DNA from: Chloroflexota bacterium
GTDB lineage: Bacteria; Chloroflexota; UBA11872; VXOZ01
Length of the DNA: 56,886 bases
Assembly (NCBI GenBank): GCA_026710945.1
Contig: JAPOQA010000021.1
Coordinates: 84,070 to 140,955 of the forward strand
Reading direction: 5' to 3'
In this document: positions 1 through 56,886 of the stretch, in pieces
Position numbering within the stretch: the stretch's first letter is position 1
How the letters are laid out: every line of letters begins with the position of its first letter
Notes under the pieces: model-generated
Databases searched by the model: none
Seen by the model: the letters and a program-made list of their open reading frames with translations, nothing else
What the model was told of the DNA's origin: nothing
Program-made: the position numbers and the translations under genes

Positions 1-504
1 TTCTTTGGTGATGAGGTGCTGCATCTTGATTACATTTGGGTAAGGAACGTGCGGCGCGGGGCGGCTACCGGCTGCCACTTCGACTGGGTGTACATGGGAC
101 GCGGGACGCCGAAACTCATGACCGCGTGGATTCCGCAGGGTGCGGTGCCGCTGGCTGACGGTCCTCTGGCGATTCTGCAGGGCTCCCACAAATGGCATGA
201 GTTACAGAATACTTACGGCAAGATTGACGTGGACAAGGATAAGGATAAGAATCCCTATGGTGGCGGCTGGCTGACCAAGAACCCCAATCAGCCGCAACAG
301 CGGTACGGGGGGCGCTGGCTTACTACGGAATTCGAGCCGGGGGATTTACTCGTCTTCGGCATGTTTACGCTGCACTGCGCAATTGATAACGAAAGCCCGG
401 AGAACCGCATTCGCCTCTCCACCGACACCCGCTACCAACTCGCCAGCGAACCCGCCGACGAACGCTGGATCGGCGACGACCCCTTCGGCCACGGCATGAT
501 GTAA
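1..504 (+). CDS. Phytanoyl-CoA dioxygenase (PhyH) family protein, 3' part
   Basis: The reading frame is open from the first base (residues FFGDE precede the first possible GTG start at 16), so the gene begins upstream of the window and only about 167 C-terminal residues are present. PhyH enzymes are Fe(II)/2-oxoglutarate-dependent oxygenases that hydroxylate small organic substrates in the cytoplasm. The iron facial triad is visible: His and Asp in CHFDWVYM near the start, and a distal His in FTLHCAIDN. This is followed by an Arg in RIRLSTDTRYQ that in the family binds 2-oxoglutarate. The WIPQGAVPLADGPLAILQGSH stretch is typical of the family core. The substrate cannot be told from sequence. 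It is followed by about 140 bases without a gene. Confidence 0.85.
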   Translation, partial: FFGDEVLHLDYIWVRNVRRGAATGCHFDWVYMGRGTPKLMTAWIPQGAVPLADGPLAILQGSHKWHELQNTYGKIDVDKDKDKNPYGGGWLTKNPNQPQQRYGGRWLTTEFEPGDLLVFGMFTLHCAIDNESPENRIRLSTDTRYQLASEPADERWIGDDPFGHGMM

Positions 505-646
505 GGCAATCACCGGCAAGTCTTTTGTCTCGCCGCTCGGCTGCGCAAGAGAGACTTTCCTAGTATTGAATTGCCGCTAGGTTTTCGATCTTGCCTGTCC
601 ACCACCATGAAAAGGGACACCAAATTGGACTACCTGCCTAGATCCA

Positions 647-3600
647 TTAGGCGTCTGTATTCATCTTCTTCTTTTTCAACGTAGTCCTGATATTCTCCAC
701 TGTTTCAACTGCCTGAGAATTGTTAATACTTTCAAGCACAATGACGATAGAATCCAGACAGGTTAAGGTGTAATCAATCTTTATGTCTTCCCGTCCAGGG
801 TGTGACACTTCATGGCGAGCGTTAGCAATTCTCCACAAGTGGTCATTCCAGGTCCGAAGATCCCCCCTAGAGACATCGCGGAAAGCGTTCTCCCAATATC
901 GACCAATAAAATAACGAAAGTTCGAAATGTCAATCGCATCTTCCGCTGCTAGCCTTACATCCCTTCCCTCGTCGGTCAACCGCTTGAATGTTTCCTTCTG
1001 CCTCTCATGAAGTGGCGCTTCATCAATGCATTCTCTTACAGTTTTCCCCTTTAGTTTCTGTAGATGCCGGACGATGAAGGGTCTCATTGCATCTCGAAAT
1101 ATGCCTAGTGCAAAGTCTAAGTCGTCCCTGTTTGGCCGGTAGACCATTGCTCCTGCCGCGGTTGGTTGCACCTCTAGTTTCCTTGTTTTCTCAGAGGTGT
1201 TCGGCCTACCAGATGCTTTAGGCTGCTGCTTCTCTTCACTCTCAATGGTGTTTGGCTTGCTAGGTCCTTCCGGTTGCAGATCTTCTTTTATCGCTTTCTC
1301 ATAGGTGTTCGATCTGCTCGACTCTTTAGGCTGCGGCTCCTGCTTCTTTGTTTTCTCCGTTGTGTTCGGCCTGCTCGGTTCGTTTGGTTGCGGATCTTGC
1401 TCTATCGGTTTCTCCACGGAGATCAGCCTGCTCGGGACTCTTTGCCGTTGCTTTTCCTCTCTAATAATCGTTCGACCGTAGTAGCCAGAGGACGTCTTTT
1501 TGCTCCTTCTCTTTATGAAAGTGCGTCCTAAGAATATAGTGACTAGTAAGACTATTATCGAATAGAACCCATAGCCTGCTACAAATCCTCGGAAGCCGTG
1601 AAGTTCCTTGTAAGCAATCCATTGGTCATAGCCAAATTGGGACTCTATGAGGTTGGATTTTCCGAGATTGGTACGATCTTGAGTTGTCGGCTGAGGACCT
1701 TGGTAACCTGCAGGTCCAATCCCAAATGAGTATTCCGTAAGAGTCCTCGCCAAGTCAGGAACTAGGGTAGAGCTATAGTCCGGCCGGACGGATTGAGAAT
1801 CTTGCATCTGAATGTGTGCAATCCCGTGATGACGATAGGCAGTAGGTCTTGGGGTGGAGCGAAGCAATTGTATAGGTTGCTGCTGGGGCTCAACGTACTC
1901 CTGAATCCACGGGATCTTGTCCTTGATGAAGCCAACTACGAAGTCCTTAGCGGCTTGTAGGAAATTGCGGACAGAAAAATGTGAGCGCCCGCGATAATAT
2001 ATGGCCTCAATGTAGCCGGGGCTAAGTTCAATGGCCCGGTTATAGTCTGCGATGGCTCTACGATGCAGCCCCATCTCCGCGTAAGCGCGGGCGCGGCGAA
2101 AGTAGGCTACTGCGTTAAAGGGTTCAAGCGCAATTACACTCCCATAGTCACTTACAGCTCTTGAGTTTCTACCAAGCAGTGCATAGGAGCCGCCCCGATT
2201 GAAGAAAGCGGCGGCGTGATTGCCATCTAATTCGATCACTCTGCTGTAGTCCTCTATGGCTTGCGCATGCTCGCCGATTTCCGTATAGGCGAGTGCTCGG
2301 TTGAAGTATGAAGAAGCGTCCCCTGAATTAAACGCTATGGCCTTGCTATAGTCCGCAATGGCCCTGGAATGCAACCCAAGTCTCGCATAGGAGTAACCGC
2401 GACCAAAGTGGGCATCTGAGTTAGCCTGCTCACGCTCGATGACCTTGCTATAGTCATTTACAGCCTCAGCATGCCTTCCAAGCACCGAGTAAGAGTGCCC
2501 GCGACTGAGGTAGGCAGATGAGTTGTCAGGATCGAGAGTAATGGCATGGGTGTTGTTTCTTATCGCGTCCAAATGCTGGCCAAGAGCAGCTTGCGAGATA
2601 GCAAGGTTAAAGTAGGTTATGGCGTCCTCGGGATTAAAGTTCAAAGACTGGCTGTAGTCCGCGACAGCTCTTCTGTGATCGCCTAACTCAGCGTTGGTGA
2701 CACCTCGATAGGCATACGCGCCGGCATCATTCGGCTCCAACTTCAACGCCGCAGTTAAGTCGGATCGAGCCGCTGCAAAGTCTCCCAAGTTGCTGAAATG
2801 GAGACCTCTGTTGAAGTAAGCTGCGGCATTCTCCGGCTCCAGCAGAATAGCATTCTCAAGGTCCGAGATGGCTTTCTGATGCTGGCCTAGACTGGAGTAA
2901 GAAACACTTCGATTGAAGTAAACGGCGCTATACAGAGGGTTGGCCAGGAGTGCCAAATCATAGTCCTCGATTGCCCGAGTGTGGTCGTTGAGCGCTGCAT
3001 AGGAATACCCACGATAGGCAAAGGCTGCGGCATTGCTGGGATCGTGAGCTAGAACACTATTGAAATCGGCGATCGCTGATTCGTAATCTCTTTGGCTTGC
3101 GTAGGCAAGCCCACGTTCAAGGTAAGCTGCTTCGTCATTGGGGCGATGTGAGAGGAGAGTAGTGTAAGCGCGAATGGCCGAATCAAACTCTCCTAGGGCA
3201 GAGTGTGAGACTGCTCGATTGAAGTAGGCGGTGAAATTCTCAGGATCGAGCTTAGACGCCTTCTCAAAGTCCGCAATCGCGGCTTGGTGTTCTCCTAGCG
3301 CGCCGTAAGCATAGCCTCGATTAAAATAGCCGGCCGCATGGCTGGGGTTAGATTTGATGAATTGAGTTAAGTCGGGGACAGCATTGCGGTGATTACCAAC
3401 GGCGAGGTAGGAAAGCGCTCGGTTGTATCGGACAACAGCGTCCTGTGGGTTCTTCGAGAGTGCCTGATCAAAGTCGGCAATCGCACTCTGTTGGCTTCCC
3501 AATTCCGCGAAAGTAATGCCCCTCAAGGTGAAGGGACTGGGATCATCTGGATTTAGTTCAATTGCTTTGTTGAAGCTATCGAGAGCCAGGTCAAGCTCAT

Positions 3601-4321
3601 GAAGCATAAAGTGGATGTATCCACGCCAAAGGTACGCCTCTGAGTTTCCTGGCGTAAGTGCGATTGCTTGGTCCAAGTCTGCAATGGCTTTTTCGTATTC
3701 GCCAATTGCAGAGTATGAGGCTCCTCGGTGAACATACGCTGCAGAATTTTGAGGGTTGAGTTGGATTGACTTGGTTGAGTCAGCGATCGCTCCTTGATGA
3801 TCTTGAGATGCCGCACGGGAAATTCCGCGGCCGAGGTAGGCGGCGGCATGTGTTTCATCATTCTCGATGGCCGACGTGAAGTCGTTCTTGGCTTTGCCGA
3901 ACTCCTCCAGGGCGCTGTATGAGACGCCCCTCAAGAAGTAAGCATTTGAATAATGCGGGTTTGAATAAATGGCCCTCGTGTAGTCCGCTAGAGCCTTTGC
4001 GTGTTGACCCGAAGCCGCGTACGAAACGCCGCGGGCGTAAGAGGTTGTAGGGTCTTGAGGGTCAAGCCGTATGGCCTCACTGAATGCTGAAGCCGAATCG
4101 TTGAACTTACCCGCGAGGAGTGATTCGACACCGGAGTTATACTGTCTTTCGGCCTCAGTGAAACCACAGCTTGGTAGGAGAAGCGTGAGCAGGCCACAGA
4201 CTAGGAAGGCAAGGTTGAAGCGCCCTGATCGAAGTAAAGGAATCCATCGAGGCGCAATTTGCCAAGAGAATAGAGGAAAAGCCAGAGCAGATGCGTAGAT
4301 CGAAGGGTCTTTGCACACCAT
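647..4321 (-). CDS. Membrane-anchored 22-TPR protein with C-terminal HEPN-like domain
   Basis: The frame stays open to 4405, but that part lies inside the tRNA-Arg gene, so the ATG at 4321 is preferred (1224 residues). Numbered from it: a hydrophobic segment ending LLLPSCG (lipobox-like, Cys about 52), then 22 uninterrupted 34-residue tetratricopeptide repeats (about 57-804) of the YFNRGxSYxxLGxHxxAIxDY type. After a spacer comes one membrane helix (IIVLLVTIFLG, about 917-940), a charged Pro/Lys/Glu linker of about four degenerate repeats, and a helical C-terminal domain (about 1097-1215). That domain contains RHEVSH, the R-x4-H pattern of HEPN ribonucleases, and resembles Swt1-type HEPN domains. 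If the N-terminus is exported, the TPRs are outside and the HEPN domain is cytoplasmic. The ligand is unknown. The TPR and HEPN calls are from visible motifs; the topology is inferred. Confidence 0.8.
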   Translation of the reverse strand: MVCKDPSIYASALAFPLFSWQIAPRWIPLLRSGRFNLAFLVCGLLTLLLPSCGFTEAERQYNSGVESLLAGKFNDSASAFSEAIRLDPQDPTTSYARGVSYAASGQHAKALADYTRAIYSNPHYSNAYFLRGVSYSALEEFGKAKNDFTSAIENDETHAAAYLGRGISRAASQDHQGAIADSTKSIQLNPQNSAAYVHRGASYSAIGEYEKAIADLDQAIALTPGNSEAYLWRGYIHFMLHELDLALDSFNKAIELNPDDPSPFTLRGITFAELGSQQSAIADFDQALSKNPQDAVVRYNRALSYLAVGNHRNAVPDLTQFIKSNPSHAAGYFNRGYAYGALGEHQAAIADFEKASKLDPENFTAYFNRAVSHSALGEFDSAIRAYTTLLSHRPNDEAAYLERGLAYASQRDYESAIADFNSVLAHDPSNAAAFAYRGYSYAALNDHTRAIEDYDLALLANPLYSAVYFNRSVSYSSLGQHQKAISDLENAILLEPENAAAYFNRGLHFSNLGDFAAARSDLTAALKLEPNDAGAYAYRGVTNAELGDHRRAVADYSQSLNFNPEDAITYFNLAISQAALGQHLDAIRNNTHAITLDPDNSSAYLSRGHSYSVLGRHAEAVNDYSKVIEREQANSDAHFGRGYSYARLGLHSRAIADYSKAIAFNSGDASSYFNRALAYTEIGEHAQAIEDYSRVIELDGNHAAAFFNRGGSYALLGRNSRAVSDYGSVIALEPFNAVAYFRRARAYAEMGLHRRAIADYNRAIELSPGYIEAIYYRGRSHFSVRNFLQAAKDFVVGFIKDKIPWIQEYVEPQQQPIQLLRSTPRPTAYRHHGIAHIQMQDSQSVRPDYSSTLVPDLARTLTEYSFGIGPAGYQGPQPTTQDRTNLGKSNLIESQFGYDQWIAYKELHGFRGFVAGYGFYSIIVLLVTIFLGRTFIKRRSKKTSSGYYGRTIIREEKQRQRVPSRLISVEKPIEQDPQPNEPSRPNTTEKTKKQEPQPKESSRSNTYEKAIKEDLQPEGPSKPNTIESEEKQQPKASGRPNTSEKTRKLEVQPTAAGAMVYRPNRDDLDFALGIFRDAMRPFIVRHLQKLKGKTVRECIDEAPLHERQKETFKRLTDEGRDVRLAAEDAIDISNFRYFIGRYWENAFRDVSRGDLRTWNDHLWRIANARHEVSHPGREDIKIDYTLTCLDSIVIVLESINNSQAVETVENIRTTLKKKKMNTDA

Positions 4322-4360
4322 TGTGCTTATCCGCACTATGCAGTACTGCGTGGCTCGACT

Positions 4361-4436
4361 TGGTACCCCGTGAGCGACTCGAACGCTCGACCCCTGGCTC
4401 CGCAAGCCAGTGCTCTATCCACTGAGCTAACGGGGC
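4361..4436 (-). tRNA. tRNA-Arg (anticodon GCG)
   Basis: On the minus strand a full cloverleaf folds. The acceptor stem is GCCCCGT/ACGGGGT with one G-T end pair. The D arm contains AGTGGAT, the anticodon stem CTGGC/GCCAG has loop TTGCGGA (anticodon GCG, reading CGC), and the T arm is GAGCG-TTCGAGT-CGCTC. Discriminator A is followed directly by an encoded CCA (4361-4363). The gene overlaps the longest possible frame of the downstream TPR gene, which argues for a later start there. Confidence 0.93.
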
Positions 4437-4589
4437 ATGCTATGTGCTGTCTCTAGTATAGCACTCCGCGTGGGAATGTTGAGAGCCGTCAGGCGGGTCT
4501 GACCGGATGTTCCACGAGCACCGCTTGATTTGCCGGCTATTCCAATTCGTTAGGTGGTACGTTGCGTCGCGTATCCCTCAACAAAGGCT

Positions 4590-4616
4590 GGATTCCGGCT
4601 TGCGCCGGAATGACGG
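4590..4616. repeat. Dispersed palindrome, GATTCCGG/CCGGAATGACGG type
   Basis: The palindrome TTCCGGC-TTGC-GCCGGAA is followed by TGACGG. Related copies lie at 41139-41163 and 47846-47873, with more diverged ones at 39861-39908 and 46244-46271. It sits between the tRNA-Arg gene and the hflC terminator. No coding role; the small frame running through it is not considered a gene. Confidence 0.7.
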
Positions 4617-4655
4617 TTGTCTCCTGTGGCGACACCTAGGTACGTTGGCATAAGA

Positions 4656-4689
4656 AGAGGGCTGCCGGTCCCATGATCGGCAGCCCTCT
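4656..4689 (-). terminator. Rho-independent terminator of hflKC
   Basis: A perfect 12-bp stem, AGAGGGCTGCCG (4656-4667) with CGGCAGCCCTCT (4678-4689), has a 10-nt loop. On the minus strand it is followed by TCTTAT. It lies 33 bases beyond the hflC stop codon. Confidence 0.75.
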
Positions 4690-4721
4690 CGTCGTCAACT
4701 CTGTAGTAACTCTCGTGCCCG

Positions 4722-5639
4722 TTACTCGTCTTCTTCAAGCGCTGGGCTCAGCACCGGCGGCGCCGTTCCCACGTCTCGCTGCGGTGAAGGATCGACGAGA
4801 TACTTGAAGAATTCGCTGTCCGGCGAAATCACAAGGATGTCGCCTTCCTGCAACACCTTGACGTAGGCTTCAAGTCGGCGTCGGAAGGCGAAGAATTCAG
4901 GGTCTTGGTTGAGGGCATTGGCGTAGATGGCGATAGCTTCAGCGTCGCCTTCACCCCGTAATTGCGCCGCTTCTTCTTCGGCTTCCGCGACGATTATGAT
5001 GCGCTCGCGGTCTGCCGAAGCCATGATTTCAGCGCCTTGCTCCTCACCCTCGGCGCGGTAGCGGTTGGCTTCCCGCGTGCGCTCGGCCTTCATACGCTCG
5101 AAGACACTATCCTCGACTTCCTCGGGCAGGTCGGCGCGCTTGAAGCGCACGTCAATCACCTGGATGCCAAAGTCAAGGGCGCGCTCACGGCTGGCAATCG
5201 TGACGGCCTCCATGATATTCTCGCGCTCGCCGGCGATCATCACGTCGAAGTTAAATGTCGCCAGCGTGCGTCGCAGCTCTGAGAACACCACGTCGTCCAA
5301 GCGTGCCCGGGCACCGTTCTCATTCTGTACGCTAATAAAAAACGTGAGCGGATCAACGATGCGCCAGCGTGTAACGTGGTCCACACGCACACGCTTCTTG
5401 TCAAGAGTCAAATACTCCTGTGGTTCAGCGTCACTGGAGAGCAAGCGTCGATCGAAGTACACAGCATCCTGGACAAAGGGCAGCTTGAAGTACAGCCCCG
5501 GGTCCCTGGCTGTGTACTGATATTCGCCAAGTTGCAGGATGATGGCTTGATTGGTCTCGGTGACGACAAACGTCACCTGCGAGAATACGAACAAGGCCAG
5601 TGCCCCGAGGGCAACTATTACAGTTAGCGTGCGTCCCAT
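4722..5639 (-). CDS. hflC: HflC, SPFH/Band-7 membrane protein
   Basis: 305 residues with one N-terminal membrane helix (TLTVIVALGALALFVFSQV) and then a Band-7 domain. The domain opens VVTETNQAIILQLGEY and continues through DPGLYFKLPFVQDAVYFDRR, typical of HflC. A coiled-coil Glu/Arg/Ala-rich stretch follows (ERTREANRYRAEGEEQGAEI, then GDAEAIAIYA). In characterised bacteria HflC forms with HflK a large membrane complex that encloses and modulates the FtsH protease. The gene starts 12 bases after hflK with a GGGAGG ribosome site, so the two form an operon closed by the terminator at 4656-4689. FtsH is not in the window. The C-terminus is short and acidic. Confidence 0.93.
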   Translation of the reverse strand: MGRTLTVIVALGALALFVFSQVTFVVTETNQAIILQLGEYQYTARDPGLYFKLPFVQDAVYFDRRLLSSDAEPQEYLTLDKKRVRVDHVTRWRIVDPLTFFISVQNENGARARLDDVVFSELRRTLATFNFDVMIAGERENIMEAVTIASRERALDFGIQVIDVRFKRADLPEEVEDSVFERMKAERTREANRYRAEGEEQGAEIMASADRERIIIVAEAEEEAAQLRGEGDAEAIAIYANALNQDPEFFAFRRRLEAYVKVLQEGDILVISPDSEFFKYLVDPSPQRDVGTAPPVLSPALEEDE

Positions 5640-5651
5640 GCGGCACCTCCC

Positions 5652-6689
5652 TTATTGGCTAATACTTGATGGTTGTGTTCCAGATTGTAAACCCCGGAGC
5701 GGGAGGAAAGGCAGGACACCGCTATCGGACTGCGAAATCAGCACTTTCTCCACGTTGGCCATAGCTTGCTCGACCGCCTCGATGTACATGCGCTCACGAG
5801 TTACTTCGGGAGCAAGGCGGTATTCTGCGAGAATCGAGAGGAAGCGCTCGCTCTCACCGCGTGCGCTGCGCACACGTTCTTCCTGGTAAGCCAGGGCTTG
5901 CTGCAGAATGCGTTCCGCTTCACCCCGTGCCCGCGGCACCACATCCTCGCGGTAGGCCTGGGCTTCATTTACCTTGCGCTCACGGTCCTCACGCGCACGC
6001 ACTACCTCGTGGAAGGCATCCCGCACTTGATCGGGCGCGTCTGCCACTTGCAGGCGTACGTCGGTGATCAGGATGCCCGCATCGTATTCGTCGATGAGTT
6101 CCTGGAGATATGCGCGCGTATTCTCTTGAACTTCGGCGCGGCGTTCGGTAATCACGCCGTCAATCGGCATCTTGCCTACGGCGCTACGCAGGGCTACTTC
6201 CGTAGTGGTGTGCAGTACGGCCTCCGGATTGTTCACGTTGAATACGAACGCCGCAGCGTCTTTCACGCGGTACTGTACGAGCAGTCCGACCTCGACGATG
6301 TTCTCGTCAGCCGTAAGCATGAGCGCTTCCTCGAGGATGCGCCGCGCCTCTTGACCTTCGACGTTGCGGAAGCCGATTTCGGCACGGCGCACGTTCGCAA
6401 TATCGACGATCACCACGTTCTGAATCGGCCAGGGCAGGTGATAGTTCACGCCAGGCGAAGAAGTATTCACGTGCCGGCCGAATTGGAGCACGACGCCCTG
6501 TTCGGCGGGGTCCACGATGTACACGCCCGACCCTACCCAGAGCACCACCGCGACGATAACGCCGAGAAAAATGAAACGCTGTAACCGTCGGGCCCGTTCT
6601 CGGGTTTGACGGAGCATTTCTCCGAAATCTTCATTGTCTTCATCATCCGGCGGCCCGCCCTGCGGGCCGCCGCGATCATAGACTGACAT
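5652..6689 (-). CDS. hflK: HflK, SPFH/Band-7 membrane protein
   Basis: 345 residues. A Gly/Pro/Asp-rich cytoplasmic N-terminus precedes a single membrane helix (FIFLGVIVAVVLWVGSGVYIV), then a Band-7 domain from DPAEQGVVLQFGRHVNTSSPG and HLPWPIQNVVIVD. The stretch TADENIVEVGLLVQYRV is a hallmark of HflK. The second half is a coiled coil (REDRERKVNEAQAYREDVVP). It partners HflC in the FtsH-regulating complex at the cytoplasmic membrane. The start is fixed by AAGGAGG eight bases before the ATG. It is the first gene of the hflKC operon and diverges from the ferritin gene. Confidence 0.93.
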   Translation of the reverse strand: MSVYDRGGPQGGPPDDEDNEDFGEMLRQTRERARRLQRFIFLGVIVAVVLWVGSGVYIVDPAEQGVVLQFGRHVNTSSPGVNYHLPWPIQNVVIVDIANVRRAEIGFRNVEGQEARRILEEALMLTADENIVEVGLLVQYRVKDAAAFVFNVNNPEAVLHTTTEVALRSAVGKMPIDGVITERRAEVQENTRAYLQELIDEYDAGILITDVRLQVADAPDQVRDAFHEVVRAREDRERKVNEAQAYREDVVPRARGEAERILQQALAYQEERVRSARGESERFLSILAEYRLAPEVTRERMYIEAVEQAMANVEKVLISQSDSGVLPFLPLRGLQSGTQPSSISQ

Positions 6690-7187
6690 GCCTCTGCCTC
6701 CTTGTGGCCTGCCTTGCGTCTTTGCTTTCTTGCCGGTGTCGCCTGCGCAAGCGGCAACAGTCCGGACGATTCATTACATCTCTGTCTACTACTACCGTAC
6801 CATTCTTGGCCCTGTTTGTAGAGTGCCAGCCCCTCCGTTCCCGACACGTGGCAGCAGGGCGAAGCGGGGAGCACGGAGATTGGTCAATTCGTAAGCTATA
6901 TATACTTAGCTAAGTTTCTGGAATTCAAGGTTCTAAAAGTTGCCGCGACTGAGATACCGAGATCTGGATTCTCTTTGCTACAGAACTTGCCGGACTCGGT
7001 AGTTTTCTCCAATTGCGGTGGATTCTCCCAAGTGCGGCAGGAGACAGGAGTCCGCTAGAATTGCCTTCAGCTCGCACGGTCACGTGTATTTCCATTGGGA
7101 TGATGTTGTCGGTTAGTTCTCAAGTATAATGAGATGGAACGGTTACCAATTTGGGGGCATTCCCGCAGATTAGAAGGGGATCTGACG
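6690..7187. other. Divergent intergenic region hflK / ferritin
   Basis: About 500 bases between two divergently transcribed genes. A TATAAT at 7125-7130 may be the -10 box of the ferritin gene, but no matching -35 box lies at a normal distance. No Fur-box-like palindrome, RNA gene or coding frame was recognised. Confidence 0.4.
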
Positions 7188-7709
7188 ATGATTTCGGAGA
7201 AGATCGAAGCAGCGTACAACAAGCAGATTACAGCCGAACTCTACGCCTCGAATCTTTATTTGGCAATGGGAGCATACTTTGATTCGTTAGCCTTTCGCGG
7301 CTTTGGACACTGGCTGCGTTTGCAGAGCGATGAGGAGCGTCAGCATGCGCTGCGCATCATAGGTATTGTCGTGGATCGGGGTGGCGCTGTAGAGATTCAG
7401 GACATTGAAGCGCCCGGCTCATTCGAGTCCCCTTTGGCGGTGTTTGAGCAGGTTTTGGCGCAAGAACAGAAGGTTACGCGCATGTTTCACGGTCTCTCAG
7501 ACCTGGCCGAAAAAGAGAGCGACCACACGACGCTCGTAGAACTCGAGTGGTTCCTCCTCGAACAAGTGGAAGAAGAGCGCGTTTCCCGCGACCTTCTGAA
7601 GAAAGTCAGGCTCCTTCAAGATTCGCCAAGCGGCATGTTCGAACTCGACCGCGACCTTGCAGGACGCACGGCAGAAGAAGGTCAGCCGGAAGAGAACCCA
7701 CAAGAATAG
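7188..7709 (+). CDS. Non-haem ferritin
   Basis: An ATG further upstream (7134) is open, but the start at 7188 follows an AAGGGGA ribosome site and gives the family's normal N-terminus (MISEKIEAAYNKQITAEL). The 173-residue protein is a four-helix ferritin that oxidises and stores iron in a cytoplasmic 24-mer. Visible ferroxidase ligands are Glu17 (AEL), Glu50 and His53 (DEERQH), Glu93 (QEQ) and Gln126 (LEQVEEE). No haem-binding bacterioferritin Met is apparent. The C-terminal tail from about residue 145 is polar. Monocistronic; it is followed by a tRNA gene on the opposite strand. Confidence 0.93.
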   Translation: MISEKIEAAYNKQITAELYASNLYLAMGAYFDSLAFRGFGHWLRLQSDEERQHALRIIGIVVDRGGAVEIQDIEAPGSFESPLAVFEQVLAQEQKVTRMFHGLSDLAEKESDHTTLVELEWFLLEQVEEERVSRDLLKKVRLLQDSPSGMFELDRDLAGRTAEEGQPEENPQE

Positions 7710-7754
7710 CCTCGTTGCCTGAGCGACATTGGGTCGCGCGAATTAATTCAGATT

Positions 7755-7829
7755 TGGAGCGGGCAATGGGATTCGAACCCACGGTCTCAACCTTGGGAAG
7801 GTCGCGTGTTGCCACTACACCATGCCCGC
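7755..7829 (-). tRNA. tRNA-Gly (anticodon CCC)
   Basis: Minus-strand cloverleaf: acceptor GCGGGCA/TGCCCGC, D arm GTGT-AGTGGCAA-CAC, and anticodon stem CGACC/GGTTG with loop TTCCCAA (anticodon CCC). The T arm is GTGGG-TTCGAAT-CCCAT, discriminator T, with CCA encoded at 7755-7757. Confidence 0.93.
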
Positions 7830-8026
7830 GCGAGTGCATGCTGCCGTCTACTGTAGGTAAATCCTGTAGCTCAGTCAAGCTTATCCATTCCTGTGCAAGC
7901 TCATTTTCATCGTCGCCCTTCAAGTGTCTGCGTCTCAATGACCACGGAAGAAAACAGGAGATGGGAGACACAGACTCATGAGAATCGGGTTTCTCGGCAA
8001 GGATTAGTACAATTGGAGAGAGTTGC

Positions 8027-8773
8027 ATGTCTGACTTGCTCGCCGGACGCCGTGTGCTCATTACAGGAGGCGGGCGCGGCATCGGCCGCTCTATTGCGCT
8101 CGCCTGTGCCAATGAAGGAGCGCAGGTGGCAATTACTGCCCGTTCTGAAGACCAGCTAACTGCTGTAGCCAAGGAGATACACGCGGCCGGCGGTGTTGCC
8201 GTGTCCTATGTGTGCGATGTTGGGGACACGAGTCAAGTTGAACGCATGGTGCACGAAGCGACGGCGGCATTAGGCGGCATCGACATCTTGGTCAACAATG
8301 CTGGAGGCGGCACCGAGAACGCTCCGGTTGCCGCAAGCACGCCGGACCTCTGGGTCGAATGCATTTCCGCAAATTTGGTGGGCACGTACGCTTGTACGCG
8401 CTTTGTCTTGCCGGGAATGATTGCGGGCGGCGGCGGCAAGATCATCAATATCGGTTCCGGCATGGGTCACGAGGCGCGTGCCGGGAGCTCCTCATACAAT
8501 ACGGCCAAGGCAGCGGTGTGGATGTTCACGAAGTGCCTCTCCATGGAGGTGTGGGAACACGGCATAGACGTAAACGAAATTGTGCCCGGGCCTGTGCTTA
8601 CGCCCCTTACGGCCGACAGATTCACTTTGGACGGGCCGCCACCTTTCGCGCCGAGCGAGCGCGTAAAGCTGCCCGAGGAAGTGGCGGATCTCACCGTATG
8701 GCTGGCCTCTCAGCCGCCGGGCGGGCCCACCGGACAGAGCTTCAGTCTTGCTCGCCGCCCGCCCGGCAGTTGA
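8027..8773 (+). CDS. SDR-family NAD(P)-dependent oxidoreductase
   Basis: 248 residues, classical short-chain dehydrogenase/reductase length. The Rossmann motif TGGGRGIG is at 13-20, the adenine-site DV in VCDVGD, NNAG at 90-93, and the catalytic Ser144, Tyr157 and Lys161 (YNTAK). The PGPVLTPL segment after the active site and the TGQSFSLARRP end are typical of the 3-oxoacyl-ACP reductase-like branch. The substrate is unknown. The Arg at position 39 (TARS) hints at an NADP preference, but this is an inference. The start has a GGAGAG site eight bases upstream. Monocistronic. Confidence 0.9.
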   Translation: MSDLLAGRRVLITGGGRGIGRSIALACANEGAQVAITARSEDQLTAVAKEIHAAGGVAVSYVCDVGDTSQVERMVHEATAALGGIDILVNNAGGGTENAPVAASTPDLWVECISANLVGTYACTRFVLPGMIAGGGGKIINIGSGMGHEARAGSSSYNTAKAAVWMFTKCLSMEVWEHGIDVNEIVPGPVLTPLTADRFTLDGPPPFAPSERVKLPEEVADLTVWLASQPPGGPTGQSFSLARRPPGS

Positions 8774-9307
8774 TCAAAGACCCTCAAGCCTCTTGGATAC
8801 CTCAAGACTGCGCACCACCGACCCCGCAGGCGCCAGCATATTTCCTTCAATTTGATCGAAGCAGGAAGTGCCGGTTGCGTCGCCCCTATCGTCGAATAAA
8901 CTCGTCCCATTGGACAGTTCTTTCCGGTGCTTGGTTGCATAGAGAGAGTCGCGCATGCTGACTGTGTCTCGGAGCTGCAATGCGCGAGCGCCACTTCTAA
9001 CAGGAAGATGCCGTAGTAGGGCGTGGCGCAGGAGATAATGAGGTCGCAGATTGCCTCATCTTGCACTGTTTCGAGTTTCGGTTCTGCACCAATCTCGGGA
9101 GCGATGAAATGAGTGGGTTTTCTGCACCTCATGGGACCGATGATTCGCTACGGCGTCCGTGGTTGCCCCACAACCAGGTAGACTCACCATTTGCAGCGCG
9201 GCCTACCTCTCGGTGCTGCTGGTGGACTTAGAGGATGACCTAGAGACTAGACGGTTCCTGCATATTGCGAGTGCTTGGGTTCTGAGTGGCTATTCCCAAG
9301 TCAAGGC
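8774..9307. other. Intergenic region without recognised gene
   Basis: 534 bases between the SDR gene and the 3' end of the fusion helicase. A 140-codon minus-strand frame (8710-9132) runs through it but overlaps the SDR gene and resembles no known family. No terminator or RNA gene is evident. Confidence 0.4.
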
Positions 9308-12300
9308 CTAATCCGCCGGGCCGTGATCTGGTTCGAATACCAACTCCGGTACCACAACTTCCCACTCTTCGCAGCGCAGGTTGTCTTGAAACTGCGTCTC
9401 GGAGGAAACTTTGCTCCACTTAACAACCGCTAAAACTGTGGCAAGTACGCAGCGCATGCCTTCGGGCGGCGTAAAGCTGCTCGCGAGCTGGCCGACGACC
9501 GTCCCCTTGCGATCCAAAAGCTCCCAGCGTCTTGGGCCTGATCGCACACCCAGCGAGTCACCGGGCGAGAGGGCAGCAATGGCGCGATGCAGGGGGGCGC
9601 CGGCTCGCCTGTATCCGGCGAGGCTGAGAAAGATGTCGCGCAGGCTGAGCCGGCGATAGCTGCGCGCCAGCTCCGGCCTTGCCGGCGGCAGGTCGGCGAG
9701 TGGTTCGCGATTCTGCACTGAAGGGATGTCAGATAAGGCGTCCTGGAGTGGTTGCGACTCTGACAGTCGCGCCAGAGCGAGAGTCTGCCGGGCGCGGGTC
9801 ATTGCCACATAGTAAAGTCGACGCGGTGCGTCGTTATCCTCCTCGCGGCCAACGCGATCCCAACCGCCGTCCAGCACGACGACGTGATCGAACTCCAAGC
9901 CTTTGGCGCGGTGAGCGGTCAGCAACAGCAAGCCGCGCTGGCGGCGGCGCACGTCTCGTGCCCACTCCGCCAGCCATTCGATGCAGTGGTCCACTGAGGT
10001 TTCGGAGCCGCTGGTTTCCAACGCGAATTCATCGAATGCTTCAAGCAAGAGTTCAATCCAAGGACCGAAGGGTTGCTCAGCGACCCAGGCTTTCAGGTCA
10101 GCGCTTGAGACTAGACGGGATTCCCTCCCGCGCAGCCAGCTTATGAGCGTTTGCGTTTCCCGTAAGAACCAGACCCCCGTGAACTCTTCGTTCGCCATCT
10201 GCACCGGTATTTCTTCAAGATCACACAGGCTCCGCACCGGATCAAGGTAGCTCCATTCGCGGGCGATTACCGCGCAAGAAGACCAATCCCAGTCTGGCGC
10301 AAGCCCGGACATGCGCTTGAGCTCAGCAACGACCGTCTGCGCCTGGGAGATGGCGGTATCGCCAGCCTGCAATATCTGGACACGGCCTTGAGTCACCGGG
10401 TCTCTCTTAGCCCACGCGCCGCCGGATGGCTCCCTCGCCCGCGCTCGATCAACGCGGATCGGATGACCGGTTTTCATCCGCTGGCGCGCCGCCTCAATGA
10501 CCTTGTTGGACGCCTCAATCACGTTAACAGTAGAGCGATAGTTGTCTGTAAGGTATATGGGTCGTGCCGCGTAGTCCTTTTCAAAGCGGCGAATAAACTC
10601 GACGGATGAGCCATTGAACGCGTAGATGTTCTGATCGTCGTCTCCCACCGCGAACAGGCTTATCTTGTCGTCTTCCTCGGATAGCGTTCTGCCTGCCAGG
10701 GCGGAGATTAGTTCATACTGGTCCGGGCCAATGTCTTGGTACTCGTCAACGAGTATCCAGCGGAAGCCCGCCAAGAGCCGCGATCGATTCTCGTCTGCTT
10801 CATCGGGTTCCAGTCCTTCGCCGCGGAGCAGGTCCACTGCCTGCTTCAGGATAGTCTGGAAATCTCCCTCGTGCAGGCGGTTCGCGCGCCCCGTGAAGCT
10901 CGCGCCAACCAGTTGCATGGCGAGCGCGTGCAAGGTAAGCACAAGCACGCCTTTGGCATCATCCCCGATGAGTTCTCCCAGCCGGCGGCGTATCTCCACC
11001 GCGGCGTGCCGGTTGTAGGCGAGCGCCAGGATGCCGCGGGGGTTCTCACGCTTCGCGCGGATGAGGAAAGCAATGCGGTGCACCAGCACGCGCGTCTTGC
11101 CCGAGCCGGGGCCGGCCAGCACCAAAACGTTCGTCTGTTCACGGTCGTCCGCCACGATACGGCGCTGGATAGGGTTATGGAGGCTTTCGACGATAGTCTG
11201 CCACGACTCGGGCGTAGTTTGACGGGAGATGTCCCGGTTGGGCAGCCAGCGGCGCAGGAATTCTTCTCGGCGCAAACTGAAATAGTCCATGACCATGCGC
11301 AGGGCGTCGGCCATCGCCTCCAGTCCCCGCTGTACATATTCCGCCATCACATGTATCTGGAGCTTCTGCTCATTGTAATGGAGTTCGAGGGGTGTATAGT
11401 CGGCTGAGGCGAAGCCGCGTTGCTCCGGTTTCAGTTGGATGGTCATGGCTGGGCGAAAGACCGTAAGTCCCCTATTGAGCCGAATGACCTCCTGTTCGTG
11501 CAGCCACAGTAGGGCGCGGTCCATCAGTTTCTCGGGACTCTTGACTTGGCTCGCTAGTGTCATGTCGGACTTGATGGCCGCTAGCAACTTGCCTAGTGTT
11601 GTTTCGGCAAGTAGGTCTGTGCCGCGGCTGCCGGGAGGGAGACTGTCCAGCAGGTGATTTAAGAGACGCTTAGCGGCGGCGCGGCGCAGTTCGGCAGTCT
11701 TATTCAAACTTTCCCAGTTGCGCTGCAACGTTATGGAGATGGTTTCCCTATCGTGCTCCCGCACGCCAAGGCTACCACCGCCGCCGCCCTCGCCCCGCCC
11801 GTCGGCGGCAAGGCTGCGGACGATCCGCCGCACGAGTTCGGGTAGAGCGTAGGCGTGCCCCTCGTCCTTGAGCCGTTGCGTGGCCATGCGCAGATGAAGC
11901 AGCCACGTATCGCCCTTTTCCGTTACATGGTCGGTTTCCTGCATGAGGCCGATTAGGGCCTGCTCCAGATTTGCCGCTTGCTCGAAGCGTTGCCGCGAGT
12001 GTCGCTGCACCCCAACGTGCACGAAGGCGGTCAACACCGTGTCGTTGCTGGCAATGCCCAACCGCTCCAGGTCGTACATAGCAGCGCGCACGCCCTCTGG
12101 GCTGAGACCCGACGCGACCATGAGTTCGTCGGTGGAGATGCCTTTGTCGGCATCCGCGTCGATCAGAGCCTCTGCGACTTTCAGCAGTTGGCTGCGGTAG
12201 GTTTCGGCGATCTTGACTTTATTGAGCTTGGCTTCTGCCTCGTTGACAGAACTAACGCGGAGGGAAGACGGAAACACATTGACGCGGTTTACTTCTCGCT

Positions 12301-14428
12301 CCAGTAGTGCCGACTCTTCCAGCCAGGCCACGGCGGTGCGCGTCCGGGTGTCGTCAGTGGCAGAGTCCCGCCTGAAGGCTTTCTCATCGTCCTCGCCCAG
12401 GATTTCGCCGGCGGTGGCCACCACCTCTCCTTTCAGGCGCCCCTTGCGGTCCAGGTTGCGCAGCGCCCGCAGCACGCCGTGGATTTCGCGCCGCGTGAGC
12501 CGCGAACGGGCCGACATGCCGAACTGGCGCTCCACGTCGTCAATCGTGTAGAGCAGCACGCAGCGCGCCCCCTGCTGATCCCGGCCGGCGCGGCCCGCCT
12601 CTTGTAGATAGTTCTCCAAAGAACCGGGGACGTCGGCGTGGATCACCAAACGCACATCCGGCTTATCGATGCCCATGCCGAAGGCGTTGGTGGCGGCGAT
12701 GACGCGCAGTTCGCCGCCAATGAAGCGCTTTTGCACGTTCTTCTTCGTCTCCGGCGGCAGTCCCGCGTGGAAGTATTCCGCCTCCATTCCCTTTGCGTCC
12801 AAGTGGCGTGCGATGTCTTCGGCCTGCTGCCGCGTCGCGCAGTAGACGATGGCGCCGCCCTGCCCGTCAGCGGGTAGATCGGCCGTGAGAATCTGGTGAA
12901 TGTCGTTGAACTTAGCGCCGCTGCTCGTCTGCGCCACCAAGAACTCCAAGTTGGTGCGTTGGGCGCCGCCGTCGCAGACCTTCAGCGCGGCACCGATCTC
13001 ATCCTTGAAATAGTCCACGATTTCCCCTATGACATCGGGCTTGGCTGTCGCGGTCAGGCATAGCACCGGCGGCGTCGGCTCTTCCCCTGCCCGCTTGCGG
13101 ATGAAGCGTCCCACGTAGCGGTAGTCGGGACGGAAGTCATGCCCCCACTTGGAGAGGCAATGGGCCTCGTCCAGCACCCAAGCGCCGATCTCACGCTGCT
13201 CGAGGACACGCTGTACAGAAACGCTGCGCAGTTGCTCCGGCGCGATGATGAGGATGCCGGCATCCCCCAGCCGCACCCGGTCGAGCGCATCGGACCGCTC
13301 GGGCATGGACAAGAGGCTGTTGATGGTAACGCAAGAGCCAATGCCCCGTGCCTCAAGGCCTGCCACCTGGTCGGCCATGAGCGCAACCAAAGGCGAGATC
13401 ACTACGGTCAACGCGCCGGTTTTGTCGTAGCGGGAGAGTGCGGGTATCTGATAGCACACCGACTTGCCGGCGCCGGTGGGTAGAATGCCAAGCACGTGCT
13501 CCCCGACCATGGCGGCCTCGACGATGGACTGCTGCATGGGCCGGCCGGACTCGTCCGACGGCTCAGGACGGAATTCGGGAAAACCGAACCAGCGCGTAAG
13601 CTCCTTGCGGACGTCGTGCCGTTCCCGGCACCATTCACAGGCGGGATCGGCGCAGGCAGTGTCGCGCAAGCGGCGCACCAGGAGTCCCGCAGCGGGAAAC
13701 TGGTGTCGTACCCAGGGAGGCATCACTGAATTGCCTCCGGAAACCGACAGCCACGCTAGCGCATAGGCCAACGGCCAACTCAGGTGGGACGCATCAGCTA
13801 TGGCTTCATTCGTATGAGTTGCACAGGCGTTGTCAGCCAATTGTCTCCGGATTGCCTCGTGCGCCTCAGAATCGGTCGGCCTGCCCGTCTGCCGGAGCAA
13901 CGTGAATACCCAATCAAAGCCGGTGCCATCTTGTACGCTTGTCAGCCAATGCCAGGCTAGTTGCAGGTCGGTCGGCGCAGCGCGCAGAGCCTTCTGCTGG
14001 TCGCTAAACACCTCCAGCGTAAGCCGCGCATCCAGCTCCGGATCGTTAATCTTGCCGCGCCGCAGTTGCCCGTCCTGGTAGTGCTTAACCAAGTGGTGAT
14101 AGGGATTGCGCGGGAAGGCGAGAGGATTGAGCCGAAGTGTGTCCACGGCCGGCAGCCGCAGTAGCCGTAGGCTAGGATTAGCAGCTTGCAGCCTGGGCAA
14201 ATCAAAGGCGATTAGATTGTGGCCGAGCAGAAAGTCCGCGCCGCCACTGAGAATGTCCAGTTGAGACAATGCGGCGGACAATCCTTGGCCGCCTGCGGGG
14301 AAGACAACAGACTTGCCGATGTCCGGGCGCACTCCCGCTAACGCGAAGATGCGGTCGTCGCGAGTGCTAACTTCCAAGTCTAAACTGAGGCAACGGAAGA
14401 AAGGCCGGCCTGTTTCGTCAGTCACCAC
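9308..14428 (-). CDS. Trifunctional DEDD exonuclease-RecQ-UvrD fusion helicase
   Basis: 1706 residues. (1) An N-terminal DnaQ/RNase-D-like 3'-5' exonuclease fold: LDLEV (Asp17, Glu19), LLGHNLIAFD (about 68-76), DPELDAR (about 129-135). (2) A Cys cluster C259-x4-C264-x2-C267-x3-H271 that could bind zinc. (3) A RecQ helicase: Walker A PTGAGKS (about 317-323), DEAH 420-423, then FGMGIDKPDVR and QEAGRAGRD, followed by winged-helix-like parts. (4) A UvrD/Rep SF1 helicase: AGPGSGKTR near 1105, VDEYQD near 1228, GDDDQNIY, DNYRST near 1298, TAHRAKGLEFD near 1510, YYVAMTRAR near 1543. These point to DNA repair or recombination-fork processing. The start is GTG with a weak ribosome site and no nearby alternative. 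Monocistronic. Confidence 0.92.
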   Translation of the reverse strand: MVTDETGRPFFRCLSLDLEVSTRDDRIFALAGVRPDIGKSVVFPAGGQGLSAALSQLDILSGGADFLLGHNLIAFDLPRLQAANPSLRLLRLPAVDTLRLNPLAFPRNPYHHLVKHYQDGQLRRGKINDPELDARLTLEVFSDQQKALRAAPTDLQLAWHWLTSVQDGTGFDWVFTLLRQTGRPTDSEAHEAIRRQLADNACATHTNEAIADASHLSWPLAYALAWLSVSGGNSVMPPWVRHQFPAAGLLVRRLRDTACADPACEWCRERHDVRKELTRWFGFPEFRPEPSDESGRPMQQSIVEAAMVGEHVLGILPTGAGKSVCYQIPALSRYDKTGALTVVISPLVALMADQVAGLEARGIGSCVTINSLLSMPERSDALDRVRLGDAGILIIAPEQLRSVSVQRVLEQREIGAWVLDEAHCLSKWGHDFRPDYRYVGRFIRKRAGEEPTPPVLCLTATAKPDVIGEIVDYFKDEIGAALKVCDGGAQRTNLEFLVAQTSSGAKFNDIHQILTADLPADGQGGAIVYCATRQQAEDIARHLDAKGMEAEYFHAGLPPETKKNVQKRFIGGELRVIAATNAFGMGIDKPDVRLVIHADVPGSLENYLQEAGRAGRDQQGARCVLLYTIDDVERQFGMSARSRLTRREIHGVLRALRNLDRKGRLKGEVVATAGEILGEDDEKAFRRDSATDDTRTRTAVAWLEESALLEREVNRVNVFPSSLRVSSVNEAEAKLNKVKIAETYRSQLLKVAEALIDADADKGISTDELMVASGLSPEGVRAAMYDLERLGIASNDTVLTAFVHVGVQRHSRQRFEQAANLEQALIGLMQETDHVTEKGDTWLLHLRMATQRLKDEGHAYALPELVRRIVRSLAADGRGEGGGGGSLGVREHDRETISITLQRNWESLNKTAELRRAAAKRLLNHLLDSLPPGSRGTDLLAETTLGKLLAAIKSDMTLASQVKSPEKLMDRALLWLHEQEVIRLNRGLTVFRPAMTIQLKPEQRGFASADYTPLELHYNEQKLQIHVMAEYVQRGLEAMADALRMVMDYFSLRREEFLRRWLPNRDISRQTTPESWQTIVESLHNPIQRRIVADDREQTNVLVLAGPGSGKTRVLVHRIAFLIRAKRENPRGILALAYNRHAAVEIRRRLGELIGDDAKGVLVLTLHALAMQLVGASFTGRANRLHEGDFQTILKQAVDLLRGEGLEPDEADENRSRLLAGFRWILVDEYQDIGPDQYELISALAGRTLSEEDDKISLFAVGDDDQNIYAFNGSSVEFIRRFEKDYAARPIYLTDNYRSTVNVIEASNKVIEAARQRMKTGHPIRVDRARAREPSGGAWAKRDPVTQGRVQILQAGDTAISQAQTVVAELKRMSGLAPDWDWSSCAVIAREWSYLDPVRSLCDLEEIPVQMANEEFTGVWFLRETQTLISWLRGRESRLVSSADLKAWVAEQPFGPWIELLLEAFDEFALETSGSETSVDHCIEWLAEWARDVRRRQRGLLLLTAHRAKGLEFDHVVVLDGGWDRVGREEDNDAPRRLYYVAMTRARQTLALARLSESQPLQDALSDIPSVQNREPLADLPPARPELARSYRRLSLRDIFLSLAGYRRAGAPLHRAIAALSPGDSLGVRSGPRRWELLDRKGTVVGQLASSFTPPEGMRCVLATVLAVVKWSKVSSETQFQDNLRCEEWEVVVPELVFEPDHGPAD

Positions 14429-14498
14429 CCTGAATCCGTCCGTAGTCTATACAAGCTCGGATTCACTCGACGTCACACTGGCTTCGAAGAGGATACTC

Positions 14499-14516
14499 AC
14501 TATCCCTATGGATAGT
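14499..14516. promoter_or_regulatory. Palindrome upstream of the fusion helicase, possible operator
   Basis: ACTATCC-CTAT-GGATAGT is a perfect 7-bp inverted repeat with a 4-base centre, 70 bases before the helicase start. On the minus strand TATACT directly adjoins it and could be a -10 box. A repressor site is a guess; no LexA consensus is present. Confidence 0.3.
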
Positions 14517-14528
14517 ATAGTACAAGAC

Positions 14529-14784
14529 AAACTAAAGGATGAACGGACGCATTTCTTGCTCTGTTAGTTGGCGCCTTGCGCGTATTCCTCGACGGGAAAC
14601 CACATAGTTGCCGTACGAAGCTGAGGTGCTTATCGGCTTCACAGAGAGATAACTTGATCTTAGGAATTTTCCTTGGCGGAGCGCATTAGCACCCTATCGG
14701 AATGTCTTCAAATCAGACGAGGTTGTGTCTCAACGGACTCAAGAGAAGAATGCGCTGACGGACCAGGTTGAGGTAAAGAGCAGC
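14529..14784. other. Intergenic region without recognised gene
   Basis: Region between the divergent helicase and cupin genes. Apart from the palindrome at 14499-14516 nothing was recognised. An alternative GTG start of the cupin gene lies at 14725. Confidence 0.35.
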
Positions 14785-15201
14785 ATGAACGAGGACTTTG
14801 GCTACAAGCTAGCCGGCGCGAACTACGACACGCTGGCGCCGGATGGATCGGAAATCCGACTATTGTCGGCAACCAGCCGCGGCAGCATGGTCCACTGTAC
14901 GCTAAACCCCGGGGAGGTATCCATGGCCGTCGCGCACAGGACGGTTGAGGAGGTCTGGTACTTCTTGGAGGGTACGGGCCACGTGTGGCGGCGAGAAGGA
15001 AGTCGGGAGCGGATTGTGAACGTGGCTCCAGGCGCGAGCCTCTCGCTCCCGGTTGGTACGCACTTCCAGTTCCGGACAACCGGGAACAGGCCGTTGCGTT
15101 TCATAATTGTCACGATGCCCCCTTGGCCGGGCGAGGACGAGGCCTATCCTGTTCCCGGCCATTGGCCGGTGAATGGGGGAGAGGGGCGAAGCGGGACGTA
15201 A
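14785..15201 (+). CDS. Cupin-domain protein
   Basis: About 138 residues from the ATG at 14785. A longer start (GTG 14725) has its Shine-Dalgarno-like GAGG too close to be convincing. It is a single-domain cupin: motif 1 is VAHRTVEEVWYFLEGTGHVW, motif 2 LPVGTHFQFRTTG. Canonical motif 1 carries two His and a Glu. Here His in AHRTVEE and the Glu pair are present, but the second His of the usual HxH is replaced by Arg, so metal binding is uncertain. The C-terminus (MPPWPGEDEAYPVPGHWPVN) is typical of small stand-alone cupins in the sugar-epimerase-like group. Function unknown. Confidence 0.8.
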   Translation: MNEDFGYKLAGANYDTLAPDGSEIRLLSATSRGSMVHCTLNPGEVSMAVAHRTVEEVWYFLEGTGHVWRREGSRERIVNVAPGASLSLPVGTHFQFRTTGNRPLRFIIVTMPPWPGEDEAYPVPGHWPVNGGEGRSGT

Positions 15202-15409
15202 GTGTTCATGCGCAATGCGGTACAGCCTCGCGAGCAGGCATGGCGTACGGTGCCGCGCCTAACGGCTCATGCTGCATTAGTCCCGTCGCGTCACGATCGT
15301 TTTGTGCCTTCCGCAAGGTTGCTTCTCACAGAGGCTGAGTATAGCGGGAAGTCTATTGCGAAAGACGATGCGACCTGAGGTTAGGCCTGCAACACCCATG
15401 TCCTGTCGG

Positions 15410-15802
15410 CTACACCAGGGTTGCCTCATCCACCAGTTTTGCGGCCTTCTCGCGGTCTTCGGCGGCGAGCGCCACGATGGTGAAGCCGGCGTTGCGCTCG
15501 AGAATGTGCAGACTCTGTATATTGACGCCTGCCTGCTTGAACCGCTCAGCCACCTTGGCGAGAGCGCCCGGTTCGTCCGGCAGCCGGAGCACTAGAGACT
15601 CGTCAGTAACTGCTTTGAAGCCGGCATTTGTGAGCTCGCGCAGGGCCGCGTCTTGGGCGTCGGTCGTAAGTGTAATGGTGCCGCGTTCTTCGAGCCCCTC
15701 GGCGCTGATGGTCTCTATGTTGATCCCCGCATCGGCCAGCGCCCGGCTGATGTCGGCAATGACGCCGATTTCGTTCTTTGCTAAGACAGTTATCCTATTC
15801 AT
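15410..15802 (-). CDS. Double ACT-domain protein
   Basis: 130 residues made of two ACT modules. The first is MNRITVLAKNEIGVIADISRA to about 62. The second starts at about 66 (DESLVLRLPDEPGALAKVAE). Each has the NxIGVIADI or DEPGALAKV turn where ACT domains bind amino acids. Such stand-alone double-ACT proteins are usually allosteric sensors or regulators. Its ATG overlaps the stop of the upstream histidine decarboxylase gene (ATGA, 15799-15802), so the two are translationally coupled. This suggests, but does not show, a role in sensing histidine or tuning the decarboxylase. Confidence 0.88.
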   Translation of the reverse strand: MNRITVLAKNEIGVIADISRALADAGINIETISAEGLEERGTITLTTDAQDAALRELTNAGFKAVTDESLVLRLPDEPGALAKVAERFKQAGVNIQSLHILERNAGFTIVALAAEDREKAAKLVDEATLV

Positions 15803-16932
15803 CCCTGTGTCCTTTCGTGTGGCTGCTGTTCCAGGCAGTCGGCGATGACCAGATCGATAGTTTCACGAGTCACGTGGGGCATGGTAATGAGGTGGGCGAT
15901 GTCCTCGTATGGCGCGAGTTGCCACTTGCGCACCACGGCTGCCGGCGGCTTGGGAAAAACAACCGTGACCGAGTTCTTGTTTCGCCACGCCGGGATGCCG
16001 CGGTCATTGAATCTGCCTACCGCATACGCGGCCACCGCCAGGCACTCGGCTACGATCTCGCGATAGCCGTCCAGACCGTGCTGCTGCAGAGCGTACCACA
16101 GCATGAGCGGTGTGAAGGCGTTACGCGATCCTGCCAGGGTTGTATCCAGCACGCCGACGTATTCGATCGAGCGGGCGATGCGCGCCACGTAATCGGCCCG
16201 CGTCAGGGCGACTCCACAAGGCAGCGGCGAGCCAATCATCTTGTGGCCGCTGATCGAAACGCTATCGAACCCAGCAGCGAACCCATAGGGCTGCGGATCG
16301 TCCACAAACGGCAGGATCATACCGCTGAGGGCCGCGTCCGCGTGAATGTGGTAGCCCGTGATCGCCAGGTCGTCCAGAATCTCGCGCACCTTGCCCACGT
16401 CGTCCACGGCGCCTTTCATCGTGGTGCCGACGTTCGCCAAAACGATGACGGGCGCGTCGCGGTTGATGCGGATGGTCTCGCGCAGGTCGTCGTAGTCAAT
16501 CTCGCCGTTATCCTGGCTCTTGATCATGATATTGCGCGCCTTCAGGACGCGGAGGATCTTGACCACGCTGTAGTGCGTATCCTGTGAGAAGTAGACCACG
16601 CCATCGGGAAACATCTCGCGGGCCAGGTAAAGCCCATACATGTTGCCCTCGGTGCCGCCGGAGGTGACGTAGCCCCAGGCCTCGTCGCGTGGCAGATGCA
16701 TCAGGTCCGCGAACGTCCTGATGACCTCCCTTTCCAGCTCATGCGAGTTGCTTTGAAAATTGCTGTCGTGAAAGGGATCACCCACGTTGTTGGCGCTGTA
16801 GCTGAGAAAGGGCAGCAAGGCGCTGTAGTCGAAGTCCAGATTGCAGGGATAGCCTACCGCGCGCTCTCGCAAATCGGCAAAGTCGCGCAAGAGGTCGTCG
16901 AGCCGCTCTTGTGTCTTGGTCATGGTCCGCAT
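15799..16932 (-). CDS. hdc: PLP-dependent histidine decarboxylase
   Basis: 377 residues, the length of the PLP-type bacterial histidine decarboxylases, which convert histidine to histamine and CO2. Visible features are the NNVGDPFHDSNFQSNSHELE substrate region, TSGGTEGNMYG (90-100), His120 in SQDTHYS that stacks on PLP, Asp199 in HADAAL, and the Schiff-base Lys231 in SISGHKMIG. The QQHG...YREI and GSRNAFTPL parts also fit this subgroup. Related group II decarboxylases (aspartate, glutamate, serine) are the alternative; the match to HDC is better. AGGAG lies seven bases before the ATG. The stop overlaps the ACT gene's start, so it is an operon of two. Confidence 0.88.
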   Translation of the reverse strand: MRTMTKTQERLDDLLRDFADLRERAVGYPCNLDFDYSALLPFLSYSANNVGDPFHDSNFQSNSHELEREVIRTFADLMHLPRDEAWGYVTSGGTEGNMYGLYLAREMFPDGVVYFSQDTHYSVVKILRVLKARNIMIKSQDNGEIDYDDLRETIRINRDAPVIVLANVGTTMKGAVDDVGKVREILDDLAITGYHIHADAALSGMILPFVDDPQPYGFAAGFDSVSISGHKMIGSPLPCGVALTRADYVARIARSIEYVGVLDTTLAGSRNAFTPLMLWYALQQHGLDGYREIVAECLAVAAYAVGRFNDRGIPAWRNKNSVTVVFPKPPAAVVRKWQLAPYEDIAHLITMPHVTRETIDLVIADCLEQQPHERTQG

Positions 16933-17119
16933 TGCTGACTCCTGGCTGCAGTGTTCCAGATTCGAGCATAGTGCAAGCGGGCCAATAAATCCAATTCGGA
17001 ATGATATGTGAAGTCGATTATAGAATACATACCCCTGTCAGGGGAAAGGGGGGAAGGATGTAGCGGGGAGTTAATGAGAAGCCCGCCGCGAGAGGTACCG
17101 GCCGTGTGAGACGCAGAGG

Positions 17120-17402
17120 AGGAGACCTTTGCGCAACTCAAGCGGTAGCGAAATAGTTCCCTCTCCCTCGACGGAGATCTTTGCATAACCCTCGCCACAG
17201 CGCGGATGTCCCCTCTCCCTCGACGGGAGAGGGCTAGAGCCTGCCCCGTACGTGATACGGGGGTGAGGGTGGATCTCCTGAAATCTCTCCATATGCACAC
17301 CGAGTCTGCCCTGATACGTCTTGACACTGCCCAGCGTAAAGGGCCGTCGTACCAAAAAGACCCCCTCACCCCAACCCTCTCCTCCAGGAGAGGGAGTGCC
17401 CC
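17120..17402. repeat. Long composite repeat, copy A
   Basis: A CTC-rich unit comprising GAGACCTTTGCG, the hairpin CCCTCTCCCTCGACGGGAGAGGG, and a second hairpin CCCCGTA/TACGGGG. It continues with GGTGAGGGTG, CTCCTGAAATCTCTCCATATG, and at the far end the CCCCTCACCCC-AACCCTCTCC palindrome with AGGAGAGGGAG. The same order recurs at 37938-38222 and, truncated by the window edge, at 56690-56886. It fills most of the space between hdc and the binding-protein gene. No gene is seen. Confidence 0.85.
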
Positions 17403-17454
17403 GACATTACTTAGTTGGGCCGCGAGGCCAACCCATCCGGCGCCGAAGCCAATT

Positions 17455-18462
17455 TCACTGCACGAGATCGGGATGAAGCAGCTTCGCCACGTCGAAGACG
17501 CCTTCCACAATATAGTGCGACAGCGTAGACAAGTGGCGCGCCGGTACGGTGTAAATGTGGCCGTTCTTTTTCGCGTTCACGTTCGCCAGAGCGGGATGAT
17601 TGCTGAAGTTTTCCTGCCACTTGGCATTGTCTTCCGGCGCGAATTCGTCGGTAATGATCACGTCGGGATTGAGTTCCACGATCTTCTCCAGCGATATCTC
17701 GCCAAAGGGACCGTCCAGCACCTCATCGCCGAGGTTGATACCGCCGGCGCGCTGCACGATGTCGCTGAAGGTCGAGCCCTTGCCGGCGGAACTGCCAAAG
17801 GCCGTGTAGAACAGGACGCGGGGCTTGGTCTCCGCCTTGGCTACCTGTGCCTCAATTGCCGCCAGCCGCTCCTCCATGGCGGCGATCAGTTCCTCAGCCC
17901 GCGCCTCATCACCGGTGAGGTGCGCGACGAAACGAATGTTGTCCGCCACTTGACCAACCGAATCGAAGAGCGACACCACCACGACCGGAATCCCGGCGTC
18001 CCTCAGCAACTTTATATGGTCGGGATTGTTGTACGTAGCAGCCAAGACAAGGTCCGGTTCCAGGGCGATGATCTGCTCCGGATCGGACTGCACGGTGTTC
18101 TCGACCTGCCGGGCAATCTCGCTCACGTTCGTCCACATCGAGTCTCCGGCCAGATAGGTCACGCCACGTACGCGTGCCGTATCAACCAGCGAGAGCAGGA
18201 TTTCGTCTGTGCCCAAGGTGAGTGAAACTATACGTTGCGGCTGCTGGGGGATGGTTACCTTGCTCCCCAGACCATCCGTGATCGTGCGCGGAAAGCCCTG
18301 GCTGTCCGCGGATGTTGCTTCCGCCGCGACGGGCGCGGCTCCTTGCTCCCCTGGCGCGGCGACCGGTTGCACGGCGCAACCGGCCAAGAGTACCGCCAAA
18401 GCAATGAGCAGACTTAACAGCGAGCGTCGGGTACGCCCTTGCGTGCGCGTACGTGAATCCAT
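17455..18462 (-). CDS. ABC transporter substrate-binding lipoprotein, iron-siderophore/B12 type
   Basis: The ATG at 18462 follows AGGAGGAAGG; the longer frame upstream has no ribosome site. About 335 residues. A lipoprotein signal (RRSLLSLLIALAVLLAGC, Cys29) is followed by an Ala/Pro linker and a periplasmic-binding-protein domain of the FecB/BtuF class: ITDGLGSKVTIPQQPQRIVSLTLGTDEILLSL, then EPDLVLAA, and DAGIPVVVV. The later NPDVIITDEF and VPARHLSTLSHYIVEGVFDVAKLL also fit. The family binds ferric siderophores, haem or cobalamin outside the membrane for an FecCD/BtuC permease. No permease or ATPase gene is adjacent, so the ligand and partner are unknown. Confidence 0.88.
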   Translation of the reverse strand: MDSRTRTQGRTRRSLLSLLIALAVLLAGCAVQPVAAPGEQGAAPVAAEATSADSQGFPRTITDGLGSKVTIPQQPQRIVSLTLGTDEILLSLVDTARVRGVTYLAGDSMWTNVSEIARQVENTVQSDPEQIIALEPDLVLAATYNNPDHIKLLRDAGIPVVVVSLFDSVGQVADNIRFVAHLTGDEARAEELIAAMEERLAAIEAQVAKAETKPRVLFYTAFGSSAGKGSTFSDIVQRAGGINLGDEVLDGPFGEISLEKIVELNPDVIITDEFAPEDNAKWQENFSNHPALANVNAKKNGHIYTVPARHLSTLSHYIVEGVFDVAKLLHPDLVQ

Positions 18463-18614
18463 GGAATCCCTTCCTCCTCGTGGGGACTGCAGCAAAGCGG
18501 CACTGCCACTGTGCAGGAGAGAGCAAGCCGCCGAGAACGGCAGACGGAAAGAAAACCGAAAGATCGTTCTGAACGAAAGGGGCAATTGCGCCGGAGCGAG
18601 TCCGGCCCAACCGG

Positions 18615-18688
18615 TCTCCCTGGGGCGACTCGAACGCCCGACACGCAGTTTAGGAAACTGCTGCTCTATCCAACTGAGCTACAGGGAG
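18615..18688 (-). tRNA. tRNA-Arg (anticodon CCT)
   Basis: Minus-strand cloverleaf: acceptor CTCCCTG/CAGGGAG, D arm GCTC-AGTTGGAT-AGAGC, and anticodon stem GCAGT/ACTGC with loop TTCCTAA (anticodon CCT, reading AGG). The T arm is GGGCG-TTCGAGT-CGCCC, discriminator A. CCA is not encoded; the bases after the discriminator are CCG. Confidence 0.93.
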
Positions 18689-18982
18689 TTATGTATACGC
18701 ATACCAGAGTGTCTCTGTCCATTATGCCGTAGCCACCTTATCCCTGCATGACAGTCACCGCATACTATATATTGTGTAGAGGAGAGTCTAAAACACAAGA
18801 TATTGCTCTGTCAAGGGAGAAATCGGTGCGTTTGATGTTCTTTTTTTGGGATGTTTTCGATGTGGGCTTGTTTGCTATTTGGCCAAGGCTGCGCGAAGAG
18901 TCACAGGGAGTCAAATGCAGTGCCAACAGCCATCAGCAGATGTAGTCTTGACGTGGATTTTCTCCCCTTGTTAGAGTAGCAG
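18689..18982. other. Intergenic region without recognised gene
   Basis: About 290 AT-richer bases between the tRNA-Arg gene and the structured leader. No coding frame with a ribosome site and no RNA gene was recognised. Confidence 0.4.
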
Positions 18983-19096
18983 TTGCCTAGATTGAAACAG
19001 CACAGTCCCTCTGCCGTGCGCCTCACGGCTTGGGAGAAAGACAGGCGTAATGCCCCTGTCCCCTTGTGGGGCTGTGCTAAGGTGCAATCTAGGCAA
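18983..19096 (+). ncRNA. Candidate structured leader RNA (three-way junction)
   Basis: A closing stem TTGCCTAGATTG (18983-18994) pairs with CAATCTAGGCAA (19085-19096), 12 perfect pairs. After an internal loop comes an 11-bp stem, AGCACAGTCCC (18999-19009) with GGGGCTGTGCT (19068-19078, one G-T pair). Inside it are two hairpins: GCCGTG/CACGGC (19013-19029) and GACAGG/CCTGTC (19040-19060). The fold ends 35 bases before the GTG of the secreted-protein gene. It matches no riboswitch class that I recognise. The strand is assigned from the downstream gene; a terminal-inverted-repeat element is the alternative. Confidence 0.45.
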
Positions 19097-19131
19097 TTAC
19101 GCCATCTCATCTCTACAAGGGGGCTTCTACC

Positions 19132-20538
19132 GTGCTTACACTTCGCGTTCTTGTCCTCGCACTTTGCCTCGCCCTGATTCCATCCACGGTCACAGCCTCG
19201 GACCATTGTCAGTTCGTACTTGGCTTCAAAACCCTGCGGGATCTGATCGGTCACGACATCGTGGGCGAGTGCTTGGAGAATGAGCATCTCAATGCCAACG
19301 GTGATGCTGTACAACAAACCACTGGTGGCCTGCTTGTCTGGCGAAAAGCCGATAATTGGACAGCCTTCACCGATGGCCACCGCACCTGGATCAACGGGCC
19401 CTATGGTCTTCAAGAACGCTTGAACTGGCAACGGTTTCCCTGGGAACCGGACTATGCGCCTGGTGGTGTCGCCGCTACGCCTACGCCCGTGCCTGCGCCG
19501 ATACCCCCGCCCCCAACGGCAACCCCCTTACCGCATCCAACGCCCACACCGCGCCCGTTCGTAGACTCTGCACTGGTACAGGCCTACCACGTCATGCGGA
19601 CTACCGATGAGGGGAATAAGGTTGCGGATATGTTCGTTGGATTGAGCGCCAGTGCAACATTCCAAGACACCAGCTACTGGAGAGCGGTGCCGGCAGAGGT
19701 TGCGATCAACAGAGAGTACCGCCGTGAGGATCCACGAACGCTGGGACTGCGGCTCATCTGGCCGACGATGTGGCTGAAGGTTTACCAAGAAGAGGGAGAG
19801 GTCGAGTCCTTTGAAGAGTGCATGGCTTTAGAAGCGGCCATAATGACGAGGGAAGTTTTGTACTGGTCGCAAATGTATGGGTGGAAGGGAAAACGCAATC
19901 CGGCACCAGAAAGGGAAACATGGGCGAATGATTGGGTTGAGCTATATGTGGATCTCGGCTCCGACGGGTACGAGATACTCAAATGGATGTGGGTGCTGGA
20001 TTGGCCTCGGGAGCGGTGCGAGCGGAACGGGGAGCCGAACCAGTACATTGACCCTGACCTGCTGTCGGCGTTTCGTATGGCAAGAACAGGTGGAGATGAT
20101 GAGATTGGGTCACGAGTGCTCTATGCCCTTATAGATACCGGCGTGGACGTTACGTTCGGTCCGCTGCCGTCGTACACCTACGGCCAGTATTCCTCAGCGC
20201 ACAATCGCATCACGATCAATGAGACGTTGCGCGGGCAGGATAGTGCTGTGCTTGCGGCGACGCTTATCCACGAGGTGTTTCATGCCCAGGAGTACCAGAT
20301 CCGGGGGCACCGTCCGGCAGCGACAGCCGCCGATTGCCTGCAAGAGGAGGTTACCGCTTTCAGGCTGGAGGCGCGTTGGTGGTACGAGCGATTCGGGCGC
20401 TACGGCAAGCGGAGTACGAATCGCTACGACAGGGTCCATAACGGGCTGATGCGGGCATGGCTGAACAATGGCTTGCGGGATTGGGTCTTGCTCAGTGACA
20501 GCTACCAGGTGCAGTGCCTGGGCGGGGTTGTGGAATAG
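19132..20538 (+). CDS. Secreted HExxH protein with Pro/Thr linker
   Basis: The GTG start follows AAGGGGG with seven bases between. 468 residues. A Sec signal peptide (VLVLALCLALIPSTVTAS) is followed by a small domain with Cys residues (DHCQFVLGFKTL, DIVGECLENE) and LLVWRKADNWTAFTDG. A low-complexity Pro/Thr linker comes next (about 108-145), then a domain of about 320 residues. That domain carries His380-Glu381-x2-His384 (HEVFH) with Glu405 or Glu406 as possible third ligand, as in zinc metallopeptidases of the gluzincin type. ETLRGQDSAVLAATLIHEVFH is the usual active-site helix context. Peptidase activity is inferred from the motif only. It is probably secreted or cell-surface. Confidence 0.75.
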   Translation: MLTLRVLVLALCLALIPSTVTASDHCQFVLGFKTLRDLIGHDIVGECLENEHLNANGDAVQQTTGGLLVWRKADNWTAFTDGHRTWINGPYGLQERLNWQRFPWEPDYAPGGVAATPTPVPAPIPPPPTATPLPHPTPTPRPFVDSALVQAYHVMRTTDEGNKVADMFVGLSASATFQDTSYWRAVPAEVAINREYRREDPRTLGLRLIWPTMWLKVYQEEGEVESFEECMALEAAIMTREVLYWSQMYGWKGKRNPAPERETWANDWVELYVDLGSDGYEILKWMWVLDWPRERCERNGEPNQYIDPDLLSAFRMARTGGDDEIGSRVLYALIDTGVDVTFGPLPSYTYGQYSSAHNRITINETLRGQDSAVLAATLIHEVFHAQEYQIRGHRPAATAADCLQEEVTAFRLEARWWYERFGRYGKRSTNRYDRVHNGLMRAWLNNGLRDWVLLSDSYQVQCLGGVVE

Positions 20539-20581
20539 GTGAGGTTCGACCGTTTGAGAGAGAGAGAATAGGAACCTGATC

Positions 20582-21022
20582 ATGATAGTCATTCTGAGCC
20601 TTATATTCGGTGTCTTTATAGACGTCCTGCTAATTTGGCTGATTGTCTTTCTGCCCTTGCGCATTGCCCGATGGGTGGCGTATCGGTTGACAGTGCAGTA
20701 CATGCTGGACAACGAAAAGCCGGTTAGCAGAATCCGGTCGGGTGTAGCAGTACTACTTTTGGCTGTAGCAACACCGTACGCTCTATCTAGCGGGTTCATA
20801 GCTGGTACAGGAATTCTCAACGCATTCTCGAGGCCGTTTACGTTGGCCTCAGCGATTGAGGTGGCAATTGATTTGGGAGTGCTTTGGTTCCTGTTCTTTG
20901 AATGCGGTCAGCTAATAACGCTCTTAATTGACATGGTTAGGCTGTTTTGGCGGGGGCCTCGGTGGGTTCATGAACTCTTGGAACGCGCCAAAAAAGAAAC
21001 CGAAGGTGCTGATTCGTGGTAG
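20582..21022 (+). CDS. Small polytopic membrane protein, unknown function
   Basis: 146 residues with about three membrane segments: 2-27 (IVILSLIFGVFIDVLLIWL), about 54-75 (VAVLLLAVATPYAL) and about 90-118 (ASAIEVAIDLGVLWFLFF). The C-terminal tail is charged and cytoplasmic (ELLERAKKETEGADSW). AGGA lies eight bases before the ATG. It begins 43 bases after the HExxH gene and may be co-transcribed with it. I do not recognise a family. Confidence 0.7.
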   Translation: MIVILSLIFGVFIDVLLIWLIVFLPLRIARWVAYRLTVQYMLDNEKPVSRIRSGVAVLLLAVATPYALSSGFIAGTGILNAFSRPFTLASAIEVAIDLGVLWFLFFECGQLITLLIDMVRLFWRGPRWVHELLERAKKETEGADSW

Positions 21023-21250
21023 GGTAAACTCAATTGTGCCCTCAGCGCGTCAAATCTCCGTCTATGGCGTCATGCCGGGGCTGTGAGCGACAATTCTGCG
21101 TCTTTCAACTTACGGCTGAATGGCTTTGCGCGCGCTGCGCCGATCTTTAGGGAACCCGAAGTTGGGGGTACCTGTGGATCAGACTTTCTTTCAACGCGGA
21201 GGCTACCTAAAGGCAGACTCCCGGCACATGGTTATCCAGGAAAACTCAAG

Positions 21251-21280
21251 AAAAGACCCCGCCAAACGGCGGGGTCTTTT
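21251..21280. terminator. Bidirectional rho-independent terminator
   Basis: A perfect 13-bp stem, AAAAGACCCCGCC with GGCGGGGTCTTTT, has loop AAAC. The plus strand continues CTTCTTTG and the stem itself ends in TTTT. It separates the convergent membrane-protein gene and HNH gene. Confidence 0.85.
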
Positions 21281-21301
21281 CTTCTTTGTGTTTTCATGTT
21301 A

Positions 21302-21613
21302 TTAGAACAGATTGTACCAACGAGGCAACCTGTAGGTCTCTTCTTGGCGTTTCTGTTCTGCGAGTTTTCTCCAAAGTTCCATCATGTTTCCGTCGCCCTT
21401 GAGAAGATTGCAACTCATACACAACAACTGCAGGTTGAAACTGAGGTCGCTCCCAAATCGGGATTTGGGAATAATGTGATCCACCTGCATCCGGTAGAGT
21501 TCGAACTTCTCCAAGCAGCCGGGGCACCTGCCGAACTGCTTTTCGTATAACGTTCTCTTTTCGGAATACGTCAAAGGGTACATACTGAGCATTGGAACTA
21601 ATCTCCGTTCCAA
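21302..21613 (-). CDS. HNH endonuclease
   Basis: 103 residues (TTG start with GGGAG five bases upstream; internal ATGs at residues 8 and 11 are alternatives). An HNH beta-beta-alpha nuclease: zinc-binding Cys30/Cys33 (CPGC) and Cys65/Cys68 (CMSC), catalytic Asp45-His46 in QVDHIIPKSRFG, Asn60 and Asn69. This is the small stand-alone HNH type found near mobile DNA, often of unknown target. It lies next to an IS1595-type transposase remnant, which fits an accessory location. Confidence 0.88.
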   Translation of the reverse strand: MERRLVPMLSMYPLTYSEKRTLYEKQFGRCPGCLEKFELYRMQVDHIIPKSRFGSDLSFNLQLLCMSCNLLKGDGNMMELWRKLAEQKRQEETYRLPRWYNLF

Positions 21614-21730
21614 CTAGCTCCCATGCTTTCCCAGGCCGTGGAAGCACTTGTCCAAAATTAGCTTTCCTCCGCCTTGACTACCTCCTTTCTTGGTGGTAAT
21701 CTATGACAAGCGGTGGCGGAAACCGCGTTA

Positions 21731-21770
21731 GATGGCCGAGAGTAGTCGGGAAAACTGGCTCTCGGCCATC
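21731..21770. terminator. Strong hairpin, possible terminator or small-RNA stem
   Basis: A perfect 12-bp stem, GATGGCCGAGAG (21731-21742) with CTCTCGGCCATC (21759-21770), has a 16-base loop. There is no U-run on either side, so a terminator role is uncertain. It lies upstream of the HNH gene. Confidence 0.4.
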
Positions 21771-21891
21771 GGCTTATTCTGGTCAAGAATCCTACCATTA
21801 ATGCGAGTTTTTGTCAAGTAGCTGCGGCCTCGCACGCCCTATATCTTGCGTTTCCTCGCCTCTGCTTAGAACACAGCTTGTGTCTTGACGA

Positions 21892-22122
21892 CTAAGCTAC
21901 TCCCACAGCCCGCAGCATGTAGTCGTCCCAGAGCAGCTTCGACTTCCGCACGTTGTACTTGTAGGTCGTCTCGTCAATGTAGCGGTGGGCGTGTTCTACC
22001 GTGTAGTGGTGGTGCTGCCCGGCAATCGCTCGCTTCACCAATGACCAGAAGCCCTCGATGGTGTTCGTGTGCACCTCACCGTCCACGTACTGTTTGCTGT
22101 GGTTGATGCGCAGGTGCCGCAT
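21892..22122 (-). pseudogene. IS1595-type (ISXO2-like) transposase, 3' remnant
   Basis: 76 codons equal to the C-terminal end of an ISXO2-like DDE transposase: NHSKQYVDGEVHTNTIEGFWS contains the conserved Asn-Thr-Ile-Glu-Gly-Phe-Trp block, with KRAIAGQHHHYTVEHAHRYIDE after it. The N-terminal catalytic half is absent. The frame abuts the 3' end of the downstream dehydrogenase gene, and no terminal inverted repeats were seen. A dead fragment of an old insertion. Confidence 0.85.
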
Positions 22123-22156
22123 CCAATCGGAGAGTCTGACGTGAGTGCGGCAATGA

Positions 22157-23434
22157 TTACCAATAGCGCATGGCGTCCTCGAACATGCGCGCCAGGTCGT
22201 CCGCCGTTGCCTGTCGCGGCGAGAGCTTGGTGACGCGGTGCTGTGGCAATGTGCCTTCCACCAGCGCCGGGATGTCCGCGCTGGTGTACCCGACGGCGCT
22301 GAGGCCGTTTGGCACCTGGAGTACTTGCATGAGTTCGATCAACCGGTTGGCGAGGACTGTGCCGGCGTCTTTTGGCATCACGCCCCTCACGTCTGCGCCC
22401 AGCAGTTCAGCCGCCCGAGTGTGGCGCGTCGGCCCCGCCGCCGCCGTGAAGCAGAAGACCGCTGGCGCATTCAAAATAACGGCCATGCCGTGAGGCACGA
22501 TGGGCTGGTCGCCGGCGTAGCCGGCCGGGTGATAGTCGCGCACCATGCCGGCGACGGGATAGGACATGCCGTGGGGCAGGTGCACGCCCGCATTGCCAAA
22601 CCCGATGCCCGCAAAGGACGCCGCCAGCAGCATCTTTTCGCGGGCTTCTCTATCTTCCGGGTCCGCCATCGCCCGCGGCAGGTACTCCGCCACCATCTCG
22701 AGCGTCTGGCCGGACCACAGATCGCTCACGGGATTAGACCCCTGGTACGCCGGCCGTAAGATTGGGCGCTCGGGATACGGCCGCAAGGTGTAGGCAATTG
22801 CTGTATAGGACTCCAAGGCGTGGCTGAGCACGTCGCAGCCGGTAGAAGCAACTGCCGTGGGCGAAAGGGTGGCGGTGTTTTCCGGATCGATGATGCCGAG
22901 CATGGGCTTGAGATTGCGGTGGGAGATGCCGGTCTTGGCGTGCATCGCGACGAGATCGAAGATGGCGGTGCCGGTGGTTTCGCTGCCGGTGCCGGCGGTG
23001 GTCGGTATCGCGATCAGCGGCTTCAATGGTCCGGGGACCGGCAGCCCCTTGCCGATGGGGGCGTTGACGTAATCGAGAAATTCGGCCGGATAAGTGGCGT
23101 AGAGATTGGCCGCTTTCGCCGTATCGATCGTCGAGCCGCCGCCCACCGCGACGAATGAGTCTACCTCTTCCGCGACGGCAAACGCGATAGCCTCTTGAAA
23201 CGATGTATCGGTCGGCTCTATCTGGACTTGATCAAAGAGCACGTACGGTACGCGAGCCTCTTCGAGCGCTGTAAGCACCGTCGCGACCGGCGGCAGCTCC
23301 CGCAAGACCGGGTCCGTGACCACCATCACGCGCTTAACGCCGAGCTCCGCCAGGTCCAATCCCACTTCGCGGGTGACACCCCAGCCGAAGCGGATGCTGG
23401 AAGCCGCCATTTCAAAGGCGATGTCTTGTTCCAT
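22157..23434 (-). CDS. Iron-containing alcohol dehydrogenase, hydroxyacid-oxoacid transhydrogenase-like
   Basis: The ATG at 23434 follows AAGGAG; a longer frame lacks a ribosome site. 425 residues. Group III metal-dependent dehydrogenase: GGGSTIDTAKAANLY binds NAD, TTAGTGSETTGTAIFD and CDVLSHALESYTAI follow, and HLPHGMSYPVAG with VPHGMAVILNAPAVF supply metal-binding His. The length and these blocks resemble the hydroxyacid-oxoacid transhydrogenase (HOT/ADHFE1) branch, which passes reducing equivalents between 4-hydroxybutyrate and 2-oxoglutarate. Related lactaldehyde or butanol dehydrogenases are the alternative. Monocistronic. Confidence 0.88.
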   Translation of the reverse strand: MEQDIAFEMAASSIRFGWGVTREVGLDLAELGVKRVMVVTDPVLRELPPVATVLTALEEARVPYVLFDQVQIEPTDTSFQEAIAFAVAEEVDSFVAVGGGSTIDTAKAANLYATYPAEFLDYVNAPIGKGLPVPGPLKPLIAIPTTAGTGSETTGTAIFDLVAMHAKTGISHRNLKPMLGIIDPENTATLSPTAVASTGCDVLSHALESYTAIAYTLRPYPERPILRPAYQGSNPVSDLWSGQTLEMVAEYLPRAMADPEDREAREKMLLAASFAGIGFGNAGVHLPHGMSYPVAGMVRDYHPAGYAGDQPIVPHGMAVILNAPAVFCFTAAAGPTRHTRAAELLGADVRGVMPKDAGTVLANRLIELMQVLQVPNGLSAVGYTSADIPALVEGTLPQHRVTKLSPRQATADDLARMFEDAMRYW

Positions 23435-23815
23435 TACTTTGCTCCTTAGTGTTTGATCAAGAGCCTTGTGCGCAGAATGTCCGTACCCGCGCAAACCGGC
23501 TCACTTCGTGCCAAGCGTGACGCTCTTGGCCACGCTGCCGGACCGTCGTTGCTACTTTCGTTTGTTGGGCTGGTTCTGTCGCCTGATCCTTAGCGTCAGA
23601 ATACTATGTTCACGCAGGCGATGCTCACAGCAGCCGAGAGTACCCAGCCTCCAGAGCGGTTGCGCCACGCCGTTAAGAAGCAAGCTGCCGGACCCTGAAA
23701 CAACGCCGGACGTGTGGATGGTAGCGACGCCTGGAGTACGCGCGACGACGGTAATGGTTTTACGTGGGGAAGAGTTCCGGCGGTCTCGCACACGGGCCGC
23801 AGGGGGCTGCAGCGG
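23435..23815. other. Intergenic region without recognised gene
   Basis: About 380 bases between the divergent dehydrogenase and RidA-family genes. Short frames exist but have no ribosome site or recognisable product. The RidA promoter is at its right end. Confidence 0.4.
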
Positions 23816-23844
23816 TTGGAGTATGCCGATACAGCGGCTATAAT
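23816..23844 (+). promoter_or_regulatory. Promoter of the RidA-family gene
   Basis: TTGGAG (23816-23821), a 17-base spacer and a perfect TATAAT (23839-23844), 53 bases before the ATG. A good housekeeping-sigma match. Confidence 0.65.
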
Positions 23845-23897
23845 GCCCGTTGTGTAAGTGCTGCCCAAATCACTCAATCAGATGAGGAGCCCCCATC

Positions 23898-24290
23898 ATG
23901 AAGAAAGAACCCCTACTCGGCGCGGGCATGTCCCAGCCGTCCGCCCCTTACTCCATGGCCCTGCGCGTGCAAGCGAACGAGATGCTCTACATTGCCGGTC
24001 AAGGGCCGACGGCCGGCGACGGCAGTATTGTCGGCGCGGGCGACATCGAAGCGCAAGTGCGCCAGGTCTTTGCCAACATCGAGTCTCTCCTGGAGGCCGC
24101 CGGCGCGGACTTCAACAACGTCGTCTTCATGAATATGTACGTCACCGATATCCGTTTCCGCGAGACCATCACCCTGGTCCGTAACGAAATCCTCGAGCCG
24201 CCCTTTCCCGCCGCCACCATGGTCCAAATCGGCTCCCTGGCGTCCACCGACTGGCTGGTGGAGATCGACGCGGTAGCCGCGCTGGACTAA
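23898..24290 (+). CDS. RidA-family (YjgF/YER057c/UK114) protein
   Basis: 130 residues. The family trimerises and in its RidA branch hydrolyses reactive enamine/imine intermediates in the cytoplasm. Visible blocks: QPSAPYSMALRV, YIAGQGPTAGDG, EAQVRQVFANIESLLEAAG, and PPFPAATMVQIGSL near the C-terminus. The Arg that canonical RidA carries in this last block (PAR-T/S) is Ala106 here, so deaminase activity is doubtful and one of the other Rid subfamilies is likelier. The start follows GAGGAGC. Preceded by a clear promoter; monocistronic. Confidence 0.9.
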   Translation: MKKEPLLGAGMSQPSAPYSMALRVQANEMLYIAGQGPTAGDGSIVGAGDIEAQVRQVFANIESLLEAAGADFNNVVFMNMYVTDIRFRETITLVRNEILEPPFPAATMVQIGSLASTDWLVEIDAVAALD

Positions 24291-24458
24291 CGGCTTCACA
24301 GTCTTGAAAGATTAGGGTCTGCAAGAATGTGTGGACCACAGAGCAACGAGAGCTTGGCTGACCGCGCATGCTTCGCGTGATTGCCCCACTCACTTGACAG
24401 AAAAGCTCAAGCAGCCTAGTCTGAGCACTAGTCAGTATAGTATTGGTGGGAGCAAGAC

Positions 24459-24719
24459 ATGAGCAAGAAGTGGCCGGTTCAAGATGCCAAATCAAGATTC
24501 AGCGAGCTGATCGAAACCGTCCTCGCCGAGGGACCGCAAATCGTAACCAGGCGTGGGGTGGAAACCGCAGTGATCCTTCCCATTGAGCAATGGCGAAGGT
24601 TAGAGACGATGACGAGGCCGGACTTGAAGGAACTCCTGCTCGCGAGTGAGGCGCGGACTGAAAACCTCACGCCGCCGCGGCGGCAGCATCGCCACCGACC
24701 ACCCTTGGTCATGGAATAG
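24459..24719 (+). CDS. Type II antitoxin, Phd/YefM family
   Basis: 86 residues. The N-terminal DNA-binding and dimerisation half is typical: KKWPVQDAKSRFSELIETVLAEGPQIVTRRGVETAVILPIEQWRRL. The C-terminal part (TRPDLKELLLASEARTENL) is the flexible toxin-binding tail. It ends four bases before the PIN toxin gene. Such antitoxins neutralise the toxin and repress their own operon. The last 20 residues are basic and Pro-rich (PPRRQHRHRPPLVME), unusual but in frame. Confidence 0.9.
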   Translation: MSKKWPVQDAKSRFSELIETVLAEGPQIVTRRGVETAVILPIEQWRRLETMTRPDLKELLLASEARTENLTPPRRQHRHRPPLVME

Positions 24720-24723
24720 GCCC

Positions 24724-25146
24724 GTGTACCTCCTCGATACCAACGTGGTCTCGGAACTGCGGCGCCCACGTCCACATGGCGCAGTATTGGATTGGATAAT
24801 TGCTGTACCGGCTGAGCAACTCTTCCTGTCTGCGGTGACAGTTGGGGAAATTCAGGCGGGGATCGAGATTACCCGTGAGCAGGATGAGGTGAAGGCGGAA
24901 GAACTGGAAGCCTGGCTGGACAAGGTTCTCGCCTCCTATGCCGTTTTGCCAATGGACGCGCCCGCCTTTAGGGAGTGGGCACGGATCATGCACCGGAGAT
25001 CAAACACGTTGGCTGAAGACGCCATGATCGCGGCAGTCGCCAGAGTACACCGGCTGACGGTGGTCACCCGGAATGCGGGCGACTTCTCCCAGCTTGGGGT
25101 TGAATTGCAGAATCCCTTTGACACCAATAGTCCTCACCTTCAGTGA
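24724..25146 (+). CDS. PIN-domain toxin (VapC/FitB type)
   Basis: 140 residues from the GTG at 24724; a longer frame overlaps the antitoxin gene and adds no family homology. PIN ribonuclease fold: Asp5 in YLLDTNVVSELRRP, Glu in TVGEIQAGIE, Asp in LAEDAMIAAVAR and Asp in TRNAGDF form the usual acidic metal site. In the family it cleaves RNA, typically tRNA or rRNA, when not held by its antitoxin. Paired with a Phd-type antitoxin, an arrangement common for FitB-like PIN toxins. Confidence 0.92.
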   Translation: MYLLDTNVVSELRRPRPHGAVLDWIIAVPAEQLFLSAVTVGEIQAGIEITREQDEVKAEELEAWLDKVLASYAVLPMDAPAFREWARIMHRRSNTLAEDAMIAAVARVHRLTVVTRNAGDFSQLGVELQNPFDTNSPHLQ

Positions 25147-25397
25147 GCGGATTGGACCTAGTTGTCTCCGGGCGCAACCCTTCGGGAAATGGGCGGTATC
25201 GATCTTGTGGGTGCGCCAGCGTGCGAAGCCTGTCTCGTTCCAGCGACGTGCAATGGTAGAGCCACGCGGCCGCCGCATATGGTCACGCTGCAGCCACGGT
25301 CATCACGCGTGTATAGTTAGCTTCGGATGAGCCGCCAGCGGCGAACGCTCAACCCTCGTGATTGCAACCTCGTTTAGCTGCTGCAGAGCGATTCCTC

Positions 25398-26633
25398 GTG
25401 AACCCCGTTTCCACAAACGCTATTCCCGGACGTATTGCCGTAATCGCGGTGATCGTGGCGGCGTGTTTGATCTCGCTGATTGGGTTCGGCATCCGGTCGA
25501 GCTTTGGTCTCTATTTGGAGCCGATTACGAGCGAGCGCGGCTGGTCGCGGGAGACCTTCGCCCTGGCGCTGGCGATCCAGAATCTCTTGTGGGGCATGGG
25601 CGTACCGGTGGCGGGCGCGATTGCGGACCGGTACGGCACGTCCAAGGTCGTCGCGCTGGGGGCGGTGGCGTATGCAGCCGGTGTGGCCGGCATGGCGCTG
25701 GCCGACACTGGACCTACGCTCTATTTGGTCGGCGGGATCCTGGTGGGCGTGGGCGTCGCCTTTAGTTCGTTTTCGCTGGTGCTGGCGGCTATTGCCCGCA
25801 TAATCGGGCCGGAGCGGCGGTCCTTGGCATTGGGGCTCGGCACTGCCGCGGGGTCTATGGGCCAGGTGCTCTTTTCTCCCATCAATCAGATCTTGATCGC
25901 CAACTACGGCTGGTTTGACTCCCTTTTGGTCATGTCCGTTGTGGCATTGGTGCTGGTGCCGCTGGCGTTCACCCTGCCGCGCGGCACGGCAGCGCAAGGA
26001 GAACCGGCTTCAAATCAGGGCCTGACCGCAGCCCTGGGCGAGGCGCTCAGCCAGCGGAGCTATCTACTCCTCACGGCGGGCTTTTTCGTGTGCGGGTTCC
26101 ACGTGGCGTTCATCACCGCCCATTTCCCCACGTACGTGACCGATCTTGGCCTCTCGGCGCGGGCTGGCGCCTACGCGCTTTCTCTCGTAGGACTCTTCAA
26201 CATCTGCGGTTCGTTGCTGTCGGGCGCGTTTGGGCAACGGTACTCCAAGAAGTACGGCCTCTCGGCCATCTATGCCGGTCGGGCGGTGATCGTCTTGGCT
26301 TTGCTGCTCGCCCCGGCCAACGAACTGACCGTCTACCTCTTTGCGGCGGCGATGGGACTGCTGTGGCTCTCCACCGTACCGCTGACGACGGGAATCGTGG
26401 CGCAGATGTTCGGGCTCAGGTTCATGGCGACCCTGTTCGGCATCGTCTTTCTCAGCCATCAGGTGGGGAGCTTCCTCGGCGTGTGGCTGGGCGGGCTGCT
26501 CTACGACCAGACTGGCTCCTACGACGCCATGTGGTGGGCAGGCGTCGGCTTCGGCATATTCGCCGCCCTCGTCCACCTGCCGATCAACGACACACCGCTG
26601 GCCCGGCTGCGCACTGCACAGGCCGCAAGCTAG
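25398..26633 (+). CDS. MFS transporter
   Basis: About 411 residues from the GTG at 25398; a TTG at 25362 is an alternative. Twelve hydrophobic segments in two halves. Motif A-like sequence after TM2-3 reads AGAIADRYGTSKVVALG. The loop RSSFGLYLEPITSERGWSRE after TM1 is characteristic of the monocarboxylate/oxalate-formate antiporter type (SFG-x3-P-x5-GW). The second half has SGAFGQRYSKKYG. It probably carries a small organic acid; the ligand is not determined. Inner membrane. Monocistronic. Confidence 0.9.
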   Translation: MNPVSTNAIPGRIAVIAVIVAACLISLIGFGIRSSFGLYLEPITSERGWSRETFALALAIQNLLWGMGVPVAGAIADRYGTSKVVALGAVAYAAGVAGMALADTGPTLYLVGGILVGVGVAFSSFSLVLAAIARIIGPERRSLALGLGTAAGSMGQVLFSPINQILIANYGWFDSLLVMSVVALVLVPLAFTLPRGTAAQGEPASNQGLTAALGEALSQRSYLLLTAGFFVCGFHVAFITAHFPTYVTDLGLSARAGAYALSLVGLFNICGSLLSGAFGQRYSKKYGLSAIYAGRAVIVLALLLAPANELTVYLFAAAMGLLWLSTVPLTTGIVAQMFGLRFMATLFGIVFLSHQVGSFLGVWLGGLLYDQTGSYDAMWWAGVGFGIFAALVHLPINDTPLARLRTAQAAS

Positions 26634-26839
26634 CCGACACGGCGGACGCTTTTCTTGAAATGGCGCGCTAATCGGAAGCGCCAGGAGTTGAGAAAAGCTC
26701 GTATACAGTGCGTAAGGGCCATGTAAGCTAAGAAAATGATCCAATCCGCGTTTGAGGCTAATGGGTTTGGCAGTTATCACCGCAGATAGAGCAGTGCGAA
26801 GCATTTACTAAATGGGCGCTGCAGTACTTGAGAAAGACT

Positions 26840-28090
26840 ATGAGAAGCAATGTGCTCATGCAGTCGCTTTGGGACGGTTTTCTGCGCTACCTTGGCGCAG
26901 TTGCGGCCTGCGTCCTGCTGGCCGCCGCGTTAACTGCATGTACCGTTGTGTACACAGATCCCGCGCAGGACGCGCGCCTGCTTGAGTTGGAAGCGCAGGT
27001 GCACTCCCTGGAAGAGACTCTCGCAAGCCTTGAGGTTGAAAACGCGAAACTGAAGGCCGACTCCGCGCTCCTCACCGCTGAGATCGCGCTCATGGGCGAG
27101 CGCTTGAATGAGCAGGATGCCCGGCTGCAGGAACTCGAAGAAGCTGCCGCTACAATGGAGCAGTTTCTCCCCCTCCTGGAGCAGTGGTCGCAGGACAAGG
27201 TCAGCAAGGTTGCCCAGCCGGACGACACCGTCTTGGAACGGACAGCCCGGCTGGCGGAAGAGGCCGGCGGCGAGGTCTACTACCTGGAACACGCCGGGCG
27301 CAAGGACCAGTCTGTCCTGGTACTGCCGCTGGAAGTTGTTGACGGCAGCACCCCGCTCATCGTGTCATTGCACGGCTTTGGCGGCAATTCCGCCGACCAT
27401 AGCCGGTACTTTCCGGTGCACGAGCGTGTGAACTCCCACGGTTTTGCGCTGCTGCTGCCCAACGGCATACCCGACAGCGCGGGCAACCGCTTCTGGAATC
27501 CCACCGACCAGTGCTGTGACGGCGGCAAATCCGGCGAGGACGACGTGGCGTATCTGACCGAACTGGTAGCGAGCGCTAAGGCTGTCAAGGCCTTCGGGCC
27601 GGTGTACGTATTCGGATACTCCAACGGCGGGTTCATGGCGCACCACCTGGCCTGCAAAGGTCTGCCCGGCCTGCGCGCCGTGGCCGGTCTGGCGGGTACA
27701 AGCTACGTGGAGGACTCGAGTTGCGAGGGCGCGCCGCCCGTGTCCGTGCTGCACATCCACGGCACGGCGGATAGCGTTATCCTGTATGCGGGCGACGAGA
27801 GCGAGCCGGATGACGAAGGCGAACGGGCGTTCTACCTTGGCGCGGAGAATATGGTGAGGCATTGGGGCGAGCGCGCCGGCTGCGCGTGGCCCGCGGAACC
27901 CCAACCCTACGCCACCCTCGACCTCGACCAAGCCGTGCCCGGCGCCGAAACCCACGCCTACCGCGTACAGGAGGGCTGCGCCGCGGGCATCACCATCGAG
28001 CTCTGGAGCGGCGAAGGCAGCAGCCACGCCCCTGGTTTCGAAGATTCCTTTGCGGATGCTCTGGTCAACTGGCTGCTATCACAAGAATAA
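26840..28090 (+). CDS. Esterase lipoprotein (PHB-depolymerase/feruloyl-esterase-like)
   Basis: 416 residues from the ATG at 26840 (TTG at 26828 is open). A lipoprotein signal ends LLAAALTAC. A coiled coil of about 80 residues follows (LLELEAQVHSLEETLASLEV onward), then an alpha/beta-hydrolase domain: oxyanion LHGFGGNSADHS, nucleophile Ser in GYSNGGFMAHH, Asp in HGTADSVI, and His in GSSHAPGF near the C-terminus. This matches the LpqC/PHB depolymerase family. The WNPTDQCCDGGKSGEDD segment is the usual family block. It probably acts at the outer cell surface on esters; substrate unknown. A fragment of a relative's C-terminus lies at 28783. Confidence 0.88.
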   Translation: MRSNVLMQSLWDGFLRYLGAVAACVLLAAALTACTVVYTDPAQDARLLELEAQVHSLEETLASLEVENAKLKADSALLTAEIALMGERLNEQDARLQELEEAAATMEQFLPLLEQWSQDKVSKVAQPDDTVLERTARLAEEAGGEVYYLEHAGRKDQSVLVLPLEVVDGSTPLIVSLHGFGGNSADHSRYFPVHERVNSHGFALLLPNGIPDSAGNRFWNPTDQCCDGGKSGEDDVAYLTELVASAKAVKAFGPVYVFGYSNGGFMAHHLACKGLPGLRAVAGLAGTSYVEDSSCEGAPPVSVLHIHGTADSVILYAGDESEPDDEGERAFYLGAENMVRHWGERAGCAWPAEPQPYATLDLDQAVPGAETHAYRVQEGCAAGITIELWSGEGSSHAPGFEDSFADALVNWLLSQE

Positions 28091-28309
28091 GTACCATATT
28101 GAATGTGCCGGTCCGGCTCGCCGACACTCGGTTGCCCAAGGACAGCACTCGATGCGGCGACATCGTGCGACAGGGCATGTTTTACAATGCGGTACGTCAT
28201 CTCAACGCAGAATCCCTGCTTAAGATTTCATTCATCTTGCTATATTGGTCTAATGTTCCCTTGAGCGGTCATCTCTCTCCAAGCTTGGATTCACGAAAGG
28301 AATGTGCAG

Positions 28310-28732
28310 ATGCGCGTCATCGTCCTGATCAAAGCTACTGCCGACAGTGAAGCCGGCATTATGCCCTCCGCCGAACTCATCGAGGCCATGGGGCAGTACA
28401 ATCAGGAGTTGGTCGAGGCCGGCGTCATGCGCGGCGGCGACGGCATCAAGCCTACGTCGGCAGGCAAGCGAGTGGCCTTCAATGGAGAAGAACGGACAGT
28501 CATTGACGGTCCCTTTCCGGCCGTCAGCGAACTGGTGGCGGGGTACTGGCTATGGGAGGTGAAGGACATGGACGAGGCCGTGGCGTGGGTGAAGCGCTGT
28601 CCCAATCCCATGCCGGGACCCAGCGAGATCGAGATCCGGCCGCTGTACGAGATCGCCGACTTTGCCGAAGCCATGACCGCGGAGCAGGCGGAACAGGAAG
28701 AGCGCCTGCGGGAAGAGTTGGAGGGCCAGTGA
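28310..28732 (+). CDS. YciI/DGPF-domain protein
   Basis: 140 residues; the ATG at 28310 has AAGGA nine bases upstream (GTG 28304 is too close to it). The fold is a ferredoxin-like YCII domain with the hallmark ERTVIDGPFPAVSELVAGYW. The opening MRVIVLIKAT and the IEIRPLYEIADF end are typical of the DGPF group, which often sits next to ECF sigma factor genes (none here). The C-terminal tail is a short acidic helix (EQAEQEERLREELEG). Biochemical role unknown. Confidence 0.88.
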   Translation: MRVIVLIKATADSEAGIMPSAELIEAMGQYNQELVEAGVMRGGDGIKPTSAGKRVAFNGEERTVIDGPFPAVSELVAGYWLWEVKDMDEAVAWVKRCPNPMPGPSEIEIRPLYEIADFAEAMTAEQAEQEERLREELEGQ

Positions 28733-28782
28733 GCAGACTATGCCGCCTCAAATTGGCGCTTCTCGGCCCGGTTGCCGGCTAA

Positions 28783-28888
28783 CGGCAACTACATCGAACT
28801 CTGGATGGGAGTTGGCAGCAGACCTGCCCCCGCCTCCGGCGACGCCTTCACGGACGCCCTGCTCACCTGGCTGCTGGCGCAGGAGTAA
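28783..28888 (+). pseudogene. Fragment of an esterase C-terminus
   Basis: In-frame codons read NGNYIELWMGVGSRP... and end TDALLTWLLAQE-stop. This parallels the end of the esterase gene 800 bases upstream (ITIELWSGEGSSHAP... ADALVNWLLSQE). Only about 35 codons remain, the active-site His is lost (SRPAP versus SHAP), and there is no start. A remnant of a second copy or of a recombination event. Confidence 0.75.
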
Positions 28889-29185
28889 TCACCTCTCCCC
28901 TTGGTCGAACTTAGCGGTGCGGATGCACTTGCCGTCGAGGACATAGCTCGTAGCCGAGGCGACCTTGTGCAAAGCGCCGCCGACCGCTATGCGGTCAATG
29001 GCGAACATGCCCATCTGAATGTGTTTGTCCAACTCGTCATCGAAGGGCTTGTCATAGACAGTTTCCGCCTCGGCAACGTCGTACAACAGGATCTCCTCGA
29101 CGGTATGACCCGCCACCGTGACGGTGATCCAGCGCACGTTGACACCGCGGATTTCAGCGGTTCGTTCGGTTACGTCTGACGGCAC
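28889..29185 (-). CDS. Small conserved-looking hypothetical protein
   Basis: 98 residues, GTG start with AGGAGGAC a few bases upstream, so expression is likely. Sequence: VTERTAEIRGVNVRWITVTVAGHTVEEILLYDV, an amphipathic beta-rich pattern, with DDELDKHIQMGMFAIDRIAVGG and a short C-terminal SYVLDGKCIRTAKF. No membrane segment or known motif. It starts right after the esterase fragment on the opposite strand. Family not recognised. Confidence 0.6.
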   Translation of the reverse strand: MPSDVTERTAEIRGVNVRWITVTVAGHTVEEILLYDVAEAETVYDKPFDDELDKHIQMGMFAIDRIAVGGALHKVASATSYVLDGKCIRTAKFDQGER

Positions 29186-29398
29186 GATGTCCTCCTAGCT
29201 TTGTGGGTCTCGTAAGACTGGACTGCAATCACCTCGGCGGAAACTCCCAATGGAGGGGAGTCGGCTTTCCCATACTGCTACTAGAAAAATGACACCTTGG
29301 CTGGAACGGATTCCGGGGAGCAGGGCAATGACAGCCCCATGCAGGGGTGGGATAATGTCAATTGAAGGATAGCTTTTTCGGTACAAGGAGGGACTCCG

Positions 29399-29641
29399 AT
29401 GGCTAGAACCGAGAGTAGCAACAGGCCATGGCTGTGGATCGGTGGGGCGATCCTTGCCGCGGGACTGCTGGTGTTGGGCGGGTTCTGGGTGTACGCAATC
29501 GTGAGGGCGGATGATGTACCCCTCCTGATAAAGGCGGCCCTCCTCGCCCTACCGGTTGGTCTGGCCGTATTCTTGGCCGCCGCTTTGAGGGACAGAATAA
29601 TCCAGAAGAAGCAAGAGAATTTCTTGGAGGTCGACAATTGA
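29399..29641 (+). CDS. Small two-helix membrane protein
   Basis: 80 residues with AAGGAGG before the ATG. Two membrane helices: about 12-34 (LWIGGAILAAGLLVLGGFWVYAI) and about 42-64 (LIKAALLALPVGLAVFLAAAL), then a Lys/Gln-rich cytoplasmic tail. Its stop overlaps the TTG start of the YbjQ gene (TTGA), so they are translationally coupled. Function unknown; possibly anchors or assists the YbjQ protein. Confidence 0.75.
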   Translation: MARTESSNRPWLWIGGAILAAGLLVLGGFWVYAIVRADDVPLLIKAALLALPVGLAVFLAAALRDRIIQKKQENFLEVDN

Positions 29642-29952
29642 TCGTAACGACAACTGATACAATTCCCGGAGCCGAAATTGTCGAGACGTTAGGCATGGTG
29701 CGCGGAAGCACCGTGCGCTCCCGGCACATCGGCAAGGACATTATGGCAGCTTTCCGTAACGTCGTCGGCGGCGAAGTAGTGGAGTACACGAAACTGCTGG
29801 CAGAGGCGCGCGAGGTGTCACTGCAGCGCATGGTCGAGAGCGCAGAAGAAATGGGAGCCAATGCCATTGTGGGTACGAGGTTCATCACTGCGGGTGTTGC
29901 ACAGGGATCGGCCGAAATCGTCGCCTACGGCACGGCGGTCAAGGTAGGCTGA
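29638..29952 (+). CDS. YbjQ/UPF0145 family protein
   Basis: 104 residues, TTG start overlapping the upstream stop. Typical of the YbjQ (DUF74) family: VTTTDTIPGAEIVETLGMVRGSTVRSRH, then GGEVVEYTKLLAEAREVSLQRM, and ANAIVGTRF near the C-terminus. The family forms a pentameric dodecin-like barrel and has been described as possibly heavy-metal binding, but its role is unsettled. It forms a two-gene unit with the small membrane protein. Confidence 0.92.
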   Translation: MIVTTTDTIPGAEIVETLGMVRGSTVRSRHIGKDIMAAFRNVVGGEVVEYTKLLAEAREVSLQRMVESAEEMGANAIVGTRFITAGVAQGSAEIVAYGTAVKVG

Positions 29953-30333
29953 CCCGGCGATTAAGATTCGCGGCAATTATCGCAAACTGGCTGCGGGAAA
30001 GTTCCATTCACCTGAAAGCAGAGCGGTACGGTTCGCCGCCTGAGAGTAGGCTGCGCTCACTCAGGGATCTCATACCACCTCGCTCTCTCGGCCTTCTCTA
30101 TTCCTTTCGGCGTTCCACTATCGCTAGCAGTCGACATCCAGCCCTAGCTCCACCGCTGGCCGAAAGTGGTGGCGGCCTTCGGCTCGGCTATATGACTCAC
30201 GCTGGGCAGTCTCTTTACCAGCCGCCGGTCGTCGCCTGCCCCTCAGGCCCCGGTCAGCAGTTGGCGAGAAGTTTGAGCCCCCCCTCAGGTCTCAACTATA
30301 GATTGGTGGGCCTAAAATCACGCAATTATTAGC
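29953..30333. other. Intergenic region without recognised gene
   Basis: About 380 bases between the YbjQ gene and the LamG remnant. No open frame with a ribosome site, RNA gene or clear repeat. Confidence 0.4.
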
Positions 30334-30590
30334 TTACAGACGCGGTTTCTCAAACAACGCGGTCACATCGCTTCGGTTCAGCGCGCGGTTGTAGAGGTGC
30401 ACGTCGCTCAGGCTGCTGCTGAAGGGGCCGACTTGGCCGTTGCCGATTTGTAGTGGATCCTTTAGCGAGAGGTCGTCGTTGACGGTGGAAGGACGGGGAT
30501 TCCGCTACCTGCGCGCCGTCTACGTACGTCCGTAGAGCAACACCGCCGCGGACAGTCGCGAGGTGGTTGCCAGCCGCCGTGTTTCAGACT
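30334..30590 (-). pseudogene. LamG-domain gene, 3' remnant
   Basis: Minus-strand sequence parallels the last 85 codons of the LamG gene at 34844-36451. It contains DPLQIGNGQVGPFSSSLSDV and LYNRALNRSDVTALFEKPRL-stop, against EPLHIGEGQIGPFSGSLSDV and LYNRALSETHVAAIFERQRM. A frameshift lies near 30480-30500 and the remainder of the gene is missing. It has no start and is not expressed as an intact protein. Confidence 0.8.
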
Positions 30591-30865
30591 CCTCTGTTCT
30601 CTCTCTCCAGCGAGCTTACGAGCAGTGCGGTACCGATGTTGCCGTTGTGCCCAGTGGGGGGCAAGGCCGGCCATGGGAGCGCCTGCAGCGTGCTGGCCTG
30701 CCCCCGGCCTGTGAACTGCTGCGCGCTGTCTGAGTCCACTGCCGAAGATTGCCTGTACGCTGAAACTTTCCCCTTGCAATACCACAACTCTCGCGGCAGA
30801 ATGTATGCTAGTAGCGATTGGACCCAGTGGATTCTTCCCATGACAGCACAAAAGGAGACTCAATC
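30591..30865. other. Intergenic region without recognised gene
   Basis: About 275 bases between the LamG remnant and the membrane-protein gene. Only the ribosome site AAGGAG of the following gene is recognised. Confidence 0.35.
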
Positions 30866-31546
30866 ATGGGCACAATATCCGTGAATCGGCTAGCGGGCCT
30901 GTCCCTCATATTCGGTCCGATAGTCGCCTTCATCTTCTTTCTCATAGAGCCGGGTGGACTACTGATAGATAGCGCTAGCGTGTCAGACGCCGTTGGCTCC
31001 ATTACGGCCAAGGGCACCAACGCCACACTGACCAATGTTACCAACATCGCCATAATCCTTGGCCTGACGCTCATCCTCTCGGGCCTCTACGCGCTGATGC
31101 GAAACGTGACCTTGCAGGGCAACGGCAAGGCGCTTGTGCAGATGGGCTACTTCATGATCTTCGTCGGGCTGACCGGTTGGATTCTCTCCGGCGGCATTGA
31201 CTTCATTCTGGCCGATGCCCAAACCAGTGACCAGGTTATGGCGACCGTACCCGTCTACTACACCGGCTCCGCTTTCGTCTACGCCGGTGGCATCGCGCTC
31301 GGGTTTGGCGGCTTCATTTTCGCGTTGGGCCTCTCCACAAGAGACGACTTCAACCGGATTGTCTCCCTGCTGGCTGCTCTTGTCAGCCTGGCCGTGATGG
31401 TCTTTTTCATGATAGCCGTACTCAACAACGACGGTCGCGACACCTTTATCTCCTTGGCCCGGAGTTCCTACGTGTTGCTGGTTATCTGGTATGGATACCT
31501 GGGCTTCGGACTGATGAACCGACCCGATCCCGAACTGTGGCAATAG
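30866..31546 (+). CDS. Polytopic membrane protein, unknown function
   Basis: The ATG at 30866 follows AAGGAG; an open extension upstream has no ribosome site. 226 residues with about six membrane helices: LAGLSLIFGPIVAFIFFLI, IAIILGLTLILSGLYALM, MGYFMIFVGLTGWILSGGI, FVYAGGIALGFGGFIFAL, VSLLAALVSLAVMVFFMI, SYVLLVIWYGYLGFGLM. Loops are short. No catalytic or transport motif. Somewhat similar in layout to DUF4386-like membrane proteins, but I cannot assign a family. Monocistronic in an accessory region. Confidence 0.72.
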   Translation: MGTISVNRLAGLSLIFGPIVAFIFFLIEPGGLLIDSASVSDAVGSITAKGTNATLTNVTNIAIILGLTLILSGLYALMRNVTLQGNGKALVQMGYFMIFVGLTGWILSGGIDFILADAQTSDQVMATVPVYYTGSAFVYAGGIALGFGGFIFALGLSTRDDFNRIVSLLAALVSLAVMVFFMIAVLNNDGRDTFISLARSSYVLLVIWYGYLGFGLMNRPDPELWQ

Positions 31547-31591
31547 ACGGAATCTAGGATTTGCCGGCGGTCGACCTAAAGTCTGGGGACG

Positions 31592-31780
31592 GTGACTGCA
31601 CACGAGCAACTGCTAAAGGGAGTCTGGAGCCAGGACAACCCCGGCGGCCCGAGGCCGGCGCGTACCAATGTGAAGAGGCTGCGCCGCAGGTTGGACGACG
31701 CCGGCAACCATACCTACATCTTCACCAAGCTCCGTGTCGGATCCCTGATGCCCAGTGGGGAGAGGCAGGGCGAGGAATGA
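31592..31780 (+). pseudogene. Winged-helix (OmpR/PhoB C-terminal) remnant
   Basis: Frame reading THEQLL-like AHEQLLKGVW, then RTNVKRLRRRLDDAGNHTYI and FTKLRVGSLMPSGERQGEE-stop. This is the recognition helix and wing end of a PhoB-type DNA-binding domain. The upstream half is cut off by a stop codon and no receiver domain is present. Its TGA overlaps an ATG of the next frame (ATGA, 31777-31780). It is probably dead but could be translated as a 62-residue peptide from the GTG at 31592. Confidence 0.65.
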
Positions 31781-31782
31781 CG

Positions 31783-33135
31783 ATGAACGAAGGGACAGGC
31801 GGGCCGCTCTTGGATGCGACCGCCCACTCAATTATATGGCGAATCAGAGATGCGGCCCGCTACCTCGGTTCCATCATCCCCAACATAAAAAGTGCGTCTC
31901 GCCATCGCCACGACCCGCCAAGCCCGCGAGCGTGGCGTGAGGCCTTGATTCCCCAGCGGATGAACAGGTTGGTAGCTGCCCACTCAGCCATCGAAGACGG
32001 ATTCAAGTACCTCATAAAGAGACGAGGTGAGAGATACAAGTGGGGCCACAACTTGCGAGTCCTGCTTGACCAGTTGAGGGCAGTCGATCCAGTGGTCGCT
32101 GCCTCCTTGGACAGAGCCTTTGTCGCTGCTATCGAGTTCTACGGCACGAACACACAGATCCCGGACTTCCGCCACCTAGCTTCACTGCCAAAGTATCTTG
32201 AGGAAGCCGGCGACTTTGAGCAGTTTCAACTCATGCGGTATCTTGAATTGGAGTCCTCAATTGACAATCCAAGGGTGGAGAAGGCCCACATGGAATTCCA
32301 TTACGAAATTCTGTGCGCTGTCGATGAGGCAATAGAATCGCGCTACGGCCCAATCGGCAGTCGAGTCCACGAGCTCGCAGACCTGGCTTTTCTCCGCAGC
32401 CATGAATTCGATTCCCTGAAACCGGACAGCAAAGAGGCGTACAGAGGGTGGTTTGAGCAGCAATCCACCTATGTGGAGGCAATCGAGAAGCTGACCACCT
32501 CTAGGGAGGCAATACCCGATAGGGACGCAAATCGGGTCGCTCTCAATGTGTGCTACGGTTTGACCGGTTCCGACGATCTGGCGCTAAGAACCATCGCCTT
32601 TGGACACATTATGTCCGAACATGTCCAAGGCGATGAGATACCGACCTGCATATTCCACCATGAAGGTTCCGTGAACCTAGTCGTGACCACACCGTCGAGC
32701 GAAGTGCTTGGGATGGTGCGACCATTGCCCGCCGGGTTCTGGTTGGCCACCGTCGATCCGTCCAGGGGAAGCCCGTCGTGGTTTCGCACCGAGCGGGACG
32801 CCCGGCTGTATCTGGCTCACATGTTCTTTGGGGAACTCTCCATCATTACCGACCGTGGTCGCTTTTGCTATCAAGCGCGCAGCAAACGGCCACATCGCAT
32901 GCCTCATGACCGCCAATGGATGTCCCTGCACGATTTCAACTGGGCAGAAGCCAATACGGGCGAGGTGCAGCTCAGGTTATGGGATGCTCGCCACGGGTTG
33001 CAGGCCGGCGAATATATCAGTATCAACCGGGATGCTGGGGCATCGAGAGACGACCTTTGTTGGTGCGGTCACATTGCTGAAGTCGCGGGCCACGTGGTGT
33101 ACCTGGGCAAAGCCGAATTGCGGCACTTAGCCTAG
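31783..33135 (+). CDS. Unrecognised 450-residue protein with HEPN-like N-terminal helices
   Basis: The ATG at 31783 has GAGG seven bases upstream; ATG 31777 overlaps the remnant's stop. About 450 residues. Residues about 45-100 (RMNRLVAAHSAIEDGFKYLI, then KWGHNLRVLLDQLRAVDP) resemble HEPN-fold helices with the GHxLxxLLxxL signature. No R-x4-6-H catalytic motif is evident. The second half is mixed alpha/beta, rich in Trp and His (WFRTERDARLYLAHMFFG, PHRMPHDRQWMSLHDFNW), and ends with two Cys (DDLCWCGHIAEVAGHVVYLG). No signal peptide, so cytoplasmic. Fragments of winged-helix gene ends flank it. The HEPN suggestion is a weak inference. Confidence 0.6.
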   Translation: MNEGTGGPLLDATAHSIIWRIRDAARYLGSIIPNIKSASRHRHDPPSPRAWREALIPQRMNRLVAAHSAIEDGFKYLIKRRGERYKWGHNLRVLLDQLRAVDPVVAASLDRAFVAAIEFYGTNTQIPDFRHLASLPKYLEEAGDFEQFQLMRYLELESSIDNPRVEKAHMEFHYEILCAVDEAIESRYGPIGSRVHELADLAFLRSHEFDSLKPDSKEAYRGWFEQQSTYVEAIEKLTTSREAIPDRDANRVALNVCYGLTGSDDLALRTIAFGHIMSEHVQGDEIPTCIFHHEGSVNLVVTTPSSEVLGMVRPLPAGFWLATVDPSRGSPSWFRTERDARLYLAHMFFGELSIITDRGRFCYQARSKRPHRMPHDRQWMSLHDFNWAEANTGEVQLRLWDARHGLQAGEYISINRDAGASRDDLCWCGHIAEVAGHVVYLGKAELRHLA

Positions 33136-33138
33136 TCC

Positions 33139-33172
33139 CGCGTCGGCTACCGGATGCTGGCGGAGGAGTAAC
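33139..33172 (+). pseudogene. Second winged-helix 3'-end fragment
   Basis: Codons immediately after the preceding gene's stop read RVGYRMLAEE-stop, the usual C-terminal end of a PhoB-type winged-helix domain (the wing RVGYRM). Only about ten codons survive. It forms, with the remnant at 31592-31780, a pair of like fragments on either side of the 31783 gene. Confidence 0.45.
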
Positions 33173-33595
33173 CAGGTGGGGAGCGCTGTAGGTCTTGTCG
33201 GAATAGAAGCGAGGTTAGAGAAAGCTGAGGTCGAAACTGTCGGAGTCCACACACCTCATGAAGCTTGTGGCGGCAATTGTCCTATTGGCCACGCCCAGCC
33301 TTTGGCGGCAATGATGAGGGGACTGCTGCTCAGGAGGCGGTAACGACCGCGCCTGAATCGGGATCAGGCACGCCTGCTCTCCTACCCCCACCGCACCGGC
33401 GTAGCCTGCCAATGAGGTGGAAGATAGTGGCCAGCACAGCCTGCATGGATGAGTCTGGCGGTGTAGAGAGCGACCGTCGCGACGAACGCTCAGCACCGCG
33501 TTTCGCGTGTCGAGCCTACGGGACATTTGAGGCTCAGAGCGCTCTCGGTGGGTACCGATGAGGGTAAGTCCGACGACGAGTTAGACCTAATCCGG
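33173..33595. other. Intergenic region without recognised gene
   Basis: About 420 bases between convergent unrecognised genes. A short signal-peptide-like frame (MKLVAAIVLLATPSLWRQ at about 33258) stops after 18 codons and is not counted as a gene. Confidence 0.35.
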
Positions 33596-34714
33596 CTACG
33601 GACTGGCCGGTGGAGGTAACATAGGGTCACTTAGAGCCTTGAATCTTTCGTCTAGTGTCTCGTACGACACCATTGGTTCGTCTCCATGGAATCGGACCAA
33701 TTCCGTGAAGAACTCGTCCCAAGTCAATTCCAGCATTACCGTGTTCTCACCGACGCCGAAACGCACCTCAACGAGCTGCTGACCTAGGTCGTCTGCGACC
33801 CTAAAGGTAAAGCGGCTCCAAGCCAGTTGCATATCGGCCTTCGTCGCCCACTCGGGGGCCTCCGCGCTGAGTTTCTCGGTCACAAACCTATCTAGGAGAT
33901 ACAACAGGAATCCAGGGAGCGGACTTCCCTCCTCGGTTCGGTCCCGGATGACCTGCCATACCGATTGCAGGTTCTGGACAGCGAATATGATATCCCTAGG
34001 CTCCGAGGCCGCGGAAAGACTGTGCAATCTCGCTCGCAGGACGCCCACAAACCGCCTTACCCTGATCTCCGAAATGAACTCGAAGACCGCCTTGAACAAG
34101 CCCTCGACTTTCATTTTCGTCCCGGTGAGGCTGGTGTCTCCCAACTGACCTTCACGGGAGAAAATGTCATGGACGAACTCCCCGGAGACCATGCAGTAGC
34201 GGTAATGCGCCAGTGTGTGGAACACCTTTGAGAGCAGGACATCCCCAGCTGGTCTACCCTCATAGTCGTAGATGGCTATCCTGATGTTCCCCACGCCGTC
34301 GAAGTCCTCAAGAAGGGTCCTGACATGGGTTGCGCTCAGAAGCAGAGCGTCTTTCAAGAATTGCTCTTGTTTGTGGAGCAGGGCATCAGTGTGAGGCCCT
34401 TCTGGGAGGGTAAGCGTAATATTGCCATCTACTACCGAGGTTTCAACGGACGAGCGCAGTTCGTCTGGGAGAGCACTCCCCAACTCTTGCAGAAACTGAC
34501 GCACCCGAAAGAGTGGTCTAATGGCCTCGTCCATGATGTGGAGTAGGCTGCCATAGACGACCTCGCTCTTGCCAATGCATTTGGATGCGATGTAGACGTG
34601 CCAAGGCCCAGCCGTGTGGACAGGTTCGGCCAACTGAGCACAGACGGACGCGTATACTAGGTTGCCATGCGCCTGATAGAGGGTGTGCAGATATTCTCGT
34701 TGTTCCGTTTCCAT
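33596..34714 (-). CDS. Unrecognised 372-residue cytoplasmic protein
   Basis: The ATG at 34714 (METEQREYLHTLYQAHGNLVYA) is chosen; the open extension to 34780 is basic and atypical, and the ribosome site is weak. 372 residues, soluble, helical, without signal or membrane segment. Features are ASKCIGKSEVVYGSLLHIMDE, VRQFLQELGSALPDELRSSV, a Tyr-rich DYEGRP segment, and ADMQLAWSRFTFRVADDLGQ near the C-terminus. The end is Pro-rich. No known motif. It is convergent with the 31783 gene across an empty spacer, so a shared function is not implied by an operon. Function unknown. Confidence 0.6.
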   Translation of the reverse strand: METEQREYLHTLYQAHGNLVYASVCAQLAEPVHTAGPWHVYIASKCIGKSEVVYGSLLHIMDEAIRPLFRVRQFLQELGSALPDELRSSVETSVVDGNITLTLPEGPHTDALLHKQEQFLKDALLLSATHVRTLLEDFDGVGNIRIAIYDYEGRPAGDVLLSKVFHTLAHYRYCMVSGEFVHDIFSREGQLGDTSLTGTKMKVEGLFKAVFEFISEIRVRRFVGVLRARLHSLSAASEPRDIIFAVQNLQSVWQVIRDRTEEGSPLPGFLLYLLDRFVTEKLSAEAPEWATKADMQLAWSRFTFRVADDLGQQLVEVRFGVGENTVMLELTWDEFFTELVRFHGDEPMVSYETLDERFKALSDPMLPPPASP

Positions 34715-34843
34715 AATATCCGAAATCCCGGTTCTGGCTGGAGTTTGGAGTCTCCGTAGGCTTACAGCCCGCCGAGCCAAAGCTCAAAGACGGTTCTGTC
34801 TACCGTATACGTTGGTGGGCCTGCTTGGACTCGGAACCTCGCA

Positions 34844-36451
34844 TCACATACGCTGTCTTTCAAAGATAGCTGCGACGTGCGTTTCGCTCAGCGCGCGGTT
34901 GTAGAGTCGCACGTCGGACAGGCTGCCGCTGAAGGGGCCGATTTGGCCTTCGCCGATGTGCAGCGGTTCATTGGTGGCAAGGTCGTAGTCGGCGGCGTTG
35001 AAGGACGCGGATTCTGATACCAGTGCGCCGTCGACGTAGAGCCGCAGAACGGCACCGGCCCGCACGGCGGCCAGGTGATGCCAGCCTCCCGGCAGCGCGT
35101 GGTCGTGGGTCACGTTCCTGCCAGCCTCCAACGAGAGCACGTTACCCGACGGCAGCGTGCCACAGAAGAGGCGGCCCTGGTAGACGGCCATGGTCCACGC
35201 GCGACGGTATTTGACGTCCGGCGTGGTGTCAAGCTGGCCGGTGGACACCCACTCTCCCTCACCGTCGTAGCGGTAGACGCTGCCGGTGGGCAGGGTGCCG
35301 GCGTAGAGCTTGCCGTTGTAGACCATCATGCCCATGACTTCCAGTTCCTCGCCCAAGCGGCCGCAATCCAGCCACGGCAGACCGTCATCCTGGCGATACA
35401 CGGACCCGCTGGGCCACACGCCGGTATGCAGGCGGCCCTGATGCGAGGCAAACGAATAGAGCTGGGTGGAGTCCGACGCATTGCCGCGGAAAGACCAGCG
35501 GCGGTCGCCCTCGTAGCGAAACACGCCGCCCACGTCGTAGCCGGTGGCGTACAGGCCGCCTTGGAAGACGCCAAGCACCGCGACCCGCGTGCCCGGATCG
35601 CCGCAGGGCAGCCAGGTCTTACCGCCTGCGTACCGGAACATGCCCGCCGAATACATGGCAGAACCGTAGAGCTCGCCATTGTAGACGGCCAAGCCGAACA
35701 CGTCTTCGGCGTCGCCGAGTTGACCACAGTCCACCCACTCCGTGCCGCCGGCGTAGCGGTAGACGCTGCCACCCGGGCGGCGGTTTGGCGACTCCGGCAG
35801 ACTGGAGCCCTGCGCGCGGTAGCAACTCACTCCCGCGTAGAGATCGCCGTCGTACACTGCCAGCGTGCTCACGGCATTACAATCAGCCGGTGCGCCGCAG
35901 TCCTCCCAGTCCGTGCCGCCCGCATAGCGGTAGACGTGCCCGGTCTCGCCCGCCTCGCCCTCATAGGTGCCGGCGTAGAGCGAGCCGGCATGCACGGCCA
36001 TGCCCATGACGCACTGCGCGTTGCCGGGCCTGCCGTTATTAGTCCAGTCAGGCTCAACTGTTTTGTCGTCTATGCCGAAGAAGACGTTGCGCCAGTTGCT
36101 CTGCGAGGAGGGCACGCCCGCGGCTGACTGGATGCCGAAGTTGAAGCCGCGCCGTGTAGCGGGGTCGAATTTGCTCAGGATGTCGCCGGGCACGTCGGTC
36201 GTGATGCGGTTGGAATTCACCCACGCTGCAAGGGTAAAGTCTGCTGTGCTTAGCGCCAGACTCTCGTTGTGCGGGATTGTGATGGACGCGCTGCGGCCAT
36301 CGAACAAGGCCGCGCCTGGACCGCCTCCCAAAGGCAGCGGCGCAGTATAGGCAACACCGCCTTCTATCCGGCCATGGTTGGCGTTACCTGAGTGATCGTC
36401 GCAATCGCCGTCTAGCGTCCAATGTCCGACTAAGCCTGCATGAATGTCCAC
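34844..36451 (-). CDS. LamG-like protein interrupted by six propeller-type repeats
   Basis: 535 residues; GTG start with AAGGAG seven bases upstream. No signal peptide is visible. The N-terminal part (GLVGHWTLDGDCDDHSGNAN through FTLAAWVNSN) is the first half of a LamG/concanavalin-like lectin fold. Residues about 140-430 are six repeats of the form GxVYRYAGGTxWxDCG with LAVYNGELYAG. The C-terminal 85 residues (GGWHHLAAVRAGAVLRLYVDG, LSDVRLYNRALSETHVAAIF) are the second half of the LamG fold. So a six-bladed propeller-like insert splits the lectin domain. Probably a carbohydrate- or surface-binding protein; location uncertain. A 3' remnant of a relative lies at 30334-30590. Confidence 0.8.
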   Translation of the reverse strand: MDIHAGLVGHWTLDGDCDDHSGNANHGRIEGGVAYTAPLPLGGGPGAALFDGRSASITIPHNESLALSTADFTLAAWVNSNRITTDVPGDILSKFDPATRRGFNFGIQSAAGVPSSQSNWRNVFFGIDDKTVEPDWTNNGRPGNAQCVMGMAVHAGSLYAGTYEGEAGETGHVYRYAGGTDWEDCGAPADCNAVSTLAVYDGDLYAGVSCYRAQGSSLPESPNRRPGGSVYRYAGGTEWVDCGQLGDAEDVFGLAVYNGELYGSAMYSAGMFRYAGGKTWLPCGDPGTRVAVLGVFQGGLYATGYDVGGVFRYEGDRRWSFRGNASDSTQLYSFASHQGRLHTGVWPSGSVYRQDDGLPWLDCGRLGEELEVMGMMVYNGKLYAGTLPTGSVYRYDGEGEWVSTGQLDTTPDVKYRRAWTMAVYQGRLFCGTLPSGNVLSLEAGRNVTHDHALPGGWHHLAAVRAGAVLRLYVDGALVSESASFNAADYDLATNEPLHIGEGQIGPFSGSLSDVRLYNRALSETHVAAIFERQRM

Positions 36452-36594
36452 GCTTTTCTCCTTCTTGGGTGTCCTCTTGGCTTGCCCTCGCTAAGGTGGG
36501 AATGTCCGCTCTTGTTTCGCAAACTCTTGCGCAGTTGTTACTGTGGCGTGCGCACAGGTTGGAACGGCAAGATTCTCCCCTCATCCCGGCCCTC

Positions 36595-36939
36595 TCCCCC
36601 AGGGAGAGGGAGTAGTCCGGCCTGCTGCCAGGTTGGGCGAGGTTCCCCCTAGGGAGAGAGAGTAATCCCCGCCTGCCATTCAGGTCGATCTAACGTCTCT
36701 CCAGGGAGAGGGAGTGATCCGCGCGTTCCGCCTGGGTTGTGCAGTAGCCTCCTCAGGGAGAAGGGGGGAATTCCCGCTCGCCGTTTAGGTTGTGCAAATG
36801 TGTCCCTTGGGAGGGGGGAGTTCTCATCTGCCCCTCAAGTCTTGTGAGGGTCGCCCCTAAGGTGATGGGGCAAGCCTCGCCTCCCGTTTCGGTTGAGCTC
36901 CGTTTTCCCCAGGCAGAAGGTGTCCTCTTGGCATAATTC
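36595..36939. repeat. Decayed 52-bp tandem repeat array
   Basis: Seven successive copies start with AGGGAGAGGG-like sequence at 36601, 36651, 36703, 36755, about 36807, 36859 and 36911, giving intervals of 50, 52, 52, 52, 52 and 52 bases. Units run ...CCAGGGAGAGGGAGTAATCC-GCGCCTGCC-TTCAGGTTGTG.... They become more diverged to the right. The first unit merges with a CCCTCATCCC-GGCCCTCTCC palindrome of the dispersed family (36578-36613). Confidence 0.75.
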
Positions 36940-37004
36940 ACCGATCGTGCATGAGTGTGTCTACGGCGACCGCACACTGCACTTCCTATCCATTGCCTCG
37001 TGCC

Positions 37005-37034
37005 TTGAACCGACAGCGCATTTTGCACTATACT
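37005..37034 (+). promoter_or_regulatory. Promoter of yhhQ
   Basis: TTGAAC (37005-37010), 18-base spacer, TATACT (37029-37034), 56 bases before the ATG. AGGAGG at 37073-37078 is the ribosome site. Confidence 0.6.
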
Positions 37035-37089
37035 GCCTGCGAAGCGTTAGGCAAACTAAAGCGCCGACACATAGGAGGTCCGAGAGTAA

Positions 37090-37842
37090 ATGCGGTTTTC
37101 CGGCAAGCTCGTCATCATCATTGCTCTGGCAGTTAGCGTGCTGCTGGTCAGCAACGTTATCGCTGCCAAACCTCTCTCGCTCTTCGAATTGCCTTTCGAA
37201 TTCCTTGGAAGCACCAGTTACATAGTATCCGTTGCCGTCATATGTTTCCCGTTGAGCTACATTATCAGCGATGTTCTCACGGAGGTGTACGGCTTTCGTG
37301 TGGCGCGCGGTGTGATTTGGCTGGGTTTTGCCTGTAACCTCCTAATGGTCATCATCTTCTTCATTGGAGGCGCTATCCCCGGTGCCGTTTTCTGGGAAGA
37401 CCAAGACGCCTACGAGACCATCCTGGGTACCACCGGTTGGGTCTTGGCGGGCTCGTTCGTGGCCTACCTGATTGGGGAGTTTTCCAATGCCATGGTAATG
37501 GTCGTCTTGAAGAACCGGACAGCAGGCCGCCATCTATGGCTCCGCACCATATCGTCGACGTTCGTCGGCCAAGGCGTCGACTCCATTATGTTCTACGGCA
37601 TTGCCTTCGGCATCTCCGGCATATGGCCCATGATGGATGTTGTGCGCGCCATGATACTTGCGTGGATCGCCAAGACGATCTACGAAATCGTCGCGACACC
37701 GGTGACGTACTTGGTTGTGGGCTGGCTCAAGCGCACCGAACGCATGGATATCTACGATGCGCCCCATTCGCTCAATCCGTTCGGCATCTTCGGCGGCGAC
37801 CCGGATACGATGGTCAACAAGGCTGAGACCGCCGAGGCGTGA
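37090..37842 (+). CDS. yhhQ: Queuosine precursor transporter YhhQ (VUT family)
   Basis: 250 residues, six or more membrane helices. Characteristic blocks: VLLVSNVIAAKPLSLFELP, SYIVSVAVICFPLSYIISDV-LTEVYGFRVAR, and FVGQGVDSIMFYGIAF. The family (COG1738) imports preQ0/preQ1 or queuine-type precursors across the inner membrane. It is paired, convergently, with queF 480 bases downstream, which supports a queuosine-salvage role. AGGAGG twelve bases upstream. The C-terminal tail (DAPHSLNPFGIFGGDPDTMV) is cytoplasmic. Confidence 0.93.
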   Translation: MRFSGKLVIIIALAVSVLLVSNVIAAKPLSLFELPFEFLGSTSYIVSVAVICFPLSYIISDVLTEVYGFRVARGVIWLGFACNLLMVIIFFIGGAIPGAVFWEDQDAYETILGTTGWVLAGSFVAYLIGEFSNAMVMVVLKNRTAGRHLWLRTISSTFVGQGVDSIMFYGIAFGISGIWPMMDVVRAMILAWIAKTIYEIVATPVTYLVVGWLKRTERMDIYDAPHSLNPFGIFGGDPDTMVNKAETAEA

Positions 37843-37937
37843 TCCGTGCCCTCGGCTCAGTGCCGCGAAGTGGCGCAGCGTGCCTGTTGTTGACCGCTGG
37901 TACCTACTGACCGCGACGACCTGTCCCCGCTTCCACT

Positions 37938-38222
37938 GGAGACCTTTGCGAAACCTAAGCGGAAGCGATAGTGTTCCCTCTCCCTCGACGGGAGAGAGCT
38001 AGAGCCTGCCCCGTACTCGATACGGGGGTGAGGGTGAATCTCCTGAAATCTCTCCATATGCACACCGATTCTGCCTGATACGTCTTGACACTACTCAGCG
38101 TAAAGGGCCAATGTAGCAAAAAGACCCCCTCACCCCGACCCTCTCCCCCAGGAGAGGGAGTGCCCCTGTTTGAAAGTGGGGTTACGCAAAGATATCCACC
38201 AGGAGAGGACCGGGGCGAAGGG
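37938..38222. repeat. Long composite repeat, copy B
   Basis: Same module order as copy A (17120-17402), colinear: GAGACCTTTGCG, CCCTCTCCCTCGACGGGAGAG hairpin, CCCCGTA/TACGGGG hairpin, CTCCTGAAATCTCTCCATATG, and CCCCTCACCCCGACCCTCTCC-CCCAGGAGAGGGAG. It extends with TGTTTGAAAGTGGGGTTACG, which reappears inverted in copy C. It lies between convergent yhhQ and queF. Confidence 0.85.
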
Positions 38223-38326
38223 GTGAATTGCGCCACGAGAGCCCGAATTTGCTCACATGTAAGAAATTCCGCCGCGGTTTCCCAAGTGCGCGAGGACTCC
38301 CACGCAAGCCGGTGAGACTGTCAAAC

Positions 38327-38773
38327 TTAGTCGGCAGCGGAATCCTCAGGCGGGTACCGCACGGTCACCACCGTGTGCAAACCGCCCCGGGGCGTGTAGT
38401 CCAAGCATACTGACATGGAGCGCGGGTCGCACGCCTGCACAAGATCATCGAGAATCCGGCTGGCGGCGTGTTCCTGCACTATGCCCACCGGCCGGAAAGA
38501 GAGCAGGTAGTACTTGAGGGACTTGAGCTCAAGGCAATGCAAGCGCGGCACATAGATAATCTTCAGGTCGCCGGTGTCCGGTAGGCCCGTCCACGGACAG
38601 ACCGCCGTGAACTCGTGCGTATCGATCACCACCTCAGCCGGATTGTCGGGGTAGTCATAGGGGAAGGTGAGCAGGAAACCTGGGTCTATCGCATCCTCAC
38701 CGGCGACATCCAGTTTGATATCCAACGCTGCATAGCGTTCCTTGATGTCATCGATTGATTCTGTCACCGGCAT
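38327..38773 (-). CDS. queF: QueF, NADPH-dependent preQ0 reductase
   Basis: 148 residues, the short unimodular QueF length. It reduces 7-cyano-7-deazaguanine (preQ0) to preQ1 in queuosine biosynthesis, in the cytoplasm. The nucleophile Cys59 lies in EFTAVCPWTGLPDTGDL, which also holds the catalytic Asp66. Substrate-binding ELKSLKYYLLSFRPVGIVQEH and the C-terminal LDYTPRGGLHTVVTVRYP are standard. No queC/D/E genes are in the window. With yhhQ nearby, import of preQ0 followed by reduction is a plausible pathway. Confidence 0.95.
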   Translation of the reverse strand: MPVTESIDDIKERYAALDIKLDVAGEDAIDPGFLLTFPYDYPDNPAEVVIDTHEFTAVCPWTGLPDTGDLKIIYVPRLHCLELKSLKYYLLSFRPVGIVQEHAASRILDDLVQACDPRSMSVCLDYTPRGGLHTVVTVRYPPEDSAAD

Positions 38774-38929
38774 CTCCTTATTGTGCTTTCTTGGGACGCA
38801 ACTGGATACGGCACACTCTCTATTGTAATGCTACTGAGAGTTTTGGCCGCAAAAGCTCCTGGTAAACCACTACCATAGACTGCGAGACTTGAAGCAGAGG
38901 CAGCCGGATTTGCGTTTTTTGGATTCCCC

Positions 38930-39715
38930 ATGATCATTGACGTGCACGTGCACTACCGCTCGGACGGGCAGATGGCGCAGGCGCTGCGTCTGGCCGGGCG
39001 GCTTAATATGGTGCTCTGCCTAAACACCATCAACCTGGAGGGCACGGTCTCGCCGCACTTTCCGTCGGCAGAGTTTGTGGCCGCCTGCAACGACCGCACG
39101 GCAGCGGCGGCCCGGGAGCATCCGCAGCGCATCATTCCCTTCTGGTACCTCAATCCGGTACTCGCTGATGCCGCTCGCGCGGAACTGCGGCAGCGGGTCG
39201 GGCGACACAAGGGTCCTCAGGGCGTGAAGCTCTGGATGGCGGCGAAAGGCAATGATCCACGCGTGGATACCACGCTCGGCCTCTGCGCGCAGTACAATCT
39301 GCCGGTGCTGCAACACACGAATATCGAGGCCGGCGGCACGCTGCCCACCGAAACGACGCCGCAGGAGATGCGTGAAATGGCGCTGCGGCACTCCGACGTG
39401 ACGTTTCTTTGGGGTCATGCCGGCAGCGATTACGAGTACGGCGTGAAGTGCGCCCACGGCCTGGACAACGTGCTGATGGACATCGGCGGCAATGAGGCCA
39501 CGAATGGTTACACCGAAATGCTGGTACGCTACCTGGGGGCGGAGCGCGTCGTCTATGGCAGCGACGCCACCGGCAGGTCGTTCGCGTCGCAACTGGCAAA
39601 GGTGTACGGCGCGGACATCTCATGGGACGCGAAGGAGATGATTCTCCACCGCAGTGCCGCGGCCCTCTTCGCGCGGCAAGGCTATGATGAGAGTGCAGAC
39701 GGAAAATCCTTGTGA
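38930..39715 (+). CDS. Amidohydrolase-2 family protein, paralogue 1
   Basis: 261 residues, TIM-barrel amidohydrolase (PF04909 type). Metal ligands: His-Val-His in IIDVHVHYRS at the N-terminus, a His in QHTNIE, His in FLWGHAGSDYEYG, and Asp in VVYGSDATGRS. Such proteins hydrolyse or decarboxylate small cyclic or aromatic substrates; the substrate is unknown. Strikingly similar along its whole length to the gene at 40135 (same NTINLEG/NSINLEG, IPFWYLNPV, QGVKLW, GGNEA blocks), so the two are tandem duplicates. Ribosome site weak (GGA). No signal peptide. Confidence 0.9.
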   Translation: MIIDVHVHYRSDGQMAQALRLAGRLNMVLCLNTINLEGTVSPHFPSAEFVAACNDRTAAAAREHPQRIIPFWYLNPVLADAARAELRQRVGRHKGPQGVKLWMAAKGNDPRVDTTLGLCAQYNLPVLQHTNIEAGGTLPTETTPQEMREMALRHSDVTFLWGHAGSDYEYGVKCAHGLDNVLMDIGGNEATNGYTEMLVRYLGAERVVYGSDATGRSFASQLAKVYGADISWDAKEMILHRSAAALFARQGYDESADGKSL

Positions 39716-39774
39716 GAATGGGCACGTTGCATGGCGCGTGGCTTACGCCGGTGCTTAACCCTGGAGCGATGAGC

Positions 39775-40030
39775 GGGGGACAAGCCCCCGCGCTACGAAA
39801 AGACGCGAGAAGGCGGATGACTAGAGCCCGAGCCGTAGTGAAGAAACTGCGCTATTGAGGTCGTCATTCCCGCGAAAGTTCGCTCCCGTGTGGGGGCGCG
39901 GAATCCGTATTCTCCGTGTAACGTGATCCGGCGGGTCGGCGGGGGACAAGCCCCCGCGCTACGGCAAGACGTGAAGAAGCAAGGGACAAGCCCCCGCGTT
40001 GCAGCAAGGCACGCGAAGGTAGCGGGCATG
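39775..40030. repeat. Direct repeats GGGGGACAAGCCCCCGCG
   Basis: Three or four copies of about 38 bases begin at 39775, 39941, 39980 and, more diverged, about 40020. Each has the small hairpin GGGGG-ACAAG-CCCCC followed by GCGCTACG and an AAGACG/AAGGCACG tail. Between the first two lies a variant of the GTCATTCCCGCG palindrome (39861-39908). All are in the spacer between the two paralogous amidohydrolase genes. Confidence 0.75.
39861..39908. repeat. Dispersed palindrome, GTCATTCCCGCG type, expanded
   Basis: GTCATTCCCGCGAAAG ... GCGGAATCC is an enlarged version of the palindrome at 47846-47873 in the opposite orientation, with a longer centre. Confidence 0.5.
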
Positions 40031-40134
40031 CACCTGCGCTGCGGCACATGAATTGAACGCCTTCTCGCATGAACAAGAATACATTGACGGGGACGAGATG
40101 CTGAGTTGAAGAGTTCACTCCCTGGGGTGAAGCC

Positions 40135-40911
40135 ATGATCTACGACGTGCACGTACACTTCCGCAGCGTGGGGATGATGCAGCGGGCGCTCGCCCAGGCC
40201 GAGCGCCTCGACATGGTGCTCTGCACGAACAGCATCAATCTGGAAGGCAGCAGTTCGCCCAACTTTCCTTCGCGCGAATTCGTAACCGCCTGCAACGACC
40301 GCACCCTGGGGCTCGCGCAGCAGCATCCAGGGCGCGTGATTCCGTTTTGGTACCTCAATCCGGTGCACGGGCAGTACGCATGCGATGAGCTAGAACGGCG
40401 CGTGAAAGGCTACCGCGGCCGCCAAGGTGTCAAGCTCTGGGAAGCGGTCCGGGGCAACGACCCGCAGGTGGACGGCATCATGCAAATCTGCGCCGCGTAC
40501 CGCCTGCCCGTGCTGCAGCACACATTTGCGGAGGTGACAGGGAATTTGCCCACGGAAACCAGCGGTCCGGACATGCGGGAGATGGCGCTGCGGCACCCGG
40601 ATGTCACATTCTTCTTCGGCCATGCCGCCGGTGACATAGAGGTGGGCGCCAAGTGCGCCCTCGGCCTCCCCAACGTTCTCATGGACGTTGGCGGCAACGA
40701 GGCCGTGAACGGTTACACGGAGATTCTCGTAAAGCACGTCGGCGCAGAGCATGTGGTCTACGGCAGCGACGCTTCCGGACGGTCGTTTTCGTCGCAGCTT
40801 GCCAAGGTGTTTGGGGCCGATCTCACGCCGGAGGACAAGAATCAGATTCTCTACGCCAATGTGCAAAGCCTCTTCGACCGGCAACAAGAGCTCGACAGTG
40901 CTAGTATTTGA
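40135..40911 (+). CDS. Amidohydrolase-2 family protein, paralogue 2
   Basis: 258 residues, close paralogue of the gene at 38930. Metal ligands: His-Val-His in IYDVHVHFRS, His in QHTFAE, His in FFFGHAAGD, and Asp in VVYGSDASGRS. The main differences are at the tip of the barrel (VRGNDPQVDGIMQICAAYRL) and the C-terminus. Substrate unknown. The duplication suggests either a heteromer or divergence in specificity. It is separated from its paralogue by 420 bases packed with dispersed repeats. Confidence 0.9.
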   Translation: MIYDVHVHFRSVGMMQRALAQAERLDMVLCTNSINLEGSSSPNFPSREFVTACNDRTLGLAQQHPGRVIPFWYLNPVHGQYACDELERRVKGYRGRQGVKLWEAVRGNDPQVDGIMQICAAYRLPVLQHTFAEVTGNLPTETSGPDMREMALRHPDVTFFFGHAAGDIEVGAKCALGLPNVLMDVGGNEAVNGYTEILVKHVGAEHVVYGSDASGRSFSSQLAKVFGADLTPEDKNQILYANVQSLFDRQQELDSASI

Positions 40912-41138
40912 TGGGTGGGGGGCTTTGTCAAGAGGGGCAAGCTTTGACCCTACCGGGTAGTACGTCTCTCTGGTTGCCTACGTGAGCCAAAGAAGATGAG
41001 TGGCCCAACAACATTGCAATGATGGGCAGGCGTAAGAGACAGCGCGAGGAAACGGCCTAGGTTACGCGTACGGGGACGTACGCGCACGTCCCGTGCGAAC
41101 TAACACTACCCATCAGGATAAAAACATCGAACCACCAG

Positions 41139-41163
41139 ATTCCGGCTTGCGCCGGTATGACGG
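41139..41163. repeat. Dispersed palindrome, GATTCCGG/CCGGTATGACGG
   Basis: A copy of the 4590-4616 element with one mismatch in the right arm (GCCGGTA for GCCGGAA). It lies 37 bases before the third amidohydrolase-like gene. Confidence 0.65.
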
Positions 41164-41199
41164 AGAACGTGCCAATTCAGACTGATAGGTTTCCACCCA

Positions 41200-42033
41200 A
41201 TGATTGACGCAAATGCCTTTCTCGGCGAGTGGCCGTTTCGCCGCCTGCCCTATGCCCAACCTGAAGACCGACTGCGCAAGATGGACGCGCTTGGCATTGA
41301 GAAAGCGGTCGTCTCGCGGTTGGAAAACGTCTTCTATAAAGACCTCCTGGTGGGCAACGAGGAACTCCATGCCATCGTGCGGCGGTATCCCGATCGCTTT
41401 ATTCCTGCGTACACGATCAATCCGGGCTTTCCCGGCTGGGAACACGACCTGGAGGTCTGCATCAACGACTTCGGCATGTGTAACCTGCGCCTGCACCCGA
41501 ACTATCATCAGTACAGCCGCCTCAAGGGCAACGTGCCGCGCATAGCCGAGGCCCGGGGATATCCCAATTACCAGCAGTACCATTTCCTCGACGACCAGGC
41601 GCAGGCGCTGCTGGGCAAGGCCGAGGAACATAACCTGGTGGTGCTGATCTCAATTGGTGTGGAGGACCCCCGCTTTGCGCATTGGTTGATGAAAGTACCC
41701 TCGGTAACGACAATCGACGCGGCGGAAGCGGTGAACGGCTTTCCGGGTGTGCGCTTCCTGGTCTGCGGGGCTACGTTCTCGGAGGTGCGCAGCCTCTGGT
41801 CGACCGCGTATCACCGGGACAATCTCTACTTCGAGAACTCCCGGGTGCAGGGGCCCATCGGCGACGTGGACGACCTGTGCGCGCTCATGGGTCCGGAGCA
41901 CCTGCTCTTTGGTTCGAATCTGCCCATCAACTACGCCGAGTCAGCCAAGCTCAGCATCGAACATGCTGAGGTAGACGCTGACGTGAAGCAGGCGCTCTTT
42001 CGTGGCAACGCGGAGCGAATGTTTGGCGTCTAG
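41200..42033 (+). CDS. Amidohydrolase-fold protein lacking the metal motif
   Basis: 277 residues. The barrel layout is that of amidohydrolase-2 proteins (WPFRRLPYAQPEDRLRKMDALG, RFIPAYTINPGFPGWEHDLE, RLHPNYHQY, HLLFGSNLPINYAESA). But the N-terminal HxH is replaced by Asn-Ala-Phe (MIDANAFLGEW), and the conserved Asp near the C-terminus is Asn (FGSN). The metal site of the canonical family is therefore missing, so hydrolase activity is doubtful. A sugar- or lactone-binding or altered-chemistry role is possible. It follows the two paralogues in the same direction. Confidence 0.85.
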   Translation: MIDANAFLGEWPFRRLPYAQPEDRLRKMDALGIEKAVVSRLENVFYKDLLVGNEELHAIVRRYPDRFIPAYTINPGFPGWEHDLEVCINDFGMCNLRLHPNYHQYSRLKGNVPRIAEARGYPNYQQYHFLDDQAQALLGKAEEHNLVVLISIGVEDPRFAHWLMKVPSVTTIDAAEAVNGFPGVRFLVCGATFSEVRSLWSTAYHRDNLYFENSRVQGPIGDVDDLCALMGPEHLLFGSNLPINYAESAKLSIEHAEVDADVKQALFRGNAERMFGV

Positions 42034-42171
42034 CTATGCTGCCGAAGCCTGGCAGGTATACATCTGCCAGCCCGTGGGCAGACACCGCATGGGCAAGGAA
42101 ATAGTCCGCGTCTTGCCGGCGCAACGACTGTCGAGAGGATCATTAAACGTTCCCCAGAAGGAGGACCAGCT

Positions 42172-42492
42172 ATGAGTTTCTTACGCTCCTATGGCGGCTT
42201 GACCACCCTTGCGTGGTTGAGTGCCCTTGTCTTTGTTGCCTCGATCACGGACGCTTCGCTCACCGATAGCGAAGTGGCTGCCCGGATGGCTTACGGCCTG
42301 GCGGCAGTCGCCGCCGTGGTTGTAGTGGTGCTGATATTCGCGCTGCGCAGGCTGAAGAGCCGGGCTGAGAGCAAGGTTACGGCGTCTGAGCCAATTCTCC
42401 TGACGGACATCCAGGTCCTGGCGAAGTCCAACTCAGGATTGCTGGAGGATGCCCTCGCCCTGCATGCCTCTCAGAAGGACGAGGCGGACTAA
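42172..42492 (+). CDS. Small two-helix membrane protein
   Basis: 106 residues with a strong ribosome site (AAGGAGG). Two membrane helices: about 9-28 (LTTLAWLSALVFVASITDAS, weak) and about 37-60 (MAYGLAAVAAVVVVVLIFAL). A cytoplasmic tail of 40 residues follows with acidic end (LLEDALALHASQKDEAD). No family recognised. It follows the third amidohydrolase-like gene at 138 bases and could be co-transcribed. Confidence 0.7.
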   Translation: MSFLRSYGGLTTLAWLSALVFVASITDASLTDSEVAARMAYGLAAVAAVVVVVLIFALRRLKSRAESKVTASEPILLTDIQVLAKSNSGLLEDALALHASQKDEAD

Positions 42493-42622
42493 CCGGTAGG
42501 CTACATTCGTTGGACAGGTGAGAGCCGGCTTACGTTCCAGTTTTGACTTCACTGCGCCGCCGCCCATCTTGCCATCGCGCAAGAGCGGAGCTATTGGCGC
42601 AAGCGTGCAAACGATTAGAGTG

Positions 42623-42651
42623 TTGACTAACCCCATGGTGAGGCATATAGT
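42623..42651 (+). promoter_or_regulatory. Promoter of the ABC substrate-binding gene
   Basis: TTGACT (42623-42628), 17-base spacer, TATAGT (42646-42651). It leaves a leader of about 170 bases before the ATG at 42829 in which no riboswitch fold was recognised. Confidence 0.65.
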
Positions 42652-42828
42652 ATGAACAAGTACAGCGAAGGGTAACAGAAAAGGAGGTGCAAACCCGAAA
42701 TCCGCTCACTGCTCCGCATGTCTTTAATTTACTGAACATCTCAGACAATGCGCACGCACCAGAAGGTGCGAAGTAGCGGGCCGGAGAAGTCAAGAGTCGC
42801 AGTGGTGCAAACCAAGGAGATGCTACGC

Positions 42829-44190
42829 ATGTCTACGACGAAACTGACCCGACGCACGGTTCTCGGCGGCACACTCGGAGTTGCCGGCGCCGCATTGCTC
42901 GCCGCTTGCGGCACGGTGCAGACCGCAGCCCCGGCGGAGCAACAAGAGGAAATGGCCCCCAAAGAGGCGGCCCAAGAAGCGCCCGCCATGGAGCATACAC
43001 CCGTGTGGGCCGTGTGGATGGGCGACGAGACCAGCCAGCTACGCTGGAACACCGCCATGGAGCTCTTCGGCGAAGAGCATCCCGAGGTCACGTGGAGGAT
43101 CACGTGGGAGCACTGGAAGCGCAGCCTGCCGCCCTTGCTGGCCGCCGGTGAAATCCCGGACATCGCGAATACGTCGTCAGCCCCCCACATTCTGGTCGAC
43201 AACTGGCTGGATGCCGGCCCCATCATGTCGGCCGCCGGCATCAATCAGGCCGACTACGCCGGGCGGCTCTTCGAGGCCGTTACCTGGCGCGGCAAGACCA
43301 TGGGCGTTCCCACCGGCTCGAACACCACCGCGCTCTTCTATAGAGGCGACATGTTCGATGAAGCCGGCCAGAATCCGCCGACGAACGACATGTCTTGGGA
43401 AGAGACCATCGCGGTTTCCGCCGACATCGCAGGCCGCCTGAATCAGGGCGAGGAGCGCGCGCGCTGGGGTATCTCTACCATGAGCTACGCCTGGAGTTAC
43501 TTCCCGCTCCTCTACGCGGGAATGTTGGATACCGACGGCAACGTCGTGGTGAACCGCGAAATCGCCGTGCACCTCGTGCAGTTGATCATGCAGGACTCGA
43601 TTGAGAAGTTCCGCGCCGCCCCCACGCGGGAAGACCTTGCGGCCACGGAAGACTATTACGGCACCGGGGTCTTCCCCACCGGTAAGGTGGCCATGGTGCC
43701 GGGCGGCACGTTCATCTTGAAGCCGTTCCGCGAAGCCGACCCGTTCGCGTTCTCCACGGTGGAAGTGCCCTATACGGAAATAACTGGTACCAGGGTGCGC
43801 GGCGCCTTCAACGGGCACGAGCAGATGAGCCTGCTGGCCGGCGGCGCGGAAAACCCGGATGCGCAGGAGTTCGCAATCTGGACGATGGGGGAGAAGCACC
43901 AACGCTGGATGGGCGGCGAGGGCTGGTCGGTGCCGGCGCTGAATGCGGCGGCGGAAACGTTCGCGCCGCCGGCGGACGATCCGCGGCCCGCCGACCAGAG
44001 CGCGTTCGTCAAGGCCATTAGCTACGCCACCAGCTACTTCGCGCACCCGGCCTCCAGCGCAATCGCCTCCGCGGGCACCGGCCCGCTCCGCGCCTTCGTG
44101 GAAGAAGGGGCGCTCACCGCCGAGGAGACCGTGGACCTGGCAATCGACCAGATGCAAGCCGCAGTGGACGAATGGGAGAGCAACCAGTAG
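42829..44190 (+). CDS. ABC transporter extracellular substrate-binding protein, Tat/lipoprotein type
   Basis: 453 residues from the ATG at 42829, AAGGAG nine bases upstream (an open extension to 42748 has none). Twin-Arg signal (KLTRRTVLGG) combined with a lipobox LLAACG (Cys27). The mature protein is a family-1 (sugar) solute-binding protein: FGEEHPEVTWRITWEHWKRS, IPDIANTS, GVPTGSNTTALFYRGDMFDE, VAMVPGGTFILKP. No permease genes follow, so the transporter must be encoded elsewhere or the protein is an orphan. It probably binds a sugar or a small organic compound outside the membrane. Confidence 0.9.
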   Translation: MSTTKLTRRTVLGGTLGVAGAALLAACGTVQTAAPAEQQEEMAPKEAAQEAPAMEHTPVWAVWMGDETSQLRWNTAMELFGEEHPEVTWRITWEHWKRSLPPLLAAGEIPDIANTSSAPHILVDNWLDAGPIMSAAGINQADYAGRLFEAVTWRGKTMGVPTGSNTTALFYRGDMFDEAGQNPPTNDMSWEETIAVSADIAGRLNQGEERARWGISTMSYAWSYFPLLYAGMLDTDGNVVVNREIAVHLVQLIMQDSIEKFRAAPTREDLAATEDYYGTGVFPTGKVAMVPGGTFILKPFREADPFAFSTVEVPYTEITGTRVRGAFNGHEQMSLLAGGAENPDAQEFAIWTMGEKHQRWMGGEGWSVPALNAAAETFAPPADDPRPADQSAFVKAISYATSYFAHPASSAIASAGTGPLRAFVEEGALTAEETVDLAIDQMQAAVDEWESNQ

Positions 44191-44280
44191 CCCGCACAAA
44201 GGCCTGACAAAGGAAACGCTTGCCTTGCGCGAGAACATGGCATGTTGATGGCGTAGAGCACGAGCCAATGCGCCATCTGC

Positions 44281-44315
44281 TCCCTCTTCCGCAGGGAGAG
44301 GGTCGGGGTGAGGGC
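44281..44315. repeat. Dispersed CCCTCT/AGGGAGAGGG...GGTGAGGG palindrome
   Basis: TCCCTCTTCCGCAGGGAGAG-GGTCGGGGTGAGGGC, the reverse-oriented form of the dispersed element (compare 48396-48430). It is directly followed by the palindrome at 44321-44352. Confidence 0.75.
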
Positions 44316-44320
44316 ACAAT

Positions 44321-44352
44321 CTGTAGGGGCACGATATATCGTGCCCCTACAG
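44321..44352. repeat. Perfect 32-bp palindrome
   Basis: CTGTAGGGGCACGATA followed by its exact reverse complement TATCGTGCCCCTACAG, no loop. It is adjacent to a dispersed repeat (44281-44315) and between the binding-protein and dehydrogenase genes. It could act as a bidirectional transcription stop or be a mobile-element end. Confidence 0.8.
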
Positions 44353-44615
44353 TTGTCTAGAGATCAAGGCTTGCCATCAGGGCAATCGCGTCTAACGGTA
44401 CTTTGTGCAAAATACTCCGTGAATCCAGCAAGAATAAGACGCGATTGCCCTGGGCGTCCCATTCGTCTCCATGGTATAGGCATCGCGAGCCCACATGTTA
44501 GTTGAACGCGTTCCACGCCTCCTGAGCCAAGCGCTTACACTATAATGACACCAGCTAGACAATGATTTGGGGTGAGCAGCAAACGTGACGGCCTAAGGCA
44601 CCTAAGGAACGACCC

Positions 44616-46118
44616 ATGGAATCTCAGCTCGAGCAGACCAAAACGCGTAAAGCCACAGAATCTTCCGCTCCCAAGCTCCGCAACTACGTCAACGGCGCGT
44701 GGGTCACGCCCCAGACCGAAAACTACCTGGACGTAACGAATCCGGCAAACGGCGACGTGATTGCCCAAGTGCCGCTCTCATCCAAGGAGGACACCGACGC
44801 AGCCGTGGCGGCGGCGCACGCCGCGTTCCCCGCCTGGCGCGCCACGCCGCCATTGGAGCGCTCGCGCCTGCTCTTTGCGGTCAAAGCGCGCATGGAAGAG
44901 CGCTTTGAGGACTTCGCCCAAGCCGTTACGCGGGAGCACGGCAAGACCCTGGAGGACGCGCGCGGCTCCGTGCGCCGCGCCATCGAGAACGTGGAAGTGG
45001 CGTGCGGCATACCGTCGCTGCTCATGGGTTACGGCCTGGAGGACGGCGCGGCGAAGGGTATTGACGAAGACGTGGTGCGCCAGCCGTTGGGGGTCTTTGC
45101 GGCGGTGTGTCCATTCAACTTTCCGCTCATGGTGCCGTTCTGGTTCTGGCCCTATGCCGTCGCTTGCGGCAATACGTACATCATCAAGCCCTCCGAGCAG
45201 GTGCCGACGAGCATGCAGCTCGTGTTCGAGGAGCTGGACGCCTGCGGCTTCCCTCCCGGCGTGATCAACGTGGTGAACGGGTCGAAAGAGGCCGTGGACG
45301 CCTTGCTGGATAGTCCGCAGGTGCGCGGTATCTCCTTTGTCGGTTCCACGCCGACGGCCCGGTATCTCTACGCCCGCGCGGGCGAGCAGGGAAAGCGCGT
45401 GCAGGCCCAGGGCGGCGCGAAGAACGTGATCGTCGTCATGCCCGACGCCGCGCTGGACGAGACGGTGGGCAACGTGATCAACTCCGCGTTTGGCTCCGCG
45501 GGCCAACGCTGCTTGGCGGGGTCAGTGGTGGTGACCGTGGGCGCGGGACACGAACGCGTGCGCGACGCCATCGTGCAAGCGGCGGGTTCTTTGGCAGTTG
45601 GCAACGGCGCGGATGAAGACGTCGAGCTTGGCCCGGTAATCTCACAGTCCGCCAAGGAGCGCATCCTCGGCTACATCGAGCGCGGCGAGGCTGAAGGCGC
45701 GGCCTTGCTCCTCGACGGCCGCGCGGCGGCGGCAGAACAGGACGCCAACGGCGCGTTCGTCGGCGCGACCATATTCGACGAGGTGCAGACCGACATGGCG
45801 CTCTTCACCGACGAAATCTTCGGCCCGGTGCTCAGCATGCTCCACGTGGAGACGCTCGACGACGCCATTACGCTGATCGAGAATCAGCGCTACGGCAACG
45901 CGGCGTCCATCTTCACGCAGGACGGCGCCGCGGCCCGCGAGTTCCGCTATCGCGCCCCCACCGGCAACATCGGCATCAACGTGGGCGTGGCCGCGCCCAT
46001 GGCCTACTTCCCCTTCAGCGGCGCGAAAGAGTCCTTCTTCGGCACGCTCCACGGCCAAGGCCGCGATGCGATTGACTTCTTCACCGAACGCAAAGTGGTG
46101 ATAACACGATGGTTCTGA
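44616..46118 (+). CDS. mmsA: Methylmalonate-semialdehyde dehydrogenase (CoA-acylating)
   Basis: 500 residues, aldehyde-dehydrogenase superfamily. CoA-acylating MMSDH/IolA oxidises methylmalonate or malonate semialdehyde to propionyl- or acetyl-CoA in valine, inositol and pyrimidine breakdown. Marks: CPFNFPLMVPFWFWPYAVACG, FVGSTPTARYLY, the catalytic Cys299 in GSAGQRCLAGS, and QGGAKNVIVVMPDA, where the general-base Glu of ordinary aldehyde dehydrogenases is absent, as in MMSDH. The first 20 residues are a polar extension. A TATAAT at 44541-44546 may be its -10 box; no -35 match. The ribosome site is GGAACGACCC, weak. Confidence 0.93.
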   Translation: MESQLEQTKTRKATESSAPKLRNYVNGAWVTPQTENYLDVTNPANGDVIAQVPLSSKEDTDAAVAAAHAAFPAWRATPPLERSRLLFAVKARMEERFEDFAQAVTREHGKTLEDARGSVRRAIENVEVACGIPSLLMGYGLEDGAAKGIDEDVVRQPLGVFAAVCPFNFPLMVPFWFWPYAVACGNTYIIKPSEQVPTSMQLVFEELDACGFPPGVINVVNGSKEAVDALLDSPQVRGISFVGSTPTARYLYARAGEQGKRVQAQGGAKNVIVVMPDAALDETVGNVINSAFGSAGQRCLAGSVVVTVGAGHERVRDAIVQAAGSLAVGNGADEDVELGPVISQSAKERILGYIERGEAEGAALLLDGRAAAAEQDANGAFVGATIFDEVQTDMALFTDEIFGPVLSMLHVETLDDAITLIENQRYGNAASIFTQDGAAAREFRYRAPTGNIGINVGVAAPMAYFPFSGAKESFFGTLHGQGRDAIDFFTERKVVITRWF

Positions 46119-46243
46119 AAGCGTCTATGAGATTCTAGATTAAGTCTGACCTGAATTTTGGTTTTCGAGGCACAATGTCATTCCTGTAAGTGTTGAGTAA
46201 TTCGTTGACAGAATTCGCTTTCCATTCTGAGGAGTTGACGGTG

Positions 46244-46271
46244 CATGTCATTCCGAGCGGAGCGAGGAATC
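46244..46271. repeat. Dispersed palindrome, GTCATTCCGAGCGGAGCGAGGAAT type
   Basis: GTCATTCCGAGCGGAGCGAGGAATC, a distant relative of the GTCATTCC...GGAATGAC palindrome family; compare 47846-47873. Confidence 0.5.
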
Positions 46272-46326
46272 TAGGGTTCTCGACAGAGCGTCTATGGGAT
46301 TGGCAAAAGAGGTTGGGGACTAACGA

Positions 46327-47700
46327 GTGGGAAAGAGACAGCGCATAGTTCTTGACCGGAGAGCCTTCTTGCAGTTCTCTGGCGCAAGCCTCGCGGCGTG
46401 TGGGGCCACCTTTGCCCTGAGTTGGCCTGCCTACGCCGAAATCGCTGACCCGGAAAGCGAAGGCAGAGACGCAATCTCTTTGGAAGACCTGCTTCAGTAT
46501 GCCCGCACTGGAGCCATACCATTCTGGGTCGCCAGCGAGTTTGTAGGAACCTGGTTAAACAACCTCAGATTCAATGCCTTACCATCTGATTTGAATCGTT
46601 ATTACCGGAATGCGGGTAGCACATATCGAAGTCTCGTAGGTGCAGAATCGATCTGGGAGACAATCCCGCGGTCAGTACGTGTGGGCGGACCGGATGCGCT
46701 GCGGGAGTTTCATGCGTCAAGGGACTGGAGTCACTTTGTTCCTCGCAGCCTTGGTGGCAGTGACAGCGCTAACGCGGGCATTTTCGAAAAGAAACTGCTC
46801 AATCAAGTCAGAGGCGCCGCACCAATGACTGCGGCTGAGATTGCCCAAGCTAGGTACGCACTCAATGCAACGGCCGTGCGCAATGCCGTTACATTGGCGG
46901 CCAAGGCCACGGTTACGGGGGCCTTGGTCGCTGTTGCGATTGAGGGGACATTTGCTGTAATGGAATACGGCTTACTGTACCAGGAAGGAAAGATAAGCCA
47001 ACCTGAATTCTTGCTGCAAGTTGGACAACATCTAATCCAAAGTGGGGGAGTATCTGTTGCGATAGCAGGACTAGTGGTTGGTCTGACGCTAGTATTCCCG
47101 CCGCTCCTACTAATACTTAGCTCTATGACATTGCCCTTGGCCTTTGTTGTCTTCGCACTTGTAGGGCATCGTTTCTACGAATTGAGCGCTGAGTGGATGC
47201 AGAGCGTTGGACTTGCACCGTTGCAAGCAGCCTGGGACAAAGCGAAGGCCGTCCCATTGCAGGTTTGGGCAGAAGCGTCACATACTCTTGCAGGATTTCG
47301 TCAGCAATTGGGAGATATCTCTACTTGGGCCTTGAGGGAAGCGAAAGATGTTGCCGAGGGCGCTTGGCAGGGAACAGGAGATGTTTCCGGAGTGTTGTGG
47401 CAGGGAGCCGGAAATCTCTCTATGAGAACTTGGCAGCAAGTAGAGGGCCTACCTGATGGCACTTTGGTAGGCATAGGCGAATTCTCTGCTGGAGCCTGGC
47501 AGGGCGCGGGTAGCGCTTCCCAAAGAGCGGTGCAGGTTACTTCGGAGACATCGATGGGCGCTTGGGAGTGGGTATCAGTTACGAGTGACGGAATTGCTGT
47601 GGACGTAACTGGGGTGCCAGAGCAAATACTAGATTGGATTAGAGATGCGGCACTACCATGGCTTCGAGATAGGGCGTCACCAGCCGTGTTTTGGAAATAG
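46327..47700 (+). CDS. Tat-signal protein with HNH-toxin-like segment and membrane hairpin
   Basis: 457 residues, GTG start. A Tat-type leader (LDRRAFLQFSGASLAACGAT) precedes about 100 residues of unknown type. Then comes DWSHFVPRSLGGSDSANAG (about 132-150) with IFEKKLLNQVRGA after it. This matches in layout the WSH...PRS..GGS...N..FE...N..RGA block of HNH/ENDO VII-like toxin nucleases. A hydrophobic region follows (about 185-285) with two or three membrane segments (ATVTGALVAVAIEGTFAVME, SVAIAGLVVGLTLVFPPLLL). The C-terminal 120 residues carry repeats around AWQGAG/LWQGAG. It may be an exported toxin or a membrane-docked relative. Toxicity is inferred; no immunity gene is recognised downstream. 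Confidence 0.62.
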   Translation: MGKRQRIVLDRRAFLQFSGASLAACGATFALSWPAYAEIADPESEGRDAISLEDLLQYARTGAIPFWVASEFVGTWLNNLRFNALPSDLNRYYRNAGSTYRSLVGAESIWETIPRSVRVGGPDALREFHASRDWSHFVPRSLGGSDSANAGIFEKKLLNQVRGAAPMTAAEIAQARYALNATAVRNAVTLAAKATVTGALVAVAIEGTFAVMEYGLLYQEGKISQPEFLLQVGQHLIQSGGVSVAIAGLVVGLTLVFPPLLLILSSMTLPLAFVVFALVGHRFYELSAEWMQSVGLAPLQAAWDKAKAVPLQVWAEASHTLAGFRQQLGDISTWALREAKDVAEGAWQGTGDVSGVLWQGAGNLSMRTWQQVEGLPDGTLVGIGEFSAGAWQGAGSASQRAVQVTSETSMGAWEWVSVTSDGIAVDVTGVPEQILDWIRDAALPWLRDRASPAVFWK

Positions 47701-47780
47701 GCCGGAGCATGAAGGGCGCATTCAGCAGACGTTGGCCGCGCGCTTGTTTCGGAGGAGGAGCGATCCTTCTCCTGTCAACG

Positions 47781-47809
47781 TTGAGAACGCTCAGACTTGA
47801 CGGTATAAT
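47781..47809 (+). promoter_or_regulatory. Promoter upstream of the 47938 gene
   Basis: TTGAGA (47781-47786), 17-base spacer, perfect TATAAT (47804-47809). Transcripts would run through the palindrome at 47846-47873 before the gene. Confidence 0.6.
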
Positions 47810-47845
47810 CTCTGCGTGACGCGCGAGAAGACTTGCGATTGAAGA

Positions 47846-47873
47846 TGGATTCCCGCGCAAGCGGGAATGACGG
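47846..47873. repeat. Dispersed palindrome ATTCCCGCGCAAGCGGGAAT
   Basis: TGGATTCCCGCGCAAGCGGG-AATGACGG: ATTCCC, eight bases, GGGAAT, which has the same spacing as the dRS3 repeats of Neisseria (known family; relation not shown). In an mRNA leader it would form an 8-bp hairpin. Confidence 0.7.
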
Positions 47874-47937
47874 AAAACGGTGTTCTGATCTCAGAATGAT
47901 GTCGGACTGTGCGGCTCATGAGCCGCAGTTAGGAGAC

Positions 47938-48246
47938 ATGGCCCAGATGCCGATGCGGGATGAACAAGCGTTGTGGTGTGTGGAGTGGGGCAAGCGCGCC
48001 ACCGAGGGACGGTACTATCCAGACGGGTACTCGCTGCACACGTCCTTGGCCGACGCCGAAGAGTATCAGCAGGTCAACCTGACGCGCTCCATGGCGGCGA
48101 CCCAATGGCAGGGCGAACCCCGCGTGCTCCTGCGCAAGCCCTACCGCTGCCTGGTGCCTGATTGGCAGCACCAGCAGACCCTGGCCAGCGACATCGGCGC
48201 CCACTTCAGCGGCGCCTCCCCCATGCCGCTCTCAGAGGCCGGTTGA
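47938..48246 (+). CDS. Small hypothetical protein
   Basis: About 103 residues from the ATG at 47938 (ATGs at 47947 and 47953 are better spaced from the AGGAG at 47931; the frame is open further upstream through a repeat). Sequence: ALWCVEWGKRATEGRYYPDGY, HTSLADAEEYQQVNLTRS, KPYRCLVPDWQHQQTLAS. It is hydrophilic and Trp-rich, with no signal. A good promoter lies upstream. Family not recognised. Confidence 0.6.
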   Translation: MAQMPMRDEQALWCVEWGKRATEGRYYPDGYSLHTSLADAEEYQQVNLTRSMAATQWQGEPRVLLRKPYRCLVPDWQHQQTLASDIGAHFSGASPMPLSEAG

Positions 48247-48395
48247 GGGGACAATTGTCTTTCAGCACTGCCTCATCTCAAATGCCAAGTCACAGTGCAG
48301 TTCGTCGCTGCAATTGCCGCGCTTTCTTCTTGCATTGTCCGCGAAAGTGCAAGAGAAATCTTGGACACTCTCCATCTCGCGGAGACCCTCTGGTT

Positions 48396-48430
48396 CCCTC
48401 TCCTGGGGGAGAGGGTTAGGGTGAGGGCGA
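48396..48430. repeat. Left inverted-repeat arm of the DUF559 cassette
   Basis: CCCTCTCCTGGGGGAGAGGG-TTAGGGTGAGGGCGA; its reverse complement matches 48778-48812 at 33 of 35 positions. It contains the TAA stop codon of the DUF559 gene (48416-48418). Internally it forms the hairpin CCCTCTCC/GGAGAGGG. Confidence 0.9.
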
Positions 48431-48787
48431 CTCTTGGACTTGCCACTCACGTAGGGTAGCATCCAAGACTGCTTCCGTCTGCGTCAGCACCTGTTTGATC
48501 CAGATTCGACCTACGCGAAACCCCTGTGCCTCCGGCCAATCCGTGCGAACTGAATCCTCTTCTTTGCGAAGCTGGCGCTGACCACCATCTATCTCAATCG
48601 CCAGGATTCCCTCATAGCGCAGGAAGTCAACAATGTACTTGCCACGGGGTGCTTGTCTGCGGAATTTGCAGCCGACAAACTGACGACTGTGCAAGTGACG
48701 CCGCAGGATCCTCTCGGCTTCTGTTGAGTTCTTGCGGAGTCGTCGTGCTCTAGCGGCGCCTTGCGATGCCAAGACTTTCGCCCTCAC
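48416..48787 (-). CDS. DUF559 endonuclease (Vsr-like fold)
   Basis: 123 residues, the usual DUF559 length. Signature blocks: ARRLRKNSTEAERILRRHLHSRQ, FRRQAPRGKYIVDFLRYEG, and the catalytic-type acidic pair in IVDF and LAIEIDGGQR. The fold is that of very-short-patch-repair and other PD-(D/E)xK nucleases; the target is unknown. The terminal FRVGRIWIKQVL replaces the common RFWNNEVL. The GTG start (48787) and the stop (48416) lie in the two arms of an inverted repeat, and the last residues ESPSP are coded by the repeat. No ribosome site is obvious because the repeat occupies the leader. Confidence 0.9.
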   Translation of the reverse strand: MRAKVLASQGAARARRLRKNSTEAERILRRHLHSRQFVGCKFRRQAPRGKYIVDFLRYEGILAIEIDGGQRQLRKEEDSVRTDWPEAQGFRVGRIWIKQVLTQTEAVLDATLREWQVQESPSP

Positions 48788-48812
48788 CCAAACCTTCTCC
48801 CCCAGGAGAGGG
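48778..48812. repeat. Right inverted-repeat arm of the DUF559 cassette
   Basis: TCGCCCTCACCCAAACCTTC-TCCCCCAGGAGAGGG, 33 of 35 identical to the inverted left arm. It contains the GTG start of the DUF559 gene (48785-48787). Confidence 0.9.
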
Positions 48813-48927
48813 CTTTAGATTCAAAACCGCTGCGATTGCATCCAAGAACTGCGGCGTGTTCACTATCCCGCACACGGCGAACGAGCCGAGGAGCTTCCCG
48901 CAACACCTAATTCAACTGACGGTGAGA

Positions 48928-50241
48928 TCACGCAAGTGTGCCCGCGATGCGGAGGGCTTCGGACACTACGATGTGTTCGGCTTGGGGCTGGTAGGGTGCG
49001 GGCAGGTGGTAGAACTTGTGCGAGCGCGTGGGTTCGTAGCCGCCGTCTGCGTATGATGCCTCGGTGCAGAGGTAGCCGATGGTGTCGTTGGAGTAGCCTA
49101 ACGTCCACGCCGCTTGACCCACGTGGTCGGCCATGAGCGCCGCCTCGATCTGCAGGCCGACTTCCAGGAAAACCTCGGCTCCTAGACCCACCATCCAGAG
49201 CCCGCCGATGCGCAAGACCTGGATGGGGAAGTCCACGCTCGTCGGCAGCGACCCGTTGCTCTGCAGGCGGGACAGCATCGACCCGGTCCAAAGCTGCATA
49301 TAGTTGTCGTCTTTCGCCTTGGCACGCATGTCCTTGAGTTCCGCCGCCGTGGGTGGATCCATTAGCGGCAAAGACACGAGCTCGTGCGCCACGCCGATGG
49401 GATAGCCCACCACCATAGTGGCTTCCCGCGCCGCGCGGGCGGCCAGCGCGCCGACGCCGCGGCCGTGGGTGTCGATTTCCTCGCCGCTGCAAGGATGGAA
49501 GCGTGTGCCGCCCGGTGCGATGACGCGCACGCGCATGTTGCCCGCACAGCCCTGCAAAAAGCCAACCACTGGCGCTCCCTGGTCGGCGAACTGTCGTTCC
49601 ACTTCCTGTCTGGCGGCGGCCACGTAGTCGCCGTTCACCACCGGCATGCGGTAGGCGTACCCGGTCGGATGGAACGCCCCCGAGAAGAGTATGGCAACCA
49701 CGGTCCCATCCAGACGCTCGAAGCGCATTGCGCGGATGCGCTGGTCCACGATGCCGTCGTAGTTCGGCGCGAGCTGGGCCTCGCCGCCCTCCATGCGCCG
49801 CCGGTTGATGGCGAAGTTTCCTTCCGCCGCGCCCACGCGCAGCGCCACTGGCTCCAGGCTCGCGTCGGCGCGGGTGACGGCGTCGGCGAGGGATTGCACC
49901 AAACTCTGGTAGTACGTTTCATCAATCTCATCGGGAAGGGCCTGCAGAATCGCGGGTCCGAAGTGACTGTGCGAGGCATTGATCAAGACGCTGGCGCCAG
50001 GAATCGACGACTGCCGTGACACGCGCTCCCGCACGGCGTTGACCAACGGCGCATCCAAACCGAGCACGTCAAGTCCGACAATTGCCACCTTGTGCTCACC
50101 GTCGCTGAGCACCACGGCGGTGGCGTAGAGATCGTGGTAGACGCTCTCCACCCGCAGGTCCGCCCGGCTCGATTGGAACGCGCTCCCCATGGGCGGCGTG
50201 ACCGCCACTTTCGCCCCACCGGCCATTAATCTCGTTGCCAT
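48928..50241 (-). CDS. Neutral/alkaline non-lysosomal ceramidase-like protein
   Basis: 437 residues, corresponding to the N-terminal domain of neutral ceramidases. That domain hydrolyses the amide bond of ceramide in its characterised members; stand-alone bacterial forms are common and of unknown substrate. Visible: AGGAKVAVTPPMGSAFQ near the start, NASHSHFGPAIL with metal-binding His, FSGAFHPTGYAYRM with a second His, VNGDYVAAARQEVE, GFLQGCAGNMRVRV and GYSNDTIGYLCTEASYADGG. No signal peptide, so the enzyme is probably intracellular. The start has AGGAGCGACT upstream. It is adjacent to another amidohydrolase gene in the same orientation. Confidence 0.88.
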   Translation of the reverse strand: MATRLMAGGAKVAVTPPMGSAFQSSRADLRVESVYHDLYATAVVLSDGEHKVAIVGLDVLGLDAPLVNAVRERVSRQSSIPGASVLINASHSHFGPAILQALPDEIDETYYQSLVQSLADAVTRADASLEPVALRVGAAEGNFAINRRRMEGGEAQLAPNYDGIVDQRIRAMRFERLDGTVVAILFSGAFHPTGYAYRMPVVNGDYVAAARQEVERQFADQGAPVVGFLQGCAGNMRVRVIAPGGTRFHPCSGEEIDTHGRGVGALAARAAREATMVVGYPIGVAHELVSLPLMDPPTAAELKDMRAKAKDDNYMQLWTGSMLSRLQSNGSLPTSVDFPIQVLRIGGLWMVGLGAEVFLEVGLQIEAALMADHVGQAAWTLGYSNDTIGYLCTEASYADGGYEPTRSHKFYHLPAPYQPQAEHIVVSEALRIAGTLA

Positions 50242-50352
50242 AGTCGCTCCTCAATCTGCATGCGTTGTATGCCACGTAATCATACCAGGCGGGGCGCGTA
50301 TCCCTTGTTCGCCAGTCATAGCGAACGATACCGCGTGGGGGCAATTGCTTTT

Positions 50353-50387
50353 CCCCTCACCCCAACCCTCTCCCCCAGGAGAGGGAG
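50353..50387. repeat. Solitary dispersed CCCCTCACCCCAACCC...GGAGAGGGAG element
   Basis: CCCCTCACCCCAACCCTCTC-CCCCAGGAGAGGGAG with the same layout as the DUF559 cassette arm but no nuclease gene. It lies between the ceramidase-like gene and the amidohydrolase gene. Confidence 0.85.
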
Positions 50388-50485
50388 CTGTCGCCCGTGG
50401 CCACACTGGGCCTCAAAGCAACTCGCAGGTGTATTTGCCTGAGAGTGTGATTCGCTTCCTCATTAAAGCGCACTGCTGCTTGCGA

Positions 50486-51220
50486 CTACACCGCGCCACC
50501 GAGCAATGCCAGGATGTTGCCGCCCATGATTTTGGCGTAGTCCGCTTCGGGGAACTCCCAGACCTTTACCTTGGCCATTTCGGGCAGGGGCGGATTATAA
50601 TCGCCACCGCCGTCCGACCCCCAGATGAGCTTGTTTGCGCCAAGGGCGTGGTAGGCCTCGCGGATCATCCATGGGCCGCTGGTGAACGAGGTGTCGAGCC
50701 AGATGTTGTCGTGGCGCTTGGCCACGTCGAAGAAGCGCCAGTTCATGTCCTGGTCGCGGCTGGAGCCCAGGTGGGGAATGATGATCTTGGCCTCCGGTAC
50801 GGCGTCCGCCCAGCGGTCGGGAAACTCCGGCCGGTGGGCGCAGCACAGCAGGATGGGAAGGTCGTAGCCGGCCCCTAGTTCGAGTATGGGAAGGAAGAGC
50901 GCGTCGGTAATCTCCCCCTTCACCTCGCCAAAATGCAACTTGATGCCGCGAAACCCCCAGTCCTCGATGGCGCGGCGCAACGCTTCCATGCCCACAGACC
51001 CTTCCTCCGGCACCATGTGGGCAAACGGAATCAGCCGGTCTTCGCGACCGCTGATCGCCCGGCGCGTCATTTCGTTGGATTCGCGACTGGGGAGACAGAT
51101 GCTGAAGACGCACGACTTGTCCACACCGGCTTGGTCCATGTACCGGATGGTGTCGTCCGGGTCCAACTCGCGGCGGTACACGTCGCCGCCTTTGATATGG
51201 ACATGAGCGTCGATGATCAT
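50486..51220 (-). CDS. Amidohydrolase-2 family protein
   Basis: 244 residues with intact metal motif: His-Val-His in MIIDAHVHIKGGD, KLHFGEVKGEI, His in CAHRPEFPD, IIIPHLGSS, and Asp in LIWGSDGGGDYN. ADYAKIMGGNILALL at the end is the family's usual closing helix. Such enzymes act on small carboxylates or lactones in the cytoplasm; the substrate is unknown. It is upstream of the ceramidase-like gene on the same strand, separated by 244 bases and a dispersed repeat, so co-transcription is possible. Fourth amidohydrolase-fold gene of the window. Confidence 0.9.
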   Translation of the reverse strand: MIIDAHVHIKGGDVYRRELDPDDTIRYMDQAGVDKSCVFSICLPSRESNEMTRRAISGREDRLIPFAHMVPEEGSVGMEALRRAIEDWGFRGIKLHFGEVKGEITDALFLPILELGAGYDLPILLCCAHRPEFPDRWADAVPEAKIIIPHLGSSRDQDMNWRFFDVAKRHDNIWLDTSFTSGPWMIREAYHALGANKLIWGSDGGGDYNPPLPEMAKVKVWEFPEADYAKIMGGNILALLGGAV

Positions 51221-51396
51221 GTTCTTCTTCCCCAGTTAACAAGATTTGGCCTTGGCGGCGATGAAGTCTTGCAAGCGGCTCAACCCGCTCTGCAAGCACG
51301 CTGAGCACGCTTCTCCCCGTTACCTCTGCCACCTAGTATAGCCCCACGCGCAAGATGCACGTGCATATGTGAAAAAGGGCACAAGCCTCACGAAAA

Positions 51397-51405
51397 TGCT
51401 ATAAT
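51397..51405 (+). promoter_or_regulatory. Extended -10 promoter of moaC
   Basis: TGCTATAAT, a perfect -10 with the extended TGn motif, 42 bases before the moaC start. The -35 region (GGGCAC at about 51377) is poor, as tolerated by extended -10 promoters. Confidence 0.5.
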
Positions 51406-51446
51406 GGATGTAGCCCCCCACATATGGCATCAAGGCGATTCTGGCA

Positions 51447-51974
51447 GTGGCGCTTACACACTTCAATGAGTCCGGTTTGCCGCGCATGGTAGACGTGGGT
51501 GACAAGCCGGATACCGCCCGAGAGGCCACCGCGCAAGGCGCAGTCGTGATGCTGCCGGAGACCTTGACACTTATCCGCCAACAGCAGGAAACGCCGCCGC
51601 AGGCGGTTGGCCCGCTCAAGAAGGGCAACGTGTTGGCAGTGGCGCAAGTGGCGGGCATCATGGCGGCAAAGTCCACCTGGCAACTCGTCCCGATGTGCCA
51701 CCCCTTGCCGTTGAGCGGGGTAGATATGAACTTTAGCCTGGACGAGGCCCAGAGTTGCGTTCGCATCCAGGCTTCGGTGCGCACCACGGGCAAAACGGGC
51801 GTGGAGATGGAAGCGCTTACCGCCGTCAGTGTAGCGGCACTCACCATTTACGATATGTGCAAAGCCGTGGATAGGGGCATGCGCATCGAGAGCGTGCACT
51901 TGGTTCAGAAGAGCGGCGGACAAAGAGGTGACTACGTCGCATCGGATGCCGCTGATGCCACGAATGACAGTTGA
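51447..51974 (+). CDS. moaC: MoaC, cyclic pyranopterin monophosphate synthase
   Basis: 175 residues. Second step of molybdenum-cofactor synthesis: it converts 3',8-cyclo-GTP to cyclic pyranopterin monophosphate in the cytoplasm. Standard blocks: [57 protein letters not shown] with the conserved [24 protein letters not shown] and the C-terminal Lys-rich end ([13 protein letters not shown]). GTG start. No other moa genes are in the window. Confidence 0.95.
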
Positions 51975-52066
51975 AAAATTCTAGGCCTGTAAATGCCGTG
52001 TGGCGTGGCGAACTGTTCCGCAATTTCGGCCTAAACCTGCTCGGGACGGCCTTGGCACAACGCAGT

Positions 52067-52096
52067 GTGTGCACGCTGGTAGCGTGTGCACACGGG
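52067..52096. repeat. Imperfect inverted repeat GTGTGCACGCT/AGCGTGTGCACAC
   Basis: A hairpin-forming sequence with a two-base insertion in the right arm, in the 640-base spacer between moaC and gyrA. Function unknown. Confidence 0.4.
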
Positions 52097-52388
52097 TAGT
52101 GGCAGCAACTGGTGCAATCTGCGCGGAGACGAGGACCCTAGTTTCCCAGAGACACTGAAAGCACCACCTGGTCGTGGCAGACCGCATACGAGAGATGAAT
52201 TCGGCGACTTCGATGAATTCGAAGGCCTCCTGATCGCTGTGCTCGCTTGCGCGTTGGTTGAGGTCAAAGGTCGCAGACCACGTGCAATCTCAGATTGAAG
52301 TGTAGCGCGAGGGGCTGCCCACCCGCTTTAGGTGGAGCCGCGTGGCAGGGAGCAGGCGAAGTCTCTCTCTTGCCGGAGAGACGGCAGT

Positions 52389-52500
52389 GGACGCAGGTTG
52401 CGAACCTACGCTACCGGAGCATAGTCAGGACGCAGGTTACAAACCTGCGCCACCGGGGCAAAGTCAGGACGCAGGTTGCAAACCTGCGCTACCGGAGAGA
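52389..52500. repeat. 39-bp tandem repeat with internal palindrome
   Basis: Two complete units (52389-52427 and 52428-52466) and a partial third (52467-52500). Each contains GACGCAGGTTGCAAACCTGC (a palindrome GCAGGTTGCAAACCTGC), then GCTACCGG and, in the complete units, an AAAGTCA-like tail. They lie 118 bases before gyrA. Confidence 0.8.
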
Positions 52501-52617
52501 GTTTGCGTCTTTTACGAAGGCAGCCGAAAACGTCTGTTTTCACAACAGTGACGGAGCGGTCCGAGAATTACGAAGTGACAGCGCCGCGAGTGCCATTTCT
52601 GACCGCAAGGAGAGCGT

Positions 52618-55116
<2,499 letters not shown>

Positions 55117-55482
55117 CTCCGTTACAAGTTTGGAATGCCCGATATTGTCGAAGAGATGCTTCCTCCCGATGGTGCGCCATGTACCTCAGTCGGGACAATG
55201 GGAGGGAGGCACTGCTGGGCTCGCTGCAATTGACAGAGTCCGACTGCTAGGGCAGTATGCGGGAGAGAAGGGTCTCCCAATGGCAGGGGCCGACAGGGAC
55301 AGCCTCAAAAGGTTTCGAACCTGCGCAACTCAAAAACCACCGCACAGGTAAGCCAGGCAAGTCTGTGTCTGACCATCTTGCGACGCAGGGAGGCAAGTGC
55401 GCAAGTGCGGTTGTGATGGCGCGGCGCACGATTTCACAAACGAGTAGTCTACCTAAGTATAATCGGGCAAGAGAGCACTAAC
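55117..55482. other. Intergenic region without recognised gene
   Basis: 366 bases between gyrA and the thioredoxin-like gene. A TATAAT at 55458-55463 may be the -10 box of the next gene; no -35 and no terminator stand out. Confidence 0.4.
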
Positions 55483-56157
55483 ATGCCAAGAGCGAAGTCG
55501 AAGAGACGCAACACCCAGAGTCGAAGGTCCATGGCACGGGCATGGCGGAAGTGGATTATTCCGGTTGTGGTCGTGCTTGGAGTCCTGGCACTGGTTGTGC
55601 CATCCGTCCTGCCCGGCATCATTGGAACACCCCAGCCCGCCGACAGCAGCAGCGCGCTGCCGACGGAGGATATGGGAGAATCTCAGCAGCGCTCGATCCT
55701 GGAAGTTGGTTCGACTGCCCCAGGCTTTTCGTTGCAGGATACCGAGGGGGAGACGATCAGCCTCGAGTCGCTGGAGGGCAAACCGGTGCTGATTGCTTTC
55801 TTTGCGCCGTGGTGTCCGCACTGCCAGGACGAAGTGCCGCGTCTCAATCAAATCCACGCGCAATACGGTGACCGCGTGCACATCGTCTCCATCAGCGCGA
55901 CACCGTATGGCAAGGACTATCCGGCCGATAGGAGCTCGATTACGTTGGACGACCTCACGTGGTTCCAGGAAGAATTCAGCATTACGTATCCACTGCTCTT
56001 CGATCCGGACGTGGGTGTGGGGACGGCTTATAAAATCGGTTCGTTCCCGACGACTTATTTTCTCGATGCGCAGCACCGCGTGGTGGAGGTTTTCGAGGGC
56101 GGGAGACCGGTAGCCGAGTTCCAGAGTGTCCTGAATGGAATCCTCGGCAATCAGTAA
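55483..56157 (+). CDS. TlpA/ResA-like membrane-anchored thioredoxin
   Basis: 224 residues. A strongly basic N-terminus (MPRAKSKRRNTQSRRSMARA) precedes one membrane helix (about 24-48, IIPVVVVLGVLALVVPSVLP). An extracytoplasmic linker follows, then a redoxin domain with Cys111-Pro-His-Cys114 (FFAPWCPHCQDEVP) and the cis-Pro in GSFPTTYFL. It is anchored in the cytoplasmic membrane with the thioredoxin domain outside, where the family reduces disulfides, often for cytochrome c assembly or oxidative stress. No cytochrome-maturation genes are nearby. The ribosome site is weak. Monocistronic. Confidence 0.9.
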   Translation: MPRAKSKRRNTQSRRSMARAWRKWIIPVVVVLGVLALVVPSVLPGIIGTPQPADSSSALPTEDMGESQQRSILEVGSTAPGFSLQDTEGETISLESLEGKPVLIAFFAPWCPHCQDEVPRLNQIHAQYGDRVHIVSISATPYGKDYPADRSSITLDDLTWFQEEFSITYPLLFDPDVGVGTAYKIGSFPTTYFLDAQHRVVEVFEGGRPVAEFQSVLNGILGNQ

Positions 56158-56190
56158 CGCGGTAAGGACTAAGTAGCAGCCAAGTCTGGG

Positions 56191-56595
56191 CTATGCAGTT
56201 CCCCTTGGCAATGCCGCGCCGGGATCGGCTCTTCTACGGCTGATCTGCACCCCCGGCATGCCGGACCGTCCCGTGGTGGGAAAGAGCGCCGGTTTGCCGA
56301 CGCGGACGCGCACTTCTTCACACGCGGGAAACTTCGCAAGCAGCGTGGCGGCAATGCGGTCTGCCAGATGTTCTAATAGCTTGCACCGCGTGTTTTCCAC
56401 CACGTTCACAACGTGGCGGTAGACTGCCCCGTAGTCGATTGTGTTGCTGACGTCGTCGCTCGCGCCCGCGGGGCGCAGGTCGCAGCGGAGCTCAAGGTCG
56501 AAACGCAGCACTTGTGGTGAGTCGCGCTCCTCCTCAGTTACACCAATGTGGGCGGGCAGGCGCATGCCTTCTATGAAAACGGAATCTTGTGTCAT
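56191..56595 (-). CDS. folB: Dihydroneopterin aldolase FolB
   Basis: 134 residues from the ATG at 56595; the frame is open to 56682, but that part lacks the family's start. Folate biosynthesis: cleaves 7,8-dihydroneopterin to 6-hydroxymethyl-dihydropterin and glycolaldehyde. Blocks: DSVFIEGMRLPAHIGVTEEE with the catalytic Glu region, FDLELRCDLRPAGASDDVSN, TIDYGAVYRHVVNVVEN, and LLEHLADRIAATLL. A C-terminal extension after RVRVGKPALFP (about 24 residues) is longer than usual and basic. A possible AAAGAG site precedes the ATG. Confidence 0.93.
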   Translation of the reverse strand: MTQDSVFIEGMRLPAHIGVTEEERDSPQVLRFDLELRCDLRPAGASDDVSNTIDYGAVYRHVVNVVENTRCKLLEHLADRIAATLLAKFPACEEVRVRVGKPALFPTTGRSGMPGVQISRRRADPGAALPRGTA

Positions 56596-56689
56596 GAGCG
56601 CTCTTTCATTTCGCAGGCAACAATTCACAAGAGCGGCGCGCAATGCGAGCGCCGGAATGCCAGGTTCCCTTACCCTTGCCAAGGCGCGA

Positions 56690-56886
56690 AAGTCCCCTCT
56701 CCCACCGGAGACTTTTGCATAACCCCACTTTCAAGCAGGGGCACTCCCTTTCCCGTCGAGGAGACCTTTGCATAACCCTCGCCACAGCGCAGATGTCCCC
56801 TCTCCCTCGACGGGAGAGGGCTAGAGCCTGCCCCGTACTCGATACGGGGGTGAGGGTGAATCTCCTGAATTCTCTCCATAGCATAC
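56690..56886. repeat. Long composite repeat, copy C, cut by the window edge
   Basis: Begins with CCCCTCTCCCACCGGAGACT and the inverted form of the copy-B extension (AACCCCACTTTCAAGCAGGG). It then repeats copy A from GAGACCTTTGCATAACCCTC through the two hairpins and CTCCTGAATTCTCTCCATAG to the end of the window. The remainder is outside. Confidence 0.8.

Follow-up and report, generated by a model that had tools for sequence, protein, structure and literature searches.

What is a nuclease gene doing between two inverted, structured repeats that fit it almost to the codon, and does its product act on them? The window, i.e., the whole stretch of 56,886 nucleotides analyzed here, contains a 417-bp unit (positions 48396-48812) in which a DUF559 gene is flanked by inverted arms. 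The arms are identical at 33 of 35 positions (94%) when inverted, as an earlier note on this DNA had stated, and form the sole inverted repeat detected in the interval 47500-49700; the same note correctly placed the start and stop of the gene inside the arms; the GTG of the minus-strand reading frame lies in the tail of the right arm and the TAA in the linker of the left arm (Table 1). The note had further proposed the geometry of a RAYT/REP system with a Vsr-fold nuclease; the geometry and the nuclease fold stand, whereas a GTAG-type REP identity does not, the arms being box C / triplex motifs. The reading preferred here, with a probability of about 0.72, is that the unit is one instance of a widespread, minimal mobile element (~0.4-0.57 kb), built as arm-DUF559-arm, whose nuclease acts on structured ends.

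The unit, its arms and its protein

Each arm has three parts: a hairpin, a 3-nt linker, and a mirror-symmetric tail aimed at the gene. Read by the purine-motif triplex rule (G on GC, A or T on AT), the tail repeats the hairpin's purine arm in mirror order, a relation seen in the window-type arm as GGGAGAGGG vs. GGGTGAGGG; the left-arm tail obeys the rule at 8/8 positions (tail shuffle p 0.004) and the right-arm tail at 7/8, which is not significant taken singly. With T placed opposite A, the rule also holds in lineages with unlike stems (GGGGGAGGG/GGGTGGGGG; AAAGGGGGA/AGGGGGATT), the latter an A/T-rich variant, AAAGGGGGA-cta-AGGGGGATT, that keeps the mirror between tail and stem. This mirror was better than in tail shuffles (p<0.05) in 25 of 38 arms; the Methylotenera arms, in whose imperfect stem the triplex script saw no hairpin, and the mis-set locus L145 were not counted as support.

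Table 1. Positions of the unit's components and of the dispersed arm copies within the window.
Feature	Position	Strand	Remark
Left arm, box C / triplex motif	48396..48430	+	Tail directed into gene
Left-arm hairpin	48396-48415		CCCTCTCC-tggg-GGAGAGGG
Left-arm linker	48416-48418		TTA
Left-arm tail	48419-48427		GGGTGAGGG; directed into gene
DUF559 (YcjD family) EDxHD/Vsr-like nuclease gene	48416..48787	-	123 codons; PF04480 match
Right arm, inverted copy of motif with substitutions	48778..48812	-	GGAGAAGG stem; tail inward, hairpin outward
Dispersed arm copy	17363..17394	-	Opposite hairpin 17211-17233, whose tail is degenerate
Dispersed arm copy	36578..36610	-	More diverged
Dispersed arm copy	38127..38158	-	
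Dispersed arm copy	44281..44314	+	Diverged stem, intact tail
Dispersed arm copy	50354..50385	-	

Box C or PIT motifs have been known from E. coli since the 1990s. Holder et al. (2015; PMC4666352) described the motif, earlier named box C or PIT, in >260 genomes and 23 times in E. coli MG1655, with linkers of type A (TTA) or type B (CCG); the E. coli motif, TM_ECO, formed as a triplex in vitro, TM loci showed greater rearrangement, and neither a mobility gene nor a transposase was found near TMs, for which no function was reported. Comparison of the arm consensus with Table 1 of that study found the hairpin, the short linker and the mirror-symmetric third-strand tail all present; judged by its sequence, the arm is the motif known from E. 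coli as box C, PIT or intrastrand triplex motif (TM). It shares with TM_ECO the order CCCTCNCC..GGAGAGGG, TTA or CCG linker, and GGGTGAGGG, the intergenic position, and the frequent inverted pairing of an A (TTA) with a B (CCG) motif; it differs in that here, as a terminal repeat, it bounds a mobile unit encoding DUF559, and in its range of variants, including A/T-rich ones, while the triplex itself is here read from the letters.

The open reading frame matches PF04480 with 97.9 bits in a profile search (curated cut-off 20.6) and is the only DUF559 gene in its genome. An alignment of 32 homologues has the common core TxAE...KFRRQ...YIxDF...AIEIDGGQH...R...VLRFWN. A structure model of the window protein (mean pLDDT 73) found its best matches in the DUF559 structure 3hrl of N. 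gonorrhoeae (HMM E 6.5e-35) and in the EDxHD homing endonuclease I-Bth0305I (3r3p; Foldseek E 5e-4, TMt 0.76, HMM E 2e-4), the closest solved relative outside DUF559; Vsr itself was a weak match (E 0.7). Earlier work assigned YcjD to the PD-(D/E)XK superfamily, close to Vsr (PMC1189080), and a DUF559 gene to the EDxHD group (PMC9403480). The window protein keeps D54, E65 and D67 and has lost three residues that are almost invariant elsewhere (W29->R, H71->R, N97->I; position 71 is H in 56 of 57 sequences). Since these near-invariant residues are lost and the right arm is mutated, the window copy is probably inactive, a decayed relic. A defense-system role was considered and dropped, as PADLOC gave only weak partial matches to large proteins. 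Upstream of the unit, positions 46327-47700 hold a 457-aa open reading frame without a Pfam match.

Association of DUF559 genes with arms across bacteria

A single scan of 84,980 species genomes yielded 52 DUF559 relatives from many phyla, 43 of them with full flanks; these relatives were picked by similarity and share descent. Of these 43 DUF559 genes, 27 are bridged by an inverted repeat (score >=15), vs. 0 of the 134 ORFs taken as controls from these loci (Fisher p 5e-21); the remaining 16 of 43 lack arms. In a second sample, arms were present at 9 of 17 viral-contig loci, and loci from a plasmid collection had them in 3 of 7 cases. The proposal that the same kind of arm borders DUF559 genes elsewhere is thus borne out, arm-less genes included in the count, and in every clear case the polarity is the same, hairpin outward and tail inward. 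Both DUF559 genes of the window's genus (in genomes G000 and G002) are flanked by arms. In Adlercreutzia (L067), an inverted repeat from the first pass, TGTTTCACGTGAAACA, looks like a parS site and was dropped with a narrower window.

The arms also follow the gene in number and in distance. In a set of 70 genomes of Sphingomonadaceae, exact TM counts correlate with DUF559 gene counts (rho 0.63, p 4e-9, uncorrected for shared ancestry), and 10 of the 97 TMs listed in Sphingomonadaceae lie <=200 bp from a DUF559 gene vs. 0.07 expected (~140x), so that arms are indeed nearer to DUF559 than genomic density predicts. The nuclease role in spreading or maintaining the repeats that the earlier note suggested is correlative. 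Genome G073 carries 52 exact TMs, mostly in pairs 40-90 bp apart, and 0 DUF559 matches; either DUF559 has been lost there, or another enzyme serves the TMs. TMs likewise occur in genus mates of the window genome that have no DUF559 gene (70 in G001, 18 in G004, 61 in G005).

DUF559 units within one genome have differing arms, and the two arms of one unit are matched: their mean score is 24.2 vs. 14.3 when arms are re-paired within genomes, a value reached in 0 of 20000 permutations. In Methylotenera, both arms are GGGCTAGGG in one species and both are GGGTTAGGG in others. Such matching within the unit is expected if the enzyme is specific to the ends that enclose it, or if the unit is copied repeatedly.

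Dispersed units, empty sites and gene-less pairs

Comparison of related loci shows that a discrete unit moves, carrying the nuclease together with its matched ends. The Sphingomonadaceae genome G016 has 12 DUF559 genes, including four units of ~490 bp that are 89-94% identical and a fifth at 74%, all at unrelated loci; the identity spans arm, gene and arm, and part of some flanks. In Schekmanbacteria (G023), ~13 truncated copies, mostly 94-99% identical, lie at contig ends, break the assembly, and share a common endpoint. These G023 elements (L128-L141) end next to a further palindrome, GGGGTTTATCCCC-N-CGCTAC, resembling a REP of the GTAG type.

Empty sites, anticipated in the earlier note, were found in relatives. 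In Methylotenera, the gap between flanking sequences of 87-88% identity is 12 bp in G221 vs. 571 bp in G008, and ~20 further species are also empty there; among the occupied genomes, the unit has one orientation in three species and the opposite one in two (plus two more by coordinates alone). At the L151 locus of Sphingomonadaceae, 8 of 8 alignable same-genus relatives keep the flanking genes without the unit, with gaps of 58-466 bp in which no TM was present in any of the eight. At the window locus, G001, G002 and G004 hold both neighboring genes and no unit (250-280 bp vs. ~680-700). In the unit's place these three genomes (L206, L207, L205) have a short inverted repeat, TCACTCCGGCGGAAGCCGGAGTC...GATTCCGGCTTGCGCCGGAATGACGG, of a second dispersed family. 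In G005 (L204), an arm half is retained at this locus and abuts the end of a putative IS110-type transposase, as if the insertion sequence had taken the repeat as its target. A target-site duplication or an exact element end was not recognized in comparisons whose nearest empty site, in Methylotenera, is 88% identical.

Some units have instead stayed in place. Between sufB and sufC, and likewise in Azospirillum, units have been inherited vertically at one site over a long time; sufB-sufC was therefore set aside as a case of fresh insertion, DUF559 being old there in many Sphingomonadaceae, which points to persistence more than to new insertion. Plasmid-borne units from Azospirillum and S. parapaucimobilis were also dropped as mobility evidence, having proved either vertically inherited or without a close relative. 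Divergent, arm-less DUF559 genes in or near the suf operon of many Sphingomonadaceae (L188, L202, and the sufB-sufC loci) are possibly domesticated. Vertical persistence, arm-less DUF559 genes and TM-bearing genomes without DUF559 together show that components of the system go missing or become settled independently of one another.

The five gene-less arm copies reported for the window, at 17361, 36578, 38126, 44281 and 50353, all exist, those at 36578 and 44281 being more diverged. A search with the 32-nt arm (<=3 mismatches) gives 5 matches in the window and 0 in 100 shuffles. In genome-wide pattern searches, the exact hairpin core occurs 172 times vs. 0 for the reversed control pattern, and hairpin and tail occur together in 118 copies. 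Two identical hairpins, CCCTCTCCCTCGACGGGAGAGGG, at 17211-17233 and 56798-56820, have CTAGAGCCTGCCCC where the tail would be and are a dispersed repeat related to, yet distinct from, the arm; several further copies of this type lie close to contig ends.

The window's genus also contains dispersed, inward-facing TM pairs that enclose no gene. Nine were examined, with spacers of 76-92 bp, and all nine (L253-L260, L265) join one A-like linker (TTA/CTA) to one B-like linker (CCG/TCG), a rule that the five E. coli TM pairs also obey (PMC4666352); by eye, several of the spacers look homologous. These pairs look like REPIN- or MITE-style derivatives of the same system.

A candidate mechanism, its rivals and known relatives

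The proposed mobilizer is DUF559 itself, and its chemistry is likewise inferred. The DUF559 protein would recognize its own arms once these, in supercoiled or single-stranded DNA, have folded into a hairpin or a triplex, and would nick or cut DNA at the folded arm; the cut would drive copying or moving of the unit into intergenic DNA. Gene-less TM pairs would be served in trans, as a RAYT serves REPINs, and solo TMs would be remains after decay or deletion. On balance it seems probable that these units represent a new kind of autonomous mobile element, minimal in build and present in many bacterial phyla, in which DUF559 recognizes folded triplex ends and gene-less TM pairs are non-autonomous dependants. 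For the joining step, true transposition is favored, at about even odds, since most empty sites have no TM; break-induced, homing-like gene conversion is an unlikely route, kept in play by the fold and by the identical arms.

A free-standing DUF559 homing endonuclease that cuts gene-less TMs or TM pairs, with gene conversion via the arms copying the gene in, would agree with the kinship to I-Bth0305I, with arms that could supply homology and are identical within a unit and different between species, and with the absence of a recognized target-site duplication; the Methylotenera empty site L238, occupied by a solo hairpin whose outer bases are the same, and the arm half retained by G005 can be read in the same way. 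Such homing remains doubtful as the general explanation: most empty sites in close relatives contain no TM, among them all eight at L151, the one in G221, and the shortest sufB-sufC gaps, and shared-arm gene conversion would tend to homogenize the private arms that differ between units of one genome.

DUF559 could also be cargo caught between two TMs that another enzyme, a Y1/RAYT-type or other transposase, moves. This is quite improbable, given that the gene between the arms belongs to one family in many phyla, that control genes were never captured (0/134), that TM number follows DUF559 number, and that no transposase was seen near TMs by Holder et al. (PMC4666352); yet TMs do occur without DUF559, and most genomes in the window's genus encode Y1 transposases, the single Y1-less genome having one TM. 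None of the 10 Y1 loci examined in this genus has a TM within ~1.5-2 kb, and a RAYT origin of the repeats was rejected on this count. Very improbable is an ordinary Vsr-like repair or restriction nuclease residing at structure-prone, rearranging sites that gather TMs, with the arms not its substrate. The Vsr-like fold, the rearrangement-prone TM loci (PMC4666352) and the arm-less DUF559 genes, of which some seem to be fixed next to sufB across many Sphingomonadaceae, would suit it; the constant inward orientation of the tails, the match between the two arms of each unit, the near-identical dispersed units and the 0/134 bridging repeats at neighboring genes would all be left unexplained.

The mobile-element reading has partial parallels in known systems. 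Like transposable elements in general, the units keep their ends in copies at unrelated loci, and relatives show empty sites. REP/REPIN-RAYT systems (PMC3116915, PMC3733652) also consist of dispersed intergenic palindromes, inverted pairs with short spacers, and one enzyme gene bordered on either side by these palindromes; here, in contrast, the enzyme is EDxHD/Vsr-like and not a Y1 (HUH) tyrosine transposase, the Y1 genes of the genus lie away from the repeats, the foot of the arm's hairpin has no GTAG tetranucleotide, the arms bear a triplex tail, and intact DUF559 units may occur in several copies, unlike the single-copy RAYTs. CGTC REPs are likewise palindromic repeats reported without a dedicated transposase, but have another sequence tag (PMC3733652). 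With EDxHD homing endonucleases such as I-Bth0305I (3r3p), DUF559 shares the fold and the conserved core, and the spread of its own gene by a small nuclease would resemble homing; unlike them, the unit has no intron or intein host, is bounded by inverted structured repeats, and lies between genes at many unrelated sites.

A search of the open-access (PMC) literature found nothing that links DUF559 with REP or inverted repeats, and no source or enzyme was previously known there for box C repeats, for which the YcjD family now provides a concrete enzyme candidate. If the proposal is right, it adds a class of mobile element of ~0.4-0.57 kb with triplex-forming ends and a fold not known to mobilize inverted-repeat elements, gives a likely role to DUF559, a very common nuclease family of "unknown" function, and names the enzyme behind box C repeats. 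YcjD of E. coli and NGO0050 of N. gonorrhoeae (3hrl) belong to the same family, PF04480, but occupy single fixed loci with incomplete arms. The gene ycjD is E. coli's own DUF559 gene and has a TM-type arm just downstream only; this TM, between ycjD and fabI, corresponds to entry 9 of TM_ECO at 1351239-1351204 (PMC4666352). Genomes lacking ycjD carry the eef operon at this position (PMC12817139), not a clean empty site, and E. coli was discarded as an empty-site test. E. coli K-12 has both ycjD and the repeats, so that a direct test is possible there. An Rfam search gave subthreshold matches only, among them the arm at 48394-48428 against the whalefall-1 RNA (RF01762; 29.2 bits, threshold 37); the whalefall-1 family may be a TM-type DNA repeat instead of an RNA.
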